From positions 1-55,058 of the forward strand of contig JBFLZD010000021.1 of NCBI GenBank assembly GCA_040756435.1: a DNA stretch of 55,058 nucleotides, given 5' to 3'. The stretch comes from Spirochaetota bacterium (GTDB lineage: Bacteria; Spirochaetota; UBA4802; UB4802). The notes below the pieces were generated by a model. It was given only the letters and a program-made list of their open reading frames with translations, had not been told where the DNA came from and searched no databases. The position numbers and the translations under genes were made by a program. Below, piece after piece: positions 1 to 55,058 of the stretch; positions within the stretch are counted from its first letter, which is position 1; each line of letters starts with the position of its first letter.

Positions 1-1
1 G

Positions 2-637
2 TTAGATTCATTACTTGCAAAGGCAGGCACCAAAGTTGTTATCCCCCATAAAGATGGGCTCCTAATTGTGTGCAAACATTTCTATGATGCATGGCTTGCT
101 AAACTCTTTACAGGTGGTAAAGGTTCAATTAACGGCAGATACATACACCATCCACTTGAATTATTAGCAATGGATGATATCCGGTTTGCATTTATTGAAA
201 ATGCCCGTCCTATAGCAGTGAATAGTAAAATTGAAAAGCTTTATACTCTAAGACAAAAATTCCAGTCACCTATAAATGGAAGGTTTACATCCATGTACGG
301 CGACAGGGTTGACCCGCTTGAACATGGCATGGCTTTCCATAATGGGCTTGATATCTGTGCACCGCAGGGTACTCCTATTAAACCAGTTCAAAAAGGGTTT
401 GTCAATTTCACTGGTTGGTTGGATGGGTATGGGTTTACAATCATTATTCAGCATGATGAAGGTTATGAAAGCTGGTATGGACATTGCCAGAAAATATTTG
501 CCCAAACAGGCGAATTTGTAACAACTGATACTATCATTGGAACGGTAGGCTCGACAGGAAGATCAACTGGCCCTCATCTTCATTTTATGTTGTTGCAGCA
601 CGGCAAGATGCTTAATCCTATCATGTTTATATGGTAA
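2..637 (+). CDS. M23 family metallopeptidase, 5' truncated by window edge
   Basis: The C-terminal half is a LytM/M23 peptidoglycan endopeptidase domain. It shows the first zinc ligands in FHNGLD (His, then Asp four residues later) and the terminal HLH zinc/catalytic motif in STGPHLHF. The family cleaves peptide cross-links in peptidoglycan or acts as an envelope scaffold. The frame is open from base 2 with no stop, so the GTG at 68 is probably not the real start and the N-terminus lies outside the window. The upstream in-frame residues are not recognisable as a LysM or other domain. It converges with the gene at 644 across a 6-base gap. The family call is firm; substrate and localisation are inferred. 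Confidence 0.88.
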   Translation, partial: LDSLLAKAGTKVVIPHKDGLLIVCKHFYDAWLAKLFTGGKGSINGRYIHHPLELLAMDDIRFAFIENARPIAVNSKIEKLYTLRQKFQSPINGRFTSMYGDRVDPLEHGMAFHNGLDICAPQGTPIKPVQKGFVNFTGWLDGYGFTIIIQHDEGYESWYGHCQKIFAQTGEFVTTDTIIGTVGSTGRSTGPHLHFMLLQHGKMLNPIMFIW

Positions 638-643
638 CTTACT

Positions 644-1375
644 TTAAGAAAAATTTGGATTTTGAAATAAACCTTTTTCAGCTTTAATTAAATCTTGTTC
701 ATCATCCACTTCATACCACCCAAATCCTGAAAGGTCACATATTGTTGGTGCGGTTTTAGGATTTTCTGCAAGTATTTGTAAAATATTTTCCACTACCGCT
801 TTTTCTCCAAACCTTTCTATTGCCCGGTATGCTGAATCTCTATATACCGTTTCCATGGTTCTATCAACATACGTCATTCCTATATATCCACAGTCAAAAT
901 CATGCAGTTGTTTGCTTATATGAATAACTGTCTTCTTATCAGCATCTAATTTAACCTTCATATCATCAGGACCCAGTTTTCTGTCAAAATCACACATGGC
1001 AGTAATTTTATTAAATGATTGCTTCATCTTTTCAAACATAACCCTTGGATAAATATGATCAACATTAGTTATAAGGAATGAATCATGAGCAAATGTTTTT
1101 AATGCGGTAATTAAAGTAAATATATTTCCTTTGTGGTATTCTTTATTTTCAAGTATTTTCAAATGTTCTATCTGTTTTTGTTTCAAATGCTTTTCAAGGT
1201 CGTTAAAAGCAAAACCACCTACAACAATGATTTCATTAAAAAAATTAAGATCAAAAAATTCAAACAAATAGTCTATAAGAGGTTTTCCATTTACCTGTAC
1301 CATCCCTTTTGTCTTGTCTTTAGTCATTTCACCTAATCTGCTACCAGTACCTGCTGCTAATACAATTGCACGCAT
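644..1375 (-). CDS. Nucleotidyltransferase (sugar- or polyol-phosphate cytidylyl/nucleotidyltransferase-like)
   Basis: The N-terminus is the classic nucleotidyltransferase signature LAAGTGSRLGEMT followed by K-G-M and NGKPLIDY. A metal-binding Asp lies in TNVDHIY and a second Asp cluster lies in YEVDDEQDL near the C-terminus. At 243 residues it is a single-domain enzyme that joins NTP to a phosphorylated sugar, polyol or choline; it most resembles phosphocholine or inositol-phosphate cytidylyltransferases. An AAGGAG Shine-Dalgarno lies about 9 bases before the ATG at 1375. That ATG overlaps the 3' end of the upstream HAD phosphatase gene by 19 bases, so the two are co-translated and may act on the same phosphorylated headgroup. 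The substrate cannot be read from sequence. Confidence 0.82.
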   Translation of the reverse strand: MRAIVLAAGTGSRLGEMTKDKTKGMVQVNGKPLIDYLFEFFDLNFFNEIIVVGGFAFNDLEKHLKQKQIEHLKILENKEYHKGNIFTLITALKTFAHDSFLITNVDHIYPRVMFEKMKQSFNKITAMCDFDRKLGPDDMKVKLDADKKTVIHISKQLHDFDCGYIGMTYVDRTMETVYRDSAYRAIERFGEKAVVENILQILAENPKTAPTICDLSGFGWYEVDDEQDLIKAEKGLFQNPNFS

Positions 1376-2004
1376 GATAATAACTCCTTCAATGATTCAA
1401 TTGTTACAATATTGGGATATTTTTGTAAAAATTGCTCCCTGGTAAAAGTTCCACATAAACCTATAAATTTAATATTATTCGTAATAGCCTTTTCTGCATC
1501 TTTAAGTGAATCGCCAACAAAAGTCAAATCTTCTTTTTGCAAATTAAATTGCTTAATTACATATTCAAAATGTTGTTTACCTTTTTCAAAACCATCTTTA
1601 AAACCTAAAACTATGTCAAATTGTAGTCCTTCCCTGCTGATAAATTGCTCTATGAGATATTGAAAATTATTTGACGAAACTCCAACTATAAATCCTGAGC
1701 GACGCAATTCACTGATCACATATCGCACTTCCTGGGAAAACGTTGATCTAAAAAAACCATCTTTTTTTGTTTCTTCAAAGATTGCAGCTTTCTGGCTGTT
1801 TGTTGGATCACCAGGCAAAATTATCTCAAGCTGCTGGAAAAAAGGAACGCCCGATGTTTCTAAGTATCTTCTGCGTGCTTCCTCAAACGAAATTTCTGGA
1901 TGAAATCTATTGATTACTTCACCAGCTATATCAGCAAATCCTTCCATAGTATCAACCAGAGTACCATCAAAATCAAAAAGAAGAGCCTTCGTTTGAATGA
2001 TCAT
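1357..2004 (-). CDS. HAD-superfamily phosphatase (phosphoglycolate-phosphatase-like)
   Basis: All HAD motifs are visible: motif I FDFDGTLVDT near residue 10, motif II as SSN, a motif III lysine in FEKGKQHFEYV, and motif IV GDSLKDAEKA. The cap between motifs I and II is helical, as in class C1 phosphatases. I prefer the ATG at 2004 (AGGAAT upstream) over the TTG at 2010. The gene overlaps the downstream nucleotidyltransferase. A phosphatase next to a nucleotidyltransferase is typical of pathways for activated sugars or phospholipid headgroups. It is annotated by fold only; the natural substrate is unknown. Confidence 0.85.
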   Translation of the reverse strand: MIIQTKALLFDFDGTLVDTMEGFADIAGEVINRFHPEISFEEARRRYLETSGVPFFQQLEIILPGDPTNSQKAAIFEETKKDGFFRSTFSQEVRYVISELRRSGFIVGVSSNNFQYLIEQFISREGLQFDIVLGFKDGFEKGKQHFEYVIKQFNLQKEDLTFVGDSLKDAEKAITNNIKFIGLCGTFTREQFLQKYPNIVTIESLKELLSCVQLY

Positions 2005-2190
2005 GTACAATTATTCCTATTTTATTAAGCTTGCAGCAACTATCACGTAAAACCAACTGTTACTGCTTATATATTAGTACATATTAAAATTTTTTATCAA
2101 TCTTGCGGATTTCATATGATTGTCAATAGAAAAAATTATATTATACCATAGCATAACAGTTTTACTTTTAATAGAAAATCAACACAATAC

Positions 2191-2218
2191 TTGACATATG
2201 ATTAAATATATTTACAGT
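2191..2218 (+). promoter_or_regulatory. Candidate sigma-70 promoter for the Smr/epimerase/mutS2 run
   Basis: A perfect -35 TTGACA at 2191-2196 is followed after 16 bases by TACAGT (4/6 to TATAAT). The inferred start would lie only a few bases before the ATG at 2229, giving an almost leaderless mRNA. No Shine-Dalgarno is visible there, which agrees. The -10 box is weak. Confidence 0.45.
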
Positions 2219-2228
2219 ATAAGACATC

Positions 2229-2516
2229 ATGACAAAAAATACTATGAATTCAGAAGAATACATTATAATAGAATTAGCTGATACTATTGATCTACATTGT
2301 TTCCATCCTAATGACATAAAAGGTATTCTTGATGAATTTTTAGATAATGCTCTCACAAAAGGCTATAAAAAGGTTGAGATAATTCATGGTAAAGGAAAAT
2401 CAGTAATCAAATCACTTGTTCATAACTATCTCAAAAAAGATTCAAGAATTATTAATTTTTTTGATAAACCCGGCAATTGGGGAACAACAGTTGTCATTTT
2501 GAAAATTGGAGAATGA
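2229..2516 (+). CDS. Stand-alone Smr-domain protein
   Basis: This 95-residue protein is essentially one Smr (small MutS-related) domain. It has IDLH (the usual LDLH/LDLR motif) near residue 19, the HGKGKS loop near residue 55, and the terminal beta-strand after PGNWGTTVV. Smr domains bind or nick nucleic acid, acting on RNA or branched DNA depending on the family. Its stop (2514-2516) lies just before the next gene's ATG at 2518. MutS2, two genes downstream, carries its own Smr domain, so the two Smr proteins may act on related substrates. Confidence 0.85.
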   Translation: MTKNTMNSEEYIIIELADTIDLHCFHPNDIKGILDEFLDNALTKGYKKVEIIHGKGKSVIKSLVHNYLKKDSRIINFFDKPGNWGTTVVILKIGE

Positions 2517-2517
2517 A

Positions 2518-3441
2518 ATGAATACAATAATTATTACCGGAGGCACGGGATTTATTGGATCATATCTGACGCAAAAACTACTGACAAAGGGATATTCTGT
2601 TGTAATACTAACACGTAACCCTGATAAATTTTTATCACATACTCCTGCATTGAAGTATGCTGGATGGGATGGGAAAACTGCTGATGGTTGGGGTAATCTT
2701 GTTAATAAAGCCAAAGCTATTATAAATTTAGCCGGCGAATCAATAGCAAGCACCCGATGGACCACGGAAAAGAAGTCAAAGATATTGCTAAGCAGAATCA
2801 ATGCAGGTAACGCCATCATGGATGCAATAAAAAAAGCAAAACATTATCCTGAAGTATTAATACAGGCTTCTGCCATTGGATACTACGGTTCAAGAAGTGA
2901 ATCATTAACTGAAACATCAAGCCCTGGACTGGGTTTTTTGCCTGATGTTGCTATCCAATGGGAAGCATCAACAAAAGAAGCTATTAATTATGGAATACGC
3001 CATGTAATTATTAGAACCGGGCTGGTGCTTGGAGAAAATGATGGATTTTTAAAAATATTAATTCCGGTATTTAAATGGTATTTGGGTGGATACTTTGGCG
3101 ATGGCTCACAGTGGATGTCCTGGATTCATATTGAAGACGAAGTTAATGCCATTATACATTGTTTAGAAAACAATATAATCAAAGGCCCTGTTAATGCGGT
3201 GAGTCCAAATCCGGTTAATGCAAAATATTTTTATAAAACATTGGCCAAGGTTCTAAAAAGACCATGTTTATTTAAAATCCCTGAATTTGCTATTACATTG
3301 TTATTGGGACAAATGGCAGAAGAGCTAATTTTATCCAGTCAAAAAGTCCATCCTGATGTGCTGATATCCACAAAATTTAACTTTACGTATGCTAATCTTT
3401 ATGAAGCATTGTATTCCTTACTATCGAAAAAATCACATTAA
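2518..3441 (+). CDS. TIGR01777/YfcH-like NAD(P)-dependent epimerase
   Basis: The N-terminal Rossmann motif GGTGFIGSYL and a YYG active-site segment near residue 120 (AIGYYGSRSE) mark the atypical extended SDR family TIGR01777 (SDR39U1/YfcH). The length (about 307 residues) matches the family, including the C-terminal helical region. The ATG at 2518 is chosen over a TTG at 2506 because GGAG precedes it by 6 bases. The start lies one base after the upstream stop, so translation is coupled to the Smr gene. No specific substrate is established for this family; a sugar-nucleotide role is only a homology guess. Confidence 0.85.
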   Translation: MNTIIITGGTGFIGSYLTQKLLTKGYSVVILTRNPDKFLSHTPALKYAGWDGKTADGWGNLVNKAKAIINLAGESIASTRWTTEKKSKILLSRINAGNAIMDAIKKAKHYPEVLIQASAIGYYGSRSESLTETSSPGLGFLPDVAIQWEASTKEAINYGIRHVIIRTGLVLGENDGFLKILIPVFKWYLGGYFGDGSQWMSWIHIEDEVNAIIHCLENNIIKGPVNAVSPNPVNAKYFYKTLAKVLKRPCLFKIPEFAITLLLGQMAEELILSSQKVHPDVLISTKFNFTYANLYEALYSLLSKKSH

Positions 3442-3450
3442 TTCACCTAA

Positions 3451-5865
3451 GTGAATAATCCATTCTGCGACATGAATAACGTACCAGTAATTACATACGA
3501 TGAAGCGCAAATGCTTGAATGGCATACCCTTTTGACATATTTCAGGGATTTTTGTTATACAGAAATAGGAAAACAATTTTACACAACTTTACAGCCTTTA
3601 CAGTATCATGAAATCATGACACAGTATGCAAAGATAAACTGCGTAAAAGAAATTTTACGTGTAGGCCACTCTCCTGATTTTTCCGGTATATATGATATAA
3701 CACCCTTACTTGATAAGGCAGCTAAGGGTGGGACCCTTTTATTAGATGAAATTTTTAAAATTCGTTTGTTCCTTGTTGCGCAACACAGAATAACATCTTT
3801 TTTTAAATCAGTACACTATGATACATCAGTTCTTACAGAACTTCATGCAATTAATGATTGCGCACAACTTTTCAGACTGTTAACAACCTCAATAACCGAG
3901 AATGGCAATCTTAATGAGAACACCTATCCCTCTTTACGTAAAATACAAAAAGATATCAATGAAATACGCAGTACCATAGAAAAGAATCTTAATAACATTA
4001 TGCATTCACAAGCTTTTCAGAATGCATTACAGGAAAAGATTTACACAGTAAAAAATAATAGATATGGTATCCCGGTTAAATCTTCGCATAAAGGTAAAAT
4101 TAAAGGTACAGTTTTAGATATATCTTCTTCAGGTGCAACTTTTTTCATTGAACCTGAAAGCATTCATGAATTAAACAATACATTATTGTATAAAGAAATA
4201 GAATTGCAGCGTGAAATAGATAAAATACTTCAAATTCTTTCTTCCGAAATTGGAGTCTATTCACAAGATTTAAAACATAATACAGCCATTTTATCCTATC
4301 TGGATTTCTGCATATCGTGCGCACGTTTTGCCATTACCTACAATGCACATACACCTGCTGTTTCACCTGATCCCCTTTTAGATTGCATAAACGCTAAACA
4401 TCCACTTCTTGCAATTCTTCTACGTGATGCCGTTGTACCCTGTACCATAGAATGTGGAAAATCATTCAACTGCCTCATCATATCCGGTGTTAATACCGGC
4501 GGCAAAACAGTTTTGCTTAAAATGTTAGGATTGTTTGCGCTTTTGGTACGACATGGTCTTCCAGTTACAGCTAACCCCGATTCAACCATTGGTTATTTTG
4601 AAAATATATTTGTTGATATTGGTGATGAACAAAATATTATGCAATCGCTTTCCACTTTCAGTGGCCAGATAAAAAATATTGTGCGAATACTCAATCATGC
4701 CAATGATAAAAGTCTTATTTTGATAGATGAGATAATTGTTGGTACCGACCCAAAACAAGGAGCAGCCATAGCACAGGCAGTACTGGAATATCTTACTGAT
4801 AAAAAGTCAATTATAGCTGTTACCACTCACTATTCGCAATTGAAGGAAATTGCATCACATGATAACCGTTTTGAGAATGCATCGGTAGTATTTGATATTC
4901 ATACCATGAAACCAACATACCAGGTTCTTTCAGGTATACCAGGTGCAAGCTATACTATAGAAATAGCTAAAAATCTATCACTCCCTGATACAATTATTAA
5001 TAAGGCACTATCACTCCTGGATTCAACCTCCCAATCTATTGATGCTCTTCTTTCTAAAATTACTGAACAATCGCACGCTTTGCAGCAAAAGGAGCAGGAA
5101 CTATCGCTTTTAAAAGAAGAACTACAAAAATTACAGCAAGAATATAATAAAAAAATTATAGAGCTTCAGGCAACCATTGAAAAAGTCACCAGAGATCAGG
5201 CCACATCTTTTATGAATGAACTACAAGAATACCGTAATATAATTGTCAATAGAATCAGGGAAATACAATCAATGTCTATGAAAGATGCAACGACTTTGAT
5301 ACGTGATATAACTCAATTGCAAGAAAAGGTTAAGGGCACAATTTCATCATTGCACAAGCCTCACGAAAACTCTGTGGCCTGCAATACCGAAACTGCAAAA
5401 AAAGGTGTGCGTGTGTATATACCCTCTTTACAACAATATGGTATAATTGAAGAAGTAGATGCCAAAGAACAAACCGTTAAAGTCAGAATGGGTTCTATTG
5501 CCAGTAGGTTCTCATTTGATGATGTATACTGTATTGTTGAATCAAAAAAACCTGTTGCCATAAAAAAGAAAAAGCCTACTATAAAAGAAGAAATAACATC
5601 AGTACCCCTTACCATCCAAACACAGTACAATACTATTGACCTTCGCGGCTTGCGAGTTGATGAAGCATTACAAAAGTTAGACAGTGAACTAGATGCTATG
5701 GTAAAACAAAGTGTTCCGTCTGCAGTTGTAATTCATGGGCATGGCACAGGATCATTGAAAAAAGCAGTGCGGGATTATGTAAAACATTCTTACTATGTTA
5801 AAAATTTCCGCCCTGGCGAGCCAGAAGAAGGTGGTGACGGCGTTACCATCATTCAGTTGCGATAA
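3451..5865 (+). CDS. mutS2: MutS2 family ATPase/endonuclease
   Basis: Domain order follows MutS2: an N-terminal lever/clamp region with a long helical core, an ABC-type ATPase (Walker A as GVNTGGKT, Walker B as LILIDEIIVGTDP), a long coiled coil rich in Q, E and K (about residues 520-620), a KOW-like patch, and a C-terminal Smr domain with IDLRGLRVDEAL and IHGHGTGSLKKAV. In other bacteria MutS2 acts on recombination intermediates or on collided ribosomes. Walker A has Val where Pro is usual and the Walker B loop reads IIVG where LGAG is typical; both keep the catalytic residues. The GTG at 3451 is uncertain, and an ATG at 3472 is possible. It ends 14 bases from the convergent alpha-glucosidase. 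Confidence 0.93.
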   Translation: MNNPFCDMNNVPVITYDEAQMLEWHTLLTYFRDFCYTEIGKQFYTTLQPLQYHEIMTQYAKINCVKEILRVGHSPDFSGIYDITPLLDKAAKGGTLLLDEIFKIRLFLVAQHRITSFFKSVHYDTSVLTELHAINDCAQLFRLLTTSITENGNLNENTYPSLRKIQKDINEIRSTIEKNLNNIMHSQAFQNALQEKIYTVKNNRYGIPVKSSHKGKIKGTVLDISSSGATFFIEPESIHELNNTLLYKEIELQREIDKILQILSSEIGVYSQDLKHNTAILSYLDFCISCARFAITYNAHTPAVSPDPLLDCINAKHPLLAILLRDAVVPCTIECGKSFNCLIISGVNTGGKTVLLKMLGLFALLVRHGLPVTANPDSTIGYFENIFVDIGDEQNIMQSLSTFSGQIKNIVRILNHANDKSLILIDEIIVGTDPKQGAAIAQAVLEYLTDKKSIIAVTTHYSQLKEIASHDNRFENASVVFDIHTMKPTYQVLSGIPGASYTIEIAKNLSLPDTIINKALSLLDSTSQSIDALLSKITEQSHALQQKEQELSLLKEELQKLQQEYNKKIIELQATIEKVTRDQATSFMNELQEYRNIIVNRIREIQSMSMKDATTLIRDITQLQEKVKGTISSLHKPHENSVACNTETAKKGVRVYIPSLQQYGIIEEVDAKEQTVKVRMGSIASRFSFDDVYCIVESKKPVAIKKKKPTIKEEITSVPLTIQTQYNTIDLRGLRVDEALQKLDSELDAMVKQSVPSAVVIHGHGTGSLKKAVRDYVKHSYYVKNFRPGEPEEGGDGVTIIQLR

Positions 5866-5879
5866 TTCATTGTAAATAC

Positions 5880-7466
5880 TCATTGGCTGCAAATAACTGC
5901 TTCAAAAGGATCCAGGGTAATTGTTTGCCCATCAACAAATTGTTTTTCATACGATGATAGCAACACTTTGCATTTGTTACTGCAATCGACTACTTTTTTT
6001 GAAGAAGAAAAATTTAGTGCAATAATACACTTTTCATTGTTCCATACACGTTTATACAGCATGACATCATCAGGTGCTGATAAAAATTCTATGTCACCAG
6101 CATACAATTCTTTACGAGATTTTCTCAATCCAATCAATTTGCGATAGAATTGGAGCATGGATTCTGTTTGTTTAGACTGTCGTGCCACATTGGTGCGTGT
6201 ATAATCAGGATTGACTGGCAACCACGGTTTAACTATTGAAAAGCCTGCATAGTTGGTTGCGTCCCATTGCATGGGAGTCCGTGCCTTATCCCTTCCTGTA
6301 TGGAAAGGCCAGTACTTTTTACCCACAGGGTCCTGAATATATTTTCTAGGGATATTCCCATCAACCATTCCAATCTCTTCGCCATAGTATATAAACGGCG
6401 TTCCTTTCTGAGTAAGCAATAAAACCGCCAGAAGTTTAGCTTTTTGTAGATCATTCTTTGCTATACGTGTAATAGCACGTGACTGATCATGATTAGAAAA
6501 TACATGGCATGGCCAGCCTCTGCTGCCAATGGCATTATACCAGTCAATCATTATCTGCTGTAATTCTGTGCAATCAAACGACGCAAACATTGTTGAAAAA
6601 TTAAAATTCATGTGTAACTCATCATTATTACCCAAAAACGATGCAGGCAGGTGAGAATCACGAATCCCTTCATCTAAATATATTTCTCCCACACTCATTA
6701 TGTCACCATAACTATCGAACAAAATCCGCATTTCTTTTAATATATCATGTGTTTCAGGCTGATTACGGTCGTAAACATGCAATTGCTGATCATGCCTTCG
6801 GGGATTAGTAAAACGCAGCTTATATGGGTTATTCCTGAAATGCCTGTCCTTAACCAATAAATTAATAACATCAAACCTGAATCCTTTGACTCCATTATCC
6901 ATCCAGAACCGCAGCACATCAAACATTGCTTTTTTCACGTTTGGATTGCGCCAGTTTAAATCAGGTTGTTGCTTGGTAAAAAGATGAAGGTAATATTCTT
7001 TAGTTAATGGATCCCATTCCCATGCACTTCCGCCAAATGCTGCCATCCAATTATTGGGCACTTTCCCCTTTTTGCCAGGATGCCATATATACCAGTCTCT
7101 TTTCGAATTGTCTTTTGATGAGCGTGATTCCAAAAACCATGGATGCAAATGGGATGTGTGGTTAAAAACCATATCCATTATAATTGCAATATTTCTTTTT
7201 TCTGCTTCTTTTACCAGTCGTTTGAAATCGCGCATAGTGCCAAACACGGGGTCAATATCGCAATAATCACTGACATCATATCCAAAATCATACATTGGTG
7301 AACGGTAAATTGGTGATAGCCAGATACCATCAATACCTAAATCCTGCAGGTAATCAAGCAATCCGGTAATTCCGTTTATATCACCAATTCCATCATTATT
7401 GGAATCTTTAAAACTGCGGGGGTAAATCTGATATATTACCCCGTGTTTCCACCAGACCTTTTTCAT
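5880..7466 (-). CDS. GH13 alpha-glucosidase (oligo-1,6-glucosidase type)
   Basis: This cytoplasmic glycoside hydrolase family 13 enzyme hydrolyses short alpha-glucosides such as isomaltose, maltose or trehalose derivatives. It opens with WWKHGVIYQIYPRSF, followed by conserved region I DMVFNHTS (about residue 100), region II GFRFDVINLL with the nucleophile Asp (about 199), region III VGEIYL with the acid/base Glu, and region IV FSNHDQ. Its length (528) is that of oligo-1,6-glucosidases and trehalose-6-phosphate hydrolases. No signal peptide is present. It follows the aldolase gene with an 11-base gap, so the two form an operon that takes sugar into glycolysis. Exact glycosidic specificity cannot be read. 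Confidence 0.92.
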   Translation of the reverse strand: MKKVWWKHGVIYQIYPRSFKDSNNDGIGDINGITGLLDYLQDLGIDGIWLSPIYRSPMYDFGYDVSDYCDIDPVFGTMRDFKRLVKEAEKRNIAIIMDMVFNHTSHLHPWFLESRSSKDNSKRDWYIWHPGKKGKVPNNWMAAFGGSAWEWDPLTKEYYLHLFTKQQPDLNWRNPNVKKAMFDVLRFWMDNGVKGFRFDVINLLVKDRHFRNNPYKLRFTNPRRHDQQLHVYDRNQPETHDILKEMRILFDSYGDIMSVGEIYLDEGIRDSHLPASFLGNNDELHMNFNFSTMFASFDCTELQQIMIDWYNAIGSRGWPCHVFSNHDQSRAITRIAKNDLQKAKLLAVLLLTQKGTPFIYYGEEIGMVDGNIPRKYIQDPVGKKYWPFHTGRDKARTPMQWDATNYAGFSIVKPWLPVNPDYTRTNVARQSKQTESMLQFYRKLIGLRKSRKELYAGDIEFLSAPDDVMLYKRVWNNEKCIIALNFSSSKKVVDCSNKCKVLLSSYEKQFVDGQTITLDPFEAVICSQ

Positions 7467-7477
7467 GAATGTTTTAT

Positions 7478-8674
7478 TTATTCGTAATCTTTTTCTTTTG
7501 ACTCTTTGACTTCCTGTTTACTAACAGTCTTTTCCATCTGCGCCTTTACATCATCAGCTTTTCCCACAGCCTGTAATGCCTTAAAGTATGCAGCAGCAGT
7601 TTCATAGACAGCCTGATCAATCCTTTCCTGTATTTTTTTGTTAGAATAATACTCCTGTGCCATAGCATCCTTAAAGGGCTTAAATAACTTTTTCATGTTA
7701 CCGCCCTTCATGTTATTGGATAGCGCATACTCCTCCATCTTCTTCCATAAATCCATTGAAATGCCTTTATCAGGATTCTTTTGATATGAAGGACCCTTTT
7801 CCACTGCAACACCAAATTCATCTGTATCAATACCCCATATCACATTCTGCCAGGTTGTACCAACATTAGCTTTGAAAATTCCATATTTATAAAATTTTCC
7901 AACATCTTCTATTGCTGTTCCTGTTGTCCCATGCTGAGCAATTCCAACACCCCATGGGGCCATAGCTTTATAGGTATTATACGTTAGCTTGAGATCAATG
8001 TTACCCCGCACATTGCCATGAGTGGTACCATTATTAATGGCAATTAAATCAGGGCATTGACCTAACTTTGCCAGTGCTTCTACAAGCGTCACAGCCTCAC
8101 TGACTGAAGAATTACCATGAGCACCACCAATCTCCCCAACTTCAGATTCATACATAAGTCCTGCCCGTATAACCTGTTCACTTAAAAGAGCACTCAATGC
8201 AATATTCTGTTCCATTGGTAAAAAAGAACAATCTATTGAAAATGAACCATACCCTGCCTCAATAGAAGCTTTTATAAGGGAATCAGCTTTATCAAACGCT
8301 TTGCGGGTTATCTCCTGCACTGTGGTGTGATCTCTGTGGCAGGTAAACGGAACAGCCTTTTCACCAACATTTCCCATTTTTTCATTTAAGGTTACTACCA
8401 GAGTAATAAAATCTTTAGGTGTTAAACCTGTATATCCGCCGGTTAAATCGCTTTCGGATAATGCTAATTCATATATAACTGGTGCTTGCAATTCCATGGA
8501 AGCTTTTATCAATCCGGGAATAGCAATTTCATGTCGTGTATTCACCGCCATCACCACCCAGTGATTTCCTTCTTTCATTGAAGATTGTATAATAGATTTT
8601 CCATTTACATGCATCACTTTGGAATCAGGAAATGCTTTCCTAAAATTTTCTGGACGTAAATCAAGAATACTCAT
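7478..8674 (-). CDS. Class II fructose-bisphosphate aldolase-like protein
   Basis: It shows the zinc and active-site framework of class II aldolases: HRDH (about residue 110), an ESEVGEIGG segment, NNGTTHGNV with a zinc-ligand His, IAQHGTTGT with another His and the phosphate loop, and ANVGTTWQN. The enzyme cleaves fructose-1,6-bisphosphate, or a related ketose phosphate, to triose phosphates. At 398 residues it is longer than the E. coli enzyme and ends in a Lys/Glu-rich tail. The start at 8674 is supported by GAGAGGA. It is the first gene of an operon with the alpha-glucosidase. The sequence departs enough from standard FbaA that a relative acting on another ketose phosphate is possible. 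Confidence 0.85.
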   Translation of the reverse strand: MSILDLRPENFRKAFPDSKVMHVNGKSIIQSSMKEGNHWVVMAVNTRHEIAIPGLIKASMELQAPVIYELALSESDLTGGYTGLTPKDFITLVVTLNEKMGNVGEKAVPFTCHRDHTTVQEITRKAFDKADSLIKASIEAGYGSFSIDCSFLPMEQNIALSALLSEQVIRAGLMYESEVGEIGGAHGNSSVSEAVTLVEALAKLGQCPDLIAINNGTTHGNVRGNIDLKLTYNTYKAMAPWGVGIAQHGTTGTAIEDVGKFYKYGIFKANVGTTWQNVIWGIDTDEFGVAVEKGPSYQKNPDKGISMDLWKKMEEYALSNNMKGGNMKKLFKPFKDAMAQEYYSNKKIQERIDQAVYETAAAYFKALQAVGKADDVKAQMEKTVSKQEVKESKEKDYE

Positions 8675-8842
8675 ATATTCCTCTCCATTATTGTTTTAAT
8701 AGTGTAATGTGATAAATTAAATAAAATCATATTACAATTGCAAGAAATTTTTATTTTATTTGTTGCATAAATTACTGAATGTCATTATCTGGATTATAAT
8801 ATAAAATACTTCACAAAAATAACTATAATAAGGCATTTTTAT

Positions 8843-9547
8843 ATGAGTTATGATATTTTTATACTATCACTTTCCACTATAAGCATCGGGTTTATACATA
8901 CGATACTAGGACCAGATCATTATCTCCCATTTATTGCTATAGCAAAAGCCAAACAGTGGACGCATAAAAAAACTGCATTAATAACTTTCATTTGCGGATT
9001 GGGACATGTACTGAGTTCATTCATAATAGCTTTATTGGGAATATTATTAGGATTATCCTTAGAAAAACTTGATCTAATTGAAGGTTATAGGGGTTCTATA
9101 GCTGCCTGGATTATCATCACATTTGGCTTTATATATTTTATCTGGGGAATTACATACATTGTTAGGAATAAACAACATACACATTACCATATTCATAATA
9201 CAACTTTCCATGTGCACCAACACAATCACCACGATTCTCATATACACATACACCATGGTGAAAAATCCATTACACCGTGGGTTTTATTCATCATTTTTAT
9301 CTTTGGCCCTTGCGAACCATTAATCCCTATGGTTATCTATCCTGTTTCACAGAATCATTTTGGTCAGGCAGTTTTTGTAAGCTTGCTATTTTCACTAACT
9401 ACAATTACCACCATGCTTACCGTCGTCATCATTAGTAGCTATGGATTGTCATTACTTTCGTTTAACAGATTTGAAAAATATTCACATGCCATTTCAGGTC
9501 TTATCATTTTTTTGTGTGGTATAGGCATACAATTTTTAGGATTATAA
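8843..9547 (+). CDS. NicO/UreH-like polytopic membrane protein with His-rich loop
   Basis: About six membrane segments are visible. The first carries HTILGPDHYLPF, resembling the HxxxxxDH signature of nickel/cobalt exporters and UreH/TauE-type proteins. A cytoplasmic or periplasmic loop at about residues 112-140 is crowded with histidines (for example HVHQHNHHDSHIHIHH), a typical transition-metal binding segment. A second conserved patch, GPCEPLIPM, lies in a later helix. The likely role is nickel, cobalt or zinc movement across the inner membrane. A TATAAT at 8795-8800 may be its -10 box, with a poor -35. It converges with the amidohydrolase gene, 5 bases away. Metal identity is inferred only. 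Confidence 0.72.
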   Translation: MSYDIFILSLSTISIGFIHTILGPDHYLPFIAIAKAKQWTHKKTALITFICGLGHVLSSFIIALLGILLGLSLEKLDLIEGYRGSIAAWIIITFGFIYFIWGITYIVRNKQHTHYHIHNTTFHVHQHNHHDSHIHIHHGEKSITPWVLFIIFIFGPCEPLIPMVIYPVSQNHFGQAVFVSLLFSLTTITTMLTVVIISSYGLSLLSFNRFEKYSHAISGLIIFLCGIGIQFLGL

Positions 9548-9552
9548 TGTTT

Positions 9553-10386
9553 TTATTGTTTCCCTTGTATTATATTTTTAATAAGTCTATGACCATTATC
9601 ATACAATATCTTCTTTAGTGTACCTTGAGTTATGCCATAGTTTTTGATTGTATTAATCTCCAACTCACGGGGAAAGATAATATTGGGAAAATCAGAACCA
9701 TACAAAATTCTATCCTGATATTTTTCCAGCACCTCAGAGTCCTTATGGAAAGCTCCTTCATAATCCGGTAAAAAAACAAACGCCGTATCCATCATAAGAT
9801 TGGGATAATCATCTAAAAGTTCTAAAAATTCATCATATTCATACGCACCCATATGGGCGATAGTTACCGGTAAATCAGGATATTGCCTCAGTAATTTCTT
9901 AAATCCGCCAACCCCAACAAACTCGTTCCCCACCGGGCCAGTGCCAACATGCATCAGGATGCGCTTTTTATAGTGTTGTACCAGTTCATATAGTGGGAAA
10001 AGGCGTTCATCATAAGGATAAAATTTCTGAACTAAAAGCTGCAACTTAAACCCCAATACCTTGGGATGAGTAATAATATTTTCAGCAATAGCGATATCAT
10101 CATTGGGATGAAATGCACCAAAGCAATACACGTTATCCTGTTCATTCAAAACCTCAAGGTTCCACTCATTTAAATGTTTTGCAACACCTTCTCTATGAGC
10201 ATAATTTGAATACACAATTTTTTCAACACCACATTTCTTAAGATGTGAAATACATTCCTTATAGTACAGATGATAGATAACATCCCAACCATAGTCTTTC
10301 ACAAAAGATTTCCAGATAGCATCAAACATCTTGTCCGGAAACAGATGCACATGAAAATCAATGATTGGATATTGATACATGTTCAT
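9553..10386 (-). CDS. Amidohydrolase-2 family TIM-barrel hydrolase
   Basis: The metal-binding signature of the amidohydrolase superfamily is present: IDFHVHLFP at the N-terminus, His in LMHVGTG (about residue 137), His in TIAHMGAY, and the late Asp in LYGSDFPN. The family includes decarboxylases and lactone hydrolases acting on carboxylated rings. Length (277) is typical. Its ATG overlaps the stop of the upstream AraC-type regulator by four bases (ATGA), so the two are translationally coupled and the regulator probably controls or senses this enzyme's pathway. The substrate is unknown. Confidence 0.85.
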   Translation of the reverse strand: MNMYQYPIIDFHVHLFPDKMFDAIWKSFVKDYGWDVIYHLYYKECISHLKKCGVEKIVYSNYAHREGVAKHLNEWNLEVLNEQDNVYCFGAFHPNDDIAIAENIITHPKVLGFKLQLLVQKFYPYDERLFPLYELVQHYKKRILMHVGTGPVGNEFVGVGGFKKLLRQYPDLPVTIAHMGAYEYDEFLELLDDYPNLMMDTAFVFLPDYEGAFHKDSEVLEKYQDRILYGSDFPNIIFPRELEINTIKNYGITQGTLKKILYDNGHRLIKNIIQGKQ

Positions 10387-11513
10387 TTTTTACCATATTC
10401 TTTGCGGTATTGTTTTGGCGACATCCCGGTCATTTTTGAAAAAACCGTACAGAACGTAGTATTGGAATTAAAACCAACTGCAACGCCAATAGATAAAATT
10501 GAACGGTCAGGTTCTTCCAATAAAAGCTTTTGGGCTTCGTTTACTCTGAATTCATTAACAAAGGTGTTAAAATTTTTTTGGATATGTTCATTTAAAATTT
10601 CTGATAACTGATGGGTGCTTATATTAAGTTCTTTAGCCAGATCAGGCAGTGACAGTTCCTCATCAGCAAATGCTTTCTCATCTTCCATAATTTCATATAA
10701 TCGCTGAATAATTTGCTGTATATCAAGCCCTTTAATCCGTGAACGTTCATATCGTGCCTTCATAGCTTCACTTTTTAGTAATTTATTATAATCAGGATGA
10801 CGCTGTGTAACAAGATACACAAAAGTCATTGCCGTATTAGCTATGATTACTGCCCATTCCACTATGTGTAATGAAACAAATGCTCCATACACACATATAA
10901 TATTGGATACAACTATGGATAACGCAAATATGTAGCCCATTCTTGAAACTCCAGGCACTACATTCCATTTTTTCTTATTCCATACATATTCCATAGTAAT
11001 CAAATTAGGCAACATGAACGTTATAAGATAGATATTGGGAATTATAAAAAGGAGGTATACCCCTTTATCATAAAGCGATAATTCATAGAATCTGTCACTC
11101 AGCAGTGGCAATCCCGGGAAACATGATACACCGCAAGAAATACCTTTGATGCAAAGAGGTGCCAGCAAATAGAATAAAGAAATTATAGAAGGCAAAAATA
11201 CAATATAATATATTTTCTTTATATCAAAGAGGCTTGATATTATCCAGGTGTATCGCATCACCATAAGTGGCGGAACAATAAAAATTACAGGAATTGAGGC
11301 AATACTTACATAGTACCCAATACCGGAGCTATCGAACAAACCTGACGAATAGATGCATATTTGCAGAAGCCAAATTCCTAAACCAAAGAAAGAAACTGCA
11401 TATAGCTTGTTAATGGTTACAATTTTTTTTTGTACAAACTGACCCATGGCAATAATCACTGAAAAAACTGCGCCATAGAACATAAAAAAATGTAATATTG
11501 ACTCGCCGCTCAT
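10383..11513 (-). CDS. AraC-family regulator with N-terminal multi-pass membrane domain
   Basis: Residues 1 to about 235 are hydrophobic and form around seven membrane helices. A short linker leads to a C-terminal AraC/XylS DNA-binding domain with two helix-turn-helices (LPDLAKELNISTHQLSEIL, then SILSIGVAVGFNSNTTF) and the family ending MTGMSPKQYRKE. Membrane-bound AraC regulators of this design are thought to sense an envelope or lipid-soluble signal. It is divergent from the acyl-CoA ligase at 11681. The intergenic space contains a 24-bp palindrome and a second inverted repeat. It is co-translated with the amidohydrolase. Confidence 0.87.
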   Translation of the reverse strand: MSGESILHFFMFYGAVFSVIIAMGQFVQKKIVTINKLYAVSFFGLGIWLLQICIYSSGLFDSSGIGYYVSIASIPVIFIVPPLMVMRYTWIISSLFDIKKIYYIVFLPSIISLFYLLAPLCIKGISCGVSCFPGLPLLSDRFYELSLYDKGVYLLFIIPNIYLITFMLPNLITMEYVWNKKKWNVVPGVSRMGYIFALSIVVSNIICVYGAFVSLHIVEWAVIIANTAMTFVYLVTQRHPDYNKLLKSEAMKARYERSRIKGLDIQQIIQRLYEIMEDEKAFADEELSLPDLAKELNISTHQLSEILNEHIQKNFNTFVNEFRVNEAQKLLLEEPDRSILSIGVAVGFNSNTTFCTVFSKMTGMSPKQYRKEYGKK

Positions 11514-11555
11514 GGATACTCAAATTTATATAATTATAATTTTAAAAATATAAAA

Positions 11556-11579
11556 CTTTCAAAGTTATAACTCTGAAAG
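11556..11579. promoter_or_regulatory. 24-bp near-perfect palindrome in divergent promoter region
   Basis: Two 12-base halves, CTTTCAAAGTTA and TAACTCTGAAAG, are reverse complements except for one position. The core AGTTATAACT is fully palindromic. It sits between the AraC-type regulator gene (start 11513) and the acyl-CoA ligase (start 11681). Dyads of this size are usual operators for dimeric regulators; a binding protein cannot be named. Confidence 0.5.
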
Positions 11580-11626
11580 ACTTTGAAACATATAAATGAT
11601 ATACTCTGAATAGTATTATACAATAC

Positions 11627-11656
11627 CATCCGGTCGTTATCTTGCTTTACCGGATG
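11627..11656 (+). promoter_or_regulatory. Inverted repeat in 5' leader of acyl-CoA ligase
   Basis: CATCCGGT at 11627-11634 and ACCGGATG at 11649-11656 form an 8-bp perfect stem with a 14-base loop. It ends 11 bases before the GGGAGG ribosome-binding site (11668-11673). It could be an operator half-site pair or an mRNA hairpin; no U-run follows, so it is not a terminator. Confidence 0.4.
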
Positions 11657-11680
11657 TAACCTATCATGGGAGGTTATTTT

Positions 11681-13522
11681 ATGACTCAACACCAAAATGT
11701 CAATTATGAAAAAGAATTTGAAGAATACCTTAACAGGGAAAAGCACCTTGCTCTGATGCTGCTTAACAGGGCAAAAAAATTTGGCGATTCAAAAATTGCT
11801 GTACGCCATAAAGCGTACGGGACATGGGAAGCATTTACCTGGAAACAATTTGGTGATTTAATTGAAGCAGCAGCCAAAGGATTGCTTCTTTGGGGAGTCA
11901 AGGAATTTGAATTTGTAGGTATTTTTTCAAATAACAGAGTAGAATGGGCTGTTATTGATTATGCATCATTTGCAATACGAGCGTGTTCAGTGCCGGTTTA
12001 TGCCACAAACTCAGCTAAAGAACTAGAATACATTGTTAATGATTGTGGAATACGAATTCTTTTTGTAGAAAAGCAGGAACACTATGACAAAGCAATGAGT
12101 ATAATAGATTCATCAAAAAACCTTGAAAAAATCATTGTTTTTGATCGTAATACAAAAATTACCAATGACCCCCGTGTCATGTTGTTTGATGATTTTATTA
12201 CCATGGGCAAAATTAAAGGCATTGATGCACAATTGCAAGAACGTTTATCAAAAGTACAGAGTGATGACCTTTCTACACTTATTTATACTTCAGGAACCAC
12301 AGGCGAACCAAAAGGTGTTATGCTTACCCACAAAAACTGGTTTGCCATGTTGTTTGGAACAGGTTATCATATTCCAGTAGAACCAACAGACGTAAATTTA
12401 GCATTTTTGCCATTATCACATGTTTTTGAACGTGCCTGGAGTTATTTCATCCTTTGCAATAATGCACAGGTAGATTACTGCCATGATACAAAAGCACTTC
12501 TTGACTTCTTAAAAGAATCCAGACCACACTTTATGTGCAGTGTTCCTCGAATGTGGGAGAAGGTATATGCTACTATCATGGATGGTATAAAAAATGCACC
12601 TACAGTAAAACAGAAACTTTTCAACTGGGCACTTGAAATTGGCGGGAAATACCAGTATTTAAAGAAAGATCACAAACCTATTCCAATAGGGTTAAAATTT
12701 AAACATGCATTGGCTACAAAGCTGGTGTTACATAAAATTCGTGATCTTTTTGGTGGTAGAAACAAGGTATTCAATTGTGGTGGTTCTGCATTTTCAGGTG
12801 AAATTAGTGAATTCTTCTTTAAAGCGGGGGTATTCATTTTACAGGGTTATGGTATGACAGAATGTTTTGTAATATGTGTATCCAACCCCGAAAGAAATAA
12901 ATTTGGCACCTGTGGACCTGTTGTTCCACTTATGCAGGTTCGTGTATCACCAGAAGGTGAAATTCAAGCTAAAGGTCCCAGTATGACACAGGGATACTGG
13001 AATAAACCTGAACTTACCAAAGCTCTCTTTACTGAAGATGGATGGATAAAAACAGGTGATGTTGGTTTTATTGACAGTGAAGGTTTCATCACAATTACTG
13101 ACAGAATAAAAGACCTATTCAAAACGTCCGGCGGAAAATATATTGCACCACAACAAATTGAAATGTTATTCAAAGAAGATATCTACTTTGAACAAACTGC
13201 AGCAATTGGTGATGGTCGTAAATTTGTTTCAGCTTTAATTGTTCCCGCATTTGAACAACTGGAAAAATGGGCAAAAAACAATAATATTAACTTTTCTTCA
13301 CGTGAAGACCTTGTAAAACATCCAGAAATAATTAAATTCTATCGTGAAAGAATTGATTATTTAACACGAGATTTGGGACAGGTTGAAAAGATTAAAAAAT
13401 TCACATTACTTCCACATGAATTTACTCAAGAAAGTGGTGAAATGACACCCACCCAAAAAATAAGACGCGAAGTAATAAATGAACATTACAAAGATATTAT
13501 TGAAGCAATGTATGCTGAGTAA
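11681..13522 (+). CDS. Long-chain acyl-CoA synthetase (AMP-forming)
   Basis: This ANL-superfamily enzyme activates fatty acids through acyl-AMP to acyl-CoA. The AMP-binding P-loop is TLIYTSGTTGEPKG (about residue 200), followed by YGMTE (seen as GYGMTECF), the hinge region TGDVGFIDSEGFITITDR, and the C-terminal catalytic lysine segment ending TPTQKIRRE. About 613 residues is the usual size of bacterial FadD15-like long-chain ligases. The start is taken at 11681, because GGGAGG at 11668-11673 lies 7 bases before it; an ATG at 11666 precedes that site. It stands divergent from a membrane AraC regulator, suggesting regulated lipid or aromatic-acid activation. Confidence 0.92.
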   Translation: MTQHQNVNYEKEFEEYLNREKHLALMLLNRAKKFGDSKIAVRHKAYGTWEAFTWKQFGDLIEAAAKGLLLWGVKEFEFVGIFSNNRVEWAVIDYASFAIRACSVPVYATNSAKELEYIVNDCGIRILFVEKQEHYDKAMSIIDSSKNLEKIIVFDRNTKITNDPRVMLFDDFITMGKIKGIDAQLQERLSKVQSDDLSTLIYTSGTTGEPKGVMLTHKNWFAMLFGTGYHIPVEPTDVNLAFLPLSHVFERAWSYFILCNNAQVDYCHDTKALLDFLKESRPHFMCSVPRMWEKVYATIMDGIKNAPTVKQKLFNWALEIGGKYQYLKKDHKPIPIGLKFKHALATKLVLHKIRDLFGGRNKVFNCGGSAFSGEISEFFFKAGVFILQGYGMTECFVICVSNPERNKFGTCGPVVPLMQVRVSPEGEIQAKGPSMTQGYWNKPELTKALFTEDGWIKTGDVGFIDSEGFITITDRIKDLFKTSGGKYIAPQQIEMLFKEDIYFEQTAAIGDGRKFVSALIVPAFEQLEKWAKNNNINFSSREDLVKHPEIIKFYRERIDYLTRDLGQVEKIKKFTLLPHEFTQESGEMTPTQKIRREVINEHYKDIIEAMYAE

Positions 13523-13551
13523 AAAAATATAAGGCCGTCTCAAAACAAACC

Positions 13552-13700
13552 TTGGAGCTCGCAATGACGTGGGTGCAATGTCATTGCGAGCGTAGCGCCT
13601 GTGCTGAGCTTGTCGAAGCGAAGCAATCTCAATGCCGTAGAAGACAAAATTGCTTCGTCACTTCGTTCCTCGCAATTACACGGGTGCAAAGTCATTGCAA
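13552..13700. repeat. Dispersed-type structured repeat (CGCAATGAC/GTCATTGCG element)
   Basis: This GC-richer island has nested inverted repeats. A 12-bp perfect stem GCTCGCAATGAC (13557-13568) pairs with GTCATTGCGAGC (13580-13591). A second pair is CGAAGCAAT (13619-13627) with ATTGCTTCG (13649-13657), and a partial third copy of the end motif follows near 13670-13697. I recognise the motif (GTCATTGCGAG...GAAGCAATCTC) as one found repeatedly between genes of many environmental bacteria. The open frame across it is a by-product of the repeat. No transposase is nearby. Confidence 0.75.
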
Positions 13701-13753
13701 AGAGATGTCTTTTATGACACCCCCTTTTTTCTTTTAAAAAAATACAGAATTAC

Positions 13754-13782
13754 TTGACATTTACTATCTCTTTAGTTATATT
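13754..13782 (+). promoter_or_regulatory. Strong sigma-70 type promoter
   Basis: TTGACA at 13754-13759, an exact 17-base spacer, then TATATT at 13777-13782 (5/6). It sits 37 bases ahead of the ATG of the secreted protein at 13819, which also has a good AAAGGAG ribosome site. This is the best-matching housekeeping promoter in the window. Confidence 0.8.
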
Positions 13783-13818
13783 TAAGTATATTCTTAATAT
13801 CTTAAAAGGAGTTCATGT

Positions 13819-14256
13819 ATGTACAATATTAAAACAATTATAACTTTAAGTTTTATTTTTATTGCTTCCATGGTATTTGCACAGCATCAACATGGTAAAG
13901 GTATGATGTATCATATGTATGATCCATCATCTGAAGTAACAATATCAGGTACAGTTGAAGATACTGTAACAGAATCCCACCCATGTTGCGGTTCAACTAT
14001 GAATCATTTTTATATAAAAGTTAAAAGTAATAAAGAAATAGTTAAAATATTTTTAGGACCAACTGACTATGTAAAATCACAGATAACTATTAACAAAGGT
14101 GACAATGTAACAGTAATGGGATCAAAAACAACAATGAACAATGAAACTGTTATAATTGCAAAAACAGTTAAAACCAAGGATAAGGAAATAACTTTCCGTA
14201 ATGATGACGGTACACCCAAATGGGCAGGTCAGATGAAGTATAAAATGAAGAAGTAA
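13819..14256 (+). CDS. Secreted small beta-barrel (OB-fold-like) protein
   Basis: A clear signal peptide (basic start, hydrophobic core, cleavage after FA in MVFAQHQH) precedes a 120-residue mature protein. It begins His/Met-rich (QHQHGKGMMYHMY) and contains CCGSTMNHFY. The body reads as short strands: sISGTVEDT, HFYIKVK, the LGPTDYV loop, KGDNVTVMGSKTTMNNETVIIAKTV, then TFRNDDGTPKWAG. The order (G-P-x-x-Y, Gd-x-V-x-V-xGS, I-A-k, R-dd-G-x-P-x-W) resembles OB-fold proteins of the MamS/NrfJ type found near redox and metal genes. A metal-binding or thiol role is inferred. It has its own strong promoter and a hairpin terminator, so it is monocistronic. Confidence 0.7.
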   Translation: MYNIKTIITLSFIFIASMVFAQHQHGKGMMYHMYDPSSEVTISGTVEDTVTESHPCCGSTMNHFYIKVKSNKEIVKIFLGPTDYVKSQITINKGDNVTVMGSKTTMNNETVIIAKTVKTKDKEITFRNDDGTPKWAGQMKYKMKK

Positions 14257-14276
14257 TGTTTAAAAATAATATTAAT

Positions 14277-14312
14277 AAAAAATAAGGGACTAAATTACGT
14301 CCCTTATTTTTT
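14277..14312. terminator. Bidirectional intrinsic terminator
   Basis: AAAAATAAGGGAC (ending 14290) pairs with GTCCCTTATTTTT (from 14299) across an 8-base loop. A-rich and T-rich arms allow termination in both directions between the convergent genes at 13819 (+) and 14350 (-). Confidence 0.85.
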
Positions 14313-14349
14313 ACTATATGAAATAAATAGTTTTATGGTAATCCACAAT

Positions 14350-16959
14350 TTATTTGGTTTTTAATCTATATACTCCATCCCATTTCTTTGGTGGAGGATT
14401 TTTGGCAAATTCTTTACAACGTTCTATATACGTTTTACAGGGACCATCATCGGGAACAATCTTAAGCCCGGCTTTAAAGGCTGTTTGTGCATCCTCCCAT
14501 TCCCTGTTCCTGAAAAGCTCCAATCCTTCTTTATATTTCTTCAACATTTCATACATGTAATCAGGGAGTGTACCTTTTTTTCCCAATAACTCGTACACCT
14601 TAATTGGCTGCTCTTTACCAACAACCCGTATTAAATCAAGCTCCCGTGCTTCTACAACATCTTTTACACGTTCATATGTTGTTTCGCTTATCATTGTATA
14701 CGTACCATAATACTTATTTGCTCCTTCTAATCGTGAAGCCAGGTTAACAGCATCACCCATCATGGTATAATCCATACGCTGTCGTGAACCCATATTCCCA
14801 ACTACAGCATCACCAGTGTTTATCCCCATTCTTACCCTTAACTCAAATGTACCCTTTTTACGCCATTCTTCTCGTAGTTCTGCAAGCCGCCGTTTCATAT
14901 CAATAGCTGCTAAGCATACCTTTTCAGGATGGTCCTCAAAGGCAAGAGGTGCTCCAAAAAACGCAATTATTGCATCCCCTTCATATTTATCTACAGTACC
15001 TTCATAACGTAAAATTATATCCGTCATTTCGGATAAATATTCATTTAATAGTGCAACAAGCTGTGGTGGAGTTAATTTTTCTGAAATTGATGAAAATCCT
15101 GCTACATCTGAGAAGAAGATACTTATATTTCGCAGTTCGCCTCCTAACTGCAATTTGCCGGGATCCTTTATGAGTTCTTCAACAACCCGCGGTGCCATAT
15201 ATTTTGAGAATACCTCTTTAATATACCGCTTCTGGCTTTCCTCACTCATGAACTTGACACTACTTACAATTGCTGAAGGTAAAAGTATAGCCAGCGATAC
15301 ACCCAGTTGGTCCAAATAAAGATTTTGAAATGCAAATAATGCTATGTTAATAATATTATACACCACAAGCGTTCCAACAATTGCTGTTATTGTACCTGTT
15401 GCACTTAACCGTTGAACAGCAAGCACCAGTATAACTGCCAATACTAGTATTAAACAATAATCTATCCATTGTGGAACCTGATAGATATAGGCTTGCTGTA
15501 AAACCGTGTTGATAAAATTATGATAGGTACCAACCATCAGATATTCTGACGATAGCGGTGTCACACCAATATCATGTGAAGCTGTTGCTGTTAATCCTAT
15601 TATGCATGAATGATCTTTTAACCTGTCAACCTCAAGCACCAGGCATGCAGCGTTGATAAAATTAATTAAATTTATACTTGCCTCTTTTAACTGATTATCT
15701 TTGCTTTCTTTTAATTGTTTATTGATTTCAGCTAACTGATTTTCAAGATTCTTTATATATCCACTTTCTATTTCATACAACCTTTTACGATTAGTTTTTA
15801 TTTTTCCCCATAGATCCTGTTTGGCTTTCAGGTCTTTTGTTTTTTCAAATATTTCACGCATGGTAGACAGTTCGCCATATAATCTGCTTCGTTCAGTGTT
15901 TTTAGAATGCACCTCCTGCTCATCAAAGAACTCATGGATTGTGTCTTTAACTTGATTATATTCCAGCAGTGCATAAAAAGATACATGATTGAAAGTTTCA
16001 GTAAATTCTCCACTCCAGTGAACATATGCCATTCCATCATCATCAATTGGGATGACATAATCCTTTTTTTGCAAGGTTATTGGGTCAATTGCATTGTGCA
16101 GTATGATATGTTTGCCATGTACTATCTCCACATCAGTTTTTTTAACTTTCATCAAATCCATCAACATAACCATAGCCATGTGGAAATAAATTCTGTCATT
16201 GAATACACGTATAAGTCGTATGCGGCGGGCAATACCATCAATATCAAAGTCACTATCCACATATCCAAAATCCCTGGCACTCATGGCAAGTTCTGGTATT
16301 GGATACTGAATAATTACTCTGGTGGGATCAACGTAACGTGAAAATTCTTTATGCTTATCTTTGGGAACCGGAATTGAAGCTATTTTCTCAAAGCGCTGAA
16401 TGGATTCATTTCGTTTTTGCTGCTCTTCTGGTGACAATTTTGTTTGCGTCAGCGTGCGGTTTAAAAATGAATATGCTAAAACAACATTATTTTTAGCAAT
16501 AGCTTCCGAAAACAGTCGGTCGCTGTCAAGTATTGCCTGATTAAGTTCTTCATACGTTATTCGTTTGCCAGTTTTTGCTTTTTCCTCAACAATTTTCAAT
16601 ATGTCAGGTTGTGCATACCGTGGTGATTTATCCATAAATTGAATATCAAAGGCTATCTGTTTTGGCACAATATCCTTTATCACTTCAAGACCACTGGCAT
16701 AGATATACCGTGGCCATGGAAATTGGCCAACATTGCTGATACTGTTATCATCAATATCAAGAAAGGTAAGATATTCCCATTGTGGAAGCTGTGGTTTTAT
16801 TTTAAACCGCACATCAAATAATTTGTATTCAAAAAGCCTGTACACATTAGTGAACAAAAAGCCAATAATAAGCAAACCTAAAATCAACCCTAATGCAGTT
16901 CCATATAATGGATTTGATTCAATATTTTTTCTTATAGTATCAAATTTTTTTTCTGGCAT
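14350..16959 (-). CDS. CHASE2-domain membrane adenylate cyclase (class III)
   Basis: An N-terminal membrane helix (about residues 18-40) is followed by a large extracytoplasmic CHASE2-type sensor (about 45-480; FLDIDDNSISNVGQFPWPR is typical). It carries an internal charged coiled coil near 350-430. Two or three membrane helices (about 490-575) lead to a class III cyclase domain (about 605-790). FFSDVAGFS holds the first metal Asp, DKYEGDA holds the substrate-reading Lys and a second metal Asp, and MDYTMMGDAVNLASRLE supplies the adenine-reading Asp and transition-state Asn/Arg. These residues predict ATP, not GTP, as substrate. The C-terminal 80 residues look TPR-like. AGGTGG precedes the start. 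It probably converts an envelope signal into cAMP. Confidence 0.93.
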   Translation of the reverse strand: MPEKKFDTIRKNIESNPLYGTALGLILGLLIIGFLFTNVYRLFEYKLFDVRFKIKPQLPQWEYLTFLDIDDNSISNVGQFPWPRYIYASGLEVIKDIVPKQIAFDIQFMDKSPRYAQPDILKIVEEKAKTGKRITYEELNQAILDSDRLFSEAIAKNNVVLAYSFLNRTLTQTKLSPEEQQKRNESIQRFEKIASIPVPKDKHKEFSRYVDPTRVIIQYPIPELAMSARDFGYVDSDFDIDGIARRIRLIRVFNDRIYFHMAMVMLMDLMKVKKTDVEIVHGKHIILHNAIDPITLQKKDYVIPIDDDGMAYVHWSGEFTETFNHVSFYALLEYNQVKDTIHEFFDEQEVHSKNTERSRLYGELSTMREIFEKTKDLKAKQDLWGKIKTNRKRLYEIESGYIKNLENQLAEINKQLKESKDNQLKEASINLINFINAACLVLEVDRLKDHSCIIGLTATASHDIGVTPLSSEYLMVGTYHNFINTVLQQAYIYQVPQWIDYCLILVLAVILVLAVQRLSATGTITAIVGTLVVYNIINIALFAFQNLYLDQLGVSLAILLPSAIVSSVKFMSEESQKRYIKEVFSKYMAPRVVEELIKDPGKLQLGGELRNISIFFSDVAGFSSISEKLTPPQLVALLNEYLSEMTDIILRYEGTVDKYEGDAIIAFFGAPLAFEDHPEKVCLAAIDMKRRLAELREEWRKKGTFELRVRMGINTGDAVVGNMGSRQRMDYTMMGDAVNLASRLEGANKYYGTYTMISETTYERVKDVVEARELDLIRVVGKEQPIKVYELLGKKGTLPDYMYEMLKKYKEGLELFRNREWEDAQTAFKAGLKIVPDDGPCKTYIERCKEFAKNPPPKKWDGVYRLKTK

Positions 16960-17045
16960 AAACCACCTGCTTTTCTTTGTTTTTCTGCATTATAACAGAT
17001 TGTTGGTAATTTTTACAAGTATATTAATAATAATGCTGTAGTAAT

Positions 17046-17657
17046 TTATGCAGTTTTATTGCAGTCTAATTGATTGTGAATCAAACGCATTTTCAAGATA
17101 ACATATTCCATTGATTTTATAAAAGCCTCATTAATTGGAAATCTTTCACCATTTACAGGGTTAATCATCATCGACTGCATTGAAAGAGAACTCATCTGTG
17201 GGAATTCACTTGTGTGGATGCCAACCATTTCTTTTTTTTGAGTATATTGCTTTTGTAGCGTTGTACATGCTACAGGAACTATCGCCCCATATTTATTTTT
17301 CATAAAACTAAAACCAAACAAGCGACACACCAACGGCCTATATTCATATACAGCACAATTTCCAACATTGTTGTACAGTGTTTCAGAATCATAAAATGGG
17401 CACAGATTACTAAAAGCTTTATCAAGCCAAAACTGATAGGAATTGTTTTCATACAGGTATACACAAAGCGGTAACATTTCAATTATTGATGCTTCAATAT
17501 TATAGCAAGCTGTATTGCAGCACTGGCCACAACCGTTTGGACAGCTTACTGAAAATAAACTTTTTACATTACTGATGATTGTTTCAATTTCTTCATACAG
17601 TTGGATAATTTTTTGCAGTTGTGGAAATAACGAATAATAATTTTGACTAATATACAT
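17046..17657 (-). CDS. YkgJ-like cysteine-cluster (putative zinc/iron-chelating) protein
   Basis: The CPNGCGQCCNTAC cluster near residue 40, a later CPFYDSETLYNNVGNCAVYEYRPLVCRLFGF block, and a further conserved Cys (VACTT) match the YkgJ/UPF0153 family. In that family eight or so cysteines are thought to bind an Fe-S or zinc centre. The family typically shows C-x-vY-x-x-RP-x-x-CR, as here. The biochemical function is unknown. It lies just downstream of the queH gene on the same strand after a 113-base gap. Confidence 0.83.
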   Translation of the reverse strand: MYISQNYYSLFPQLQKIIQLYEEIETIISNVKSLFSVSCPNGCGQCCNTACYNIEASIIEMLPLCVYLYENNSYQFWLDKAFSNLCPFYDSETLYNNVGNCAVYEYRPLVCRLFGFSFMKNKYGAIVPVACTTLQKQYTQKKEMVGIHTSEFPQMSSLSMQSMMINPVNGERFPINEAFIKSMEYVILKMRLIHNQLDCNKTA

Positions 17658-17770
17658 AATCTTGCAACACCACTTTTGTAGATTAGAAAATTATTACTGT
17701 TACATAAGGAAGTAAATTCAAAATAGGTAATGTGCTGTCAACTTATTTATTTAATGCATTGTGAGATCCT

Positions 17771-18361
17771 TTAAATGCATGTACTCGTTTGGACCATAAA
17801 GAAATTTTTTTTCCTTTCAAGCTTTGAGTATATGCACCCACAATATTTCTGGCGATACATCCCATATTGTTTGGATAATTCTATGGAATGCTGGTAGCCA
17901 CCATTTGATTTAAAATCTGAAGGTATATAGGTTACCTTATACACTTTTGAAAGCGTGCTACCTATCTCATTTATTTTTTCAGCATCTTTATATGGGCTGA
18001 CGGTTAACGTGGTGCATACAGCATCAAATTTTTGTTCCCGGGCAAGTTTAAATGTTTCCTCTAAACGGAATGCATAGCATGCATGACAGCGCGGCGATAG
18101 TTCCCCATAAAAGCGATAAGGCTTTATTGCATCAAACCATTCCTTTTGATTATATTGTCCGATAGTTATTGGGATGGAATGAAGACGTGAAAATTGTTCC
18201 ACTTCATACAATCGCCTTTTGTATTCTGACTGTGGTGATATATTGGGATTGTAATAAAAAACATGGATAGAATAGCGAGACACAAGGACAGAATACACAT
18301 GTGTTAAACACGGTCCACAACATGTGTGTAACAGAACAGTTTGTAATTGACTATTTCTCAC
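17771..18361 (-). CDS. queH: Epoxyqueuosine reductase QueH
   Basis: QueH performs the last step of queuosine tRNA modification, reducing epoxyqueuosine to queuosine, and is the non-homologous replacement of the cobalamin enzyme QueG. Diagnostic motifs are HTCCGPCLTH at the N-terminus, SPRCHACYAFRLEET in the middle, TTLTVSPYKD, and KYCGCIYS near the end. These supply the [4Fe-4S] and extra-iron cysteines. Length (196) is normal. It overlaps the upstream small gene by four bases (ATGA). No other queuosine genes are visible in the window. Confidence 0.93.
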   Translation of the reverse strand: MRNSQLQTVLLHTCCGPCLTHVYSVLVSRYSIHVFYYNPNISPQSEYKRRLYEVEQFSRLHSIPITIGQYNQKEWFDAIKPYRFYGELSPRCHACYAFRLEETFKLAREQKFDAVCTTLTVSPYKDAEKINEIGSTLSKVYKVTYIPSDFKSNGGYQHSIELSKQYGMYRQKYCGCIYSKLERKKNFFMVQTSTCI

Positions 18362-18714
18362 TTAAGATACTTATCAATAAAACTATTTAACTTTTTCAAC
18401 TTTGCAGGATTTACTTTGCCATCAAGCCACAATAAAAGATCTGCATTCACACCGCGGTTACAGTTGTATTCGTGATGAATCACAAAATTAGCAATTTCAA
18501 ATTTCAGCTTTTCAAAAATCTCTTCAGCAATACACAGATTTGAAGGCTCGGGTCCAATACAGTCAGCAATTTTTACGATGATCTCATGTTTGTTGATTTC
18601 TTTGATCTCTTCACGGTAAGGTTCGTCAAAAATACATTTTGCTAAACAAATATTATCAGAAGGGGATAAATACCATCCATTTATCCCAAAAGAAGCCTTA
18701 TTTTTCTTCTTCAT
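18358..18714 (-). CDS. Conserved-looking small protein of unknown function, coupled to queH
   Basis: I do not recognise this 118-residue protein. It is soluble, has three or four Cys (LAKCIFDEP, IADCIGPEP, NLCIAE, YNCNRG) and several charged helices, and lacks a signal peptide or membrane segment. The start is well supported by AGAGGGA about 8 bases before the ATG. The ATGA overlap with queH means the two are translated together, so it may serve tRNA modification or iron-sulfur supply, but that rests on context only. Confidence 0.6.
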   Translation of the reverse strand: MKKKNKASFGINGWYLSPSDNICLAKCIFDEPYREEIKEINKHEIIVKIADCIGPEPSNLCIAEEIFEKLKFEIANFVIHHEYNCNRGVNADLLLWLDGKVNPAKLKKLNSFIDKYLK

Positions 18715-18892
18715 TGATTATCCCTCTTGTACCATGGCTAGATATAAAAAATAAATACAACATAATATTTCTATAAAATATATAAAAATATTATCAAAAT
18801 GTCAAATATTTAAGGCTAAATTGCTCCATGAAACTAAATTTTTTTTTGATTCTCCATATATTTGTCATTGGTAAATAAAATTATTTTTTTGC

Positions 18893-18922
18893 TTGACATG
18901 ATTACATTCAATTGATTATTGA
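18893..18922 (+). promoter_or_regulatory. Candidate promoter of the aroF leader RNA
   Basis: A perfect -35 TTGACA at 18893-18898 is followed by AT-rich sequence with only weak -10 candidates (TATTGA at 18917-18922, 18-base spacer, or GATTAT at 18914-18919). A start near 18929 would place the leader peptide ATG at 18953 about 24 bases into the RNA. Confidence 0.45.
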
Positions 18923-18952
18923 TTTACACATCATTAAATGAATGTATTAACT

Positions 18953-19033
18953 ATGGAACTATCATTGTATAACATCATCAGCAAAAGCTATTATTTTTGG
19001 TTTTATTATTTTTATAGCAGGGCTCGTCTGTAG
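18953..19033 (+). CDS. Aromatic-amino-acid leader peptide (attenuator peptide)
   Basis: A 26-codon reading frame, too short for routine gene callers, contains a run of nine aromatic residues, YYFWFYYFY, at residues 13-21, plus one earlier Tyr. In total there are six Tyr, three Phe and one Trp. The stop is TAG at 19031. An in-frame upstream ATG at 18938 would add five residues. No strong Shine-Dalgarno is visible, so the start is uncertain. The position ahead of alternative hairpins and DAHP synthase is exactly that of leader peptides in trp/phe/tyr attenuators. Ribosome stalling at Tyr/Phe codons would report shortage of the pathway's end products. Confidence 0.75.
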   Translation: MELSLYNIISKSYYFWFYYFYSRARL

Positions 19034-19079
19034 CTTTTGCTGATGCTGTTATATATGCAAGGGCCGCAGGCGGGTAGCC
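18966..19079 (+). promoter_or_regulatory. Attenuator RNA: leader hairpin and antiterminator segments
   Basis: CATCAGCAAAAGCTA (18976-18990) is perfectly complementary to TAGCTTTTGCTGATG (19031-19045). After one mismatch the pairing runs on for nine more pairs (18966-18974 with 19047-19055, one G-U). The aromatic codons lie in its loop. GGCTCGTCTG (19021-19030) can instead pair with CAGGCG (19067-19072) and AGCC (19076-19079), skipping three bases. That pairing is incompatible with both the leader hairpin and the terminator, so it is a candidate antiterminator. A ribosome stalled on the aromatic run would mask the first arm and free 19021-19030; a ribosome at the stop codon would cover it. Confidence 0.65.
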
Positions 19080-19096
19080 GGCGGCCTTTGTTATTT
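19059..19096 (+). terminator. Intrinsic terminator inside the aroF leader
   Basis: AAGGGCCGC (19059-19067) pairs with GCGGCCTTT (19081-19089), nine pairs with one G-U. It is extended at the top by GGC (19069-19071) with GCC (19077-19079) and followed by a U-rich TTTGTTATTT. It lies upstream of the structural gene, as an attenuator terminator should. Confidence 0.75.
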
Positions 19097-19159
19097 AAGG
19101 ATTCATGTATAAGGCCGCCACCCTCCGGGCTCGTGAATGAATTTTCAAATTTACGGAGG
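19080..19159 (+). promoter_or_regulatory. Alternative hairpin and Shine-Dalgarno-masking sequence before aroF
   Basis: GGCGGCCTT (19080-19088), the terminator's 3' arm, is also fully complementary to AAGGCCGCC (19111-19119). Just beyond, CCTCCG (19122-19127) is complementary to CGGAGG (19154-19159), the ribosome-binding site of the DAHP synthase gene. The mRNA could therefore also be controlled at translation. Both pairings are seen directly; their use is inferred. Confidence 0.45.
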
Positions 19160-19164
19160 AATAT

Positions 19165-20040
19165 ATGGCCACATGTAATGCAGATCCTGCTCCATTATCT
19201 TGCAGTATTACCAATGGTGCAACACCATCATCACCACTTTATAGCAAAACATATCGTGATAGTACGGTAATTCACCTACCCTATAACATATCAATATCGG
19301 AAAGCACATTATCAGTTATAGCGGGACCATGCTCTATTGAATCAGAAGAACAAATTATGGCAACCGCTGAATTTGTAAAAAAATCAGGTGCTACAATATT
19401 ACGGGGTGGTGCTTTCAAACCAAGAACATCACCTTATGCATTTCAGGGCATGGGGATAACTGGCTTACAGCTGTTACGAAAAGCTGGTAATTATTTCAGG
19501 ATGCCAATCATTACAGAAGTTTTGGACAGTGAAGATATCTCTATTGTGGCTGACTATGCTGATATCCTCCAGGTTGGCGCACGCAATTGCCAAAATTTTT
19601 CCCTGCTGCGGAAATTGGGGAAAATCCGTAAACCAGTGCTTCTAAAACGTGGAATGATGGTTACCATAAAAGAGTTTTTAATGGCTGCAGAATATATATT
19701 AGCTGAAGGTAATGAAAATGTCATACTGTGCGAAAGAGGCATCAGAACATTTGAAACAGAAACCCGTAATACACTGGACATATCGGCAGTGCCTGTTTTA
19801 AAGCATAAAACACACCTGCCTGTTATTGTCGACCCTTCACATGCAGCAGGTAACTGGAAGCTCATTCATCCATTAGCACTTGCTGCGCTTGCTGCAGGCG
19901 CTGATGGCCTGATGATTGAATGCCATATAAGCCCGGAATCAGCATTATGTGATGGTGAACAATCGTTACGTCCTGATAAATTTGCTCTTTTAATGAATGA
20001 TGTACAAAAGATGAATACCTTGCTCAACAAAAAACTTTGA
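19165..20040 (+). CDS. aroF: 3-Deoxy-7-phosphoheptulonate (DAHP) synthase, type I-beta
   Basis: This enzyme condenses phosphoenolpyruvate and erythrose-4-phosphate in the first step of the shikimate pathway. Motifs are AGPCSIES (about residue 52), [42 protein letters not shown] and [11 protein letters not shown], with metal and substrate ligands intact. The protein is 291 residues. Its first 45 are low-complexity and do not form the N-terminal ferredoxin-like or ACT regulatory domain present in some I-beta enzymes, so feedback inhibition by Phe/Tyr may be absent. That fits control by the aromatic attenuator upstream. GGAGGA sits five to ten bases before the ATG. Confidence 0.94.
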
Positions 20041-20045
20041 TATAT

Positions 20046-20966
20046 CTAAACATAAACCAATTGTACAGGTATGCCAATGGAAACTTTTAATGAACCATCA
20101 CAGTGATACAGGTCGCCATCCATAGTATACATAAACGGTTTGGTTGAATGTATTTCTATTGTGCTAACAACTTTTTCAATGTAATCTTTATGGTTTATAG
20201 GTGAGCCATTTTTTAGTTTTAGTACATTCTTTGCCAGTTCCCCTGGTTTCATTGCACAAACTATGGTATGAAATTTATCATTATTTTCATTTGCTCTGTA
20301 TAATGGATAAAACCCCATGCCTATAGTCTCTATGGTTCCTGCAAGAATCCCCAATACTTTTGAATACGGCATACTTTCATCATCACATTTAATATTTCCT
20401 TCAAATCCTTTAAATAAATTTGAATGTTCTTTAGCCAATGCCTCATAAATACTGTTAAATATTAAGCCTACCAGTTTAGTATAGCTTTTGCCTATGCCAT
20501 AGTAAGTTTCCAGAAAATCTGAAACAAGACCATTGCCAAATAAAAAACAGTGATTTTTTTCTATACACATTGTTTTACGACTTACAACGCTGATATTCTT
20601 GCCATTGTTCATGGCAACAATTGTCCTCTGCAATATCGACTCTGCATCACCATTTAAATTAATACTATTAGCAACGTTGTTCATTGTGCCACCTTTTAAT
20701 ATTAACACAGGAGGCAGGTTATTTTTATACACAGTTGCAAACTGTGTAATAACATGATGTAATGTACCATCACCGCCTGAAGGAGCTATATAATCAATAC
20801 CCATATTTTTAAACTCACGCGCTACATCAGCAATTTCTTCTATTGATTTTGTATATTTCACTATGACGTTATCCCGCCCAATTTTTTCAGATATACCTTT
20901 GGGACTTTTCTTTGATAATTTATATTTCCTTGAGTTGAGATTAACAATAACACCAATCTTTTTCAT
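20046..20966 (-). CDS. Diacylglycerol-kinase-family lipid kinase
   Basis: The DAGK catalytic domain is recognisable from VIVNLNSRK at the start, the nucleotide-binding PSGGDGTLHHVI (about residue 80), and LKGGTMNNVANS. This corresponds to the LPxGTxNxxA loop, but with KGG for PxG. The C-terminal half is the beta-sandwich of the family (YTMDGDLY near the end). Family members phosphorylate diacylglycerol, sphingoid or other lipids. AAAGGA precedes the ATG. It converges with aroF across a 5-base gap and appears monocistronic. The lipid substrate is unknown. Confidence 0.87.
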   Translation of the reverse strand: MKKIGVIVNLNSRKYKLSKKSPKGISEKIGRDNVIVKYTKSIEEIADVAREFKNMGIDYIAPSGGDGTLHHVITQFATVYKNNLPPVLILKGGTMNNVANSINLNGDAESILQRTIVAMNNGKNISVVSRKTMCIEKNHCFLFGNGLVSDFLETYYGIGKSYTKLVGLIFNSIYEALAKEHSNLFKGFEGNIKCDDESMPYSKVLGILAGTIETIGMGFYPLYRANENNDKFHTIVCAMKPGELAKNVLKLKNGSPINHKDYIEKVVSTIEIHSTKPFMYTMDGDLYHCDGSLKVSIGIPVQLVYV

Positions 20967-21273
20967 ATGGTATCCTTTATATGTTATGATATAATTTCAC
21001 AATGATTTTGTATTTTCTATGTATGCATGGTATATGTGTCAAACCTTTTTGGTTATGGGCAAATCTAAAAACTGCTTCCTTCCTAAATTTTTATATAATA
21101 TTAAAGAAGTTTTATCCTTATTTATTATGCCCACAATGGAACATCCAAGTAAACAATTTTTTTACAAATCCCCTTATTATTAAAAATATATTGACTGGAT
21201 CTTTATTGCAAGAAAATATATATTGCAAATAACAAAATTGTTATATCAAATTATAGTTGGATTGTAATCTTTT
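20967..21273. other. Divergent intergenic region without a supported gene
   Basis: Between the lipid-kinase gene (minus) and the SGNH-like gene (plus) there is AT-rich sequence. A 76-codon frame (21002-21232) lacks a ribosome site and has composition like random AT-rich DNA. TTGACT at 21191-21196 is a possible -35 box for the SGNH-like gene with no good -10. Nothing else is called. Confidence 0.55.
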
Positions 21274-21831
21274 ATGGCAATTATTTGTATACGTGGTGGG
21301 TCTCTATCAGCGGGACATAATGTTATTACATCATATGTCGATATACTTTCCCATGATGGGCTGCTTCAAGCTCATACATTAATTAATCTTTCAAAATTGG
21401 GCGATAGTTCCTTTGAAGGAGTGTGGCAGTTTGATACTGTACTATTGCATAAGCCAGATATTTTGATACTGCATTTTGGAATAGATGATATTTATAGGCC
21501 AGTCTACCGTTCAGAATTTAAGGAAAACCTTGTACGAATGGTACAGAAAGCACGCAATGCATCAATTAATCATATTATTCTGCCAACACTACATCTGGTT
21601 AGAAATCAATACGACATGAATGCAGTAGACGTTTTTACACGTACTGTACGTGAAGTAGCATTAGATATGGATTGTTTGCTTGCAATGGTGCATATTGAAT
21701 GGATAAACTATCTCTATGAAACAGGACAAAGCTTAGATAGGCTATTAACTGTCGATGATAGATATCCCAATGAACAGGGACATGCATTAATTGCTGAAGC
21801 GATCAAGAAAAAGTTGGTACATTTATTGTAA
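21274..21831 (+). CDS. SGNH/GDSL-like hydrolase-fold protein with altered catalytic residues
   Basis: The block pattern is that of SGNH hydrolases: block I GGSLSAGHN (usual GDSxxxG, the catalytic Ser kept), block III ILHFGIDDIYR (usual GxND), and block V VDDRYPNEQGHALIAEAI (usual DxxHPN). The block III Asn is Asp here, and the block V His position is Tyr, although a His follows two residues after the Gln. The protein may be inactive, or may use another His. It is 185 residues with no signal peptide. The region upstream (20967-21273) has no credible gene. A 14-bp hairpin terminator overlaps its stop codon. Confidence 0.65.
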   Translation: MAIICIRGGSLSAGHNVITSYVDILSHDGLLQAHTLINLSKLGDSSFEGVWQFDTVLLHKPDILILHFGIDDIYRPVYRSEFKENLVRMVQKARNASINHIILPTLHLVRNQYDMNAVDVFTRTVREVALDMDCLLAMVHIEWINYLYETGQSLDRLLTVDDRYPNEQGHALIAEAIKKKLVHLL

Positions 21832-21858
21832 GGGCACAATTCAGTGTGCCCTTACAAT
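21825..21858. terminator. Bidirectional terminator between convergent genes
   Basis: ATTGTAAGGGCACA (21825-21838) and TGTGCCCTTACAAT (21845-21858) form a perfect 14-bp stem with a six-base loop. It includes the TAA stop of the SGNH-like gene. No long T-run follows, so Rho-independent strength is uncertain, but the position between convergent genes is typical. Confidence 0.75.
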
Positions 21859-21877
21859 AACTTTATTAATATACTAA

Positions 21878-22867
21878 CTACATTATATTACCTGCAATTT
21901 TTTTAATCTGTTCTTCAGCTTCTTTGTTCATCTTTTCAAGTAGCTGTGCACAAGTTGGTATATCATCTATAAGTCCTATGGATTGTCCAACCATCAGTGG
22001 TGCTGCATCTACATCACCCTGTTCCCATGCTTTACTCATTCGTTCACCTGATATTAATGGGAACAGTTCCTCAAAGCCTCCACCTCGTTGTTCAATTTCC
22101 AATATTTTATTAACTACTTCATTTTTCAAAGCCCTTCCTTGTAAATGCAGGCTTTTCATGATAAGTGTCGTTTCATACTCCTGACGTTTGACAAGCTCCT
22201 GTTTAATATTATCATGTACCTCACATTCTTTTGTAGCTATAAAGCGGCTTGCCATCATAACGCCTTCAGCACCTAACATCAGCGCCGCTGCCATAGTTTT
22301 CCCATTTGCAATACCACCAACTGTAATAACTGGAATTTTTACAGTCTGTGCAATTTTTGTCGTTAACACCATGGTTGTTACATCATCATTTAACGGATGT
22401 CCGCCTTCCTCTATACCCGCTGCATAAATTCCATCGTATCCAACGTGTTCAGCATGAACGGCATGCCGTACTGCACCCACTTTATGAAAAAGTTTTACAC
22501 CTGCTTTTTTCAGCATGTCAATATATTCCATACCACAAGCTTTATCAATAGGTGCTCCTGAAACTTCAATTCCTGCAACCTTTTCTTCAGCACATACTTT
22601 AAGATACATTTTATGATGCTCCCCTGTGATACGAACAGAAGGTAGTATTGTGACATTGACAAAAAATGGTTTGTCGGTTAATTTTCGTGTTTCACGGATA
22701 GCATTTCTGAATTCTTCTTCGGTATTGTAATTACCTGCTGTGAGATTCCCTATCCCACCTGCATTTGAAATTGCAGCACATAATTTTGGCTTACACAACC
22801 ACATCATTGCACCACAAATAATAGGATATTTAACCCCAATCATCTCAGTAATCTTTGTTTTAATCAT
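21878..22867 (-). CDS. Nitronate monooxygenase / FabK-like FMN enzyme
   Basis: The TIM-barrel FMN-binding family is clear: YPIICGAMMWLCKPKL and SNAGGIGNLTAG at the N-terminus, the GVKLFHKVG and EEGGHPL region, PVITVGGIANG with the phosphate-binding loop, and LGAEGVMMASRF. Family members oxidise nitronates or reduce enoyl-ACP using FMN. AGGAGAG precedes the ATG. It is the last gene of a three-gene operon with a flavin/iron-sulfur reductase and a CrtI-like flavoprotein, so a reductive role supplied with electrons by its neighbour is plausible. The true substrate is unknown. Confidence 0.87.
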   Translation of the reverse strand: MIKTKITEMIGVKYPIICGAMMWLCKPKLCAAISNAGGIGNLTAGNYNTEEEFRNAIRETRKLTDKPFFVNVTILPSVRITGEHHKMYLKVCAEEKVAGIEVSGAPIDKACGMEYIDMLKKAGVKLFHKVGAVRHAVHAEHVGYDGIYAAGIEEGGHPLNDDVTTMVLTTKIAQTVKIPVITVGGIANGKTMAAALMLGAEGVMMASRFIATKECEVHDNIKQELVKRQEYETTLIMKSLHLQGRALKNEVVNKILEIEQRGGGFEELFPLISGERMSKAWEQGDVDAAPLMVGQSIGLIDDIPTCAQLLEKMNKEAEEQIKKIAGNIM

Positions 22868-22894
22868 ATAGAAACTCTCCTAAAAAATATTGTA

Positions 22895-24043
22895 TTAAAT
22901 TATTATCTCACAATCACTGATTGGAAATGCTGCGCATGAATGGATGTACCCAAAACGCCTATCGGCCTGTCTAAGTTTTACTCCTTCAGGTTGATATACT
23001 TTACCACTCACTAACTTAACCCTGCACAAACTGCATTCACCGCTTCGGCACAGTGATGGTACCACAATCCCATTTTTTTCAAGTGACTGAAGCAATGGTT
23101 CACCTGCACTAACGGTAAAACTGTTTTTCCCTCGTACTTTAATAACAAAGGTTGTGTTTCTATTAATATCTTTTGGCCATCCTGGCTGCGCAAAGACATC
23201 AGTGGGTACACCGTACATCTCCATTCGTAGCTGCTTTGGTTTTAATTCAAGCGGCTGCAATTCTTTGAGCAAATGTTCATATAATGCCTGTGGTCCGCAG
23301 ATAAAGAATGTTTTATCGGAACTATCGCCCACTACTTCTTTTATGATTTTTGCTGTAATGTACCCTTTATATGTGCCTGTGCCTTCTTCAAGTACGGGGA
23401 TATAGTGAAAATATGAATATTTGGAAGCTAGCATAGAAAAGTAATCATGAAAAATCAGCTCACCTGCATTTTTACTTCCATAGATAAGCCATATTTCCAT
23501 TTCAGTTCCTGTATTGATAGCATGTTGTATCATTGACTTAAATGGCGTTATACCACTACCACCTGCAATACAGACAAGTTTCTTGCTATGGATAATGGGA
23601 TTATGATAAAAATTACCTGCAGGGGCTGATATCTGCAAACTATCGCCTATGGTAATGCTATCAAGTAGAAAGCTTGATACTAAACCGCCCTCAACACGGC
23701 GTACTGTTATATCATAATAGACAATTTCATCTGGCGAAGACGATATGCTGTATGGACGTGATGTGCGTATTCCATTGATTTCAACAATCACCGATATATA
23801 TTGACCAGCCTGAAACGGTGGAAGATATTTTTGTTTTGATGCCAGCCGCAATGTTTTTGTTGATTGTGTTTCTTCTATAACATCAATTACCTTAACATCA
23901 ATGTTCTGCGGATGCAACCGTTCAACATATTTTTTTGCAAGGCCTCTGTCCAATCTATAATTATATCCGTAGCGTTTCAGTACTTCTATATCTGTTATAA
24001 CTTTGTCATATCCTTCAAGCTGTTTTAATATCTGGCTGTCCAT
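22895..24043 (-). CDS. Flavin/[2Fe-2S] electron-transfer reductase (ferredoxin-NAD(P)+ reductase-like)
   Basis: Three modules are seen after an unusual 45-residue N-terminal extension. An FAD domain has RPYSISSSP (about residue 95-103), an NAD(P) domain has CIAGGSGITPFKSM and FFICGPQALYE, and a C-terminal plant-type [2Fe-2S] ferredoxin domain has CRSGECSLC (C-x4-C-x2-C) and a distal Cys in YIHSCA. Such proteins pass electrons from NAD(P)H to an oxygenase, desaturase or reductase. GGGGGT supports the start. It lies 10 bases after the CrtI-like gene and 27 bases before the FMN enzyme, so it is the likely electron donor of this operon. Confidence 0.9.
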   Translation of the reverse strand: MDSQILKQLEGYDKVITDIEVLKRYGYNYRLDRGLAKKYVERLHPQNIDVKVIDVIEETQSTKTLRLASKQKYLPPFQAGQYISVIVEINGIRTSRPYSISSSPDEIVYYDITVRRVEGGLVSSFLLDSITIGDSLQISAPAGNFYHNPIIHSKKLVCIAGGSGITPFKSMIQHAINTGTEMEIWLIYGSKNAGELIFHDYFSMLASKYSYFHYIPVLEEGTGTYKGYITAKIIKEVVGDSSDKTFFICGPQALYEHLLKELQPLELKPKQLRMEMYGVPTDVFAQPGWPKDINRNTTFVIKVRGKNSFTVSAGEPLLQSLEKNGIVVPSLCRSGECSLCRVKLVSGKVYQPEGVKLRQADRRFGYIHSCAAFPISDCEIII

Positions 24044-24053
24044 GTGTTACCCC

Positions 24054-25541
24054 CTATTTATTTCTCATTTCTTTCAGGATAGCGCGTGCAGCTGAATGCC
24101 CTGAAGTGAGTGTTGGCTGATAACCAGCAGAACCATACCAGCTGCCTGCACAATACAGCCCATCAACAGGCGGTTTTGGCGAAACAAACAACGTAGAGTC
24201 TTTCACATACTGGTCAAATCCGTACGCTCCGCCACCTGGATGTCCCAAATAGCGCATATGGGTAATTGGTGTCGCTATCTCCATTTCTTCAATATGGCTA
24301 ATAAGTCCCGGGAAAACTTTTTCTGCATTTTTCAGCATGGCTTCAGCACATCGGCATTTTTCATCATTGTACTGATGGGGAGGCACTTTCAGCCATGGTT
24401 CGGCATACTTCATGGTAACCAATACAACCTGCGATGTCCCTTTTGGCACCATTTCATTGTCAAAAACATTATAACAGGTTAATATGAATGAACTTTGATC
24501 AGTTTCAAGTGTTTTCGATAGTTCATAATCAAAATCCATATTTGTGGTGTTGCTGATAAAATTTGTTTCTTCATTAATGCCAACTTCATGATACTCACAA
24601 TCCAGACCGCAATATATGGTAAAGAACGATGTCCCCACGCTGCTTCCTTTATATTGATCCAGAATTTTCTGATTTTCCCCATCATCCATCATATCTACAA
24701 ATGTGCTTATTGCTGAAGCATTGGACAGCACATACTTAGATTCAAACTGCTGACCAGCAGCTGTCCTAACGCCACAAGCCTTATTGTTTTTAACCAATAT
24801 TTTTTCAACTTCAGTATTGAACAATACCTCTCCGCCATTTTCATATACCACTTCCAGCATTGCATTTGACAGCATCTGCGAACCGCCTTTAATATGATAT
24901 GGTTTAAACTCTACATATGAAAAGAGCAATGCTGCCATATCACTGAAACAAAGTTTGGAAGGTGGCAGTCCCATGTATGTCCAGTATGGGCTTATGACTG
25001 CTTTTAGTAACGGATCATTAAAATATTCATCAAGTACTGATTGAGTATCTTTTAAAGCATATTTGTAATATAAGGGATATTTTTTTGGATTAATATCTGG
25101 GTCATTTAAGTAAAATGCACCAATAACTTCAGTGAAAAACTGCCATACAAAATCAAAAAACTTCTTTATTGCATCCTTTTCTTTAGGGAACTTGTCCTGC
25201 AACACTTTAATCAGTTCTTCTTTATTTGTGGGCAAAGTTACATCGATAACACCAGGTAACACAACCCGGTAAAGTTTTTCCATTTCAACAAATTCCAGTT
25301 TATTCAGCACACCAATGCTATCCAGTACACTTCTTAGTGGTCCTGGCCGTTCAGGAGTACCCAACCCGCTTAACTGATGAAGCGAGACTTCAAACTCAAA
25401 TCTACCCCGGCAAAAGCTTGTTGCACACCCGCCGGGAATGTTGTGCTTTTCTATTAAAAGGATTTTAACTCCTTTTCGGGCAAGAGTAGCAGCTGCAGAT
25501 AAACCCGCATTTCCTGCACCAATAATTATTACATCATACAT
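24054..25541 (-). CDS. CrtI/phytoene-desaturase-family FAD oxidoreductase
   Basis: This 495-residue flavoprotein starts with the dinucleotide-binding GAGNAGLSAAATLARKG and IEKHNIPGGCATSF. It has the family's KGGSQMLSNAMLEVV segment near residue 220 and closes with the FAD motif LYCAGSWYGSAGYQPTLTSGHSAAR. It belongs with phytoene desaturases, carotenoid isomerases and retinol saturases, so it should act on an isoprenoid or polyene substrate. A strong AAGGAGG lies 7 bases before the ATG. It leads a three-gene redox operon. No other carotenoid genes (crtB, crtE) are in the window, so a carotenoid role is unproven. Confidence 0.87.
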   Translation of the reverse strand: MYDVIIIGAGNAGLSAAATLARKGVKILLIEKHNIPGGCATSFCRGRFEFEVSLHQLSGLGTPERPGPLRSVLDSIGVLNKLEFVEMEKLYRVVLPGVIDVTLPTNKEELIKVLQDKFPKEKDAIKKFFDFVWQFFTEVIGAFYLNDPDINPKKYPLYYKYALKDTQSVLDEYFNDPLLKAVISPYWTYMGLPPSKLCFSDMAALLFSYVEFKPYHIKGGSQMLSNAMLEVVYENGGEVLFNTEVEKILVKNNKACGVRTAAGQQFESKYVLSNASAISTFVDMMDDGENQKILDQYKGSSVGTSFFTIYCGLDCEYHEVGINEETNFISNTTNMDFDYELSKTLETDQSSFILTCYNVFDNEMVPKGTSQVVLVTMKYAEPWLKVPPHQYNDEKCRCAEAMLKNAEKVFPGLISHIEEMEIATPITHMRYLGHPGGGAYGFDQYVKDSTLFVSPKPPVDGLYCAGSWYGSAGYQPTLTSGHSAARAILKEMRNK

Positions 25542-25670
25542 TGTAGAACCTCCTTTAACATAACATTGTTATGTTAAAAAACTAAGAATTTTAGTCAACT
25601 ATTTTTAAACAAAAAAAGTATTAAATCTCCAACTAAATTCAGTAATAATTCCTTAAAAAATATCATAATG

Positions 25671-25720
25671 AATATAGTGTACGCCCCGCCGCCAAAGGCT
25701 GCGGGGGTGTACACTATATT
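25671..25720. repeat. 50-bp GC-cored inverted repeat
   Basis: The outer arms AATATAGTGTAC (25671-25682) and GTACACTATATT (25709-25720) are perfect complements. Inside lies a GC-rich core, CCCCGCCGCC against GGCTGCGGGG, with an AAA(G) tip. The core contrasts sharply with the AT-rich surroundings. It lies in the 386-base gap between the CrtI-like gene and citrate synthase. It could be a bidirectional terminator, a REP-like element or an operator with a cruciform core. The rest of the gap holds only AT-rich sequence and the terminator at 25870. Confidence 0.7.
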
Positions 25721-25869
25721 ATATTTTGTTCAAATTTCCACATTTAGGAATAATTAATAAACTAAGTTTATCATTTATATAAAATACTTCGCTAACGATC
25801 TATAAAGTCACGCATACACTCTTTTTTTTGTTGAGACTATATGATTATTATAAATTATCACCAAAAACT

Positions 25870-25898
25870 AAAAGAGAGGCATGACCAACCTCTCTTTT
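25870..25898 (-). terminator. Intrinsic terminator of citrate synthase
   Basis: AAAAGAGAGG (25870-25879) pairs with CCTCTCTTTT (25889-25898) over a nine-base loop. Read on the minus strand, it follows the citrate synthase stop at 25928 and ends in a T-rich run. Confidence 0.85.
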
Positions 25899-25927
25899 AA
25901 AAAATTTTTTAACATATCCTGATATAT

Positions 25928-27331
25928 TTATCGTTTTGCTAATGGGATATACTCTTTATAGCCATCAAGAGAAGATGCATACGCTGGCCGTATTATTTTA
26001 TTATGAATTATCTGTTCTATCCTGTGAGCTGACCATCCACTAAACCTGGCCATTGCAAAAATAGGAGTAAACAGTTCCATAGGTATACCCATCATTTTGT
26101 AAATTAAGCCAGAATAAAAATCAACATTTGGTGAAGCAACTGTTCCTTTATATTTCTGTACTAAGCGTGAACCAATATCTGCAACTTTTGCAAAGAGATT
26201 GAATTCATCTAAATTCTTTTTCATCCTTGCAAATTCTTCTGCTTTTTGCCTGAAAATAATTGCACGTGGATCAGATTTTGTATAGACCGCATGACCTATA
26301 CCATATATTTTACCACTTTTGTCATGAGCTTTCTTTTCAAGCATAAGCTTAAGATAATGTTCTACCTCTTCATCATCCTCCCAATCTTTAACATGCTGCT
26401 TAATATCTTTCATCATTTTCATGACTGCTTCGTTTGCTCCACCGTGTAAATGGCCGCTTAATGAAGCCACACCAGCACATAAAGCCATATAGGTATTGGC
26501 ACCACTTGAAGTCACTGTTCGTACAGCAAATGTTGAGTTATTGCCTCCACCATGCTCTGCATGCAACATGAGAGCTAAATCAAAAAGTTTAGCTTCATAT
26601 TCATCAGGTCGTTGGCCTCGCAACATATATAAAAAGTTTTCAGCAGTACTCCATTCAGGGTTGGGCTTTGTAATAAATAAATCACCCCCTTTTCTGAATT
26701 TCATTACATTATAATTATATGCAATGATTACCGGAGCTTTAGCAATAATGTTTATACACTGTCTGCTTACATCCTTTATATCTGTTGAATCGGGATCTGG
26801 ATCACATCTGCTTAAATGTGAAATGACAGAATGTAAAGCATACATCTGATTATAGTTAACATCTTCCTGCATTATAATACTGCGTTCAAGTTTAGTCAAT
26901 GGGCGTCTGTCAGCGATTACTTCTTCAAATCGCTCAAGATCCTTTTTATCTGGCAACTCACCGGTAAGCAGCAAATAGGTTACTTCATCAAATCCATATC
27001 TCCCTTCCTCCTGAATATGCTGTGCTAATTCACAGGCATCATACCCACAATAATAAAGCTTACCCTCAACTGGCTTAACAGTAAATGTCCCATCAGGATT
27101 TGGAATTTTTTCATACCCTATAACTATCCCTTTAGAAGTTATACCGGCTACAACTCCTGAACCATCCGGATTCCTGAGGCCTAATTTGATATCCTTTTTC
27201 TTAATCAACTCTGGAGAAATTGCATCATGCTCCAGCATCAGCTTTTCAATCTTCTTTAAGATGTTTTCCATCCACGCCTCCGTATTATTAATTGGTATTG
27301 GTTCTGCTGTTTTTGCCAGTATCATAGCCAT
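25928..27331 (-). CDS. gltA: Citrate synthase
   Basis: Citrate synthase condenses acetyl-CoA with oxaloacetate to enter the TCA cycle. Catalytic residues are visible: His in LHAEHGGGNN, His in YGIGHAVYTKSDPRA, and the Asp in ASPNVDFYSG. The protein resembles the longer 460-480-residue form found in several anaerobes and spirochaetes, with an N-terminal beta-rich extension (GLRNPDGSGVVAG). The ATG at 27331 preceded by AAGGTAGG is chosen. The frame stays open to a TTG at 27412, but those 27 residues are hydrophobic and unlikely to be translated. A minus-strand TTGACA at 27541-27546 may belong to its promoter, with a weak -10. Confidence 0.93.
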   Translation of the reverse strand: MAMILAKTAEPIPINNTEAWMENILKKIEKLMLEHDAISPELIKKKDIKLGLRNPDGSGVVAGITSKGIVIGYEKIPNPDGTFTVKPVEGKLYYCGYDACELAQHIQEEGRYGFDEVTYLLLTGELPDKKDLERFEEVIADRRPLTKLERSIIMQEDVNYNQMYALHSVISHLSRCDPDPDSTDIKDVSRQCINIIAKAPVIIAYNYNVMKFRKGGDLFITKPNPEWSTAENFLYMLRGQRPDEYEAKLFDLALMLHAEHGGGNNSTFAVRTVTSSGANTYMALCAGVASLSGHLHGGANEAVMKMMKDIKQHVKDWEDDEEVEHYLKLMLEKKAHDKSGKIYGIGHAVYTKSDPRAIIFRQKAEEFARMKKNLDEFNLFAKVADIGSRLVQKYKGTVASPNVDFYSGLIYKMMGIPMELFTPIFAMARFSGWSAHRIEQIIHNKIIRPAYASSLDGYKEYIPLAKR

Positions 27332-27555
27332 ATGAGTACCTACCTTTTTATAATTTATGACTATGATACACAGTATAGTGTAATGTACAAGAACATCTAC
27401 ATTAAATAACAAAATTTTCTATATATTTAACATTATTGCAATAAAAGAACAGGATTTTGTGGGATTTTCAAAGCAGCAATCAGATAGATTAACTAAAATT
27501 CAAGGTTCTAAATAATAACAAAAAATTTGTATCATAATTTTGTCAAGCTTTAAAA

Positions 27556-29523
27556 TCACTTAATCTTACATAAAATGGATTCATGCGGCTTGAGCTCGCC
27601 TAAATCTATATGGTCACTATACATATAAATTTCCCTGTTACCCCAAACGTCAACAAGCTTACTTGTTGGTGTCATGATTGTTTTTAATAATCCTTTAAGT
27701 TGCACTATCTTTTTCCTGGTACTATCGGAAAAATTGAAAAATGCAATATAACCAGCTGAATTATATATAATTTCGGGCATCTCCTTTTCCATTATATCAA
27801 CTGGATAAGATTTTTCTAAACTACAAATCTTACTCAATTCATCAATGGTATCTATCAGCTTCCAATCATCATTGTGCAATAAGGCCAAATTATCCGAAAT
27901 AAAGTACATGCCACCTGTAATAATAACCGCATTGATCAGTGTCATCCTTTCTTCTTTTGAAAGTTTTGTTTCTGTTTTTCGCAACATGATACAATCAGGG
28001 TCATTGAGCCATAAAAACCTATTCATCTGAGATCGATTCAGTATACTTCGTATTGCAAATTTAGTGCATAATGCATGTGGATCACGTGTTAGATAGTAAC
28101 GATATTTAGCCATCCAGTAAGGAGCAACGTCAGGGCCAATACGCATACCATCAACATGCCCTATTGATGCTGATAAAGGCGCACCACATCCCAGGATAAA
28201 CACTCTATCACCGGCAATATCCCTGATCAAGGAGTATCCTAATTTCAAACGTTGAGCAGATGTTAAAGTCATATCATATGCCTTGCCGCACAATGAAGCA
28301 GCATACACAAAATCTAATTTCAAATATCCAAATCCCCATTCATGGACAAATGTATTAATAACCCCTTTTATGTATTCCTGATACTCAGGATGCGTAGTAT
28401 CCAGAGCATAAAAATATCCAAATATATCCCAATTGGGATTCCATCCTGCAACAACTGGCTTCCCATCACTATCATGAAGAAACCAGTCAGGATGATTTTG
28501 ATAAAGCATTGATTTTCGTGAAGCTATAAAGGGAGCAAGCCATATACCCGGAACCATCCCCATAGTCCTGATCTTGCGGGCAATTGGAGCAAGACCACTG
28601 GGGAATTTATTATTTATAGATAGCCAGTCACCTATTGCTGTTTGATAACCATCATCTATCTGGAAAACATCAAACCGCTTTCCTTTACTTCTTAAAACAT
28701 GAAGATTGTGATAAATACTTTTTTCATCCACTTTTGTATAGTAATAGTACCAGGAACACCACCCCTTAGGTATTTTTCTTCGTAATGAAATTTGAGAACG
28801 AATGAGTGCAAAATATCGATCAAAAGCTTCGTTGATGTTTTTATTGGTAATTAAGTAAATTAAATCAGCTCTTAATTTTAATGAAGGGCTTACTATGATA
28901 TTGCAAAAATCATGAATTATATCCAGCTGTATAGTGTTGTCGACAGTTAATGTATTTAAATATACATATTGATTAAACTGCCTTCCCTGCCCTATCACAC
29001 AAAATGATGAATTTTCTGAACCAATAGCAGTAAACATGGTACTGTTAAAAGAGCCTTTTTTTCCTGAAGGCAAATTTCTGATATTATCCTGTAAGATATT
29101 CATGCAAGAAAGCCAGCTAGCCATTTCTTTATCATTCAATGAATAAGAACTGGTTAAACTCCATGACTGATAACCATTTTTAAATACACGATAATTCTCA
29201 GTTTTTGGAATGGAGAATCTGCCAATTGATGTAATAATTTTATCTAAGGATATATCCTCATCGGAAAGGTTGTCTATAGTATATTTTATAGCAAGATGAT
29301 CTTCTTCATCTGATATAACAACAGTAATTCGTATAGTATCATCATTGATGATACAGGTGGTTTTCTTTTTACCCAATGCTGTTACAGGTAATGAGTGAAT
29401 CTTATGAATAGTTTGATTTTGTAAGCGGTATATATATTGTATTTTCCATCCTTCAAAAAGTACATCCGGCTTTTTTAATTGTATTTTAAGTTCTTTTTTA
29501 CTTTTCGATACAATCCATTCCAT
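27556..29523 (-). CDS. GH36-type alpha-galactosidase
   Basis: This 655-residue enzyme has the N-terminal beta-sandwich of clan GH-D and a TIM barrel beginning KGWCSWYYYY and FQIDDGYQ. The nucleophile Asp is in GYLKLDFVY and the acid/base Asp in RIGPDVAPYW. The C-terminal beta-domain follows (VDVWGNREIY). It should hydrolyse terminal alpha-galactosides such as raffinose or melibiose in the cytoplasm, since no signal peptide is present. AGAGG precedes the start. It follows the paraoxonase-like gene after 9 bases. Related GH36 branches act on other alpha-sugars, so galactose specificity is likely but not certain. Confidence 0.87.
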   Translation of the reverse strand: MEWIVSKSKKELKIQLKKPDVLFEGWKIQYIYRLQNQTIHKIHSLPVTALGKKKTTCIINDDTIRITVVISDEEDHLAIKYTIDNLSDEDISLDKIITSIGRFSIPKTENYRVFKNGYQSWSLTSSYSLNDKEMASWLSCMNILQDNIRNLPSGKKGSFNSTMFTAIGSENSSFCVIGQGRQFNQYVYLNTLTVDNTIQLDIIHDFCNIIVSPSLKLRADLIYLITNKNINEAFDRYFALIRSQISLRRKIPKGWCSWYYYYTKVDEKSIYHNLHVLRSKGKRFDVFQIDDGYQTAIGDWLSINNKFPSGLAPIARKIRTMGMVPGIWLAPFIASRKSMLYQNHPDWFLHDSDGKPVVAGWNPNWDIFGYFYALDTTHPEYQEYIKGVINTFVHEWGFGYLKLDFVYAASLCGKAYDMTLTSAQRLKLGYSLIRDIAGDRVFILGCGAPLSASIGHVDGMRIGPDVAPYWMAKYRYYLTRDPHALCTKFAIRSILNRSQMNRFLWLNDPDCIMLRKTETKLSKEERMTLINAVIITGGMYFISDNLALLHNDDWKLIDTIDELSKICSLEKSYPVDIMEKEMPEIIYNSAGYIAFFNFSDSTRKKIVQLKGLLKTIMTPTSKLVDVWGNREIYMYSDHIDLGELKPHESILCKIK

Positions 29524-29532
29524 AATGGGCCT

Positions 29533-30573
29533 CTATTTTGATGAGCAATCAAGAATGTGATTATCAAATACGGAACCAATCAGCAGTGATGAATTGTATC
29601 GCACACCCACAGTAGAAGATTGAATTAATTTACCATCATCCAGGAATTCTATTTCTTTTTTGTAGCCATTATCAGTAAAAATAATTTTAATTATTTCGGA
29701 TGGGGCAATTGCCTTTTCATTTTTTGAATGTTTTACAAATGTTAATAATTTTGGATGGCAACCTGCCCATAACATTCCCTGTCTGTCAAACGTTATATTA
29801 TCAACACCTGTATTGCATTGTATATCATATAAAAACGTTAAATTATAATCTTTTTCAATAGCATATGCTTTTATACACTTACCTACAGGCGAAGCAACAA
29901 ATAACTTTGACCTGTCAGGGCTTAATGTTACACCATTAGCATATTTAATATGTTGAGCTTTTATGTTAAATTTTTTCCCATCATAAAACAATACATACGA
30001 ATTGGATAGCTGGAGATATTCCTCCAGAGCCTTGCCAAATGATGATTTGTTGCCATGATCATTGGTAACGTAGAATATATCTTCTGCTACCATGGCACAA
30101 TCGTTGGGTGAAAACATAAGATTATGATCCTCAATGGATTGTATATATTTCAGATTGTTTTCTTTAACAAGAAATTTTTCAATATAATGACCATTAGTAC
30201 GATGATTCACCACATACAGTAACAGCTTATCTTTTGTAATTTTAATTAAATCAATACCATGGGGATGAAACTCAAAAGGAAAATCAGATTTCATTTTATT
30301 GAGAACTTTTGTTTTTGTATTGTACGAAAATATTGCCCCATTTATATTCTGCCCACGAGCAAATGCTCTGCGGTCATCAGAAGAAATGTATGCAATCCCG
30401 GAATTATAATCTACAACGATATCTTCAGGCCCCGGTATAGAACCAACTGGTTTACATGAATAATTTGAAAATGGGGTTATTGTTTTAAATTCACCCGCAT
30501 CATATAATGTTTTGATTACAAAGACTATAACTATAAGAATTAATACAATAATTGTTATAGTTGACTTTTTCAT
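29533..30573 (-). CDS. Paraoxonase/arylesterase-like beta-propeller, membrane anchored
   Basis: An N-terminal signal anchor (about residues 5-22) precedes a six-bladed propeller of the paraoxonase (PON)/SMP-30 type. Calcium-ligand positions known from PON can be matched: Glu in GPEDIVVD, Asn in SPNDCAMV, Asn in YANGVTLS, and Asp-Asn in GVDNITFD. The catalytic His of PON corresponds to HPHGIDL. The end QSSTVGVRYNSSLLIGSVFDNHIL is characteristic. PON-like enzymes hydrolyse lactones and aryl esters. It sits extracytoplasmically on the inner membrane, with GGGAGG before the ATG. It is the first gene of a two-gene operon with the alpha-galactosidase, an unusual pairing. Confidence 0.82.
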   Translation of the reverse strand: MKKSTITIIVLILIVIVFVIKTLYDAGEFKTITPFSNYSCKPVGSIPGPEDIVVDYNSGIAYISSDDRRAFARGQNINGAIFSYNTKTKVLNKMKSDFPFEFHPHGIDLIKITKDKLLLYVVNHRTNGHYIEKFLVKENNLKYIQSIEDHNLMFSPNDCAMVAEDIFYVTNDHGNKSSFGKALEEYLQLSNSYVLFYDGKKFNIKAQHIKYANGVTLSPDRSKLFVASPVGKCIKAYAIEKDYNLTFLYDIQCNTGVDNITFDRQGMLWAGCHPKLLTFVKHSKNEKAIAPSEIIKIIFTDNGYKKEIEFLDDGKLIQSSTVGVRYNSSLLIGSVFDNHILDCSSK

Positions 30574-30716
30574 ATATAGAACCTCCCAGAAGAATCATAC
30601 ATAAATTTATTTTTGTGCTAAATATACTATATGCAATACATTATAGTTTACTTGATGATAGTAAGATAGTGTATATGTCGTCAAGTATTATTACAATAAA
30701 TTTTTTATGAATATTA

Positions 30717-31430
30717 TTAAATTTTATTTACATCCTTCTTCATGGATTCCCATATCTCTTTAAGTCCCTTTTTCCACTTTTCATTTTCCAATGCTTTACC
30801 CCGCCATTTTCTACCTTCAATGACATTACGTTCCAGTACTTGCCAACCATGTTTATAATCAAACCACTTCCACTGGCTTCCAGCTTTATAGATACATTCA
30901 CAATTTTCTATTTTAATCAATACATCTGAGGCTTTAACATAGTCAAAATAAACCCAGTGCATACCAGCATAAAAGATATATTCTGGATCTTGTATGCTCA
31001 ATAATGCATCAAAACCCCTTGTATGATTAAAGCTTTTCCAGTCCAACCCTGCATGGTATATATATTTGGAAGAGTGCAATTCTATAAGGCGGGCAAGCCC
31101 CCTTTCATAATCAAACTGCTTCCAGAACCTCCCTGCCCTGAAGATATACTCATCATTATCCCATTTAAGAATTTGATTAATCCCGCATTGATAATCAAAG
31201 TTTTTCCAATAAATACCTGCATGATACAATCCATCGATATCATTATTTTTTATGAAATACTCCATTGCCAGAGCAACATCAAAGTATATCCAATCTTTGC
31301 CAGCTTTTACAATATAATCTGTTACATTGCAGGCTAATAGTTCCTGAACCAGGTTTAACGATCGGTCATGCTTTTCTAATCCTTCTCTGTAAATTGCCTG
31401 GGCTTTTTTTATGTTATCTTCTTTAATCAT
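30717..31430 (-). CDS. Protein of six exact 28-residue repeats, unknown function
   Basis: After a short helical N-terminus (residues 1-38), six tandem repeats of exactly 28 residues occupy residues 39-206. The consensus is Y-I-Y-x-A-G-x-x-W-x-x-F-D-Y-x-x-G followed by x-x-x-L-I and an acidic turn. The Trp recurs at 47, 75, 103, 131, 159 and 187. A basic tail (residues 207-237) follows. I do not recognise a named family; a compact solenoid binding surface is the simplest reading. It is the third gene after the MoxR-type ATPase and the VWA/metallopeptidase protein (41 bases downstream), so it may be their substrate or adaptor. No signal peptide. Confidence 0.75.
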   Translation of the reverse strand: MIKEDNIKKAQAIYREGLEKHDRSLNLVQELLACNVTDYIVKAGKDWIYFDVALAMEYFIKNNDIDGLYHAGIYWKNFDYQCGINQILKWDNDEYIFRAGRFWKQFDYERGLARLIELHSSKYIYHAGLDWKSFNHTRGFDALLSIQDPEYIFYAGMHWVYFDYVKASDVLIKIENCECIYKAGSQWKWFDYKHGWQVLERNVIEGRKWRGKALENEKWKKGLKEIWESMKKDVNKI

Positions 31431-31471
31431 ATTGTATGTTCTAAATCATCTAAAACAATATTGCTATGGTA

Positions 31472-32860
31472 TCAAACAATGGGAATTGCTTTCCCAAATG
31501 GTGCCACAAAATTTTCATTGCGGCTTTTTGTTATTAGCCATAAGGTATTGGGATACGGCTTCAATCTATCAACATCATATATATATCCATCCGTAATGAC
31601 AAGCACCATTTCCTTATGCCCTTTTAAATAGTCATTAAAAAATGATGAAAAGAAGGTTGCACCGCCATATCCTGATTTAATGAGCTTCCAGTCACCTTTT
31701 TTATATTCATACGGTCTTGCTGATGTGTCAGAACGTATGAATGTGTCCCCATGTTTTACCGGGATGAAATATTCTTCGTCAACACATACAAGAAAGACTT
31801 TATATTTGCCGGTTAAATCTTCTATAATCCCAAAAGCTGTTTCCAGATCTTCCCTTTGTGCCATCATAGAAGCAGAAATGTCGATAGCTACTGTGATTAT
31901 TTCACTCTGTTTATAAGCCCTGCCTGCTATATATATTCCCCGGGCAACATATCTTCGGTTAAACCGCGAATGGGTGTAATACCACTCGTTTGAATGCGAC
32001 ATGTAGTCAATAATACTTTTGATATGATTTTTATAGTATGAACTATCGCACATATTAATTTTTTCAAGTAATGCCACTATATCCATATAAGACCGTTCAA
32101 CAGCACACCATTCATCTTTTTTTGCATGGGCAATAATTTTATTCTTCACTGAGCGCTTGTTGGCGTTATCTTCGGCAAAATAATGGACACCGGTTGGAAG
32201 ATGTGAATTTTCATCCTGGAGGACTATTTTTTCATCATCTACGGATGAATGAGAAAGATAATTTTTATAATTAAATTCATCATCATTTTCCTGGCTATTA
32301 TTATGAGCTATCGCATACCGATCATCATGAAACATTCCTTTTTGTTTTTCTATATCACCATGATGATGTATAACTGTTAATTCATTTTGTTTTTTTAATA
32401 GCCACCGATATACATCCTCCCACAGTGGATCCTGGATAGCTGTTTCATCATAAAACTCCTGAGGAATAAATGGTAAGCCTTGAGGAATAGTAAGAACAGG
32501 TACATCCCACTGATATTGCCCTTTATGAGAAAAAAAACTTTTGCTATGGTTATGAATGAATGTATTGACCACCATATCCTGGGCAATGTTCTGCAACACA
32601 ATATCACCTGCCTTTGCCCTGTGTTCATGTTCCAGTATGACATGAAGCATTTCATGAACTAAAAGACCAATAAATTCATCCTGCGAAATGGTGTTTAAAA
32701 AATCAGGATTGTAGTATAAAACCATTCTCTGTGATGCAACCAGTGATAATGTTGGGATTGATTGTGTTTCTACAAATTCAACGGCATGATAAAAATACGA
32801 GGTAAACCTGCTCTGTTTCCAGATTTTAAGAAGTGCTTCGTTAATAAACATATTGGCCAT
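31472..32860 (-). CDS. Metallopeptidase-like domain plus VWA-like domain protein (DUF2201 type)
   Basis: The N-terminal half has a gluzincin-like HEMLH motif (residues 69-73) within LLVHEMLHVILEHEHR. The C-terminal half is a VWA-like domain starting TVAIDISASM, a DxSxS metal-ion-adhesion site, with VITDGYIYD later. This arrangement is the putative metallopeptidase/VWA family often encoded next to MoxR-type AAA+ ATPases. Here the ATPase gene ends 5 bases upstream. The family is thought to work as a chaperone or proteolytic module loaded by the ATPase; the substrate is unknown. It is soluble and cytoplasmic by sequence. Confidence 0.87.
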   Translation of the reverse strand: MANMFINEALLKIWKQSRFTSYFYHAVEFVETQSIPTLSLVASQRMVLYYNPDFLNTISQDEFIGLLVHEMLHVILEHEHRAKAGDIVLQNIAQDMVVNTFIHNHSKSFFSHKGQYQWDVPVLTIPQGLPFIPQEFYDETAIQDPLWEDVYRWLLKKQNELTVIHHHGDIEKQKGMFHDDRYAIAHNNSQENDDEFNYKNYLSHSSVDDEKIVLQDENSHLPTGVHYFAEDNANKRSVKNKIIAHAKKDEWCAVERSYMDIVALLEKINMCDSSYYKNHIKSIIDYMSHSNEWYYTHSRFNRRYVARGIYIAGRAYKQSEIITVAIDISASMMAQREDLETAFGIIEDLTGKYKVFLVCVDEEYFIPVKHGDTFIRSDTSARPYEYKKGDWKLIKSGYGGATFFSSFFNDYLKGHKEMVLVITDGYIYDVDRLKPYPNTLWLITKSRNENFVAPFGKAIPIV

Positions 32861-32865
32861 TGCTA

Positions 32866-34023
32866 TTACACATCAAGAAAAACCTGAACTTTTTGCATGA
32901 TACTCTGTTTTTCTTCCGGATTATCAATATAGTTTAACGCATCCGGTATTTGTGTAAACAGCCCACAGTCCCTTACCAGTGAATACATGAATGATACTCG
33001 TGTATCGGCGCGGGTGCAGGATACAAATTTCAAGAAATTGGATAACTTTTTCAGCAATTGTTCATCGGGGCTGCCACTTCTTTTTACATTGTCATCGTGC
33101 AGCATATGAATGGCGCCGTTAACAGCCCACAATATATCTTCAGCGGGAATAGTATCATTTAAAAGTTCTTGCAATTTATTTTCATCACCTGCAAGGATAT
33201 CATTGCTGCTTATAGCTCGCGGCGATACATACTGTAAAATAAAATCTGTGCCGGCAATATCGCCAATTAAGGATATAATAATTTTTTGAAGCACCGTATA
33301 ATCATTATTTAAGAGATAGTTCCTGAATTGCTCATCAGTCTGGAAATTATATGCCTTATACAGTGTATCTGAAACCTGATGCCATCCACGGGGATTAGGA
33401 TTAACCGATGAACTATCCCATAATCTGTCAGGGTACGTTGCAATGTATTGGATAACCGCAGGATGAATGCCTTCTTCAATTGCCCACTGCAGCCAGTTTG
33501 AAGCATCCGGAACCAGATTAAATACTGCTAATCTACCATCAAGAGCAGAATCATCAAAATCAGTGATGACTGTATTATCTGAATCACCTAAATTACCTGC
33601 AAGGACAATAGCAGTCTTTGGTGGCAATATATGTTCGCCACACATACGCTCGGTTATAATCTGAAATAATGTCTGGATAACAGTTGGGTGAGCCCTGTTT
33701 GCCTCATCTAAAAACCATAAAATCCCATTATAGCCTTCCGGAATAGTTTCTGGAGGGATGAATCGCGGTCTGAAATAAATCATCCTTTTAAGATTGTTGT
33801 CGGGTACAGGATAGCCACCCAAGTCCACATTTTCTTTGAATGCTAATCGCGTATCTATGTAATAATAATTATGTTTTTTTGCAACCTGCTCTACAATTGC
33901 TGATTTTCCAACACCCGGATACCCAACTATTTTAATAGCATAGTTGATTGAACCTTCAGTTTGCAGGTATCTGTCAAGAATCTCAATTAATTCAATAGTT
34001 GATACTTCTACTGGCCGTTTCAT
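32866..34023 (-). CDS. MoxR-type AAA+ ATPase
   Basis: Walker A is GYPGVGKSAIVE (about residue 40), Walker B is GILWFLDEANRAHP, sensor 1 is AIVLAGNLGDSD, and a lid domain follows the arginine-finger region DDSALDGRLAVF. The length of about 385 is normal for MoxR/RavA-like ATPases. These couple ATP hydrolysis to remodelling of VWA partner proteins and their substrates. The ATG at 34023 is preferred over the TTG at 34047. The VWA/peptidase gene begins 5 bases after its stop, a fixed pairing in many genomes. Confidence 0.88.
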   Translation of the reverse strand: MKRPVEVSTIELIEILDRYLQTEGSINYAIKIVGYPGVGKSAIVEQVAKKHNYYYIDTRLAFKENVDLGGYPVPDNNLKRMIYFRPRFIPPETIPEGYNGILWFLDEANRAHPTVIQTLFQIITERMCGEHILPPKTAIVLAGNLGDSDNTVITDFDDSALDGRLAVFNLVPDASNWLQWAIEEGIHPAVIQYIATYPDRLWDSSSVNPNPRGWHQVSDTLYKAYNFQTDEQFRNYLLNNDYTVLQKIIISLIGDIAGTDFILQYVSPRAISSNDILAGDENKLQELLNDTIPAEDILWAVNGAIHMLHDDNVKRSGSPDEQLLKKLSNFLKFVSCTRADTRVSFMYSLVRDCGLFTQIPDALNYIDNPEEKQSIMQKVQVFLDV

Positions 34024-34068
34024 AATAATTAATTCTATCGTAAACAATATATTTATTCAATAATTTAT

Positions 34069-35247
34069 TTATATAGCTTCACCTATTGTCACATAAACAC
34101 CAGTAAAGTTTTTACTAAATCCTATATCCAGGCGTGCATTAAGAGTTTGATCTTTCTTTAACTTAAATCGCAAACCTCCACCCCAGGTATAGACGATGCA
34201 TTCTTTGTTAAAATCACGTATAGCCGGAGCAACTTCTCCAGCACCAGCAAAACCACACCCAATAAACCTCCAGAATAAAGGGAATCTATACTCTGCCTGT
34301 ACAACAACGACATTGCGGTCCCTGTATCTACCTTCATACAAACCTCGCATAAGCTTTGCTCCTCCCATTTGTGACAATAAATAAAAAGGAGCCTGACCGT
34401 GTATATAACCCGAAAAAAATTGCAAAGCCAAAACATGCGAAAACCAGAAAGGTTCAAAGAAACGATAATCAAAGGTTACATTAATATAATCAAAATCACT
34501 TTTGATATATTTTGAATACTGTGTAATGGTAAAATTAGCATACGAACCATCACGCGTAAACAAGATGTCATCACGATTGTCATAATTTAAGGTAAATCCA
34601 AGACCGGAAACAAGCCCTTTATCTGCCCCTGGTAATATATTTGAGTCAATGAGTCCACCATCTTGAGCCTGTGTTGTTTTTCTTACATCTATGTGATACA
34701 ACAAGCCAATATAAAATCCAGGAATAAATGCACGCTCAATAATATTTTTAAATGAAAATATCCTGGATGTATAGGCTTCTTTGTCCTCTTCTAAAGTATC
34801 CTGGCCAATTCCATAAAATTTATCGGGATAATTCATATACTGGAATTCATTCTTGATATGATATTTGTCTCTAAAAAAATAGAACTCAGGAAAAACCTGA
34901 AATATAAACTGATCATTTTGTGTATGGGTAAATGTTATTGCCAATGTTGTTGGACGCAATTTTATTGGTGGTATACTCATTATTATATCCTGAAAGTATG
35001 TCAAAAATACGACACCATAGGCAAACTGTGTTTCAGGTTTATAATAAAGATGTGGTATTATCAACCAGTCATTCTGGCTTATGACAACTATATCCTGTAA
35101 TGGCTCACCTGTTACAGTATCTTTTATGTCAGTTTTTGCATACAAATTAGATGAAAAATAAATACATAATAAAAACAGTATTATACATAAACTGATTTTC
35201 GTGGATTTTCTTATGATAGATCTATTCATAATTACTATTATAGACAT
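34069..35247 (-). CDS. Omp85/BamA-like (surface antigen D15 family) outer-membrane beta-barrel
   Basis: A signal peptide (SLCIILFLLCIYFSSNLYAKTD) precedes a protein made of amphipathic strands, with no obvious POTRA domain. The C-terminal barrel shows LGFTLNYDNRDDILFTRDGSYANF and GGAKLMRGLYEGRYRDRNVV, the latter corresponding to the VRGY/F loop motif region of Omp85 proteins. About 390 residues fits a POTRA-less single barrel. The start is placed at 35247; 35286 and 35229 are alternatives with equally weak ribosome sites. It may be a lipid or protein transporter, or a pore. It lies 45 bases upstream of the MoxR ATPase gene on the same strand. Confidence 0.75.
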   Translation of the reverse strand: MSIIVIMNRSIIRKSTKISLCIILFLLCIYFSSNLYAKTDIKDTVTGEPLQDIVVISQNDWLIIPHLYYKPETQFAYGVVFLTYFQDIIMSIPPIKLRPTTLAITFTHTQNDQFIFQVFPEFYFFRDKYHIKNEFQYMNYPDKFYGIGQDTLEEDKEAYTSRIFSFKNIIERAFIPGFYIGLLYHIDVRKTTQAQDGGLIDSNILPGADKGLVSGLGFTLNYDNRDDILFTRDGSYANFTITQYSKYIKSDFDYINVTFDYRFFEPFWFSHVLALQFFSGYIHGQAPFYLLSQMGGAKLMRGLYEGRYRDRNVVVVQAEYRFPLFWRFIGCGFAGAGEVAPAIRDFNKECIVYTWGGGLRFKLKKDQTLNARLDIGFSKNFTGVYVTIGEAI

Positions 35248-35298
35248 AAATATGAATCTATTCCCAAAAAATGGAACGAATGGCATTCATAACAGCTG

Positions 35299-36669
35299 CT
35301 ACTGTTTTATTTTAATCCAGTAGTATACTAATCCTGTAGAGGTTAACACTATCCCTAACAGTGAAGGAATAAATGCAGTAATCAGTGTAACTATTAAATA
35401 TATTACATAAAATAAAACTACCAGAATTACAGTGGTAGGATATCCCCATGTCTTAAATGGCCTTACAGCCTCAGGGTATTTTCTACGTAAAACAATAACA
35501 CTTGTTAAAGTCAATATATTAAAAATGGTTCCTGTTGCCGAAAAATAATCAATGACTGCTTCATAAGAATTTTTATATATCGATGCAAAAATTACCAGTA
35601 CACATGCCCAAACACCCTGCATAACCATTGCATTATTAGGTGTTTTATAGGTATCATGAACCTGTGCACACCATGAAAAAAATAAATTATCCTGTGCCAT
35701 GGCGTGCCATGTCCGCGCTTTTACCATTACCTGAGTACCAACATTGCCAAATGTATTAATCATTACTGCATATGCAACAAGCAGTGCCCCTGCTGCACCA
35801 AGAGCATTTTGCAAAGCATCAACCGCTATCCATTTTGAAATTGCAAATTTATCTACCGGTATCTGAAACAGATACGCTGCATTAGCACTCATATAAAGAA
35901 TCAAAACACACGCGATACCAATCAGTAACGACATTGGCAGGTTTTTTCTGGGATTCTTTACCTCTTCGGCAACATACGTTGCCCCTTCCCAGCCACTGAA
36001 TGCAAAAAATGCATACCTGAGAGCAGCTCCAATTCCCAGAATATGAGTAAACGTAAAATGCTCTGGCAAAAGTGGTGTATAGAAATTATGAACATTACCA
36101 TTTTTTGCAAAACACGCTATTATAATGTAACCAAGCGCAATGACTTTTGATGAACTGATAATAATTTGTACAACGCCACTGAGCTTAACACCAAAACAAT
36201 TAATAATGGTATGAAACACTATTATAAGTAATGCAATGATAACAACCATAGCATGAGATAGATATATCCCTGAAGAAATTTCAAGGGAAGCCTGAGTATA
36301 TTCGGCAAAGACCAATGCCACAGCAGCAATAGCTCCTGTTTCAGATACAAAGAACATTGCCCACCCACGTAAAAATGCAATCAAAGGGCCATATGCTTCT
36401 TTTAAATATATATAGGGACCACCAGACCGTGGCATCATTGCTACCAGTTCAGCATAACACACTGCAGCAAAAATTGTAATAACTGCACCAATAATCCAGA
36501 CGCTTCCAAAAAGCAGTGTTGACCCCACAAGAGCCATAATGGGTCCGGGTGTTCTGAAGATGCCTGATCCAATAATACGGCTTATTACAATAGAAACAGC
36601 TGAAGGTAACCCCAATCCCCGAGTTAAATTTGTTTCTTCAGTAAAATTCTTATTATTGATGTTATGCAT
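35299..36669 (-). CDS. APC-family amino acid permease
   Basis: Twelve hydrophobic helices are visible. The first carries the signature of the LAT/APC group, LPSAVSIVISRIIGSGIFRTPG, where the unwound GSGIF segment binds the amino acid backbone. Helix 2-3 contains YAELVAMMPRSGGPYIYLKEAYG. The conserved AFSGWEGATYVAEEVKNPRKN is typical of L-type transporters. It is an inner-membrane transporter for uptake or exchange of amino acids; the particular one cannot be determined. It starts 5 bases after the TusA-DUF3343 fusion gene, suggesting a link to sulfur or selenium amino acid use. Confidence 0.9.
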   Translation of the reverse strand: MHNINNKNFTEETNLTRGLGLPSAVSIVISRIIGSGIFRTPGPIMALVGSTLLFGSVWIIGAVITIFAAVCYAELVAMMPRSGGPYIYLKEAYGPLIAFLRGWAMFFVSETGAIAAVALVFAEYTQASLEISSGIYLSHAMVVIIALLIIVFHTIINCFGVKLSGVVQIIISSSKVIALGYIIIACFAKNGNVHNFYTPLLPEHFTFTHILGIGAALRYAFFAFSGWEGATYVAEEVKNPRKNLPMSLLIGIACVLILYMSANAAYLFQIPVDKFAISKWIAVDALQNALGAAGALLVAYAVMINTFGNVGTQVMVKARTWHAMAQDNLFFSWCAQVHDTYKTPNNAMVMQGVWACVLVIFASIYKNSYEAVIDYFSATGTIFNILTLTSVIVLRRKYPEAVRPFKTWGYPTTVILVVLFYVIYLIVTLITAFIPSLLGIVLTSTGLVYYWIKIKQ

Positions 36670-36674
36670 GGTGG

Positions 36675-37268
36675 TTATTGCGCAGGATGGTAGGTATAGT
36701 TACGCTTTATGTATATATCTTCAACCTTAAAATCATTAGAACGCAATAAATTAAATAACTCCCTTGCCAGCGTAAGATTAGATAATCCAATTACCACTCC
36801 ACAATGTCTGGTTATAGCATTAGGAACAGGTAATAACGCATATGATAATTCAGGATAATTGTTCTGCAACCAGTAATGTGCACGCATTCCTTCGGCAACT
36901 GACACAAATGTGATTAAACATCGGGTAGTATCTTTTCTGAAAAGAGAAACAAAAATTTTGTGAATATGCAATCGTACCCCTAATAGAAAAAAAGCAATCA
37001 TATCAAATAATGATTGAGGTTTATATCCTTTCCCTTTTATTATTTCAAAACGGGCAGTTGAATTATCAATGACAACGGTGTTCATGATATTACCCGATTC
37101 AACACACCATTGCTCTATCTCTTTCTTCATAGAAGGGTCATCGGAAATAATCTCTACAGATGAACCATCACTGACGGTATTCATAGTTTTAGCAATCAAT
37201 GCAACAGATATGGGACAACTATATCCACGGGTATCTATAACTGTTTTTTCACTTTGATTTTTAGCCAT
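36675..37268 (-). CDS. TusA-like / DUF3343 fusion protein (sulfur or selenium carrier)
   Basis: Residues 1 to about 75 are a TusA/SirA-type sulfur carrier with the active-site Cys in VIDTRGYSCPISVALI. Residues about 110-195 match DUF3343 (putative Se/S carrier): CLITFVSVAEGMRAHYWL, then LLPVPNAITRHCGVVIG with a conserved Cys, and VEDIYIKR. The two domains usually occur as separate proteins or adjacent genes in selenium and sulfur trafficking. Here they are fused through a hydrophobic basic linker. ATG at 37268 follows AGGTC. A relay of persulfide or selenide between the two Cys is a natural inference. The APC permease follows immediately. Confidence 0.8.
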   Translation of the reverse strand: MAKNQSEKTVIDTRGYSCPISVALIAKTMNTVSDGSSVEIISDDPSMKKEIEQWCVESGNIMNTVVIDNSTARFEIIKGKGYKPQSLFDMIAFFLLGVRLHIHKIFVSLFRKDTTRCLITFVSVAEGMRAHYWLQNNYPELSYALLPVPNAITRHCGVVIGLSNLTLARELFNLLRSNDFKVEDIYIKRNYTYHPAQ

Positions 37269-37294
37269 CAAACTATGACCTGATAGAGTATATC

Positions 37295-38071
37295 TTAATT
37301 ATGATATGCATACTGCAACATGTTTCTATATTTATTATATGTATAATACCTGAACTTTAATATATAGTAACGGTTTGTGATGAGTTTTGAATTTTTAAAA
37401 TCATATGGCGAAAAAAGTATAGGATTTGCTAAAATTGCTAACATCCTGGATTTTTCATCAGTGCTTAGCTGATATATATTTCTTCCAAAATAGTAATATG
37501 AAGCATTTTTAATTCCAAATACTCCCTTACCTAATTCACAATAGTTAAGATATAATTCAAGTATCCTATCCTTATCCAGAATCATTTCCATTTCCAATGA
37601 AATCAAAAGTTCAACATATTTTCTGATAATTGATTTAACTGGCAGTAGAAAAAGAGTGCGCGATAGTTGCTGGGTTATAGTGCTGGCTCCATACATTCTA
37701 TATCCAACTTTATAATTAATTACTATCGCCCGTTTGATTGCTTCAATATCAATACCATTATGTTTATAAAATTTATAATCTTCTATTGAGACAACCATCT
37801 TTTTAATGTCATCAGGGATTTTCTTAAATGGTATGAACTTTACCGGTTTTACCGTATAACCATCAACATACAACCGGTATGCCATTAACGGTGTTGTATA
37901 GGGGTTATGATTAGAATAATATAATAGTAAAGCCCCCATACCCAGAAAAAAGACTATATGAAGAGCTATCGCCGCTTTAATAATTTTTTTTGTGAAAGCC
38001 CACTTATAGTTCAAAGATTCCAAATAATAATCAGTTGTATTACTCCAGCGTTTTAAACGCCCATACATCAT
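37295..38071 (-). CDS. mtgA: Monofunctional peptidoglycan glycosyltransferase MtgA-like
   Basis: A GT51 transglycosylase anchored by one N-terminal helix (about residues 30-52). The catalytic Glu is in SIEDYKFYKHNGID, followed by GASTITQQLSRTLFL and LELYLNYCELGKGVFGI, all conserved in class A PBP/MtgA glycosyltransferase domains. No transpeptidase domain follows. It polymerises lipid II into glycan strands at the inner membrane. The reading frame begins inside the Kelch gene (overlap up to 59 bases). I take the ATG at 38071, after CAGGA, as the most likely start, leaving a 32-base overlap. Confidence 0.87.
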   Translation of the reverse strand: MMYGRLKRWSNTTDYYLESLNYKWAFTKKIIKAAIALHIVFFLGMGALLLYYSNHNPYTTPLMAYRLYVDGYTVKPVKFIPFKKIPDDIKKMVVSIEDYKFYKHNGIDIEAIKRAIVINYKVGYRMYGASTITQQLSRTLFLLPVKSIIRKYVELLISLEMEMILDKDRILELYLNYCELGKGVFGIKNASYYYFGRNIYQLSTDEKSRMLAILANPILFSPYDFKNSKLITNRYYILKFRYYTYNKYRNMLQYAYHN

Positions 38072-39020
38072 TTTTAAATCCTGTACCATCAAAACCACCT
38101 ATTAAAATAATTCTGTCTTTGAAAACAGTACAACTGTGCGAAACCCGCTCACCCATTGGCGTGAAGCTTGAAAAAAGTTCCCAATCTTTCCCATTGTCCG
38201 ACCTGTAAACAGTGCCTCCTTTTCTGAATCCACCAATAACCCACAATGATTTTTTATACACCACTGCCCCATGGCCACCGCCAGCAAAAAAAGGCATATT
38301 GCTTGCCACTTTATGCCAGTGAATTCCATCAGATGAATTCCACACATCGCTGAAGCTTGTAAAATTATTGTTTCCGTCAACACGGATACCGCCAATCACC
38401 CATAATTTATTGTTAAATGATGTCAAAACATGTCCACCACGTGAACCAAAAGGTAAATTTCCTGCTACTTTATGCCAGCTAATACCATCGTCCGATTTGA
38501 AAGCTTCTGCGCCACAGGCAATACCTCCAACCAGCAAAATAGTGTTTTTAAATACTGTACATGCATGTCCGCCACGGGGCATAAATTCAGCCGTTTCTTT
38601 TACACACTGCCAGCTAATGCCATCATCTGTTGCCCATACGTCATTCAGGTCAATAATATTTCGTGATTCATCAAATGTAAGCCCACCAACAATATATAAT
38701 TTATCATTATATACAAATGCAGTATGTCCTGCCCTTGGTTTAAAAGGCATTGGCCCGGCATTATACCAGTGTAATCCCTCTTTAGAATACCATACATCGT
38801 TATACGGATTATTGCCGTCCCATCCACCTATAAGCCATAATTTCCCTTTGAAGACAGTGCAGGTATGCCCTGCCCTGCCAGAAAATGGTGCATGCAAAAG
38901 ATAACGGGTAAAGCTTGATTCTTTTTCGTTAAAACCAATCAGCAGTGAAGTAGCAAAAACAATCAGCCCTGTAATTAATAGTACTGTTACACCATATTTA
39001 TATAAAATTCTAAAATTCAT
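38040..39020 (-). CDS. Membrane-anchored Kelch-repeat beta-propeller protein
   Basis: A signal anchor (about residues 8-28) is followed by six Kelch blades of about 48 residues. Each has the pattern R-x-GH-x-c-x-v-f-x-x-x-L-x-x-iGG followed by D-V-W and a W-x-x-v strand. The propeller must lie outside the cytoplasm. No catalytic residues of known Kelch enzymes are evident; a binding role is likely. Because its 3' end overlaps mtgA, the two are translationally linked and the propeller may guide the glycosyltransferase, which is inference from gene order alone. Confidence 0.85.
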   Translation of the reverse strand: MNFRILYKYGVTVLLITGLIVFATSLLIGFNEKESSFTRYLLHAPFSGRAGHTCTVFKGKLWLIGGWDGNNPYNDVWYSKEGLHWYNAGPMPFKPRAGHTAFVYNDKLYIVGGLTFDESRNIIDLNDVWATDDGISWQCVKETAEFMPRGGHACTVFKNTILLVGGIACGAEAFKSDDGISWHKVAGNLPFGSRGGHVLTSFNNKLWVIGGIRVDGNNNFTSFSDVWNSSDGIHWHKVASNMPFFAGGGHGAVVYKKSLWVIGGFRKGGTVYRSDNGKDWELFSSFTPMGERVSHSCTVFKDRIILIGGFDGTGFKNDVWAFKTLE

Positions 39021-39052
39021 ATGTATTCTTTAAGTTTACCTGACAATGTTAT

Positions 39053-40525
39053 TTAGTTTTCTATTACAGTCTTTTTTATCGCTATATTGTATTTTTTCAA
39101 TTTATTATGCATTGTTTTACGCGATACATTAATGGCCTTTGCTGTTAAGGAAATATTATAATCAAAATGTTTCAACATTTCTTCAATATATTCTTTTTCA
39201 ATTTCGTCAAGCGTTTTAACATATTGGGCCTTGCTTTCACTATCTTCTATTTTTTTTGTAGTTGCATCAGTCTCAGAAATGACATGGTTTATGTTTTCGG
39301 ATTCAACATCTATGGCTTTTGCTTTTGGTTTATTATATTCTTCAAATTCCAAAACGCTTTTAACAACATCAAGTTTAACGGCAGGTTCCGTTGAAAGTAG
39401 TACAAGCCGTTTGATAACATTTTCCAGCTGCCGCACATTGCCAGGCCAGTGATAATCTGTCAAATATAATCGTGACTGTAAATCAAGTGAAATATTCCGA
39501 CCATATTCGGTTGTAAATTTATTCAGGAAGTAATCAATAAAAAGGGGGATATCTTCTTTTCGCTCTTTTAAGGGGGGCAAATAAATTGGCACCACATTTA
39601 AACGATAATATAAATCTTCCCTGAATGTGCCCTGCTTAACCATCTCGCGTATGTCGCGGTTACTTGCAGCAACAATTCGTGTGTCCACTTTAATGATTTC
39701 GTTACCACCAATGCGCTCAAATTCTTTTTCCTGCAAAACACGCAACAGTTTTGCCTGCATATCAAATGAAAGGTTACTTATCTCATCAAGAAAAAGAGTC
39801 CCTTTACTGGCAACTTCAAACTTTCCAATTTTTCGGGCGATAGCACCTGTGAATGCTCCCTTTTCATGGCCAAACAGTTCACTACCAATTAAATCCTGTG
39901 GTATTGTACTGCAGTCAATTGATTTGAAAGGATATTGTTTGCGATTACTGTTATAATGGATAGCTTTTGCAATAATCTCTTTGCCAGTGCCACTTTCACC
40001 AATTATTAAAATGGTACTATCAGTATCAATAACACGTTCCAGCGTTGCAAAGATACGCTGCATCTTTGGTGACTTGCCAATGATATTTTTAAACCTGAAA
40101 CTTTCTCCAACTTTTTCGCGAAGCTCATTGACTTCGTTTTCCAGATCAAGTTTTTCAACTATATTTTTCAGTATAACCAGAAGCTTATCGGTATCAAATG
40201 GTTTTACCAGATAATCATACGCTCCTAATTTCATGGATGTTATTGCCAGTTGCACATCGTTTGAAGCGGTGATCACCACCACTACAATATCAAGTTTTAA
40301 ATCACGTATTGTCTGTAACACCTCAATGCCGTTTTTACCAGGCATTTGCAGGTCAAGTATCAATATATCATATTTATTTTTTGTTAATTCCTCAATTATA
40401 GTATCACCACGGTCAATGGTACTGACATAAAATGATCCTTCAAGCAGATCTTTTAACAGGTCACGAATGCCTTTCTCATCATCTGCAATAAGCACTCTAT
40501 AATATTTTTCTAGAATAGTGTTCAT
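39053..40525 (-). CDS. NtrC-family sigma-54-dependent response regulator
   Basis: The receiver domain (residues 10-125) has the acidic pocket ADDEKG, the phosphorylatable Asp in LILDLQMPGKNG, and a K in VKPFD. The central AAA+ domain has Walker A GESGTGKE, the sigma-54 contact loop GAFTGA, and Walker B LFLDEIS. The C-terminal Fis-type helix-turn-helix (NISLTAKAINVSRKTMHNKLKKYNI) binds enhancers. A charged linker of about 40 residues precedes the helix-turn-helix. The ATG at 40525 is chosen over a GTG at 40531. It follows, after 27 bases, a histidine-kinase-like gene that is probably its partner. No clear sigma-54 promoter was found in the intergenic regions I read. Confidence 0.94.
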   Translation of the reverse strand: MNTILEKYYRVLIADDEKGIRDLLKDLLEGSFYVSTIDRGDTIIEELTKNKYDILILDLQMPGKNGIEVLQTIRDLKLDIVVVVITASNDVQLAITSMKLGAYDYLVKPFDTDKLLVILKNIVEKLDLENEVNELREKVGESFRFKNIIGKSPKMQRIFATLERVIDTDSTILIIGESGTGKEIIAKAIHYNSNRKQYPFKSIDCSTIPQDLIGSELFGHEKGAFTGAIARKIGKFEVASKGTLFLDEISNLSFDMQAKLLRVLQEKEFERIGGNEIIKVDTRIVAASNRDIREMVKQGTFREDLYYRLNVVPIYLPPLKERKEDIPLFIDYFLNKFTTEYGRNISLDLQSRLYLTDYHWPGNVRQLENVIKRLVLLSTEPAVKLDVVKSVLEFEEYNKPKAKAIDVESENINHVISETDATTKKIEDSESKAQYVKTLDEIEKEYIEEMLKHFDYNISLTAKAINVSRKTMHNKLKKYNIAIKKTVIEN

Positions 40526-40552
40526 GGTCACAGCATTATGTATAAAAAATAT

Positions 40553-41176
40553 TTATATTGGGATCTGAAGAGTAAATCCATTCCTATCTTGTAAAAATGT
40601 AAACAGCCATCCACTGCGCTGTGCAATGCAATACACTTTAAAAAGCTCCGTACCCTTACTAAAAAACTGCTTACACTGGAAAGGGTAATAAAAAATATCT
40701 TCAGGGATACTATCGAATACTACACCCGAAAAATTGATACTGACATTACACTGCATTTCTTTTGAAGCATTAAGATGCAACGATGAGCCCGAAAAATATT
40801 TCCAATTAAAACCATTGATGATGCTGCTCAGGCATTGTTGAAATCTATTGATATACAGTGATACACTGAATTGGTCATTGTGTTCAATTGTAATATACTC
40901 GCGATAGGAAGATTCTTCAACTATCGTACACAAAACTTCTGGAAAAGCGCACTCTGCAATATCATCGTCTATTACAGTAAATGCATCATACAACTGTGTA
41001 AAAATAGTATCAATGCGTTCGGATTGCTCAATAATCATGTTCTGCGACTTGACAATTAAGGCAGGCTCATTTTTTTGCGATAGTAACTGTGCATATCCCT
41101 TTACTGTGGTTAAAGGGTTGCGGACTTCATGAGCAATATTTCGTATTACTCGTTCAATGATATCAACTTCATGCAT
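40553..41176 (-). CDS. Sensorless histidine-kinase-like phosphotransfer protein with degenerate ATPase domain
   Basis: At 207 residues it has only a HisKA dimerisation domain and a CA-like domain. The H-box IAHEVRNPLTTVKGYAQLL keeps His and Glu. The ATP-binding domain has lost its signatures. The N-box reads FQQCLSSIINGF, the G1 position reads FSGVVFDSIPEDIF without DxGxG, and the GTGLGL position reads GTELFKV, yet the final strands (SGWLFTFLQDRNGFTLQIPI) keep the fold. This is the layout of Spo0B and ChpT, which pass phosphate between other proteins instead of using ATP. It sits directly ahead of the NtrC-type regulator. A divergent active kinase cannot be excluded. Confidence 0.75.
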   Translation of the reverse strand: MHEVDIIERVIRNIAHEVRNPLTTVKGYAQLLSQKNEPALIVKSQNMIIEQSERIDTIFTQLYDAFTVIDDDIAECAFPEVLCTIVEESSYREYITIEHNDQFSVSLYINRFQQCLSSIINGFNWKYFSGSSLHLNASKEMQCNVSINFSGVVFDSIPEDIFYYPFQCKQFFSKGTELFKVYCIAQRSGWLFTFLQDRNGFTLQIPI

Positions 41177-41183
41177 GTGTGCT

Positions 41184-41561
41184 TTAATCTAATTCAATTT
41201 GCTTCGCATCGGCCCATAGACGCTCTAACTGATAAAATTCACGTGTTTCTTTAGTAAATATGTGAATGATAATATCATTGTAATCCAGAACAATCCATGG
41301 TGAATTGGTTGTGGTACGCGAACGCTCTTTTATTCCCATATCAAGAAAATATTTATGAACTTCTCGTGCCAGTGCCTTGCAATGTAATATGGAATTGCCG
41401 GTACATATTAAAAAATAATCAAGATATGAATTCACTTCCCTTAAATCAAGAAAGACGATATCAATGGCCTTTGTATCATCAAGGACCTTTTTACATCCTT
41501 TCATCAGGGATAATACTACAGGATCTATCGAATGTTTGGGTTTTTTACTTTTTGCTGTCAC
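41184..41561 (-). CDS. rsfS: Ribosomal silencing factor RsfS (Iojap)
   Basis: RsfS binds ribosomal protein uL14 and blocks joining of subunits when nutrients are scarce. The family core is present: AIDIVFLDLREVNSYLDYFLICTGNSILHCKALA and the C-terminal NSPWIVLDYNDIIIHIFTKETREFYQLERLWADA. The start is a GTG that overlaps the upstream LCP gene stop (GTGA), with AAGGA about 10 bases before. Gene order nadD - LCP - rsfS is common in bacteria and supports the call. Confidence 0.95.
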   Translation of the reverse strand: MTAKSKKPKHSIDPVVLSLMKGCKKVLDDTKAIDIVFLDLREVNSYLDYFLICTGNSILHCKALAREVHKYFLDMGIKERSRTTTNSPWIVLDYNDIIIHIFTKETREFYQLERLWADAKQIELD

Positions 41562-42679
41562 TGTGAATAATCCTTTCCTACTATTACTAATACATCTGCT
41601 AACTGTGATGAGTCAACTATATGATACATAGTATCAATTCCAAGAATTGAAGATACTTTTAAAGCCGAGTTTAAATTTCCTTTTTGATTTATTATAACGG
41701 TTTTGTCAGTTACCTCATACGGTGATGTACCAAATTCAACCACTGTAAGCCCTTCACGCGTCAACACATTGCGCATCTTTCGCGCAAGCCCGGGGATATC
41801 CGATCCATTTAAAATTTTAACTTTAATAGATTCAGAATCTTTAATATCAAGAACCAGAGGGCGCAAGAACTTTTGTTCATATAATTTTCTGGTAATATCA
41901 TCCACCGTGTAATTATTGTCCTTATCCATCTTGCCTGGCATAATGGTTGTATATACAGTCCTGGCATCATACACAACATCAATAAGGGATAACATTTCCT
42001 GTAATAATAAATTGGTGTTAATTGAACTGACCATTTCACTAATATGCTCTTTATTTGCATACTTTTTATATAATTCTTTATTTGTGAAAAGGGTAAGGGC
42101 AATATCCATTATTCTATCGTATTTCAGATAAATTGAATTTTGTTCAACTTTATTAATATACCATAAAGCCTTACGGCCATCACAATAATTGATACCAGTT
42201 GTATATCCTAAATCCATTTTTACCTGGTCAAGTATATATAAATTTATTCCATCAATTAAATCAATAATTTTTATGGCATCTGAAGCATACAATTCAATAT
42301 AAAACGGTAATGTTATATGAAGGTCATCTTCAAGTGAGTCTATTATATCACTGTAATCAGAAAACGAAAGTGATTCAAGCCTTTTTGCTTTTCCGGTTCT
42401 TTTATTAAGAGTCACCAGATAATTTGGTGGAACAAATGTAACACCTATACTTTTTTTTTCAGGATTAAAATGAAGAATTGCATAAAACGAATGCCGCCTT
42501 TCATTATATTCATTGCTAGCAGTTACAAGAATATTAATCAATTCTTTATTAGCAGCCAGTGTGTCTATGGCATTACGTGTAAACCTGCGGTAAATATAAA
42601 ATATACCCATTACTATTATACAAATTAATGTAATAGAAACAATTAAACGTATTTTATCTTTCACTTTTATATAACCCAT
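41558..42679 (-). CDS. LCP (LytR-CpsA-Psr) family protein with LytR C-terminal domain
   Basis: One membrane helix (about residues 10-30) precedes an LCP-like domain (about 50-230) with VPPNYLV, an Asp-rich region near SLEDDLHITLPFYIEL, and KYDRIMDIAL. A LytR_C domain follows (about 285-370: IKVKILNGSDIPGLARKMRNVLTREGLTVVEFG). LCP enzymes transfer glycopolymers onto peptidoglycan or proteins. The catalytic arginines are not clear to me, and the domain is more diverged than in Gram-positives. It overlaps nadD by about 26 bases and rsfS by 4, so the three are one transcription unit. Confidence 0.8.
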   Translation of the reverse strand: MGYIKVKDKIRLIVSITLICIIVMGIFYIYRRFTRNAIDTLAANKELINILVTASNEYNERRHSFYAILHFNPEKKSIGVTFVPPNYLVTLNKRTGKAKRLESLSFSDYSDIIDSLEDDLHITLPFYIELYASDAIKIIDLIDGINLYILDQVKMDLGYTTGINYCDGRKALWYINKVEQNSIYLKYDRIMDIALTLFTNKELYKKYANKEHISEMVSSINTNLLLQEMLSLIDVVYDARTVYTTIMPGKMDKDNNYTVDDITRKLYEQKFLRPLVLDIKDSESIKVKILNGSDIPGLARKMRNVLTREGLTVVEFGTSPYEVTDKTVIINQKGNLNSALKVSSILGIDTMYHIVDSSQLADVLVIVGKDYSQ

Positions 42680-43241
42680 GCTTATAGATATATTGTTCTA
42701 CCCTGCCAGGTAATAAATACTTGATGGATTTGCCATTTCTTACCCTGTCACGGATAACAGATGAGCTAACATCGATAACAGGATTTTTTGCACAGTGAAT
42801 GCGTGACATATACTTGTTAAAACGTTTATGCAGTACATCACCAGGACGTTTCATTATGATGAAATCAATTGTCATAAGCAGACGCTTCCATTCTTTCCAT
42901 GTATTAATTTCATTGAATGCATCACATCCAATAATAAAAAACAATTCCCAGTCCGGGTTTTTCTGTAATATTTCTTCAACGGTATAAATAGTATAGGATG
43001 GCTTTTCTCTGTCAATCTCAAGCCGTGAAACTTTGAAATAATCTACACCTTCAATGGCCAGCTTAATCATTTGATAACGATGTTCTGCCGACACATCATC
43101 TTCCAATTCCTTGTGAACCGGATACTTTGTTGGAACAAATACAACAAAATCTAAATTAAATTCTTCATGTATAAACTGAGCATTAATGAGGTGCCCTATG
43201 TGAACAGGATTAAATGTACCACCAAATATACCAACCTTCAA
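42654..43241 (-). CDS. nadD: Nicotinate-nucleotide adenylyltransferase
   Basis: NadD makes nicotinate adenine dinucleotide from nicotinate mononucleotide and ATP in NAD synthesis. It shows GIFGGTFNPVHIGHL with the (T/H)xGH signature, the FVPTKYP phosphate loop, and the ISSS-like C-terminal motif (DVSSSVIRDRVRNGKSIKYLLP). The frame is open to an ATG at 43274, but the TTG at 43241 gives the normal MKVGIFGG start and is preceded by GGTGAGG at 5 bases, so I use it. It is the upstream partner of the LCP and rsfS genes. Confidence 0.94.
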   Translation of the reverse strand: MKVGIFGGTFNPVHIGHLINAQFIHEEFNLDFVVFVPTKYPVHKELEDDVSAEHRYQMIKLAIEGVDYFKVSRLEIDREKPSYTIYTVEEILQKNPDWELFFIIGCDAFNEINTWKEWKRLLMTIDFIIMKRPGDVLHKRFNKYMSRIHCAKNPVIDVSSSVIRDRVRNGKSIKYLLPGRVEQYIYKHGLYKSER

Positions 43242-43309
43242 ATGAGCCTCACCGTATATACATATTTGATTCATCTTTATGAATTCAGTGTAGCAGTCAA
43301 GAAAATTTA

Positions 43310-43792
43310 TTAATCAGTATGGATCCACTGCGCGTCAACCTTATGTTTTTGGGCAAAACTATCTAATTTTTTAGGATAATGTTGTTTTACTATTTTCACC
43401 ATTTGTTTCTTTAAGGTTTTGTCAGATAGCTCATATACTTCATCAAAAAAGTGTAAAAGTTCTTTGCCGCCATATAAAGCCAAAACATTCAAAATCACTC
43501 TTTTAGATGCAATATTTTCTTCCTGTTTATAGCGTTCAAATAAAAAAGGCTTATCTATAATATGTAATTCATATAATGTACAATACCCTGTTAATCTTTC
43601 TAAGGGATTATTGCTGTAAAGTTTGTTATTGATAGTGGAGTACGTATATAATGGCTGTGTTATAAAGAATGATATTGCAGTACTACCTGATACCGTTTTA
43701 GCTACAAGCAATTTCCCTAAAATAAAACCGGCAACTATACTTGTAGATACTATGAACGCTATCCGTATTAAATTCTGCTTGTTTATCATCAT
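43310..43792 (-). CDS. Small membrane-anchored protein of unknown function
   Basis: This 160-residue protein has a single N-terminal membrane helix (about residues 10-30), a short linker, and a helical C-terminal domain (residues 60-150). That domain's ERLTGYCTLYEL, KRVILNVLALYGGKELL and LKKQMVKIVKQHY segments resemble HEAT-like helical pairs. I cannot assign a family. A dyad, TACTATC (43833-43839) and GATAGTA (43849-43855), lies just upstream and may be an operator or mRNA hairpin. It is the first gene of the long minus-strand run leading into nadD. Confidence 0.6.
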   Translation of the reverse strand: MMINKQNLIRIAFIVSTSIVAGFILGKLLVAKTVSGSTAISFFITQPLYTYSTINNKLYSNNPLERLTGYCTLYELHIIDKPFLFERYKQEENIASKRVILNVLALYGGKELLHFFDEVYELSDKTLKKQMVKIVKQHYPKKLDSFAQKHKVDAQWIHTD

Positions 43793-43832
43793 TGTAAAGC
43801 CTTTATAAAGTCATCAATAATTGAGCTATGGC

Positions 43833-43855
43833 TACTATCTGACCTGACGATAGTA
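43833..43855. promoter_or_regulatory. Dyad TACTATC-N9-GATAGTA
   Basis: A 7-bp perfect inverted repeat with a nine-base spacer lies between the metal-efflux operon end (43897) and the start of the membrane protein at 43792. No T-run follows on either strand, so an operator is as likely as a weak terminator. Confidence 0.35.
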
Positions 43856-43896
43856 ATAATGCATTATAATGTCAATAATGATTAATAGTGTTTCTA

Positions 43897-44376
43897 TCAA
43901 ATAGTAATGGTAAACCTGAATTGCAATCCCTTTTTCTTTTCAGTATTAAAAGTTAGTATAGCATCATATGTACCCTTGTTCTTTAATGAGACATCCGAAC
44001 CATAGTGATTTTTCATATGAATAAGGGTATATGTTTTGCTGTTTGTTTTGCTTTGAATATGTAATATTGCACTTTTAATAGTTCCCGCATCATTACCTTT
44101 TACAAAAATAGACATATGATGAGTAATATCAGGATCAAGCTTGCTGGCATCAAATTTCATTCCACTTTCTTTCATCATCTGTTCCATGGCGGTTTTAATA
44201 TCATTCAGATACACTTCTATTGATAATCCATCTTTTTGTGCTTGAAACACCATTGTACCCATAGCTTTATGCGTTGATTTACCACCTTCATGCCCATGGT
44301 GCATGTGTTGAGACTGACCAAAAGCAGCATACATCATTAACAGCACAACTGTTAAACAAGCTATTGATTTTTTCAT
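43897..44376 (-). CDS. Periplasmic Met/His-rich protein of the metal-efflux operon
   Basis: The start at 44376 has a near-perfect AGGGGGA ribosome site and gives a standard signal peptide (MKKSIACLTVVLLMMYAAFG, cleavage before QSQHMHHG). The mature protein opens with QHMHHGHEGGKSTHKAMG and contains MEQMMKESGMKF and THHMSIFVKG. These Met/His clusters are typical Cu(I)/Ag(I) ligands. The remainder is an Ig-like beta-sandwich. It follows the CusA-type pump by 19 bases, so it is probably the periplasmic metal chaperone or sensor of the pump, analogous to CusF or PcoE but not recognisably homologous to either. Confidence 0.72.
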   Translation of the reverse strand: MKKSIACLTVVLLMMYAAFGQSQHMHHGHEGGKSTHKAMGTMVFQAQKDGLSIEVYLNDIKTAMEQMMKESGMKFDASKLDPDITHHMSIFVKGNDAGTIKSAILHIQSKTNSKTYTLIHMKNHYGSDVSLKNKGTYDAILTFNTEKKKGLQFRFTITI

Positions 44377-44395
44377 ACAATCCCCCTTATAGTTA

Positions 44396-47300
44396 TTATT
44401 GTAAATTAAGTTCTCGCTTTTTCCAGAGATAATATATAGCCGGATATACAAGAAGCTCCATAATAAAAGAAGTTGTCAATCCTCCAACCATAGGAGCAGC
44501 AATTCGTTTCATCATATCAGCACCTGTTCCGGTAGACCACATGATAGGTAATAGCCCTATCATGGTTGTCATCACTGTCATCATCTTGGGCCGTATTCTT
44601 TGTACTGCACCATGCATTATTGCATTCTTCAAGCCTTCAATAGTTTTCAATCTACTATCTTTTCTGGCTTCTTCATAAGAAAGATCTAAGAATAATAACA
44701 TAAATACTCCCGTTTCTGCATCAAGCCCCATCAACGCAATCATACCAACCCAAGTAGCAATTGAGATATTATATCCCAGGATATACATTAACAGTACGGC
44801 ACCAATTAATGAAAATGGAACAGCTAACAATACAATTATAGTCTTAATTATGCTCCCTGTATTAATAAATAAAATTAATATTATTAAAATAATTGTAACC
44901 GGTAAAATAATCATCAAACGTTTTTTTACCCGCAAAATATTTTCATATTGGCCACTGAATGTGACAGTATACCCTGCGGGTATTTTTAAGGATTTATAAA
45001 CCACTTCTTTTGCATTATTTACATATGATCCAATATCTACAGTATCATAAATATCAACAAATACATAGCCAGTTGTCATCCCATTCTCATTTCGAATCAT
45101 AGATGGTCCATAAGATAGTGTAATAGTGGCCACTTCCTGTAGTGGAACATGGAATTTATTTTTTGTAGGTATTAACACCCTTTTCAGTTCATCTATGTTA
45201 TTTCTGAAATCTCTTTGATATCGTACATTAATGGAATATCGCTCCCTGGAATTTTCAATAGTAGTAATAACCGTTTGCCCCCCAATAGCTGTTGCAATAA
45301 TGGTCTGTAAATCTTCTACTGTTAAACCATATTGGGCTAATGCATTTCTATCTGGAATAATATTAACATAATATCCTCCACCCACACGTTCTGCATATAC
45401 ACTGCGAGTTCCCTCTAAATCTTTTATCAGCCCTTCAATGTTCATGCCAATTTTTTCAATTTCTTTAATATCCCCACCCATAATTTTAATTCCAATCGGC
45501 GTACGTATACCGGTAGTTAACATATCAATACGTCCTTTTATTGGCATTGTCCATGCATTGGTTACTCCTGGAACCTTTAAAGCACTATCCATCATGGCAA
45601 TGAGTTCCGAATACGATATATGTTCAGGCCATACAAGACGTAATAATTTTTTTAGTGGTTCTGGAGCCCAAGGGGAATACCATTGTTCTTTTGTTCGCCA
45701 TTGTTCCTTTGGTTTAAGTACTATAGTGGTTTCTATCATTGACAAAGGAGCTGGATCAGTTGAAGTTTCCGCTCTGCCTGCTTTCCCAAAAACTGATTCA
45801 ACCTCAGGAAAACTTTTTAAAACCTTATCCTGATACAACAAGAGCTTTCTGGCTTCAGTAAGTGAAATTCCAGGTAATGTTGTGGGCATATACAGAATTG
45901 TTCCCTCATTGAGAGGTGGCATAAATTCTGAACCCAGTGAAAAAAAGACTGGTATTGTGATAATGAAAATAATTAATGAACTACCTATTACATGTTTTGG
46001 GTACTTCAATACAAATCTACATGCAGGCTCATACATCTTAAAAAGTGATTTACTGATTGGATGTTTTTCTTCAGGATAATATTTTCCAATAAAGAGTGTT
46101 GTAAGAATTTTTGATACTTTTTTTGATTTTAGTTTATATGGCTCTAATCGTGTAAAGAGCATTCGCACTGCTGGATCAAGTGTTATAGCTAATAGAGCTG
46201 CCAGTGCCATGGTTAACGTTTTGGTCCATGCAAGCGGTGTAAAAAGCCTTCCTTCCTGATCAACAAGAGTAAAAATAGGTAAAAATGCAGTTGTTATCAC
46301 CAGTAATGAAAAAAACACTGACGGTCCAACTTCCATAAGTGCCTCTAAACGCACTGCATGATAATCTCCTTTTCTTCCATTTGCTATCCAGTGTTCAATT
46401 TTCTTATATGCATTCTCAACTTCTACAATTGCTCCATCAACCAGAACCCCAATAGAAATAGCAATCCCTGTTAAACTCATAATATTAGAAGTGATTTTCA
46501 TAAAATACATAGGTATGAAAGCAAGAATAACTGATATAGGAATTGTTATAATTGGTACAAGGGCTGATGGAATATGCCACAAGAATATCAAAATAACTAT
46601 GCTCACAACAATCATCTCTTCTATAAGCGCGCCTGTTAATGTAGAGATTGATTGCTTAATTAAACCTGATCTGTCATACACAGGCACTATCTGTACTCCT
46701 TCAGGTAATCCTTCTTTAACTTCCTGAATTTTTTCTTTAACTTTTTTGATTACAGTAAGGGCATTTTCTTTATGGCGCATAACGATGATTCCCCCAACCA
46801 CCTCACCCTCACCATTGAATTCAGCAATACCTCGCCTGATCTGCGGCCCTACAGTTACATCAGCCACATGCTCAAGTAAAACGGGAGTGGGGATATTCGA
46901 TTTAATCACAACTTTTTTTAAAGCATTAATATTCTCTATATATCCTTCCGCTCTCACCATATATTCTTTGCCCGACCATTCAATGAGGCGACCACCCATT
47001 TCATTTGTGCTTTTTCTAATTGCTTCTATGACATCCAATAAACTGATATCATAACTATGTAATGTATTGGGATTAATAGTAACCTGTAATTGCTTCTCAA
47101 AACCACCAACTGTTGCAACTTCAGCAACCCCAGGAACCGATTGCAGTGAATACTTAATATACCAGTCCTGCAATGTCCTCAATTGCGAAAGATCATATTT
47201 CCCACTTTTATCAATCAATGCATACTGATAAATCCACCCCACCCCTGTTGCATCCGGTCCCAATTCCATTTTAACGTCCTGTGGCAATGATCCCTGCAAC

Positions 47301-47644
47301 TTAGAAAGATACTCAACCACCCTGCTTCGTGCCCAATAAATATCAGTTCCATCTTCAAAGATAACATAGATATATGAAAATCCGTAGTCACTGAATCCAC
47401 GGATGGTTTTAACCTTTGGTGCTCCCAATAAAGCCGAAACAATTGGGTATGTTACCTGATCCTCAACTATCTGGGGGCTTCTGTCCCACCTGGTATAAAT
47501 TATCACCTGTGTATCAGATAAATCTGGAATGGCATCAAGAGGAATGTTATCAATAGCATAGACAGCATATAATAGCAAAAACGATATAACAAATAAAACC
47601 AAAGCTTTATTATGAACAGAGAATGAGATAATTTTTTTAATCAT
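44396..47644 (-). CDS. cusA: CusA/CzcA-type heavy-metal efflux RND transporter
   Basis: This 1082-residue inner-membrane proton antiporter is of the HME-RND class. It opens ALVLFVISFLLLYAVYAIDNIPLDAIPDLSDTQVII, with the CusA signature TQVIIYTRW and QVTYPIVSALLGAPKVKTIRG. Twelve membrane helices and two large periplasmic loops are laid out normally. Helix 4 carries GVLVDGAIVEVENA, holding the proton-relay acidic residues. The segment RIDMLTTGIRTPIGIKI in the second loop includes one of the CusA metal-site Met positions. The monovalent-ion (Cu/Ag) subtype is favoured but not proven. It is between cusB and the Met/His-rich protein in one operon. Confidence 0.93.
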   Translation of the reverse strand: MIKKIISFSVHNKALVLFVISFLLLYAVYAIDNIPLDAIPDLSDTQVIIYTRWDRSPQIVEDQVTYPIVSALLGAPKVKTIRGFSDYGFSYIYVIFEDGTDIYWARSRVVEYLSKLQGSLPQDVKMELGPDATGVGWIYQYALIDKSGKYDLSQLRTLQDWYIKYSLQSVPGVAEVATVGGFEKQLQVTINPNTLHSYDISLLDVIEAIRKSTNEMGGRLIEWSGKEYMVRAEGYIENINALKKVVIKSNIPTPVLLEHVADVTVGPQIRRGIAEFNGEGEVVGGIIVMRHKENALTVIKKVKEKIQEVKEGLPEGVQIVPVYDRSGLIKQSISTLTGALIEEMIVVSIVILIFLWHIPSALVPIITIPISVILAFIPMYFMKITSNIMSLTGIAISIGVLVDGAIVEVENAYKKIEHWIANGRKGDYHAVRLEALMEVGPSVFFSLLVITTAFLPIFTLVDQEGRLFTPLAWTKTLTMALAALLAITLDPAVRMLFTRLEPYKLKSKKVSKILTTLFIGKYYPEEKHPISKSLFKMYEPACRFVLKYPKHVIGSSLIIFIITIPVFFSLGSEFMPPLNEGTILYMPTTLPGISLTEARKLLLYQDKVLKSFPEVESVFGKAGRAETSTDPAPLSMIETTIVLKPKEQWRTKEQWYSPWAPEPLKKLLRLVWPEHISYSELIAMMDSALKVPGVTNAWTMPIKGRIDMLTTGIRTPIGIKIMGGDIKEIEKIGMNIEGLIKDLEGTRSVYAERVGGGYYVNIIPDRNALAQYGLTVEDLQTIIATAIGGQTVITTIENSRERYSINVRYQRDFRNNIDELKRVLIPTKNKFHVPLQEVATITLSYGPSMIRNENGMTTGYVFVDIYDTVDIGSYVNNAKEVVYKSLKIPAGYTVTFSGQYENILRVKKRLMIILPVTIILIILILFINTGSIIKTIIVLLAVPFSLIGAVLLMYILGYNISIATWVGMIALMGLDAETGVFMLLFLDLSYEEARKDSRLKTIEGLKNAIMHGAVQRIRPKMMTVMTTMIGLLPIMWSTGTGADMMKRIAAPMVGGLTTSFIMELLVYPAIYYLWKKRELNLQ

Positions 47645-47666
47645 ATTTTTTTACCATGATCTAACA

Positions 47667-48926
47667 TCAATGAGCATGGCCTTCATTTACATTACTGAAT
47701 ACAGCTTTTAATTGCGATTCAGAATCAATCAGGAAATTTGCAGGGGATACAATAACATCACCTTTCCTTACACCTTTTAATACTTGATAATATCCATTAT
47801 CCCCCAAAGCTCCTAATATAACTTCATGTGGCATCAACGTTTCATCAGTATGTTTTACAAATACATAATTTTTTTCGCCAGTTTTAAATACTGCCTGTTC
47901 TGATATAGCCAGATGTCTTCCAGTAGAATATCGCAATAACATTTCACCATATAATCCCGGTTTAAGCTCTATTGAAGTATTATAAAATAATGCTCTGACT
48001 TTTACAGTACGGGTTTGCTCATTGACAAAAGGATACACAAATTGCACATTCCCCCTATATTCTTTATTACCCCAGTACGGTATGCGCAACGTAGCCATCA
48101 TTCCCGGTTTTATATACGGCAAATCAGGCTGATAAACTTCAGCAATTGCCCATACTGTTGTAAGGTCAACAATCGTCATTAAAATTTCATTAGAATTTAC
48201 TTTTTGACCCTCAAAAACATTTTTGTCTATAACGTATCCTGTATACGGCGAATATATAGTTACAGCTCTTGAGGCTTCTCTTTTTGTTTCTATTTCGTTA
48301 ACCTGTTTTTCAGTAAGGCCATAGAGCAACAGTTTTTCTTTCGAAGATTTTTTAAGATTTAATAGCGTACCAGTAACAGTTTGATTATTGGATAGTGTTT
48401 CAATAGAATTAATGATAGAAATATATTCACTGACCGCTGCATACAGTTCAGGACTGTAAAGTGAAAGCAATGGTTCTCCTTTTGAAATGAACTGACCCGT
48501 TTTATTAACAAATAATTTATCAACCCAACCTGAAATTCTGAAACTAATTTTATATGTTTTTTCTTCATTTGCCATTATTGTTGCTGATGTCCGCAATTCT
48601 TTTACGATGTCTTTAATCCCAACTGTTTCATACGTTAAACCCAGTATATTTGCCTTTTCACCAAGTGATAAGGAAGCATATCCTACAATATCCTGATGTT
48701 CTTTATGCGATTCATTTTTCTTTTCCTCTTTAACTGGAACAAGGTCCATGCCGCATATTGGACAACTACCTGGTTTATCCGAAATGATTTGTGGATGCAT
48801 TGGACAGGTATAGCTAACTTTTGTGGCACTTTTATCAGCTATATTTTGGCGATAGTTACCAACAATAAATACTATTGCGGCAATAACTATGACAATTACA
48901 ACAATTAGAATAAACAATTTTTTCAT
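47667..48926 (-). CDS. cusB: CusB-type periplasmic adaptor with N-terminal heavy-metal-binding domain
   Basis: An N-terminal signal anchor (about residues 3-25) is followed by a heavy-metal-binding motif YTCPMHPQII...GSCPICGMDL near residues 40-65. A lipoyl/barrel-sandwich and beta-barrel adaptor follows (RISGWVDKLFVNKTGQFISKGEPLLSLYSPELY). The ATG at 48926 overlaps the stop of the TolC-like gene (ATGA), so translation is coupled; the frame's TTG at 48941 is rejected. The adaptor joins the outer-membrane channel to the RND pump, and the CPMHP-type domain probably delivers Cu(I)/Ag(I). A His-rich end (NEGHAH) closes the protein. Confidence 0.92.
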   Translation of the reverse strand: MKKLFILIVVIVIVIAAIVFIVGNYRQNIADKSATKVSYTCPMHPQIISDKPGSCPICGMDLVPVKEEKKNESHKEHQDIVGYASLSLGEKANILGLTYETVGIKDIVKELRTSATIMANEEKTYKISFRISGWVDKLFVNKTGQFISKGEPLLSLYSPELYAAVSEYISIINSIETLSNNQTVTGTLLNLKKSSKEKLLLYGLTEKQVNEIETKREASRAVTIYSPYTGYVIDKNVFEGQKVNSNEILMTIVDLTTVWAIAEVYQPDLPYIKPGMMATLRIPYWGNKEYRGNVQFVYPFVNEQTRTVKVRALFYNTSIELKPGLYGEMLLRYSTGRHLAISEQAVFKTGEKNYVFVKHTDETLMPHEVILGALGDNGYYQVLKGVRKGDVIVSPANFLIDSESQLKAVFSNVNEGHAH

Positions 48927-50245
48927 TGTACACCAGACCAATCAAGTATTGATGTATCACCCTGTAAAAAATATAAAAATGAAACCGATTTACAATATTC
49001 TTTAATCGTATTCAGTTGCTCCTGCTTATAATTTAATAACAAACGAATGGTATCCATCAATTTCATAAATTCAGTAGTCCCTGTACGATAGTAGGCAATA
49101 TCAGTCTGCAGCATTGCTTCAAGTTGCGGTATAATATGTTTTGAATACAATTCATAAAATTGTTTCCACTTCTCAGTATTAATAGATATTGTAGAAAGCG
49201 CAAATGTAATTTCATTTTTCTTATCATTACGCTCTGCTTCAGACTGGCCTTTTTTAATTTTCATTTCCTGAATTGCAGGTATATTTTTGCTTATAAACCA
49301 TGCTGGTATATTGAATGTTGCCATAACGCTAAACATATCATCACGTTTTGCACCCTGTGGTGTTTTATCACGCTGCATATATGAAACACCCACTTCCACA
49401 TCCGGATACAGATCTTTTTGTGTAAGATTTATTGCTTCTTCATCTATGAGAATTTGAAGCGATAGTAACTGCAATTCAGGATTTTCGCGTAAAACTTTTT
49501 CACTTACAGCAGTGTCTGGTTGGTTATGGATTGTTATAGTATCATAATTGAAGTCAGCACTATAGTTTTTCTTTTCACCATTACTATCGCCAAGAAGGTA
49601 TGCTATGTTTTCTTCAGTTTCAGCAATTGCAGCAGTAACCTTAATTATCTCTTCATCAAGTTTGGATAATTCTACGCTTATTTTCAGCACGTCCGATACC
49701 ATACCAATTCCGGCAGTGCTTCTTGATTTCTGAATTTCCAGAAGAATGGTTAGATATTTTTTTGTTTCTTCTATAATTTTTATATATTCTTTCAAATACG
49801 CAATTTCAAAAAAGTACGAACGCACTGCATGGAGATAATATGCCTGATATAATCGATACATTTCCTGAGCTTTTTGATATTCAAGTATTGCTATACGTTC
49901 TTTAGCAGATAATTTCCCAAAAGAAGGAAACATCTGGTATATGCCAATTTCTTTACTGGTCATATCTGATTCATTGAACGATGGTTTACTAACTGGAATA
50001 TTGTTCAATCCCAATGTAACTTTTGGATCAGGTAACGATGAAGTAACAGTGATTTTATTTTTAAATTGATCTACCTGAAGCTTCATTGCTTTTAATTTAA
50101 AATTATTTTCAAGAACCTTATGTTGTACTAATACTAAATCTATTGACTGCGGCCATAACCATAAAGGAGTTATGAAAATATATAAAAAAACAAGAAGTGT
50201 TATGCTCATTGAATACGTCATTCTATTTACGTTTGAACTTTTCAT
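48923..50245 (-). CDS. TolC/CusC-family outer-membrane efflux channel
   Basis: An N-terminal signal sequence (hydrophobic from about residue 15, ending near LWPQS) precedes two repeats of long helices with short strands, the outer-membrane efflux protein (OEP) pattern. Examples are ENNFKLKAMKLQVDQFKNKIT, LPDPKVTLGLNNIPV and the second-half LYPDVEVGVSYMQRDK. About 420 mature residues is normal. It is first in the operon, as in cusCBA. The start could also be at an internal ATG 24 bases later. An inverted repeat at 50263-50287 overlaps its presumed promoter. Confidence 0.88.
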   Translation of the reverse strand: MKSSNVNRMTYSMSITLLVFLYIFITPLWLWPQSIDLVLVQHKVLENNFKLKAMKLQVDQFKNKITVTSSLPDPKVTLGLNNIPVSKPSFNESDMTSKEIGIYQMFPSFGKLSAKERIAILEYQKAQEMYRLYQAYYLHAVRSYFFEIAYLKEYIKIIEETKKYLTILLEIQKSRSTAGIGMVSDVLKISVELSKLDEEIIKVTAAIAETEENIAYLLGDSNGEKKNYSADFNYDTITIHNQPDTAVSEKVLRENPELQLLSLQILIDEEAINLTQKDLYPDVEVGVSYMQRDKTPQGAKRDDMFSVMATFNIPAWFISKNIPAIQEMKIKKGQSEAERNDKKNEITFALSTISINTEKWKQFYELYSKHIIPQLEAMLQTDIAYYRTGTTEFMKLMDTIRLLLNYKQEQLNTIKEYCKSVSFLYFLQGDTSILDWSGVQ

Positions 50246-50262
50246 CGTCTTTTTCTTTTGTA

Positions 50263-50287
50263 ATATACTACCATAAAAGTAGTATAT
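50263..50287. promoter_or_regulatory. Operator-like dyad upstream of the metal-efflux operon
   Basis: ATATACTAC (50263-50271) and GTAGTATAT (50279-50287) form a perfect 9-bp inverted repeat with a seven-base centre. It lies 18-42 bases upstream of the TolC-like gene's start. A minus-strand TATACT lies in the arm, so a bound repressor would block a promoter. It loosely resembles palindromes bound by small metal- or stress-responsive repressors. Confidence 0.5.
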
Positions 50288-50611
50288 AACAAGTTCATAA
50301 TTAAATCAATAAAAATATTTAATAAAAAGATAATTGTAAATATTTCTAAATTTTTTATACACCATTGTATGTATTTTTTACTTTATAATAAATGAATTGG
50401 AATGGGACTATATTCTATTGATTACTGAATACGTTTACGGCTTTTTATGAAAATATAAATCGATTATAAATATAATGTACATTCCCGCCAAATATGGGGA
50501 TATAAATTATGATGTTCAGATTTCTCATTTATAAATTTATCGCAATTATATTCTTATTGGTTATAGCATAAATAAGAAAAAACCACCATTTGAACAATCT
50601 AAAAGAATGTA
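50288..50611. other. AT-rich intergenic region without a convincing gene
   Basis: This stretch separates the metal-efflux operon from the beta-barrel gene. It is very AT-rich and has no tRNA-like or riboswitch-like structure that I can see. One 20-codon hydrophobic frame (50509-50571), preceded by GGGGA, is the only translatable element, and chance explains it adequately. Nothing else is called here. Confidence 0.6.
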
Positions 50612-51322
50612 TTATAAAATGAAGCTATATGTTGCTGCTGCAGTAACACCCATCATTTGATGATATTTGAATGCATCTTCAATATTTCTGTCCTCATATA
50701 AACGCTGATATCTTCCACCCAAATATACAGTTACTGAAGCAGGTGCAATATAATAACCTAATGAAGCGGATGTATTTATCCCTTTTGTAATCATAGATGA
50801 AGAACTATCAACCAGATCAGCCTTCCCTTTCATATATACATAGCTAACATTTCCGGTAAAATAGAGATTACTCACAATATTCAAAATTATTGATAATCCC
50901 GTACCTGGACCATACATATAATAAGATGCTTCTTCATTTGATACTGAAAAATCAAATTGTACATATTTGCCACCAATAAATAACTTAATGTTATTAGTAA
51001 TCCCATAATTAATCGTTATATCAAAATCATATCGGTTAAAATTACCAAAGGTAACACCACCTCCTGAATACTCCGGATTATTGAATTGCCCATATAAGAA
51101 GACGCCGGCAATACTCCAATTTTCCAAAAAATTGAGTGACATTACTGGCCCATACATAATACTTCTATCAGTTTCTATTGTGCCACCTCCCGCACTTTTC
51201 TCAACAGCAATCTCCCATGTTGTATACCAGGTTGAAGCTCCTACACTCAAATTTGCTGCAAAACTTACTGCAGTAAAAAGAAGAATGAATAGTATAGTAC
51301 ATGTAGTATAAATATTTTTCAT
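50612..51322 (-). CDS. Small outer-membrane beta-barrel protein
   Basis: Starting at the ATG at 51322 (AGGAGGAAAATC just before), a signal peptide ends at SFAANL. The rest is 10 or so amphipathic strands of alternating polar and aromatic residues (YMYGPGTGLSIILNI, NLYFTGNVSYVYM, VTVYLGGRYQRLYED), ending in an aromatic-rich strand (AAATYSFIL) as in OmpA/OprF-like barrels. No enzymatic motif is present. It appears monocistronic. It could be a porin, an adhesin or an unknown spirochaete-type barrel. Confidence 0.75.
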   Translation of the reverse strand: MKNIYTTCTILFILLFTAVSFAANLSVGASTWYTTWEIAVEKSAGGGTIETDRSIMYGPVMSLNFLENWSIAGVFLYGQFNNPEYSGGGVTFGNFNRYDFDITINYGITNNIKLFIGGKYVQFDFSVSNEEASYYMYGPGTGLSIILNIVSNLYFTGNVSYVYMKGKADLVDSSSSMITKGINTSASLGYYIAPASVTVYLGGRYQRLYEDRNIEDAFKYHQMMGVTAAATYSFIL

Positions 51323-51337
51323 GATTTTCCTCCTCAA

Positions 51338-51637
51338 TGTAAAATGTTGCCCAAAATCTATTCCAGAATATACTTCACCACTTTTAATGGTAGATTGTAT
51401 TTTCCGATTACTATTACAATTTTAAAGGTACAACCTATCAAATTGTATTAATATATACATTGAAAAAAATAATTAAAAAAGTAGTTGTAAAATACTTCTA
51501 ATAATACCAAAAGTCAACAGTCGGTATTGAAAATTTTTCATTGTATAAACTCATTTGTATCTTTTTTGTTGACAAATATTTAATAGCCTGACTAATCAAA
51601 GGTAAATTGAAAATTATCTTAATCATGGTGTCGTCTT
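51338..51637. other. Divergent intergenic region
   Basis: The space between the beta-barrel gene (minus) and gatB (plus) is AT-rich. It contains the promoter at 51569 and no gene or structured RNA that I can support. The minus-strand promoter for the barrel gene could not be placed. Confidence 0.55.
51569..51596 (+). promoter_or_regulatory. Sigma-70 type promoter of gatB-purC
   Basis: TTGACA at 51569-51574, a 16-base spacer, then ACTAAT (4/6) at 51591-51596. The predicted start is 30 or so bases before the gatB ATG at 51638. Confidence 0.6.
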
Positions 51638-53071
51638 ATGGAATTTGATGCAGTCATTGGCCTTGAAGTGCATGTGCAATTGAATACACAATCCAAGATA
51701 TTTTGCTCTTGCTCAACTCAATTTGGAGCACTAGCAAATACTCAGGTATGTCCAGTATGTTTAGGGCTTCCGGGTGTATTACCAGTATTAAATAAAGAAG
51801 TATTAAAAAAAGCTATACAGGCAGGGCTTGCTTTAAATTGTAAGATTGCGTCATACAGCAAATTTGACCGTAAAAACTATTTTTATCCTGATCTCCCCAA
51901 AGCTTATCAAATATCACAATATGATAAGCCAATATGTTACGATGGCTATATTGAGATAGCTACTGACAATGGAATCAAAAAGATTGGAATCACTCGCCTG
52001 CATATGGAGGAAGATGCTGGTAAGAATATCCATAGTGAAGATTCAAACTATAAAGTTTCTTATGTTGATTTCAACAGAACGGGAGTTCCACTAATAGAGA
52101 TAGTATCTGAACCAGATATTAATACTCCTGATGAAGCGTATCAGTATCTCCAGAACCTGCGCTCAATACTGAAATATATTGAAGTATCAGATTGCAATAT
52201 GGAAGAAGGAAGCTTGCGATGTGATGTCAATGTTTCGTTAAAACCAAAAGGTTCCCCAACATTTGGGCAAAAAGTTGAAATAAAGAACTTAAATAGTTTC
52301 CGTTCGGTTAAATTGGCCCTTGAATATGAAATTGAACGCCAGAAGAAGATGTTATTTCAAAATGAAAAAATAGTTCAGGAAACCCGTTTATGGGATGCTG
52401 ATCGCAATATCACGTTTTCCATGCGCTCAAAAGAAGAAGCGCATGATTACCGATATTTCCCAGAACCGGACTTGCCACCCATTGAGATATCTCAGGAATT
52501 CATTGAACAATTAAAAAATGAATTACCTGAATTGCCACACCAAAAACGTATACGATTTATGCAACAATATGGATTGCCTGAGTATGATGCTCAGGTGTTG
52601 ACCACAACCAAGCAATTAGCATCATATTATGAATCAGTTGTTGCTGATGGGGTACAGCCCAAAAAAGCATCTAACTGGATAATGAGTGAGGTTTTAGCAA
52701 AGATTGATGATCCGGAAACTATTGATTCTTTCATTGTTAAGCCCAAAGATTTAGCTATACTTTTGAAGCGAATAGACGACGCAACAATCAGTGGAAAAAT
52801 AGCCAAAACTGTTTTTGAAGAAATGCTTGAAACTGGCAAAAATCCTGATACAATTATTAACGAAAAGGGATTACGTCAGGTAACAGATACTGGCGCAATA
52901 GAATCTATCATTGATGAAGTACTTAAAAACAATCCTAAATCTGTTGAAGATTATAAAAGCGGCAAGGATAAAGCACTGAAGTTTCTCATTGGACAGGTTA
53001 TGAAAGAATCCAAAGGTAAGGCAAACCCACAGATGGTTAATGATATACTTATTAAAAAATTATCACAATAA
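51638..53071 (+). CDS. gatB: Asp-tRNA(Asn)/Glu-tRNA(Gln) amidotransferase subunit B
   Basis: GatB activates misacylated Glu-tRNA(Gln) or Asp-tRNA(Asn) for amidation inside the GatCAB complex. It shows IGLEVHVQLNTQSKIFCSC near the start, CPVCLGLPGVLPVLN, FDRKNYFYPDLPKAYQISQYD, and the zinc-ligand cysteine pairs. The C-terminal YqeY-like tail (LKFLIGQVMKESKGKANPQMVNDIL) is complete. Length (477) is exact for the family. An ATG at 51625 is out of frame. gatA and gatC are not in this window. purC follows after 48 bases. Confidence 0.97.
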   Translation: MEFDAVIGLEVHVQLNTQSKIFCSCSTQFGALANTQVCPVCLGLPGVLPVLNKEVLKKAIQAGLALNCKIASYSKFDRKNYFYPDLPKAYQISQYDKPICYDGYIEIATDNGIKKIGITRLHMEEDAGKNIHSEDSNYKVSYVDFNRTGVPLIEIVSEPDINTPDEAYQYLQNLRSILKYIEVSDCNMEEGSLRCDVNVSLKPKGSPTFGQKVEIKNLNSFRSVKLALEYEIERQKKMLFQNEKIVQETRLWDADRNITFSMRSKEEAHDYRYFPEPDLPPIEISQEFIEQLKNELPELPHQKRIRFMQQYGLPEYDAQVLTTTKQLASYYESVVADGVQPKKASNWIMSEVLAKIDDPETIDSFIVKPKDLAILLKRIDDATISGKIAKTVFEEMLETGKNPDTIINEKGLRQVTDTGAIESIIDEVLKNNPKSVEDYKSGKDKALKFLIGQVMKESKGKANPQMVNDILIKKLSQ

Positions 53072-53119
53072 TAGCTTATACTTCAAACTATCGCAAAACA
53101 AAACAAGAAAGGAAAAAAT

Positions 53120-54004
53120 ATGGAAGCAGTCACCACAACAAAAGTCCCCGGTACACGAAAGCTTTTTTCAGGTAAAGTACGTGATGTATATAAAGTTGAT
53201 GATGAGCATCTTGTCATTGTATCAACCGACAGAATTTCGGCTTTTGACTGGGTATTTCCAAATGGCATTCCCGGCAAGGGCATTATTTTAAACACCATTT
53301 CAAACCTGTGGTTTAAAAATATAAAAATTATTAATAATCATATTATAGAAACCAACTATAAAAATTTCCCAAAACCATTTTGTGATTATCCAGAATTTTT
53401 TAAAGATAGAGCCGTACTGGTAAAAAAAGCAAAACGAATTGATTTTGAATGCGTTGCACGTGGTTATATAATTGGCAGCGGCTGGAAGGATTATCAAAAG
53501 ACAGGCAAGGTATGCGGAATTGAATTGCCCGGTGGACTACAGCTTGCCGACGAACTGCCATACCCAATTTTTACCCCCGCAACAAAAGCAGAATCAGGAC
53601 ATGACGAAAATATTACCATTGAAGAAATGAAAAAATCATTGGGAGCCGATATTGCCGAAAAGTTAGCGCAGGTTACCCTTGATTTATATGATTTTGCCAG
53701 GGATAAATTAAAAAAAGCAGGTATAATTTTAGCTGATACAAAGTTTGAATTTGGTTTTTCTGATAAAGAAATTATTTTGATTGATGAGGTATTAACACCT
53801 GACAGCTCCCGATTCTGGGATGCATCATTATATAAACCCGGCATTTCACCGGTAAGTTTAGATAAGCAGTTCATACGCGATTATTTAGAAACTACCACCT
53901 GGGATAAAAATTCGCCCCCTCCTCCTTTACCAGATGAAATTATACAGAAAACAAAAGAAAAATACGAGGAGATTTTACAAAGAATTAAACACATTTTAGG
54001 TTAA
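53120..54004 (+). CDS. purC: Phosphoribosylaminoimidazole-succinocarboxamide synthase (SAICAR synthetase)
   Basis: PurC joins aspartate to CAIR in de novo purine synthesis using ATP. Family motifs are LFSGKVRDVYKV, STDRISAFDWVFP, ARGYIIGSGWKDYQKTG, and the late LIDEVLTPDSSRFWDASLY. Length (294) matches the longer eukaryote-like form common in spirochaetes and others. AAAGGAAA supports the ATG at 53120. It shares a strand with gatB and is probably co-transcribed; there is no purine gene cluster here. Confidence 0.95.
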   Translation: MEAVTTTKVPGTRKLFSGKVRDVYKVDDEHLVIVSTDRISAFDWVFPNGIPGKGIILNTISNLWFKNIKIINNHIIETNYKNFPKPFCDYPEFFKDRAVLVKKAKRIDFECVARGYIIGSGWKDYQKTGKVCGIELPGGLQLADELPYPIFTPATKAESGHDENITIEEMKKSLGADIAEKLAQVTLDLYDFARDKLKKAGIILADTKFEFGFSDKEIILIDEVLTPDSSRFWDASLYKPGISPVSLDKQFIRDYLETTTWDKNSPPPPLPDEIIQKTKEKYEEILQRIKHILG

Positions 54005-54033
54005 ATATTTGTGTTTAATATTGGATTAATCCA

Positions 54034-54061
54034 TAAAGATTTGTATATTTTTATCCGATAC
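54034..54061 (+). promoter_or_regulatory. Candidate sigma-28 (flagellar) promoter
   Basis: TAAAG at 54034-54038 and TCCGATAC at 54054-54061 match the flagellar consensus TAAA / GCCGATAA at 4/4 and 6/8, with 16 bases between TAAA and the -10 block (15 is usual). It lies 39 bases before fliS. Confidence 0.6.
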
Positions 54062-54099
54062 TTTTAATGCCAATGCGTTTATAATCGAGGGGGGATTAC

Positions 54100-54534
54100 A
54101 TGGCTTTACCCAGTAGAAATCCGTATGACCAGTACAAACATACAGAAATAAATACCGCCAATCAGGGTAAATTAATCGTAATGCTTTATGATGGTGCCAT
54201 TAAATTCTGCAACATAGCTATAGAACATATGCATCCAAAAACCTACGATATTGCCAATACCAATATTCTTAAGGCTCAGGACATAATTAATGAATTAATT
54301 TTAGCGTTAAACATGAATGAAGGTGGAGATGTTGCACGAAATCTTTTTAACCTGTATATATTTTTCAAAAAACAACTTTTAGAAGCCAATATTCAGAAAA
54401 ACGCTGATATATTAAAAAATGTCGTTAAATTATTAAAAGAGTTACGGGATGCATGGGATAAAATTTCTACTAAAGAAACTCCTTCGGACAGGGTTGCAAC
54501 AGCATCCAAAGGTTCCTTTTCAATTGAGGGATGA
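54100..54534 (+). CDS. fliS: Flagellar export chaperone FliS
   Basis: FliS binds the C-terminus of flagellin and keeps it unassembled until export. The family opening is visible in NPYDQYKHTEINTANQGKLIVMLYDGAIKFC. Later segments follow the four-helix bundle pattern (NIMx-like ANTNILKAQDIINELILALNM, and LYIFFKKQLLEANIQKNADIL). GAGGGGGG ends 5 bases before the ATG, and a sigma-28-type promoter precedes it. A charged tail of about 20 residues extends beyond the bundle. It establishes that the organism is flagellated. The neighbour downstream overlaps by about 11 bases. Confidence 0.94.
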   Translation: MALPSRNPYDQYKHTEINTANQGKLIVMLYDGAIKFCNIAIEHMHPKTYDIANTNILKAQDIINELILALNMNEGGDVARNLFNLYIFFKKQLLEANIQKNADILKNVVKLLKELRDAWDKISTKETPSDRVATASKGSFSIEG

Positions 54535-54976
54535 TATTGAATCACTTCTTCATAATGTATCAGATTTACTGTTAACCAAACAAATGCTGTTAAAAAAGTT
54601 TGAGGTAAACCTACAAACTATACAGATAAATTTGATAAATGAAAATGAAGAAGCGATAGTTACCATAATATCCTCAAACAATGAAATTATTGAAGATATC
54701 TCTCTTTGTAATTATTCTATTGCCAATTGCATTAATGATTTAACATCTAAAATTGGCATTGAATATACCGAATTTGAAAAATTCCTTAGAAAATTAAATC
54801 ATCCTGTAGCAAATATCATTTGCGATACAATGAAGAATATAAATTTATCTATTAAATATATATATAACCTGAATCAGACTCTGATTATTTTGCTTACCAA
54901 TCATGAAGAATCAATACTAAAAAATATTAATGAAATAAATAAAATAATCGAATTACAAACGCAACTGGCATATTAG
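54524..54976 (+). CDS. Probable flagellar chaperone (FlgN/FliT-like), small helical protein
   Basis: The protein is almost entirely helical (DDIESLLHNVSDLLLTKQMLLKKFEVNLQTIQ, then NEEAIVTIISSNNEIIEDISL) and overlaps the fliS stop. In many genomes this position holds a FliT or FlgN export chaperone, which is the likely role, but no diagnostic motif is visible. The frame runs from an ATG at 54449 inside fliS. The TTG at 54524, or an ATG at 54578, is a more likely start, though the ribosome site (AAAGG 11 bases before 54524) is weak. It ends 82 bases before the window edge; the remainder is AT-rich with no gene seen. Confidence 0.6.
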   Translation: MRDDIESLLHNVSDLLLTKQMLLKKFEVNLQTIQINLINENEEAIVTIISSNNEIIEDISLCNYSIANCINDLTSKIGIEYTEFEKFLRKLNHPVANIICDTMKNINLSIKYIYNLNQTLIILLTNHEESILKNINEINKIIELQTQLAY

Positions 54977-55058
54977 TCAATTCATTAATAATCTTTTATT
55001 TTTTATAAAACCTGCTTAAAATATATTCTTTTTAAACCTGTAACCTTACAGATTTTTA

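Follow-up and report, generated by a model that had tools for sequence, protein, structure and literature searches.

A predicted ribosome-mediated attenuator with an aromatic leader peptide upstream of aroF in an order of Spirochaetota

Described attenuators and the aroF leader

Attenuators of the E. coli trp/pheA type have leader codons for the end product of the pathway, followed by a protector, an antiterminator and a terminator that form mutually exclusive folds. In Corynebacterium glutamicum, an attenuator with a Phe-Tyr-Phe leader was proposed for a DAHP synthase (PMC4046766), and aroR, for which Neshat et al. (2014) are cited in connection with aroR-aroF, was described as a translational regulatory leader peptide (PMC7356990). 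The uORFC-13-1 motif, a prediction with 24 representatives, lies upstream of aroF in Acholeplasma and in unassigned environmental DNA (PMC8632094), and PMC8632094 and PMC2659441 cite Camakaris (1980) for a hypothetical attenuator of E. coli aroF. As for spirochaetes, our literature search, outside which most subscription papers lay, returned nothing on attenuation beyond a survey of leader-gene distances, in which Spirochaetales are mentioned and Lopatovskaya et al. (2010) are cited for the importance of RNA helix chains in attenuation (PMC4833913).

We analyzed a stretch of 55,058 nucleotides from a Spirochaetota bacterium (GCA_040756435.1, contig JBFLZD010000021.1), hereafter the window, in which an earlier note had read the region upstream of aroF as a classical attenuator. 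Like C. glutamicum aroR-aroF, this locus has an aromatic leader peptide before DAHP synthase for which ribosome-mediated attenuation is proposed; however, the leader of that actinobacterium is Phe-Tyr-Phe only, whereas the spirochaete leader has nine mixed aromatic codons. With uORFC-13-1, which was compared by its description only, it shares an upstream frame with Phe codons adjoining an intrinsic terminator upstream of aroF, although at least one Phe codon is described there as against nine mixed aromatic codons here. Leader codons for the end product and mutually exclusive folds are also found in the E. coli-type trp/pheA attenuators but, unlike in those, the antiterminator strand of the window lies within both the leader frame and the protector loop, and the second strand of the protector begins at the stop codon. 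No Rfam family, including those of leaders, T-boxes and riboswitches, matched the window at the gathering score, and a lax threshold gave only chance matches of microRNA, snoRNA and sRNA types. As far as we searched, such an attenuator has no earlier description in this order of Spirochaetota, while DAHP-synthase attenuators as such had already been proposed elsewhere. Thus, the view of the earlier note that none had been described for a DAHP synthase in such an organism holds for the phylum within the search, and the precedents in C. glutamicum and Acholeplasma limit it to that. A conserved module downstream of the terminator may further set the aroF attenuator apart from known ones.

Leader frame and alternative helices

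The leader peptide reads MELSLYNIISKSYYFWFYYFYSRARL and ends at a TAG codon, with an in-frame ATG at 18938 as a possible earlier start. Its nine consecutive aromatic codons (YYFWFYYFY, 18989-19015), already listed in the earlier note, form the sole run of at least six aromatic residues when the whole 55 kb of the window is read in all six frames. When 18800-19164 was shuffled 5,000 times with dinucleotides preserved, a run of nine aromatics never arose, and the run is kept in relatives, so the leader frame carries the conserved end-product codons of a leader-peptide attenuator. Each of the 15 aligned loci has a TTGACA-like element just 5' of the frame; no -10 element stands out, and no clear Shine-Dalgarno sequence was found upstream of the leader ATG.

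Table 1. Positions of the features discussed (window numbering) and trpE leaders with tandem terminators
Feature	Position or loci	Strand	Basis or remark
TTGACA, probable -35 of the leader promoter	18893-18898	+	TTGACA-like element in aligned loci
Leader peptide frame, 26 aa	18953-19033	+	conserved across the order; aromatic run unique in the window
Leader hairpin, strand 1	18968-18990	+	fold, complementarity, alignment of loci
Leader hairpin, strand 2	19031-19053	+	complementarity, alignment of loci
Antiterminator strand 2'	19020-19031	+	one-register pairing, covariation
Intrinsic terminator (predicted)	19059-19096	+	fold, complementarity, covariation
Region 5 (AAGGCCGCC)	19111-19119	+	complement of the terminator 3' arm (19080-19088), no mismatch
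Anti-Shine-Dalgarno CCTCCG	19122-19127	+	fold, alignment
aroF Shine-Dalgarno CGGAGG	19154-19159	+	predicted to pair with 19122-19127
aroF, DAHP synthase, 291 aa	19165-20040	+	NF006421 (434.6 bits), TIGR01361 (393.2 bits), Pfam PF00793
trpE leaders with tandem terminators	L168 (G000:C67), L159, L161-L164, L166, L167, L171, L173, L174		WWW/WWWW peptides

The comparison set consisted of 46 genomes of the order, with four same-genus relatives of the window genome, and yielded 15 aroF orthologs of type A with a readable upstream region (L001-L015; 63-100% identity). The two strands of the leader hairpin, each 23 nt long and 96% complementary, lie within a few bases of the hairpin noted earlier (18966-18990 with 19031-19055). 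At its 3' end, strand 1 takes in the Ser codon and runs into the first Tyr codon; the first base of strand 2 is that of the leader stop codon (19031-19033), an anchoring found in 15/15 loci. The predicted fold of the leader region reached -80.8 kcal/mol against -57.2 kcal/mol for shuffles (z = -5.3).

Strand 2', which follows the aromatic codons and runs into the stop codon, lies within the leader-hairpin loop and pairs with 19066-19079 (region 3). Region 3 is also part of the 5' side of the terminator hairpin (19059-19089), which is followed by a U-rich tail. This antiterminator, placed at 19021-19030 with 19067-19079 by the earlier note, was borne out in a single fixed register in all 15 loci, with 94% of cells paired and compensatory changes at four pairs among 12 distinct sequences, against 24-51% paired in slid controls; exchanging strands between genomes also gave poorer pairing than the native combinations (p = 0.00035). 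Most telling is one base of region 3, which is A opposite a T of 2' in six loci and G opposite a C in nine. Because this covarying base is mismatched in the terminator stem, the support that it gives to the antiterminator is independent of the terminator, and the covariation is to that extent separate from it. The terminator itself was 97.7% paired with four compensated pairs, both covariation counts coming from a composite alignment that was trimmed by hand at the stop codon and at the terminator and leaves out three loop bases of L008. Thus, the two alternative helices both covary, in agreement with the mutually exclusive pairings that the earlier note described. The GC-rich, U-tailed terminator of that note stands as far as the hairpin and its compensated pairs in relatives are concerned; its U tail is imperfect in the window (CUUUGUUAUUU) and weak in the genus, and the terminator of the window was not recognized by a simple consensus scan. 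Many relatives have U5-U7 at the tail position.

We then considered folding in the order of synthesis. When strand 1 was removed, which mimics a stalled ribosome, the probability of the antiterminator, P(2':3), was 1.00 before the terminator 3' arm (region 4) is made in 15/15 loci. With the leader hairpin allowed, P(2':3) did not exceed 0.03 in the window's genus (five loci), where the stop-anchored hairpin is thus predicted to act as a protector. It was predicted to prevent the antiterminator only partly in L007 and L010, and P(2':3) stayed near 1 in L009, L011, L013, L014 and L015. For those five, secondary structure alone thus gives no support to the protector role. Once region 4 was present, the terminator was at equilibrium as good as or better than the antiterminator in most loci, and antitermination must therefore be kinetic; kinetic switching is usual for attenuators.

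From its parts, their conservation, the covariation of both helices and the predicted folds, we conclude that the aroF leader is very probably a ribosome-mediated transcription attenuator, as the earlier note had read it. We infer ribosome stalling, termination and the identity of the sensed amino acids as follows. With charged aromatic tRNAs in good supply, the ribosome would reach the stop codon and cover 2'; in the absence of a ribosome, 2' would be hidden in the loop of the leader hairpin. In either case region 3 would pair with region 4, the terminator would form, and transcription would stop near 19090-19096. If one of these tRNAs lacks its amino acid, the ribosome would stall in the aromatic run and cover strand 1, so that the leader hairpin would be blocked and 2' left free to pair with 19066-19079 before the terminator 3' arm exists, and the polymerase would read through into aroF. 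The earlier note had taken the single Trp codon as a sign that Tyr and Phe are sensed. However, this codon is kept in 11/15 leaders, on which ground sensing of Tyr, Phe and Trp appears as likely as sensing of Tyr and Phe alone. Tyr and Phe codons with a conserved single Trp codon precede the enzyme common to the three pathways, so that joint sensing of the three amino acids would be directly testable.

Distribution of aromatic leaders in the order

The architecture of stop-anchored hairpin, antiterminator and terminator is common to 15/15 readable type-A aroF orthologs, and an intact aromatic-rich frame with the same end point is present in 14/15, so that the case that would have told against the earlier reading, namely relatives that keep aroF and lose the frame and the hairpins, did not arise. 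Synonymous changes between TAT and TAC and between TTT and TTC occur among the leaders. Upstream of aroF in L010, a frame shift in a T run within the aromatic codons reflects either a sequencing error or decay. A covariance model of the attenuator core, trained on the 15 type-A loci, gave a single strong match (E 1e-15 to 1e-19) in each of 16 genomes of the order, always at aroF, and recovered a locus outside the training set (L097 in G030) where the next frame is the start of aroF. No strong copy was found outside the order in a sample of 393 genomes of the phylum. The best of the weak matches (E 0.001-1), on inspection, looked like ordinary terminators or chance except for two, one of which (L126) is a trpE attenuator with WWW. 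The other (L112, G019:C8, about 4852-4939, minus strand) combines a Tyr-containing short frame, MNAYIHIFRNYIYYS followed by a stop codon, with a terminator directly upstream of an aminotransferase-like gene, and is a possible leader.

We also considered whether the second DAHP synthase of the order, a paralog beside pheA, shares the control of aroF. This was rejected, since leaders of the aroF type were absent at about 20 loci of the paralog and at 30 pheA loci; a match of six aromatic residues at one paralog (L062) is part of the coding sequence and due to chance.

Other aromatic genes of the order have leaders of their own. Those of trpE, including that of the window genome, encode WWW or WWWW and are followed by terminators. 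At 11 loci in families f1, f4 and f5 (Table 1), two U-tailed terminators succeed each other, and the 3' arm of the first is complementary to the 5' arm of the second over about 7-17 pairs. Tandem terminators with a possible antiterminator are also known from the rimP leader of Gammaproteobacteria, which is not an amino acid attenuator and for which no leader-peptide relay is seen in the passages of PMC2965389 devoted to it. The Salmonella mgtCBR leader (PMC3641672) likewise has two control points on one leader mRNA, but it has two ORFs and two signals, whereas two hairpins follow a single leader frame in the present case. The tandem hairpins offer a testable case in which one ribosome might set two terminators in turn.

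A second aroF group, in family f7 (L017-L020 and L023-L025), has its own aromatic leader with FYFYFY-type peptides, a different terminator with long U runs and a matching antiterminator. Because the type-A aroF, the f7 aroF and trpE each have separate leaders, leader-peptide attenuation is, as far as sequences tell, a general habit of this uncultured spirochaete order for its aromatic genes, and would serve as a general control of aroF and trpE. Outside the phylum, we observed aromatic-run frames upstream of DAHP synthase in five loci (L039, L040, L042, L048 and L052), from sources that include Lentisphaeria, Saccharofermentans and two bins labelled archaeal, and strong U-tailed hairpins follow the frames in L040, L042 and L052.

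Downstream module and alternative readings

Between the terminator and the start of aroF, a block, AAGGYCGCCACCCTCCRGGCTC, is kept in the genus while its flanks diverge. Its first nine bases are region 5, and it also contains CCTCCG. This conserved module (19111-19127 with 19154-19159) was absent from the earlier note. Most type-A aroF leaders outside the genus have a full second hairpin at the position of the module; its loop contains CCTCC in several of them, and in some it is followed by a U run. Region 5 of L008 is AAAGCCGCC.

The attenuator may extend to this module. As a tentative extension of the best explanation, one sensing event would set two successive control points: the antiterminator formed when a ribosome stalls would free region 4, which might then pair with region 5 and block the second hairpin. 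By this pairing region 5 may lock the read-through fold. On this reading the second hairpin would act as a second terminator in trpE, where a clear U-tailed terminator stands at that position, and probably did so in the ancestral aroF, while in the genus of the window the second aroF hairpin would have lost its 3' arm, leaving only region 5 and the anti-Shine-Dalgarno sequence. The facing complementary arms of the tandem U-tailed terminators at the 11 trpE loci are consistent with such a relay; trpE would stay silent behind two unconditional terminators, which suggests that the second is conditional, as pairing of regions 4 and 5 would make it. The second hairpin at the same place in most type-A aroF leaders outside the genus and the near constancy of region 5 among relatives whose flanks differ point the same way. 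Complementarity between regions 4 and 5 was best in the native leader in swap tests, a modest excess with p = 0.04 for aroF, where a misdelimited region 5 understates L008, and p = 0.005 for trpE. Folds with free 2' that included region 5 gave 2':3 together with 4:5 in L001-L004, L008, L012 and L013. On the other hand, duplicated terminators would be cross-complementary even without a function, compensatory change at 4:5 is limited, L007 and L009 lack 4:5 complementarity, the U tails behind the second aroF hairpin are weak, and that hairpin is gone in the window itself. The relay is thus a possible addition to the attenuator, though less likely than not.

It is far less likely that the main output of the leader is at the level of translation, by sequestration of the aroF Shine-Dalgarno sequence by CCUCCG, and not by termination. 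CCTCC capable of pairing with the Shine-Dalgarno sequence occurs between terminator and start codon in about 11 of the 15 loci, the next base pair varies in a compensable manner (G-C, A-U or G-U, with one mismatch in L005), and the Shine-Dalgarno sequence is predicted to be fully paired in the window's genus. However, simple secondary structure predicts it to be paired in the stalled and the unstalled folds alike in the genus, so that pairing alone gives no switch, and the terminator and antiterminator are kept in 15/15 loci whereas the anti-Shine-Dalgarno sequence is not. We accordingly dropped a Shine-Dalgarno switch by simple secondary structure as unsupported in the genus. Action in trans of the terminated leader RNA or its peptide is less probable still: termination would release a short RNA, and passages in PMC7298713 on the trp leader peptide of Sinorhizobium meliloti give a precedent, but the tail of the aroF leader peptide changes together with the RNA pairing. 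That a chance aromatic frame stands beside an ordinary terminator is hardly credible, for T-rich upstream DNA does favor Phe and Tyr codons, yet the shuffles gave no such run, and the conservation of the frame and the covariation of both alternative helices contradict it.

Returning to the predicted attenuator and the gene behind it, aroF, which encodes a 3-deoxy-7-phosphoheptulonate (DAHP) synthase of the B. subtilis-like type, is apparently the sole gene following the leader, the next gene lying on the opposite strand. The earlier note had supposed that RNA control replaces feedback inhibition in a synthase lacking a regulatory domain. This was not supported, since the same attenuator also precedes orthologs whose N-terminus is longer, and Pfam found no regulatory domain in either form of AroF. 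The N-terminus of AroF in the window's genus is shorter than in the orthologs L006-L015 from other families of the order, and Pfam named no domain in the extra N-terminal stretch. Elsewhere in the window, the protein encoded at 17771-18361 on the minus strand, which had no match in NCBIfam, carries a LLHTCCGPCLTHVY motif and presumably resembles a QueH-type epoxyqueuosine reductase.
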